Source of the DNA: Candidatus Bathyarchaeota archaeon
Lineage (GTDB): Archaea > Thermoproteota > Bathyarchaeia > Bathyarchaeales > Bathyarchaeaceae
Assembly (NCBI GenBank): GCA_029881555.1
Contig: JAOUMI010000004.1
Coordinates: 1 to 16,101, forward strand
Direction: 5' to 3'
DNA: 16,101 nt
Shown here: positions 1 to 16,101 of the stretch, piece after piece
Layout: every line of letters starts with the position of its first letter
How positions within the stretch are numbered: position 1 is the first letter of the stretch
The notes under the pieces: model-generated
The model's database searches: none
What the model was told of the DNA's origin: nothing
Seen by the model: the letters and a program-made list of their open reading frames with translations, nothing else
Made by a program: the position numbers and the translations under genes

Positions 1-1
1 G

Positions 2-190
2 GACCTAACAATCAGCATCATAGGCTTAATCATTGCAATAATCCTAGCCGTCCTAGCGTTGGGAATCGCCAACTTCGGGATAGAAACCTTCGGAATAACT
101 GAAGACATATCGAAAGCAGCCGCGTTAATAGCAGTTGCAATAATCATAGGACCAACAATAGCGGCATTCGCCACCAAAAAATACTTCTAA
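2..190 (+). CDS. Partial small membrane protein (3' end only)
   Basis: The frame is open from the window edge to a TAA at 188-190 and gives 62 residues; the start lies outside the window. Two hydrophobic stretches are visible: residues about 3-23 (rich in I, L, A, ending in GIA) and about 38-56 (AALIAVAIIIGPTIAAF). They are separated by a short acidic linker (FGIETFGITEDISK), and the protein ends with a short basic tail (TKKYF). This is the layout of a small two-helix integral membrane protein or the C-terminus of a larger one. Codons are A/C-rich, as in the first part of glmS. I do not recognise the family. A pyrimidine-rich tract follows about 20 bp after the stop. Confidence 0.6.
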   Translation, partial: DLTISIIGLIIAIILAVLALGIANFGIETFGITEDISKAAALIAVAIIIGPTIAAFATKKYF

Positions 191-210
191 CCCACCAAAA
201 ACTTCCAAAA

Positions 211-224
211 CTCCCTCCTTTTTT
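211..224 (+). terminator. Pyrimidine-rich terminator after the partial membrane gene
   Basis: CTCCCTCC followed by six T lies 20 bp downstream of the TAA at 188-190. Archaeal transcription commonly ends at T-rich tracts without a hairpin. This is inference from composition and position. Confidence 0.45.
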
Positions 225-429
225 GGATACGCATACACAGCTCGTAAACTTTGAAAGAGACGAATACAATTCAAGAGCGACGAAGACTGTTAAGGAAATC
301 CAAGAACTCGTTAAAGCCAGCTTTGAACACGCAACCAAAGAATACACAGACCAAAGCAAAATGTTCAGAAAACACAAGCGACTACACTCCTTCCCCGAAA
401 AACACACAGCTTTCCAACAAAGCTCATAG
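223..429 (+). pseudogene. Remnant of the C-terminus of an archaeal tyrosine integrase
   Basis: The translated segment runs TQLVNFERDEY (about residues 5-15), then KTVKEIQELV, then MFRKHKR. From memory of the archaeal phage-type integrase family (Phage_integr_3-like), this matches the C-terminal tail: nucleophile region Y-T-x-L-V-x-F-x-x-D-E-Y, then a K-T-V-x-E-x-x-x-L-V helix, ending in F-R-K-R-K. Nothing of the core domain (R...HxxR) is present and there is no credible start; TTG at 223 is merely the first possible one. The residue just before TQLV is His (CAT) where the catalytic Tyr would be expected, one transition away from TAT. The frame also runs about 18 residues past the usual RKRK end. 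I read it as a decayed fragment left by an integrated element. The family assignment rests on recalled motif resemblance, not a search. Confidence 0.5.
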
Positions 430-489
430 GAACTCTATTCAATAAATATCCCGTCAGACAAAACAATCTTCAAAAGACCACAACGCCTA

Positions 490-537
490 GGGGGTATAGA
501 GGAACTAAAAAAATAATAGAGAGATCTATAAGAGAAA
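490..537 (+). repeat. Purine-rich element, copy A (upstream of glmS)
   Basis: GGGGG, then TATAGAGG, CTAA, an A-run with ATAATAG, GAGATCTATAAGAGA. The same series of blocks with small gaps occurs at 12338-12395, upstream of rnhB on the same strand. Copy A lies 43 bp before the glmS start codon and includes the likely TATA box of glmS. It may be a promoter/leader motif or a degenerate interspersed repeat; the sequence does not decide. Confidence 0.4.
526..532 (+). promoter_or_regulatory. Likely TATA box of glmS
   Basis: CTATAAG sits 48 bp upstream of the ATG at 580. Initiation about 25 bp downstream would fall near 555 and give a leader of about 25 nt containing AAGGTGA (568-574), a good Shine-Dalgarno match 5 nt before the ATG. 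Position inferred from consensus only. Confidence 0.45.
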
Positions 538-579
538 CTAAACAAAAGCTGATCCAACAAAAACTTCAAGGTGACACAA

Positions 580-2403
580 ATGGTCGGAATATTCTGTTGC
601 ATCCTCAAAGACGGAAAAGCAGCACCAATTGTCCACTCAGCCCTGAAAAAACTCGAATACCGAGGCTACGACTCCACAGGAGAAGCAACAATCCACAAAA
701 ACAAACTATACATAAAAAAGGACAGCGGAACAATCGACGAAGTCCACGCAAGACACAACTTAGACGACCTCCCAGGCAAAATAGGAATAGGACACATAAG
801 ATGGGCGACACACGGAGCTCCTCTAAGAGAAAACGCCCACCCCCACATCGACTGCAAAGAACAAATTGCCGTTGTCCACAACGGAATAATCGAAAACTTT
901 ACAGAACTAAAGAAGGAACTTGAGGAACTAGGACACACCTTCAAGTCCAAAACCGACAGCGAAGTCATCCCCCACCTCATCGAAGAAAACCTAAACAGAG
1001 GCTTACCCCTCATCGAAGCGACCCGAGAGACCATAAAACGTCTAGAAGGATCGTACGCCATCGCTATTATTTACGTTAAAGAACCCGACAAGATCATTTG
1101 CGTTCAAAAGGAGAGTTCTCTCACAATCGGGATCGCCGAAAATGCCGCTTACCCTACATCTGACATCCCAACGTTTCTTCCGCTAACAAAGAAAGCCGTC
1201 ACGATAGAAAACCAGGAAATTGCCATAGTTAGCGACGGGAAATACGAGATCCGAAAAATTACCGACTGGAGCTTAGTGCCAAGGGAACCCAAGCTTATTA
1301 AGTGGGTCCCCAAGAAAGCTGAAAAACTAGGTTACCCCCACTTCATGCTCAAGGAGATTCATGATCAACCCTCCAGTATTCGGAACACACTTCGATTGCA
1401 AGACCAATATTTAGAGCTAATGACCACATTCCTTGACCGTGCAAAAGAAGTGTTCTTGGTCGCTTGCGGAACCTCCTATCATACCTGTCTCGCCGCCTCC
1501 TACATGTTTTCAAAACTAGCCTTCTTGTCAACTCACCCTGTCCCTGCATCAGAGTTCATTGAACAACAAGGAAAATCCATCAATATCGACAGCACAATTC
1601 TTGCCATAAGCCAATCCGGAGAAACAGCTGACACACTCGCCGCTGTTGAACACGCGAGACTCCACGCCGCAACCATCTTAGGACTAACCAACGTAATTGG
1701 ATCCACCCTAACCCGCGTTTCACGCGTTTACATCTGCCAACAGTCGGGTCCTGAAGTAGGGGTGGCGGCCACAAAAACCTTTACCGCCCAGCTCTGTGTG
1801 CTTGCTCAGCTCGCTTTGAGACTAGCCAAAAAACGGGGAAAGGTTTCCCACACGGAAATGGAGCGGCTCGAAGAAAAAATTGAACAGATCCCGGACGCCG
1901 TTGAAACAATTCTTCAAACCCAAGAGGAGAGAATAAGACAGATTGCGAAAAAATACCGAGATATAGAATTCTTTCTCTTTTCAGGGCGGGGGATAAGCCT
2001 AGCCACTGCTCTTGAGGGCACGCTTAAACTCTTAGAGACAAACTACATCCCTTCTATGACTTTCCCAGCTGGGGAGAGAGAACACGGTCCCATTAGCCTA
2101 GTTGAACAAGGCTTCCCCGTGGTTTTCATCTGTCCTAGAGATGAAACCCACGAAAAGATCGTGGGCGACATCAGGGAAATAAAAGATCGAGGAGCATCCA
2201 TCATCGCAATAATTGAGGAAGGGGACGAGGAAATCAAAGCACTGGCTGATGACCACATAGAAATCGTGAAAGGCATGCCTGAAATTCTTTCACCAATCAT
2301 GTACGTCATCCCGTTACAGCTCTTCGCATACTACATGGCGGTTGAAAGAGAACTCGACCCAGACAGACCTAGACACCTAACCAAGGCAGTCACAGTCAAA
2401 TAG
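580..2403 (+). CDS. glmS: Glucosamine-fructose-6-phosphate aminotransferase (isomerizing), lacking the N-terminal catalytic Cys
   Basis: GlmS makes glucosamine-6-phosphate from fructose-6-phosphate using glutamine-derived ammonia, the first step to UDP-GlcNAc. The protein is 607 residues, normal for the family. The N-terminal class II glutaminase domain shows YRGYDSTG (27-34), GHIRWATHG (71-79), HNG (100-102) and KTDSE (124-128). Two SIS sugar-isomerase domains follow, with ACGTSYH (295-301), SQSGET (344-349), K483, E486 and H502 in the EGTLKLLE...EREHGP block, and K602 near the C-terminus. I chose ATG 580 rather than GTG 571 because AAGGTGA lies 5 nt before it and the family motif begins at this Met. 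The oddity is residue 2: Val (GTC) stands where Cys is invariant, and the following G-I-F-G is G-I-F-C. Glutamine-dependent activity is therefore doubtful, while isomerase residues look intact. Codon use changes near 1040. The gene converges on rps7, 24 bp away. Confidence 0.93.
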   Translation: MVGIFCCILKDGKAAPIVHSALKKLEYRGYDSTGEATIHKNKLYIKKDSGTIDEVHARHNLDDLPGKIGIGHIRWATHGAPLRENAHPHIDCKEQIAVVHNGIIENFTELKKELEELGHTFKSKTDSEVIPHLIEENLNRGLPLIEATRETIKRLEGSYAIAIIYVKEPDKIICVQKESSLTIGIAENAAYPTSDIPTFLPLTKKAVTIENQEIAIVSDGKYEIRKITDWSLVPREPKLIKWVPKKAEKLGYPHFMLKEIHDQPSSIRNTLRLQDQYLELMTTFLDRAKEVFLVACGTSYHTCLAASYMFSKLAFLSTHPVPASEFIEQQGKSINIDSTILAISQSGETADTLAAVEHARLHAATILGLTNVIGSTLTRVSRVYICQQSGPEVGVAATKTFTAQLCVLAQLALRLAKKRGKVSHTEMERLEEKIEQIPDAVETILQTQEERIRQIAKKYRDIEFFLFSGRGISLATALEGTLKLLETNYIPSMTFPAGEREHGPISLVEQGFPVVFICPRDETHEKIVGDIREIKDRGASIIAIIEEGDEEIKALADDHIEIVKGMPEILSPIMYVIPLQLFAYYMAVERELDPDRPRHLTKAVTVK

Positions 2404-2427
2404 TGAACTGTTTCGAACTTAGACGAC

Positions 2428-3012
2428 CTAACGAGACGCCTGCGCCACCCTTTCCATCTCGTGACGCTTCTGTATCGCCTTGCACTTCACATCCCCCTTC
2501 GCCGCCAAGATCAGCTCTTCAGCGAGACACTCCTCCAAGGAGCGGGGGTTGCCAAACGTCGCCTTTCTCGCCCCCTCAGAAAGAAAACGTAGCGCCAAGT
2601 CCACTCGTCTCTGAGGGGAAATATCCACTGCTAAGTGATACACTACACCTCCGTAGCCGATCCGAGTGGTGTCCTCGCACGGCGCGGAGTTTTCAATAGC
2701 CCTAACGAGCACTTGTATGGGGTTTTGTCCCGTTCGGAGGTGAATGATTTCAAAGGCGTTTCGCAGAAGGTTTATGGCTCTAGCCTTCTTTGCCGCGCTA
2801 CTTCCCGGTCGCATCAAATTGTTCACAAGTCTTTCCACAATGTTGACGCTGGCCTTGCGAAACCTCCCATGTTCGTGGCGTCCCATGCTGTGGGGAACGT
2901 GAATTGGCCTGAGAGAAATGTATCGTTTCAGTCCGGGATCCTTCACTTCGATCCCTTCGAAATTCCACTTTCCAAACAGCTTAACCTCTTGTTCCTTGCT
3001 CAAACGCGCCAC
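2428..3012 (-). CDS. rps7: Small ribosomal subunit protein uS7
   Basis: uS7 nucleates the 30S head by binding the 3' major domain of 16S rRNA and lies near the E site. The 194-residue length suits the archaeal form. Family blocks are clear: RKASVNIVERLVNNLMRPG (52-70), GQNPIQVLVRAIENSAP (95-111) and RIGYGGVVYHLAVDISPQRR (117-136), ending in the basic IQKRHEMERVA helix. The start is GTG at 3010-3012 with a purine-rich AGAGG about 9 nt upstream. It is the last gene of the - strand cluster, 76 bp after rps12, and presumably shares its transcript. In many archaea tuf and rps10 follow; here the next gene is the convergent glmS, so the cluster ends here. Confidence 0.96.
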   Translation of the reverse strand: MARLSKEQEVKLFGKWNFEGIEVKDPGLKRYISLRPIHVPHSMGRHEHGRFRKASVNIVERLVNNLMRPGSSAAKKARAINLLRNAFEIIHLRTGQNPIQVLVRAIENSAPCEDTTRIGYGGVVYHLAVDISPQRRVDLALRFLSEGARKATFGNPRSLEECLAEELILAAKGDVKCKAIQKRHEMERVAQASR

Positions 3013-3088
3013 CTAAACAAGCCTCTTGGGTTAGATAGCCCCTATTTAAACATTGTTGAAGGATGTAACTGTTCCTGTGTATCGATAT

Positions 3089-3529
3089 TCAGCGCAACGG
3101 CTTCTCCTTCCGACCGTACACCAACTCCTTAAGTGAAACCCCATTCACGGTGATGACCTTCCACCGAACCCCTGGGATGTCGCCCATGCTTCTCCCTCGG
3201 GAACCCCCGATTCCTTCCACGATCACTTCGTCGTGCTCGTCCACCATGTTGAGGGCACCGTCACCTGGAAGGAAAGCGGTGATAACCTTGCCATTCTTGA
3301 TGAGTTGTGTTCTCACGCACTTTCGAATTGCGCTGTTGGGCTGTTTACTCTCCACCCCAACTTTCTCCAAAACGATACCACGCCCCATAGGCGCACCCCT
3401 CAATGGGTCGGACTTCACGTCCAGTCTCAGCATTCGGCGCTTGTAGTAAATGTCGCTCCACCTGAACTTTTTCCTTTTTTCCAGTAGTTTTCTCGCTGCA
3501 AACTCGCCCTTCGGTGACTTGGAACCCAT
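3089..3529 (-). CDS. rps12: Small ribosomal subunit protein uS12
   Basis: uS12 sits at the decoding centre of the 30S subunit and helps set translational accuracy. The 146 residues contain the universal [10 protein letters not shown] (62-71), PGDG (88-91) and [11 protein letters not shown] (112-122), plus the archaeal/eukaryotic N-terminal extension [21 protein letters not shown]. The start is ATG at 3527-3529, preceded by GAGG in a short leader. A separate TATA box at 3569-3576 suggests independent transcription with rps7. That is unusual, because rps12 normally follows nusA directly; here an opposite-strand gene lies between them. Confidence 0.97.
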
Positions 3530-3568
3530 GGAATCTAATTCCTCTTGTTACGTTACCGCCTAGGCTCA

Positions 3569-3576
3569 TATTTAAG
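3569..3576 (-). promoter_or_regulatory. TATA box for rps12-rps7
   Basis: The - strand reads CTTAAATA, a good archaeal TATA match, 40 bp upstream of the rps12 ATG. Initiation about 26 bp downstream would leave a leader of roughly 17 nt containing AAGAGG. It makes functional sense because the antisense gene at 3740-3997 interrupts read-through from nusA. Confidence 0.5.
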
Positions 3577-3640
3577 TTACGCGCCTGAAAATCGTCTCTT
3601 ACTGCTAGTTTTGCCATATTGTCAGGATTGAAATAATGGA

Positions 3641-3646
3641 TATAAT
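3641..3646 (+). promoter_or_regulatory. TATA box and leader of the winged-helix gene
   Basis: TATAAT in the context GGATATAATC lies 49-54 bp before the ACG at 3695; the expected initiation is about 3667-3672. A strong Shine-Dalgarno-like GGAGAGGTG follows at 3679-3687. This arrangement fits a start codon at about 3692-3698, not the GTG at 3740. It is divergent from the rps12 promoter, with about 65 bp between the two boxes. Confidence 0.45.
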
Positions 3647-3739
3647 CTCGGCTCAGTATGTGCAAACATGCAGACTTAGGAGAGGTGCAATAAAACGAGA
3701 GAAAGAAGTGAATTCGACACGGTTGCTACTATACTCCGT

Positions 3740-3997
3740 GTGGCAGGCAAAGGAGCGAGAAAAACAGAGATCATGCACCAGTGTAACCTAAACCGCCCAG
3801 CCTTAGAGAAGTATCTATCTGCCATGACAGAAATGGATCTCCTAAAAGTAGAGCAGAAAACACAAACATTATATCGAACCAGCGACACGGGTTTACAATT
3901 TCTGCGAAGCTACCATCGCCTCAAATGGCTTTTATGGGGCGAAACTTTCGACTTTCTGCTAGTTCGTCTGTTAGGTCTACTGAGAAAGAGCAACTAA
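3740..3997 (+). CDS. Small archaeal winged-helix DNA-binding protein
   Basis: From the first canonical start (GTG 3740) the product is 85 residues. ARKTEIMHQCNLN, a helix LEKYLSAMTEMDLLKVE and the wing TLYRTSDTGLQFLRSYHRL match the single winged-helix proteins common in archaea (HTH_45-like), which usually act as small transcription regulators. The family normally begins about 15 residues earlier with (R)SEFDxVAxILRVA, and exactly this is encoded in frame upstream (RERSEFDTVATILRVA). No ATG, GTG or TTG occurs between the TAG at 3677 and 3740. ACG at 3695 sits 7 nt after GGAGAGGTG, so the true start is probably ACG, or an ATG lost by one transition. The C-terminus is hydrophobic (FDFLLVRLLGLL). 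It lies antisense between nusA and rps12 and its targets are unknown. Confidence 0.75.
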   Translation: MAGKGARKTEIMHQCNLNRPALEKYLSAMTEMDLLKVEQKTQTLYRTSDTGLQFLRSYHRLKWLLWGETFDFLLVRLLGLLRKSN

Positions 3998-4049
3998 TCT
4001 TTCTCCACAAGTCAATTTTGAAAGACGAATGTGCCAGCGGTTGCCAGCG

Positions 4050-4487
4050 TCACGTTATGGACACGTTCTGGATCTGGAAGTATCGTTTGGCTAGAAATCG
4101 AATCCGCTCTGCGTTTCTCCCGTTTTTGCCGATGGCAACCCCCTTGTCCTTCGGGTTCACCGAAACCACAGCAATAGTTTTTCCATCCGAGCGCTGGGTG
4201 ATGCGTATTTCCCTCACCTGTGCGGGCTTCAAGGCGTTCTTGATGAACTGAGCTGGAATCTCGGAGTGCTCGATTATTTCATGCTTTTTTCCAGTCATCT
4301 TCTCCAGCAGATGTATGTTCTTACCTCGTTTTCCTATGGCGACTCCTATGTCTCCTTCCTTTATAATGAATATAATTCGGTTGAGCGCGTCATCAATGAT
4401 GCAGTCCTTCACGGTTGCGCTGGTTATACTCTCGAATAGGGCGATATATCGCATTTCTCGACTGGTGAACCGTATTCCGCTAGACAT
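4050..4487 (-). CDS. nusA: Archaeal NusA-like transcription factor (two KH domains)
   Basis: Archaeal NusA is a short RNA-binding protein of two KH domains that lacks the polymerase-binding N-terminal and S1 domains of bacterial NusA; it is thought to act in elongation/termination. The product is 145 residues with KH motifs IGKRGKN (51-57) and IGKNGRN (119-125). The ATG at 4485-4487 overlaps the 3' end of rpl30e by 8 bp and has a strong GGAGG about 8 nt upstream, so the two are translated from one message. Downstream, where rps12 is expected, comes a gene on the other strand, so this is probably the last gene of the rpoB transcript. Confidence 0.95.
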   Translation of the reverse strand: MSSGIRFTSREMRYIALFESITSATVKDCIIDDALNRIIFIIKEGDIGVAIGKRGKNIHLLEKMTGKKHEIIEHSEIPAQFIKNALKPAQVREIRITQRSDGKTIAVVSVNPKDKGVAIGKNGRNAERIRFLAKRYFQIQNVSIT

Positions 4488-4791
4488 TCGCTGCCTCCGT
4501 GAGCTTCAAGATGTCAGAGTCTCCTTGTTCTCTTATTGTCAGTGCCGAAACCATGAAAGGTTTTCCACAGACTGCACCCAAGTCTATGCTAGTTCCTTTA
4601 TAAATAACGATCGGAACATCAGAGAGCTTACAATAATATTCGATGTCTTCCCGAATTTTTTGCGGGCAATTTGCCGCAACAATGATGAGTTTAGCCTTCC
4701 CTATCTTGGCGTTTTTAACGGCATTGTTGGCCCCAAACGAAACTTTTCCGGTTTTCACCGTGGTGGCGATAGCCTTGTTTATGTCGATCAC
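4480..4791 (-). CDS. rpl30e: Ribosomal protein eL30 (L30e/L7Ae-like)
   Basis: This 103-residue protein of the L7Ae/L30e/S12e/Gadd45 fold is the archaeal 50S protein that binds kink-turn RNA. Visible family features are KTGKVSFGAN (13-22), the strand AKLIIVAANCP (33-43) and the C-terminal GAVCGKPFMVSALTI. The start is GTG at 4789-4791, overlapping the rpoA stop as GTGA. Position between rpoA and nusA is the classical archaeal order. It overlaps nusA by 8 bp, which implies translational coupling. Confidence 0.95.
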   Translation of the reverse strand: MIDINKAIATTVKTGKVSFGANNAVKNAKIGKAKLIIVAANCPQKIREDIEYYCKLSDVPIVIYKGTSIDLGAVCGKPFMVSALTIREQGDSDILKLTEAANV

Positions 4792-7700
4792 TTTTTCTCC
4801 TCTCGATGCGCAGTCGACATGTACAGGTCAACCAAACCCGTGCCTATAGGTATGGACTGCCCCACAATCACGTTTTCAGTAACCCCTCGCAAAGGGTCGC
4901 TTTCTCCCTTGATTGCCGCATCCACGATGTTTGGAACAGTGATCTCGAAAGCCGCCCTAGCGAGGACGCTCGCTTTCTCTCCGCTGATTCCATGTCTCCC
5001 TATCTGCCGCACATCGCCAGTTACAGTCATGATGTCAGCCACCAACATGACGTGTCGTATGTCCACGTCGAGACCTTGCTCTTCAAGTACGCCCATAGCC
5101 TCATTGATTATAGCGTTCCTTGCCGCCTCGACTCCGAGAGTTGTGGCGATTTCATGCACATGGTTGGTGGTTGTTCGAGTGGGATTCACGCCGTGAACGT
5201 CGAGAGCCCTTGGTAGGTTGGAGCCGTCTGTCCGTATTACCCATTCTCCCGCTTCCTCGGTGACTAGAACTCTTCGAATACCCGGTACACCTCTAATGAG
5301 TTGTGGAGAAACCTTGTTGAGCAACTTCTTGAGATCCGTGGGCTTTTTGGGTTTGACATTAATCTGATCCTTTTCGACCTTCAACGTATAATTGGGTAGG
5401 CTCAGCGCTTTCTCCAGCTCGTCTAACGAGACGCCCCGATCTTCCATCATAGTGAGGTCAAGCTTAACAACAACTTCCTCTCGTTCGGGATCTACGTACA
5501 TCGCTTGCGCGATGTCTTCCGTTGTGGTGCAAATGATCTCACGGGCAACCTCAGTAGCCTTCTCCTTGCTTTTCCTGTGCTCCTTATCAAGGAAGATAGA
5601 CATGATCGGGGTGGAAGGCGTTCTTCGAGCATCCACTATTTCGATAAGACGGGGCAAGCCCAGAGTTACGTTTTGTTCCCTAACCCCAGCGTAGTGGAAC
5701 GTTCGAAGCGTCATCTGGGTGCCCGGCTCACCCATGGATTGTGCAGCCACAATTCCAACAGCTTCGCCAGGCTCAACTAGGGCCCGCTTGTAGTTTTCTA
5801 GAGTTGCAGCAACCGCTTGATCCACACTTTCGCGTGTTAGTTCGGCTCTGGTCAACTCCTTCTTCAGCTCTTCAATGAGGATGGGTGTGAGTTGACTTTC
5901 AACCTCTCTGAGACGTTCTTTTACGTATTGTTTCGGCGCAGGTTTGCCCTCTTTGGTTATAATTCTGATTTGTTCAACCAGTCGGCTGACGTTCACTGCT
6001 TTTCCATGATCACTTTTTGCAGGGTCCACCCCGTCTTCGCCGTATCTGAACTCAACAATAGCACCAACTGAGTTTCGAACCGTCCCGTCGTACTCAATGC
6101 GTAGGTGTTCTAGGGCATTGATAAGTCGCCTCTGCATGTAGCCGCTCTGCTGTGTTCGCACAGCCGTGTCCACAAGTCCTTCTCGACCTCCCATAGCGTG
6201 GAAGAAAAACTCAATCGGGTCTAGACCTTCTCGATAACTAGAATCCACAAAACCTCTGGCTTTAGGGGAGGGATCCCCCAACTTAAAATGAGGCAACGCT
6301 CGATCAACGTACCCACGTATGATCCGTTTTCCTCGCACGGATTGCTGTCCAACGCAAGCTGTCATTTGACCAATATTGAGATTGGATCCTCTCGCCCCGG
6401 TTCTGGTCATGACGATGCCGGCGTTTTGAACATCAAAGTCTTTGTCTGCAATTCTTCCAGCCTTATCTCTTGCTTCAGCCAGTTCGTTCATCACATAGAT
6501 TTCAAAGGAGTCGGTGAGAGTTTGGCCTGGAAGTCTTTCCAACGTGCCGTCCTGAAGAGTCTTGATTAGTTCGTTTATCTGTTGTTCAGACTTCTGTATT
6601 ATGTTATGGATTTTCCGTTGAACGGGACCAGATAACTCAAGCTCATCGAAAGAATATGTGAAGCCCCGCATGGTCAGGAAAAGCTTGAGAAGCTGACAGA
6701 TATTATTTAAAAACTGACGCCCCGTAGAAGCGCCGTAATCTTTTATTATTCGGTGAAGAAGGCTCTCTGACTGCTCAGCACCTATGGAACTTCTGTCTAT
6801 CACACCGGACTTTAAGACGCCGTCTTTGATGACCACGTAAGCATCATACGTACATTCTTCTCGAACACAAGGGGTACAATTAAGGCATATGGTCGCCTTA
6901 AAGGCGTAGTTCATGCCTTTGGGGATGAAAAGACTGAATATTTGTTTCCCAGTCCAAAGGGGTTCAGGCTTTTTCTTCTCAGGTTCTGGGAGGGGACCTT
7001 CGTAACCCGCCGCTAGCAGAAGTCGACAAACCTCTTCTTTTGCGAGGAAAGTGGATTTTCGGGTGAGGAGATACGCAGCTGTGATGAAGTCCCGAATCGC
7101 TCCGATGATTGGGCCTCCAAACCTAGGAGATAGAATCTGATCTTGAACCTGCATGAGGAGACGCGCCTCGGTTTGCGCCTCTTCACTCTGTGGTACGTGG
7201 AGGTTCATTTCGTCCCCGTCAAAGTCTGCGTTGTAAGGGGGACAGGTGCAGAGATGCAGACGAAATGTCTTTTGAGGAAGCACTCGGACGTAGTGTGCCA
7301 TGATAGACATTCGGTGAAGAGATGGTTGCCTATTGAAGATGGCGATGTCGCCGTTTCTAAGGTGGCGTTCCACAATGAAACTCGATTCTATAGCCTCAGC
7401 AACCTTCTCACGACCCACCACAAACTCCAGCCGGATACGCTTGCCGTCAGGCCTCGTAACATAGAGTGCCCCGGGATACTTTTCGGGGCCATTAGTCACC
7501 AGCTCCCGCATCTCATTGAGGTTCCACGCTGTAACTTTTTCGGGTATTGAGAGCCTCACGGCAACGTCCAACGGAACTCCAACCTCGCTAATGTCGAGGT
7601 TTGGATCTGGAGATATCACGGTGCGCGCCGAAAAGTCCACTCTTTTCCCGGAGAGATTGCTTCTGAATCTCCCTTCCTTTCCCTTGAGACGCTGCGACAG

Positions 7701-8606
7701 AGTCTTGAGCGCCCTACCGGAACGATGTCTAGCTGGCGGAATTCCCGAGGCTTCGTTGTTGAAGTAAGTGGTTACATGATATTGCAGAAGCTCAGACAAG
7801 TCTTGAATGATTAGAGTCGGGGCTCCCGCCTCCATGTTCTCCTTTAATCTTTGGTTGATGCGGATAATGTCTACGAGTTTGTGGGTTAAATCGTCCTCAG
7901 ATCGGATGCCTGATTCCAGCGTTATGGAAGGCCGCACATAAACCGGTGGAACCGGAAGAACTTGAAGAACCATCCACTCTGGCCGGGCATTATCTGGATT
8001 GAACCCAAACAGTTCAAGGTCTTCATCCGGTATTCGTTCGAGTCTTTCCCGGACCATGCTGGGCGTTAATCGTTGCGAGCCTCCCTCTGGAAGTTCTTCG
8101 CTGAATTTCGTGGGTTTTTCAAAAACTATTTTATACTGAGGACTGCCACAATAAGGACACTCTTTTCCCTTCGCCTCCTTCAACAAATTCTTGTAGAGTT
8201 GATCGAGAACTGTTCCCAGCAACTCGCGCGTATTCTTGATCTCATCCTTGATTTTGGCAATTCGCTCGGGGGACAATAGTGCGCGTCCGCAGTTTCTGCA
8301 GGTTACTCCGAGAAGATTGTAAATTTTTTTGGTGAACTCAACGTGAATGATTGGAACCGCCAGTTCGATGTGGCCGAAATGTCCGGGACATCGCATGGCT
8401 GTATTTCCACAGGTCTTGCATCGCTGTCTTGGCTCAAGGGTCCCCAACCGACCGTCCATGAGCCCAGAGGTTATGGGGGCTCCGTCTTCATCATAGGTGT
8501 CGGCGGTTTGTATCTCTGCAACCGAAAACCTGCGCACATCTTGTGGAGAAAGTATCCCGAAGTAAAGTTCGTCTACGACTTTGTGAACTCCTTTCTCTAT
8601 TGACAC
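4788..8606 (-). CDS. rpoA: DNA-directed RNA polymerase subunit A, A' and A'' in one chain
   Basis: This is the largest subunit of the archaeal polymerase. The 1272 residues contain the N-terminal zinc site C63-C66-C73-H76, a second set C103/C106/C150/C153, and the catalytic NADFDGDEMN with Asp461, 463 and 465 binding Mg. The bridge-helix/trigger-loop block FFFHAMGGREGLVDTA lies near 795-815, and the A''-specific GEAVGIVAAQSMGEPGTQM near 940-960. Most archaea encode A' and A'' as two genes; here the frame is continuous through RYGEDGVDPAKSDHGK and the following linker. Unsplit forms are known in Thaumarchaeota, Korarchaeota and relatives. An additional cysteine cluster C574-x2-C-x2-C-x4-C585 is present. 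The start is GTG, 1 bp after the rpoB stop, and the 3' end overlaps rpl30e, so the genes are co-transcribed. Confidence 0.97.
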   Translation of the reverse strand: MSIEKGVHKVVDELYFGILSPQDVRRFSVAEIQTADTYDEDGAPITSGLMDGRLGTLEPRQRCKTCGNTAMRCPGHFGHIELAVPIIHVEFTKKIYNLLGVTCRNCGRALLSPERIAKIKDEIKNTRELLGTVLDQLYKNLLKEAKGKECPYCGSPQYKIVFEKPTKFSEELPEGGSQRLTPSMVRERLERIPDEDLELFGFNPDNARPEWMVLQVLPVPPVYVRPSITLESGIRSEDDLTHKLVDIIRINQRLKENMEAGAPTLIIQDLSELLQYHVTTYFNNEASGIPPARHRSGRALKTLSQRLKGKEGRFRSNLSGKRVDFSARTVISPDPNLDISEVGVPLDVAVRLSIPEKVTAWNLNEMRELVTNGPEKYPGALYVTRPDGKRIRLEFVVGREKVAEAIESSFIVERHLRNGDIAIFNRQPSLHRMSIMAHYVRVLPQKTFRLHLCTCPPYNADFDGDEMNLHVPQSEEAQTEARLLMQVQDQILSPRFGGPIIGAIRDFITAAYLLTRKSTFLAKEEVCRLLLAAGYEGPLPEPEKKKPEPLWTGKQIFSLFIPKGMNYAFKATICLNCTPCVREECTYDAYVVIKDGVLKSGVIDRSSIGAEQSESLLHRIIKDYGASTGRQFLNNICQLLKLFLTMRGFTYSFDELELSGPVQRKIHNIIQKSEQQINELIKTLQDGTLERLPGQTLTDSFEIYVMNELAEARDKAGRIADKDFDVQNAGIVMTRTGARGSNLNIGQMTACVGQQSVRGKRIIRGYVDRALPHFKLGDPSPKARGFVDSSYREGLDPIEFFFHAMGGREGLVDTAVRTQQSGYMQRRLINALEHLRIEYDGTVRNSVGAIVEFRYGEDGVDPAKSDHGKAVNVSRLVEQIRIITKEGKPAPKQYVKERLREVESQLTPILIEELKKELTRAELTRESVDQAVAATLENYKRALVEPGEAVGIVAAQSMGEPGTQMTLRTFHYAGVREQNVTLGLPRLIEIVDARRTPSTPIMSIFLDKEHRKSKEKATEVAREIICTTTEDIAQAMYVDPEREEVVVKLDLTMMEDRGVSLDELEKALSLPNYTLKVEKDQINVKPKKPTDLKKLLNKVSPQLIRGVPGIRRVLVTEEAGEWVIRTDGSNLPRALDVHGVNPTRTTTNHVHEIATTLGVEAARNAIINEAMGVLEEQGLDVDIRHVMLVADIMTVTGDVRQIGRHGISGEKASVLARAAFEITVPNIVDAAIKGESDPLRGVTENVIVGQSIPIGTGLVDLYMSTAHREEKK

Positions 8607-8607
8607 T

Positions 8608-11600
8608 TCAGGCTCTCTCCTTCAATTTGAGGCGTGGCGTGACGCAGAGGCTCAATAACTCTTGCAGAAGAAGCTTGAATGCGTAGGAAACAATCACCGA
8701 AGATATCTGCGCCTTTTCTTCGCAGAGCCGACATACATACCTGCGTTGTTTGATGTCGTAAAACGCGATGTAACCGCAGTTCTCACATACATAGAGAAGG
8801 TACTTGTCCGACTCCTCAAGTAATCGATCTCGCAACAACATGGCGGCACCGTGCCCGATCAGACAGTCTCTCTCCATCTCACCGAATCGCAATCCACCGC
8901 CCCTCGCCCGCCCCTCGGTTGGTTGCCTCGTCAGCATCTGAACTTGACCTCGCGCCCTAGCATGGATCTTGTCCGCAACCATATGATGAAGTTTTTGATA
9001 ATAGACGACCCCCATGAAAACGTCAACAAGGAACCTCTCACCCGTGACACCGTTATAAAGAACCTCTCGACCAGTGTGACTGAAGCCTAGGTCTATCAAC
9101 GCCTGTTTCAATCTCTCCGGCTTTTCGTTGATAAAGGGTGTTCCGTCCACTGATCTTCCCCTAGCCGCAGCGACCTTTCCAGCCATGGACTCAAGGAACT
9201 GTCCAATAGTCATTCGTGAGGGAATTGCGTGAGGATTGATTATTATGTCAGGAACTGTGCCTTCAAATGAAAATGGCATATCTTCCTGCGGCACAATCAT
9301 CCCTATGACGCCCTTTTGCCCATGACGAGAGGCAAACTTGTCGCCTAACTCGGGGATGCGTCGATCGCGCACCCTAACCTTCACAAGTTTGCTTCCTTCG
9401 CGACTCTGGGTGATGAAAACATCGTCTACAACTCCAGTTTCGGCAGGCCTCATGTCTGTGGAGGTGTCTCTCATTGTTGGTCCTTTGACCTCGAACTCCT
9501 TGTATTCTTCGAGGAATCTTGGTGGACTCATTCTTCCTATGAGGACGTCGCCGCCAGCGACTTCCGATTCTAAGCTGATTATGCCGTCCATTTCTAGGAG
9601 GCGATAGTATTGTTCGCCTCGATATCCCCGAATTCCCGGTTCAGGCGTGACAAATCGGTCTCTCAGCCCACCGAGGTACTGGCGGCACTCTGCCTCGTAA
9701 ATTCGATAGAACGTAGACCGCCCAAAACCTCGCTCAATAGATGCCTTATTGAAGATTAGGGCGTCTTCCATGTTGTATCCTTCAAACGATAGGATGGCGA
9801 CAACACAGTTTTGCCCCGAGGGTCGGAGGTCATATCCTATGACGCCCATAGGTTTTGTATCAACTAGAGGCTTTTGCGGGTAATGTAAAATGTGGGAACG
9901 AGAGTCTACCCGGAGGAGGAAGTTGGTGGTGTGTATTCCGAGCGCTTGCTTCGCCATAGCGGCCTCGTAAGAGTTGCGTGGCGACTGATTGTGCTCAGCG
10001 TATGGTATAAGTGAGGAGCATATTCCAAGAACGGTGTAAGGTGCGATCTCCACATGGGTGTGTTCAGGTGTGACATCTTCAAAATTCAGAGCTACAAAAA
10101 CGTTTTCCTCTTCTTCAGCATCGATGTATTCGATGATGCCTTGCCCTAAGATATTGTCCCATGTCCATTCTCCTGAACGAATTTTTTCGATGTGCTCAAG
10201 TTGCAGTTTGGGTACGCCGTTTTCAACAACTATGAGAGGTCGACGAACACGCCCCTCGTCACAGTTAACATAAACCTCTTCCCTTTCGCCTCGATTCTTG
10301 GAGAAATGGACGAGGTTGACTTCGGTGGATATTTTGCCGTTTCTACGTTCTGTTCTTAGATCAGCGACAAGTTCTCGCGGTGACGCTGAGTAGCCGATGA
10401 GTTTTCCGTCCACAAACACCTTGGCGCCGATAGTTCGAAGGTTCTCGTTCGCTTCTCCAACAGGGATCACGTCCATTCGATAAAGGGCTTGCTTCACATT
10501 TTTAGCACTTGTGCCCACAGAGATACAGGCAGCCAGAGCGAGATTCTTCACTAAACCACAGTTCGATCCTTCCGGGGTTTCGTTCGGGCATAACCTTCCC
10601 CAGTGGGTTGGATGCAGGTCTCTCGCCTCAAAGTTGGGTTGGCTACGACTGAGCGGCGACTGCAGTCTGCGCAGATGGCTCAGGGTAGAGATGTGATTAG
10701 TTCGATTAAGGAGCTGTGTGATGCCGACACGTCCCCGCCCCCAGTTGCCCGTTGCAAGTGCGTGCTGGAGGCGTTGGGCTATGATTCCAGGGCGAACAGC
10801 AGTGGAAACCGTGACCATTTGTCGTTTGAAACCCATCCGCTCAAGCTGATACTTTATGTCACGGCATAAGTTCCTGAAGGCGACTCTAAAAAGGTCGGCA
10901 AGAAGGGGTCCACCGAGCTTTAAGCGTTTGTTTTTGAAGTGATCCTTGTCGTCGGTTTTCCTTTTTCCGAGCTTTAATTCGATAACTCTGCTGGCCATTT
11001 CTCCTAGGAAGAGTGCCTTGTCTCCGCGCTTTTCGGCGGTACGGCCAACATGGGGTAAAAAGTTTCGATCAAGAATGCTCTCGGCTTTTTGGCGACGATA
11101 CTCTTCCACCTGTCCGTGAGCTACGCGGCTTCCGATGTACATTATGGCATCTTGGACGGTGTCGATGCCCACAGCCTTTTCAAATGTCGACTCAAGCTCG
11201 TTTTGTATGGTTTTCTCGGGGGAAACAGTCTCAGCTACTTCTTTGTCAGATTCTAATCCAAGGGCTCGCATCAGAATTACAAAAGGGATTTCCGTGGGGA
11301 CTCCAGGCATGGAAACGTAGATGGTGCCGTCCGACTTCATTCGCAACTCGATTCTCGCTCTGAAGCCGACCGTGGTGGAAAAGATTTTGGCTTGATACAC
11401 TGGTGCTGCGCCACGCGTGTCAATGTCCACGAGAATACGGTTTGGTGCTAGGTCTTCCATGGCGACAATGACGCGTTCAGAGCCGTTGACGACGAAGTAC
11501 CCGCCTGTGTCGTTTGGGTCCTCTCCGTGTTCAATCAGCTCTTCGGGGAGGAGTTGAGAGAGGGCGCAAAGCTTGGACTTCAGCATTACTGGAAGGTCGC

Positions 11601-11970
11601 CTATCAGAACGAGTTCAGTTTCCAGTTCCCTGCCGTCGACTATCGGGGTCATTTCGAGAGAGATGGGTGCGGCGTAGCTTAGGTTTCGGAAGCGTGTCTC
11701 CATGGGGTAGATTTCGTGTTTGGTGCCGTCGACCTCGGTAGTGTAGGGGCCTGTAATTCTTGATTGGGGGTCGATGATCCAAACTTGGTTGAGTTTTATC
11801 TTGTATGGGTTCTCGGGTACTTCGATTTCGATCTCGTCGACCTCGTTTATGACTTCTTGCAGGCCGTGTTCAACGAACTCGTTGTAGGAGTCGAGGTGTT
11901 GCTTAACCAGTCCCTTCTCTTTGAAGAAGGCTTTTTGCAGGAGCAGAAGATCGTCTTGTGAGACTTCCAA
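8608..11970 (-). CDS. rpoB: DNA-directed RNA polymerase subunit B (unsplit)
   Basis: The second-largest subunit forms the other half of the active-site cleft. It is a single chain of 1120 residues, unlike the B'/B'' pair of many methanogens and haloarchaea. LGDKFASRHGQKG carries the two active-site lysines at K878 and K886; the clamp-end zinc site is C1062, C1065, C1080 and C1083; the N-terminus has the typical FFKEKGLVKQHLDSYNEFV. The start is TTG at 11968-11970: an in-frame TAA lies three codons upstream, GGTGG lies about 10 nt upstream, and the family N-terminus begins here. It is the first gene of the cluster; rpoA follows after 1 bp. rpoH, normally just upstream, is not found. Confidence 0.97.
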   Translation of the reverse strand: MEVSQDDLLLLQKAFFKEKGLVKQHLDSYNEFVEHGLQEVINEVDEIEIEVPENPYKIKLNQVWIIDPQSRITGPYTTEVDGTKHEIYPMETRFRNLSYAAPISLEMTPIVDGRELETELVLIGDLPVMLKSKLCALSQLLPEELIEHGEDPNDTGGYFVVNGSERVIVAMEDLAPNRILVDIDTRGAAPVYQAKIFSTTVGFRARIELRMKSDGTIYVSMPGVPTEIPFVILMRALGLESDKEVAETVSPEKTIQNELESTFEKAVGIDTVQDAIMYIGSRVAHGQVEEYRRQKAESILDRNFLPHVGRTAEKRGDKALFLGEMASRVIELKLGKRKTDDKDHFKNKRLKLGGPLLADLFRVAFRNLCRDIKYQLERMGFKRQMVTVSTAVRPGIIAQRLQHALATGNWGRGRVGITQLLNRTNHISTLSHLRRLQSPLSRSQPNFEARDLHPTHWGRLCPNETPEGSNCGLVKNLALAACISVGTSAKNVKQALYRMDVIPVGEANENLRTIGAKVFVDGKLIGYSASPRELVADLRTERRNGKISTEVNLVHFSKNRGEREEVYVNCDEGRVRRPLIVVENGVPKLQLEHIEKIRSGEWTWDNILGQGIIEYIDAEEEENVFVALNFEDVTPEHTHVEIAPYTVLGICSSLIPYAEHNQSPRNSYEAAMAKQALGIHTTNFLLRVDSRSHILHYPQKPLVDTKPMGVIGYDLRPSGQNCVVAILSFEGYNMEDALIFNKASIERGFGRSTFYRIYEAECRQYLGGLRDRFVTPEPGIRGYRGEQYYRLLEMDGIISLESEVAGGDVLIGRMSPPRFLEEYKEFEVKGPTMRDTSTDMRPAETGVVDDVFITQSREGSKLVKVRVRDRRIPELGDKFASRHGQKGVIGMIVPQEDMPFSFEGTVPDIIINPHAIPSRMTIGQFLESMAGKVAAARGRSVDGTPFINEKPERLKQALIDLGFSHTGREVLYNGVTGERFLVDVFMGVVYYQKLHHMVADKIHARARGQVQMLTRQPTEGRARGGGLRFGEMERDCLIGHGAAMLLRDRLLEESDKYLLYVCENCGYIAFYDIKQRRYVCRLCEEKAQISSVIVSYAFKLLLQELLSLCVTPRLKLKERA

Positions 11971-12016
11971 TTTGATTTAGCCACCCACAAATTTACCTTT
12001 GTTAAAAACATTAAGC

Positions 12017-12026
12017 ATTATACGGC
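12017..12026 (-). promoter_or_regulatory. Likely TATA region of the rpoB operon
   Basis: On the - strand CCGTATAATG lies about 50 bp upstream of the rpoB TTG. Initiation around 11995 would give a leader of about 25 nt carrying GGTGG. The match is moderate, and other AT-rich sites nearby (GAATAAAATC at about 12036-12045) are possible. Confidence 0.35.
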
Positions 12027-12048
12027 TTTGTGTGATTTTATTCAAACT

Positions 12049-12111
12049 GGGAGATTCCTCCACTGGGCCGGTCATCCGACCCGAAAAACCGGGCCTCCGA
12101 AGGTTGCTCCC
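12049..12111. other. GC-rich foldable block upstream of rpoB
   Basis: About 65% G+C by hand count over 63 bp within an AT-rich intergenic region. On the + strand GGGAG (12049-12053) can pair with CTCCC (12107-12111). Between them are GGTC-ATCC-GACC (12070-12081) and, as overlapping alternatives, CCCG-AAAAAC-CGGG (12080-12093) and CCT-CCGA-AGG. On the + strand the closing CTCCC is followed by GATTTATTTTAG, like an RNA 3' end. It does not fit a tRNA (no T-arm GGTTCRA, wrong length). It may be a small RNA or an upstream element of the rpoB promoter. The rest of 12112-12490 holds only the repeat and hairpin listed separately and no convincing ORF. Confidence 0.35.
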
Positions 12112-12237
12112 GATTTATTTTAGAGGAGCTAAACAACGTAACCATGGAGCCTACTAATAAACTTTACCTATGAAAATTCCGCGTTACCACAAAATTTTGA
12201 AGTCGCAGTGTCGTGTTCCGCGTTGTCGTCCTTCATC

Positions 12238-12275
12238 AGGCTCCTTTTCAGTTTTCGAGGTCCCATTTGGAGCCT
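12238..12275. repeat. Inverted repeat AGGCTCC / GGAGCCT
   Basis: AGGCTCC at 12238-12244 pairs with GGAGCCT at 12269-12275 across a 24-base loop, a 7-bp perfect stem. The right arm plus the following TA (TGGAGCCTA) also occurs at about 12145-12153, so one arm exists as a direct repeat 123 bp away. No function is assigned. Confidence 0.35.
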
Positions 12276-12337
12276 AGTAAAAGTAGAATGTTGAAAACAG
12301 TATTTTTTCGGAAAAACAGCTTGCGCCAGAAAGGAGA

Positions 12338-12395
12338 GGGGGGTAGAGGGGGGCTAATAATAAAAAAATTATAGGGGAGTCTAGAAAGAGAGAGT
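12338..12395 (+). repeat. Purine-rich element, copy B (upstream of rnhB)
   Basis: GGGGGG-TAGA-GGGGGG, CTAATAAT, seven A, TTATAGGGGAG, TCTAGAAAGAGAGAG. It shares its series of blocks in the same order and strand with 490-537 upstream of glmS. Two runs of six G separated by TAGA could form G-quadruplex structures. It ends about 155 bp before the rnhB start and about 100 bp before that gene's TATA box, so here it is not the core promoter. Confidence 0.4.
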
Positions 12396-12493
12396 TTCTT
12401 TTGACGACCCAATCAGCGTATGCAGCTGACTCTTTAAAGCTTCAGTAGCAGCTAAAAAGTGCTGAACGACAATTGTTAAACAACGCAACAATC

Positions 12494-12501
12494 TTTATAA
12501 T
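12494..12501 (+). promoter_or_regulatory. TATA box of rnhB
   Basis: TTTATAAT lies 49 bp before the ATG; initiation near 12523 would give a leader of about 27 nt ending in a weak Shine-Dalgarno-like GAGATG. The palindrome ACAATTGT (12469-12476) sits about 18 bp upstream, in the region where upstream regulators could bind. Confidence 0.5.
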
Positions 12502-12549
12502 TGATAAACCAGTTCAATTGCTACAAAAGTTGTCTCAAGAGATGCTAAC

Positions 12550-13212
12550 ATGCGAGTAGCCGGAGTGGACGACGCCGGACGAGGAGCAGTAATCGGCCCC
12601 CTCGTAATCGCCGGCGTCCTAATTAACGAACAGAACTTGCCCAAACTTGAGGAGATAGGAGTGAAAGACTCAAAGCGCCTCTCACCTCATAGGCGAGAAC
12701 AACTCGTAAAGGAAATCAAGAAAACCGCTCTCAAATACCACATCATAAAACTAGCTCCAGCCGAAATCGACAAGGTGGTTAAAACCGGAAAAAAGCTCCA
12801 CAGACTGAACCGACTTGAAGCACAAACAATGGCCAAGGTAATAACAGCTCTCAAACCCGACGTAGCTTACGTAGACGCATCCGACGTGTTGGCAGACCGA
12901 TTCAAACGCCACATCGCGGAAAATCTTCCACTCAAGGTTCAAATCGTGTCAGAGCACAAGGCAGATGTAAAATATCCAGTCGTGTCCGCGGCCTCCATCA
13001 TAGCCAAGGTAGAACGTGACAGAGCCATCGCTGAACTGCAAGAGAGACACGGAAACATAGGCTGCGGCTATCCAACCGACCCCAAAACCATAAAATTTTT
13101 AGAAAGCTGGATTCAAAAATTTGGATCCTACCCAGACTTTGTGCGCAAATCGTGGAAACCAGCGAAAAGACTGAAAACAAAGGCTGAAGCAAAACAAGCA
13201 AGACTTTCTTAA
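12550..13212 (+). CDS. rnhB: Ribonuclease HII
   Basis: RNase HII nicks the RNA strand of RNA:DNA hybrids and excises ribonucleotides from DNA. The 220 residues start with AGVDDAGRGAVIGPLVIAGV (4-23), followed by KDSK (39-42), VDASDV (108-113) and EHKADVKYPVVSAASI (135-150); D7, D109 and D139 are catalytic. The first motif is usually D-E-A-G-R-G; here the Glu is Asp (D8), a conservative change at an active-site position. The C-terminus carries a basic tail (KPAKRLKTKAEAKQ). The start is ATG 12550, with a TATA box 49 bp upstream. The gene is divergent from rpoB and followed by a pyrimidine-rich tract, so it is probably monocistronic. Confidence 0.95.
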   Translation: MRVAGVDDAGRGAVIGPLVIAGVLINEQNLPKLEEIGVKDSKRLSPHRREQLVKEIKKTALKYHIIKLAPAEIDKVVKTGKKLHRLNRLEAQTMAKVITALKPDVAYVDASDVLADRFKRHIAENLPLKVQIVSEHKADVKYPVVSAASIIAKVERDRAIAELQERHGNIGCGYPTDPKTIKFLESWIQKFGSYPDFVRKSWKPAKRLKTKAEAKQARLS

Positions 13213-13218
13213 AGGGCA

Positions 13219-13250
13219 TTCCTCCTTTAGTTTAAGTTTCTACTTCTTCT
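13219..13250 (+). terminator. Pyrimidine-rich tract after rnhB
   Basis: ATTCCTCCTTTAG followed by TTTAAGTTTCTACTTCTTCT starts about 7 bp after the rnhB stop. T-rich clusters of this kind terminate archaeal transcription. This is compositional inference. Confidence 0.4.
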
Positions 13251-13369
13251 ACGCGCTCAACAATTTCTCAGAAGCGTTTTTCACAGATTTTGGGATATTC
13301 AAGTTTAATTCGCTCCTAGGCGTGCACTTTTTAAAGAAACTCTGGTAAATAGGAAAGAGCTAAAAGACG

Positions 13370-13377
13370 CTTAAATT
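13370..13377 (+). promoter_or_regulatory. TATA box of the PAP2-family gene
   Basis: CTTAAATT lies 39 bp before the TTG at 13409, placing initiation near 13399. GAGGGAG (13395-13401) is the only Shine-Dalgarno candidate and would lie at or just after the 5' end, so the leader must be very short, or transcription starts from another AT-rich site further upstream such as TTTTTAAAG near 13328. Confidence 0.4.
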
Positions 13378-13408
13378 AACAGACTTTTTATCGAGAGGGA
13401 GAATCCTC

Positions 13409-14311
13409 TTGGGTGATGTAACTCAACGTGAGAAAGCGAAAGTTGACAAGGGACTGCGCATCCACGACAGTTTCCTGTTCAATTTGGCAAGAAGATTTCC
13501 CATAATCTATTCAGTAGCCCTAATCATATTCTGTCTAGCGTATAAAGTGTTTCCCGCACCCGACTTTCTCGCCTTGTGTCTCTTCATCTATGCTGCACAT
13601 ATGAAGCGAGCTCAGCGTTTCATAAAAGACTGGTTTCCCTTCATCGCCTTGTTTTTGGCATATGACACTATGCGTGGAATTGCAGATAACATAACTGGCA
13701 TCGTGCATGTAACTGAACTGATAAACGCTGAACTGTACTTGTTCGGTACAATCCCAACCAAAGCGCTTCAGCAGTCTTACAGAACTCCAATCCTCGATTG
13801 GACGGGAGCCATTTTCTACTCCTTGCACTTCATAGTTCCCTTCGTATTCGGGTTCATTTTATGGAATCGCTCGCCGAAAAACTACCGAAAGTACACAGTC
13901 GCTCTGCTCATCACCTCCTACAGTGCGCTAATCACGTTTCTAGCTTATCCGTCCGCTCCTCCATGGTTTGGGATAAATGCTGAGCGCATACTGTTTCAAA
14001 TGGACGGGGTGATGGGTGTACCCCTGTACGCTACCATCTATGCTTTCATTGAGCCGAATCCCTTTGCTGCCATACCAAGCCTTCACGCATCGTATCCGTG
14101 GGTAGTTTCGCTCTACGCAATTAAGATCAAGCGAATCAAAGCGTTGCCTGTACTCATATTTCCGCTAGGAGTGTGGTTTAGCGCAGTTTACTTGGGCGAG
14201 CACTACATTATCGACCTGCTGGCTGGAGTGGCTTATTCAACCGTGGCGTACTTTTTAGCTGAGAAGCTAACTGCTCGCAATTCCTTTTCACGATCCCTGC
14301 ACAAATCTTAG
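13409..14311 (+). CDS. PAP2 superfamily integral membrane phosphatase/phosphotransferase, AUR1-like
   Basis: The PAP2 superfamily hydrolyses or transfers phosphate from lipid phosphates at the membrane. The AUR1-like branch includes inositolphosphoryl-transferring enzymes. The 300 residues have several hydrophobic segments (about 31-47, 52-64, 76-86, 132-152, 162-180, 245-260, 266-285). Motifs are YPSAPPWFG (180-188), IPSLHAS (222-228) and YLGEHYIID (261-269), in which H226, H265 and D269 are the expected catalytic residues. Pro-Ser-Leu-His in place of Pro-Ser-Gly-His, with H-Y-x-x-D, is AUR1-like. The start is TTG 13409, since no ATG or GTG occurs in frame until well into the membrane domain. 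A role in archaeal polar-lipid head groups or polyprenyl-phosphate recycling is possible but is inference; neighbours give no hint. Confidence 0.85.
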   Translation: MGDVTQREKAKVDKGLRIHDSFLFNLARRFPIIYSVALIIFCLAYKVFPAPDFLALCLFIYAAHMKRAQRFIKDWFPFIALFLAYDTMRGIADNITGIVHVTELINAELYLFGTIPTKALQQSYRTPILDWTGAIFYSLHFIVPFVFGFILWNRSPKNYRKYTVALLITSYSALITFLAYPSAPPWFGINAERILFQMDGVMGVPLYATIYAFIEPNPFAAIPSLHASYPWVVSLYAIKIKRIKALPVLIFPLGVWFSAVYLGEHYIIDLLAGVAYSTVAYFLAEKLTARNSFSRSLHKS

Positions 14312-14482
14312 GGAGATAATGTCACAAGTGTAGCAACGTAAAATGAAGTGGCTAGCACCGGATTCGCTTCTTTTTAGAACCAAATCTAAGAGAAAAAGTT
14401 GAAATCGTAGAGGTAGGTCAGAAAGCCATTTTGCGAAGATGTTGCTTCTCGCCGTCATCATGAATTAGCCTTGTATTCGACG

Positions 14483-14505
14483 TTTATAAATTCAGAATCT
14501 GAATT
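14483..14505. promoter_or_regulatory. TATA box abutting a 17-bp palindrome (possible operator)
   Basis: TTTATAAA (14483-14490) is directly joined to AATTCAGA-A-TCTGAATT (14489-14505), a perfect inverted repeat with a one-base centre. The box is itself palindromic and could serve either strand. On the + strand, initiation would fall near 14512, with only ATG-CGC-GAG-TAA following nearby, so any + transcript would be a long leader for the FUN14 gene or an RNA. An operator overlapping or next to a TATA box is a usual archaeal repressor arrangement. The rest of 14312-14620 shows no convincing gene. Confidence 0.4.
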
Positions 14506-14620
14506 AGAACGAAGACTTCATGCGCGAGTAAACTAGTTTCCAAACTTATCAGATAAATCTAATGAATCGAGAATACTGAGTAGTCTTCTGTATACGCGCG
14601 AAAAGTATTAATTGCACCGA

Positions 14621-14653
14621 GATATATATTATATATTAAGATTCGATATATGT
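14621..14653 (+). promoter_or_regulatory. AT-rich promoter region of the FUN14 gene
   Basis: A long alternation of T and A with TATATATTATATATTAAG (14623-14640) and then CGATATATG offers several TATA boxes. Initiation would fall between about 14655 and 14680. This places the 5' end at or just before the CTG at 14679, which suggests a leaderless or very short-leader message. The exact box cannot be chosen by eye. Confidence 0.4.
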
Positions 14654-14711
14654 ATTGGTGTGAAGACAGGGATCAAAACTGAACCAAATATTAACACCCT
14701 TCATCTACCAG

Positions 14712-14978
14712 ATGAGCGTTGGCGCAGTCGGAGGCTTTCTCGTCGGATACGCCATCAAGAAAGTCATGAAAATCCTAATAATAATTCTCGGATTCTGTTC
14801 CGTCGCAGTCTCATATCTTGGATTCTCTGGAATAATTAATGTAAACTTCGAGAAATTGACGACAGCAACTTCAGGGCTGATCACCCAAGCTTCGGGAGTT
14901 CTTTCAACTATTGTTGGGGGTCTTCCCTTCGCTTCCACTTTTTCAGCCGGATTAGCCATTGGGATAATCAAAGGCTAA
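14712..14978 (+). CDS. FUN14 family membrane protein
   Basis: This is a small protein of the FUN14 family, found in archaea and as FUNDC1/Fun14 at the mitochondrial outer membrane in eukaryotes; the archaeal role is unknown. From ATG 14712 it has 88 residues: glycine-rich AVGGFLVGYAIKKVMK (4-20), a long hydrophobic segment (21-41), the typical GIINVNFEKL (39-48), and a C-terminal hydrophobic GLAIGIIKG. No Shine-Dalgarno sequence precedes the ATG. The in-frame upstream codons (CTG 14679 to CAG 14709) give LNQILTPFIYQ, which resembles the LTPFIYQLxVGxVGGF start that I recall for archaeal FUN14 proteins. The real start may therefore be the CTG or another unusual codon just after the TGA at 14661. 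It stands alone between PAP2 and a convergent regulator gene. Confidence 0.82.
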   Translation: MSVGAVGGFLVGYAIKKVMKILIIILGFCSVAVSYLGFSGIINVNFEKLTTATSGLITQASGVLSTIVGGLPFASTFSAGLAIGIIKG

Positions 14979-15040
14979 ATTTTGCAAAGTCGTCTTCTAA
15001 AAATTTTTGTTGGACATGAGCCGCGCGCAAGCGTGGTGAT

Positions 15041-15985
15041 TTAGAGCAGGTCGATAAACTCTTTTGGACATTTTATCCTAAGTAGCTCCTTGTAACGAAT
15101 CAATGGGATGTCGTTGTTTGGAGCCTGCTGTCCATCTGTTATCAAGACGGGATGAGCCTCGACGACCTCACTGACGCTGATAATCTCCTTTGCTCTTTGA
15201 TCGATATCCTGTTCCTTCCCATCAGTAACCCCACCGACGACGTTTAGCTGTTCCTCGGGAAACTGAACTACAAAGTCGAAGGGTGCTCTTTCCGTGGGGG
15301 TGACGCTAATACCGAAGGGGGAAAGCTTCCTTAAAACAGTTTTTAGAAAGCAATTCCTAATGATCAGGCGTTTAGCGGCGGCAAGAAGTCCCGTACTCTG
15401 AACTGCCTTTTGGAACGCATCGACGGGCTGCACTAGCGGAATGCCTAGAGTCCACTCAAGCTTGTAGGCGACGGAAACCGAGGCTTTAGCCATGCTCTTT
15501 TCATAGCCATACAAGGTTCTTCTGGATATTCCGACCATCTCTGCCAACTTGCCAACGGACAGCCCAAGCTTCTGCCTTTTTTCTCGGATTGTACATCCAT
15601 CCAGCTTGACATAGTAGCCTCCCGGTCCAGCCTCCACCAGAGGGTACCTCTTGCTACAAACGACGTCTTCCAACGTCCTGAGGTTGATGGTGCAGATGTC
15701 GTATCTTGAATAGACGGTGTCGTCTTCGAGCGGTTTGTCGCGCGATTTTTCACCGATAAAAAGTGGCGCTGCTGAGAAGCACCTAGAGATGATCTGAAGC
15801 TCTGAAGCAGCCTTCACATGAATGCTTCCGACATCGACAGGTACCTTCAAGAGGGCGACCTGTTTTTCTCTTCTAGCTACGAGATCAAAACAACTCGGTC
15901 TTGCGATACATCTTTCAGATATCTGGAAGCCGGCTCTTCTCAGAATGGACTCTGTGGCGTCTAACGTCTCCGCCCGCTTCATCAT
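15041..15985 (-). CDS. Archaeal HTH-type transcriptional regulator, COG1395 family
   Basis: The 314-residue protein matches the archaeal family of predicted regulators (COG1395) of about this length. Residues about 10-110 form a nuclease-like alpha/beta domain (CFDLVARREKQVALLKVPVDV at 32-52). An XRE/Cro-type helix-turn-helix follows at about 132-183 (LGLSVGKLAEMVGISRRTLYGYEK). A second domain with FDFVVQF and HPVLITDG follows and probably repeats the first fold. The start is the first of two consecutive ATG codons; GAAAG precedes it and a TATA box lies about 40 bp upstream. Its 3' end faces FUN14 (convergent, 62 bp apart). Target genes are not known; autoregulation is suggested only by the short repeat at its promoter. 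Confidence 0.88.
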   Translation of the reverse strand: MMKRAETLDATESILRRAGFQISERCIARPSCFDLVARREKQVALLKVPVDVGSIHVKAASELQIISRCFSAAPLFIGEKSRDKPLEDDTVYSRYDICTINLRTLEDVVCSKRYPLVEAGPGGYYVKLDGCTIREKRQKLGLSVGKLAEMVGISRRTLYGYEKSMAKASVSVAYKLEWTLGIPLVQPVDAFQKAVQSTGLLAAAKRLIIRNCFLKTVLRKLSPFGISVTPTERAPFDFVVQFPEEQLNVVGGVTDGKEQDIDQRAKEIISVSEVVEAHPVLITDGQQAPNNDIPLIRYKELLRIKCPKEFIDLL

Positions 15986-16016
15986 CTTCTTTCAGCCAGC
16001 AAAAAACCATCCAGAC

Positions 16017-16029
16017 GGTCTCATATAAA
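16017..16029 (-). promoter_or_regulatory. TATA box of the COG1395 gene with adjacent ATGAGACC motif
   Basis: On the - strand TTTATA (16029-16024) is followed directly by ATGAGACC (16024-16017), sharing one base, and initiation would be near 15998-16000, about 15 nt before the ATG. The same 8-mer occurs again, same orientation, at 16093-16086, 69 bp upstream. The first copy is placed where a repressor would block the start site. Confidence 0.45.
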
Positions 16030-16083
16030 GGTTAGCGGAAAACTATTTATTCGAAATCTCATCGTTCGGTGGACGTTCATAAT

Positions 16084-16101
16084 ATGGTCTCATCCTTTTC
16101 T
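16084..16101 (+). CDS. Possible start of a divergent gene (first six codons only)
   Basis: ATG at 16084 is followed by five open codons (MVSSFS) to the window edge. GGTGG at 16068-16072 lies 11 nt upstream and CTATTTATT (16043-16051) could be its TATA box. Too little is present to call a product; the ATG overlaps the second GGTCTCAT repeat. Confidence 0.2.

Follow-up and report, generated by a model that had tools for sequence, protein, structure and literature searches.

A clade-wide GlmS variant with valine at the position of the catalytic cysteine

GlmS is the textbook ammonia-channelling amidotransferase. What, then, is to be made of a glmS gene whose second codon, where the catalytic cysteine is expected, reads valine? 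Such a gene lies at 580..2403 (+) of the window, as we call the whole 16,101-nucleotide stretch of DNA analysed here. It encodes 607 residues and is assigned by its domain matches and predicted fold. The protein matches GATase_6 at residues 66-175 and GATase_7 at residues 84-175, has two SIS domains, and scores 656.7 bits with TIGR01135 (cut-off 418.05) and 661.4 with NF001484 (cut-off 381). By domain architecture and curated model score, it is a full-length GlmS homologue. An initial annotation, made from the letters alone, had reported that the protein starts M-V-G-I-F-C-C and has no N-terminal Cys. Re-reading the codons at 580-600 (ATG GTC GGA ATA TTC TGT TGC) confirms this: codon 2, at 583..585 (+), is GTC, which puts Val in the place of the catalytic Cys of canonical GlmS. 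The frame is open up to the stop at 2401-2403; nine codons upstream of the ATG, an in-frame TGA (550-552) closes it. A likely ribosome-binding site, AGGTGA at 569..574 (+), sits 5 nt before ATG580; we take this hexamer to be a ribosome-binding sequence, and the same leader precedes the copy in a second genome of the genus (G001). The upstream closure and the shared leader together establish that ATG580 is the correct start and that the N-terminal Cys is absent. We reject a rescue by start codon choice, as we examined every in-frame start and none yields Cys; the only other one, GTG571, gives M-T-Q-M-V.

The source genome (G000) is in 158 contigs and 70.67% complete, a setting in which a sequencing or assembly error might be suspected. 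We consider such an error close to inconceivable, since Val2 turns up again in separate assemblies, encoded by different codons for Val, and in 61/61 rows of the clade among the matches listed. In G001, the start codons are ATG GTT; in G019, which belongs to another genus of the same family, they are GTG GTT (start VVGIFGC). The earlier assertion that this is not a miscalled base is thus borne out. In addition, the contig matches G001 at 87% identity (window positions 481-3597) through the genes for ribosomal proteins S7 (2428..3012, -) and S12 (3089..3529, -), both identified by Pfam on the G001 copies. These are the first and second neighbours of the glmS gene, which is convergent with them in both G000 and G001. 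In the protein database, the window's protein (P0001) comes from a contig 26,998 bases long, compared to 16,101 here, so that a longer assembly exists and may show the genes upstream.

The Val2 gene is not the only glmS of its genome. A second copy with MCGI, which the initial annotation had proposed to look for, does start at the end of G000 contig C143 (MCGIFGC, 68% identical over residues 1-202). G001, assembled as one contig, has both an MVGIFGC paralogue (88%) and a canonical MCGIFGC copy (72%). No canonical copy is among the matches for G019, a genome that is 64% complete. Two other loci have irregular glmS arrangements. In G009, a second MCGIFGC start (L037, G009:C1:1198073-1198171) has 33 residues near a contig end and runs into Ns; its visible residues match the full glmS of that genome, and it is perhaps an assembly-end repeat. 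In G042:C43, glmS residues 95-607 are followed about 2 kb on by two partial matches, one with 7 stops, an arrangement that is either a partial duplication or a misassembly.

To count the variant, we collected the best 120 of 4304 proteins found with the window protein at E <= 1e-150, and the best 120 of 3930 found at E <= 1e-200 when 25 aligned Val2 rows served as the query, of which 15 were new. The resulting 135 proteins and 30 genome rows form a census of 165, where duplicates of P0001 and P0007 are left out. Among these matches listed, at least 61 rows have Val2, a lower bound because each protein list holds only the best 120; 104 rows have Cys2, and no other residue occurs at position 2. 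Some Val2 genes lie on long metagenome contigs, from 38 to 145 kb for P0029, P0044, P0025, P0065, P0015 and P0089. A single branch divides Val2 from Cys2 exactly (FastTree support 0.982; SH-aLRT 99 in IQ-TREE quick mode) in a tree set that includes both L019 and P0127, two nearly identical proteins. The three Val2 members from genomes separate from 29 others with branch support 100/99. In a tree with outgroups (61 Val2, 47 canonical and 11 further loci), the Val2 clade is nested among the canonical copies of the window's family, with weaker support for its sister group (84). Position 2 undergoes 0 changes within the clade for the 61 rows among the matches listed.

Outside this set, the Val2 start pattern, which admitted only Val and is blind to other replacements of the Cys, has 30 matches in 29 of the 256 genomes of the class. 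Only the three matches in G000, G001 and G019 are GlmS, and the other 27 have no GlmS motifs. Among the matches listed for wider archaeal and bacterial loci (80 of 585 confirmed, a set from which near-identical records may be left out), all 80 have Cys (79 called by script and L079 by eye); their C-terminal tail is RNLAKSV in 75 and RHLTK in none, and one tail ends after PRN. Judged on these sequences, Val2 GlmS is an established paralogue that makes up one clade, with all its placed members in one Bathyarchaeal family of uncultured archaea. The clade-wide variant is real, and we did not find a Cys-less GlmS clade described in the titles and abstract openings searched, a scope that leaves most subscription literature outside. 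Regarding the initial suggestion of an isomerase-type paralogue, the paralogue half stands, given the second MCGI copy, the single clade and the purifying selection described below; the isomerase half is a prediction.

Which residues have been lost and which retained? We set residue equivalences to E. coli GlmS (in parentheses) by alignment and PDB matches, and counts refer to the Val2 rows among the matches listed. Cys2 (C1) is Val in 61/61 rows, compared to Cys in 104/104 canonical rows. Codon 73, ATA at 796..798 (+), encodes Ile where canonical GlmS has Thr (T72; Thr94 in GFAT-1). This Thr is lost in all 61 rows (Ile 52, Met 8, Val 1) and present in 104/104 canonical ones. A passage in PMC7000685 describes Thr94 as holding the alpha-amino group of the catalytic Cys, and the Arg equivalent to R26 as thought to keep the Cys in active position. 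That Arg (Arg28) is lost in 20/61 rows and retained in the window. The remainder of the glutamine pocket is intact: 61/61 rows keep R74 (R73), W75 (W74), T77 (T76) and H78 (H77) of the loop R74-W75-A76-T77-H78 at 799..813 (+), as well as H87 (H86), N101 (N98) and G102 (G99) at 880..885 (+), and D126 (D123) at 955..957 (+). With both the nucleophile and the amine-holding Thr gone, the paralogue is predicted to be unable to use the class II (Ntn) mechanism to hydrolyse glutamine. The initial annotation had offered that the enzyme may be early in losing glutaminase activity, which the data do not support, as the loss is fixed, with no change at position 2, and the Thr has gone too.

The window has a Cys at codon 6 (TGT, 595..597, +), where the canonical rows compared all have Gly. 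Across the 61 Val2 rows, position 6 is Gly in 52, Cys in 5 and Ala in 4, and we reject Cys6 as a substitute nucleophile because it is sporadic. The earlier remark that neither Cys6 nor Cys7 can act as an N-terminal nucleophile unless the chain is trimmed is right, if moot: Cys7 is the usual residue of canonical GlmS (102/103 Cys2 rows). Of the pair Val2/Cys6, whose fixation in a clade the initial annotation proposed to check, Val2 is fixed and Cys6 is not.

In the isomerase half, the phosphate site (T298, S299, S344, Q345, S346 and T349) is retained in 61/61 rows, as are K483 (K485) and E486 (E488), at 2026..2037 (+); K602 (K603) is retained in the 60/60 rows readable there. The window has all four isomerase residues (E. 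coli Lys485, Glu488, His504 and Lys603), and every residue initially listed as kept is indeed present (R28, R74-W75, T77-H78, N101-G102, D126, K483, E486, H502 and K602). That list omitted T73I, K501E and the altered C-tail. The loop with the trans-acting His (H504) reads R500-E501-H502 at 2077..2085 (+), compared to S-K-H in canonical GlmS. A passage in PMC7000685 states that this ring-opening His (His577* in GFAT-1) comes from the other monomer. The window keeps H502 together with 22 other rows (23/61), and 38/61 have lost it, with 13 changes on the tree; among the 188 canonical-invariant positions, only 532 changed more often, and 500 equally often. The C-tail, at 2371..2388 (+), is R-H-L-T-K-A compared to canonical R-N-L-A-K-S, with Lys602 kept. 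Throughout the Val2 rows, RNLAKSV has become RHLTKAV or RHLTKSV: His599 (also found in 4 Cys2 rows) and Thr601 occur in 60/60 readable rows, of which 56 have Ala and 4 have Ser at position 603. The Val2 and canonical sets have no residue in common at positions 2, 73, 198, 487, 488 and 601, of which 487-488 adjoin E486 and 601 adjoins K602. P0031 and P0047, the earliest branch of the clade, keep S500-K501-H502 and already have Val2, Ile73, His599 and Thr601. These states suggest that the glutaminase and C-tail changes preceded the loss of the ring-opening His.

Is the gene decaying? We calculated pairwise dN/dS with a Nei-Gojobori script, where pairs that include G019 have reached, or nearly reached, saturation at synonymous sites. 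For the G000-G001 paralogue pair, dN/dS is 0.132 over 607 codons (0.144 for codons 1-202 and 0.130 for codons 241-588), slightly above the 0.094 of the canonical pair from the same genomes over 202 codons. Mean column entropy is also higher in Val2 than in Cys2 rows, both in the GATase domain (0.80 vs 0.67) and in the rest (0.60 vs 0.44). These two observations would favour a gene heading for loss, an explanation we find highly improbable. The ratio is far below 1, the frame is fully open, 113/188 canonical-invariant positions are unchanged in every Val2 row among the matches listed, the new states at 2, 599 and 601 are fixed rather than scattered, and a canonical pair, G008-G015, itself reaches 0.190 (0.367 for codons 1-202). 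The paralogue is under purifying selection and maintained, perhaps with slightly weaker constraint than the canonical copy.

With 79 aligned rows as input, structure prediction gave a model (mean pLDDT 89.9) that matches human GFAT-1 as well as E. coli GlmS; its residues 599-607 fall under 50, too low for any judgement on the C-tail. A model from 25 Val2 rows (mean pLDDT 57.9) was set aside. The paralogue resembles canonical GlmS/GFAT (TIGR01135, NF001484) in having the same domains end to end and the same predicted fold, with glutamine-pocket, phosphate-site, Lys and Glu residues shared; it differs in lacking the nucleophile Cys and the amine-holding Thr, and in its altered C-tail and loop before the trans His. 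Beta-lactam synthetase provides a precedent, being a class II GATase fold that lost its nucleophile Cys after duplication; it comes from the asparagine-synthetase lineage, whereas the paralogue comes from that of GlmS. Another analogue is PDB entry 3OOJ, whose title gives E. coli GlmS carrying C1A, crystallised together with glucose-6P and glutamate; it has no nucleophile, like the paralogue. Going by that title, a Cys-less GlmS can presumably hold both ligands, although 3OOJ is a single engineered change and the paralogue a natural lineage with further fixed changes.

The neighbourhood offers another kind of evidence. G019 has, 117 bp from the paralogue and in divergent orientation, a gene that codes for an alternative GlmU of bacterial type (TIGR03991, 357.9 vs cut-off 225.3). 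G001 has a homologue (71% identical) 2.6 kb from the paralogue, with Band_7 and EamA genes between. We did not find one in the G000 assembly, where the contig begins 579 bases ahead of the paralogue gene. Alternative GlmU occurs in 5/27 genomes of the family (G001, G006, G010, G011 and G019), and archaeal GlmU (TIGR03992) is above cut-off in 16/27. The two never overlap, which has a chance of 0.006 if they are independent and kinship is ignored; 6 genomes have neither, and G001 and G011 have weaker archaeal-GlmU-like matches, under the cut-off. As the two types never occur together in the 27 genomes, the alternative form probably takes the place of GlmU, which would put the paralogue near a UDP-GlcNAc pathway gene. 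Its surroundings thus suggest a role in the UDP-GlcNAc / hexose-phosphate branch. In G010, which has no paralogue, a PGI-type SIS isomerase lies directly behind the alternative GlmU, a single case that hints that a phosphosugar isomerase belongs there. The G006 match (L161/L165, G006:C20:422-1702) has 8 stops (3 TGA, 1 TAG and 4 TAA), from a frameshift, decay of the copy or a fault in the assembly.

The reading that we prefer, with some reserve, is that of a glutamine-independent enzyme of phosphosugar isomerase type, whose old glutaminase domain binds glutamine or glutamate uncut. Glutamine would be held by this domain and not cut, no ammonia would be made, and amination from glutamine would have ended. 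The SIS half would bind a sugar phosphate and carry out Lys/Glu chemistry (K483, E486 and K602) without amination, and the former glutaminase domain would serve as a regulatory lid acting through the altered Q-loop, R-loop and C-tail. Passages of PMC7948480 report that human GFAT2 needs no Gln to isomerise Fru6P to Glc6P, and cite the same for E. coli GlmS. In favour of this isomerase-type reading, we count the loss of Cys2 and Thr73 in all 61 rows, the kept pocket, phosphate-site and isomerase residues, the distinct residues at 487, 488 and 601, the single clade, the dN/dS of 0.132, what the titles and passages of 3OOJ and the GFAT2 work indicate, the nearby GlmU, and the isomerase behind that GlmU in G010. 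Against it, we count that 3/5 genomes with the alternative GlmU have no paralogue, and that G001 already has a phosphoglucose/phosphomannose isomerase gene (PF10432). A PF10432 gene occurs in 22/27 genomes of the window's family, with none found in either G000 or G019; cupin-type GPI (PF06560) occurs in 1/27, which is not a Val2 genome. We reject the replacement of PGI as the paralogue's reason for being, given that G001 carries PF10432. The loss of the ring-opening His in 38/61 rows weighs against simple Fru6P/Glc6P isomerisation by those proteins, which might use an acyclic substrate, open the ring in another way, or receive help from a canonical partner subunit.

Help from a partner is the boldest reading of the His loss, and it leads to a regulatory subunit, an explanation that we regard as possible and rather doubtful. 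The SIS dimer interface would join the paralogue to canonical GlmS, the dead glutaminase domain would sense glutamine, the canonical subunit would supply the His, and the isomerase sites would be active solely in the mixed dimer or would behave differently there. The donation of His577* by the other monomer, as a passage of PMC7000685 has it, the repeated loss of the trans His (13 changes) with K483, E486 and K602 kept, and the canonical copies in G000 and G001 agree with it; the His retained in the window and 22 other rows, and the failure to find a canonical copy in G019 (64% complete), speak against it. A more specific version is unlikely in our estimation: a glutamine-sensing, half-dead GlmS in mixed dimers with canonical GlmS, which lends its trans His504, so that the pseudo-glutaminase gates hexosamine flux near the alternative GlmU.

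Retention of the same Lys and Glu residues is also what an ammonia-dependent glucosamine-6-phosphate synthase would show, one using free ammonia or another protein's, an option raised in the initial annotation. We think this improbable: such an enzyme has no reason to keep the glutamine pocket intact in 61/61 rows among the matches listed, the C-tail beside the Lys is changed in 60/60 readable rows, and a Pfam scan of 15 neighbouring ORFs in G001 and G019 (3 of them familyless) found no glutaminase gene. E. coli GlmS, moreover, uses free ammonia poorly. Just as improbable is an enzyme working in the reverse direction, a glucosamine-6-phosphate deaminase or other phosphosugar deaminase or deglycase. 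The two SIS domains do match, weakly, GlmD (NF041128), NagB-II (NF046059) and fructoselysine-6-P deglycase (FrlB, NF008481), families that share the SIS part with the paralogue and, as annotated, act on sugar phosphates without glutamine. The scores are far under the curated cut-offs (102.4 vs 580, 110.2 vs 430 and 72.8 vs 430), and canonical GlmS would also match weakly. As matched here, these families span only the SIS part, and to our knowledge the GlmD and NagB-II deaminases have no GATase domain, whereas the paralogue keeps its whole. With the GlmD model, 0/27 family genomes have a match at E <= 1e-30, and control genomes are likewise all below cut-off. A GATase-less two-SIS protein (38% identity) is present in G005, with others in G040, G049, G052, G053 and G058, and none among the matches listed for G000, G001 and G019. 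Because no control genome passed and G005 has such a protein, the GlmD search does not exclude these enzymes.

Whatever its partners, the paralogue has probably acquired a new role in the metabolism of sugars, and the evidence suggests that the automatic name glutamine--fructose-6-phosphate transaminase (P0007, P0127) is functionally wrong for Val2 genes. The clade is natural and maintained, with one active site switched off and the ligand pocket kept. Its coupling elements are changed (the Q-loop Thr, the R-loop in part, the C-tail and the trans-His loop), which makes it a ready-made experiment on the cross-talk between sites.

Elsewhere in the window lies a likely RNA polymerase gene. In many archaea, RNA polymerase subunit A is split into A' and A''. 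Judged by its translation, the 1272-residue ORF at 4788-8606 (-) resembles an unsplit subunit A, one chain comprising both A' and A''.
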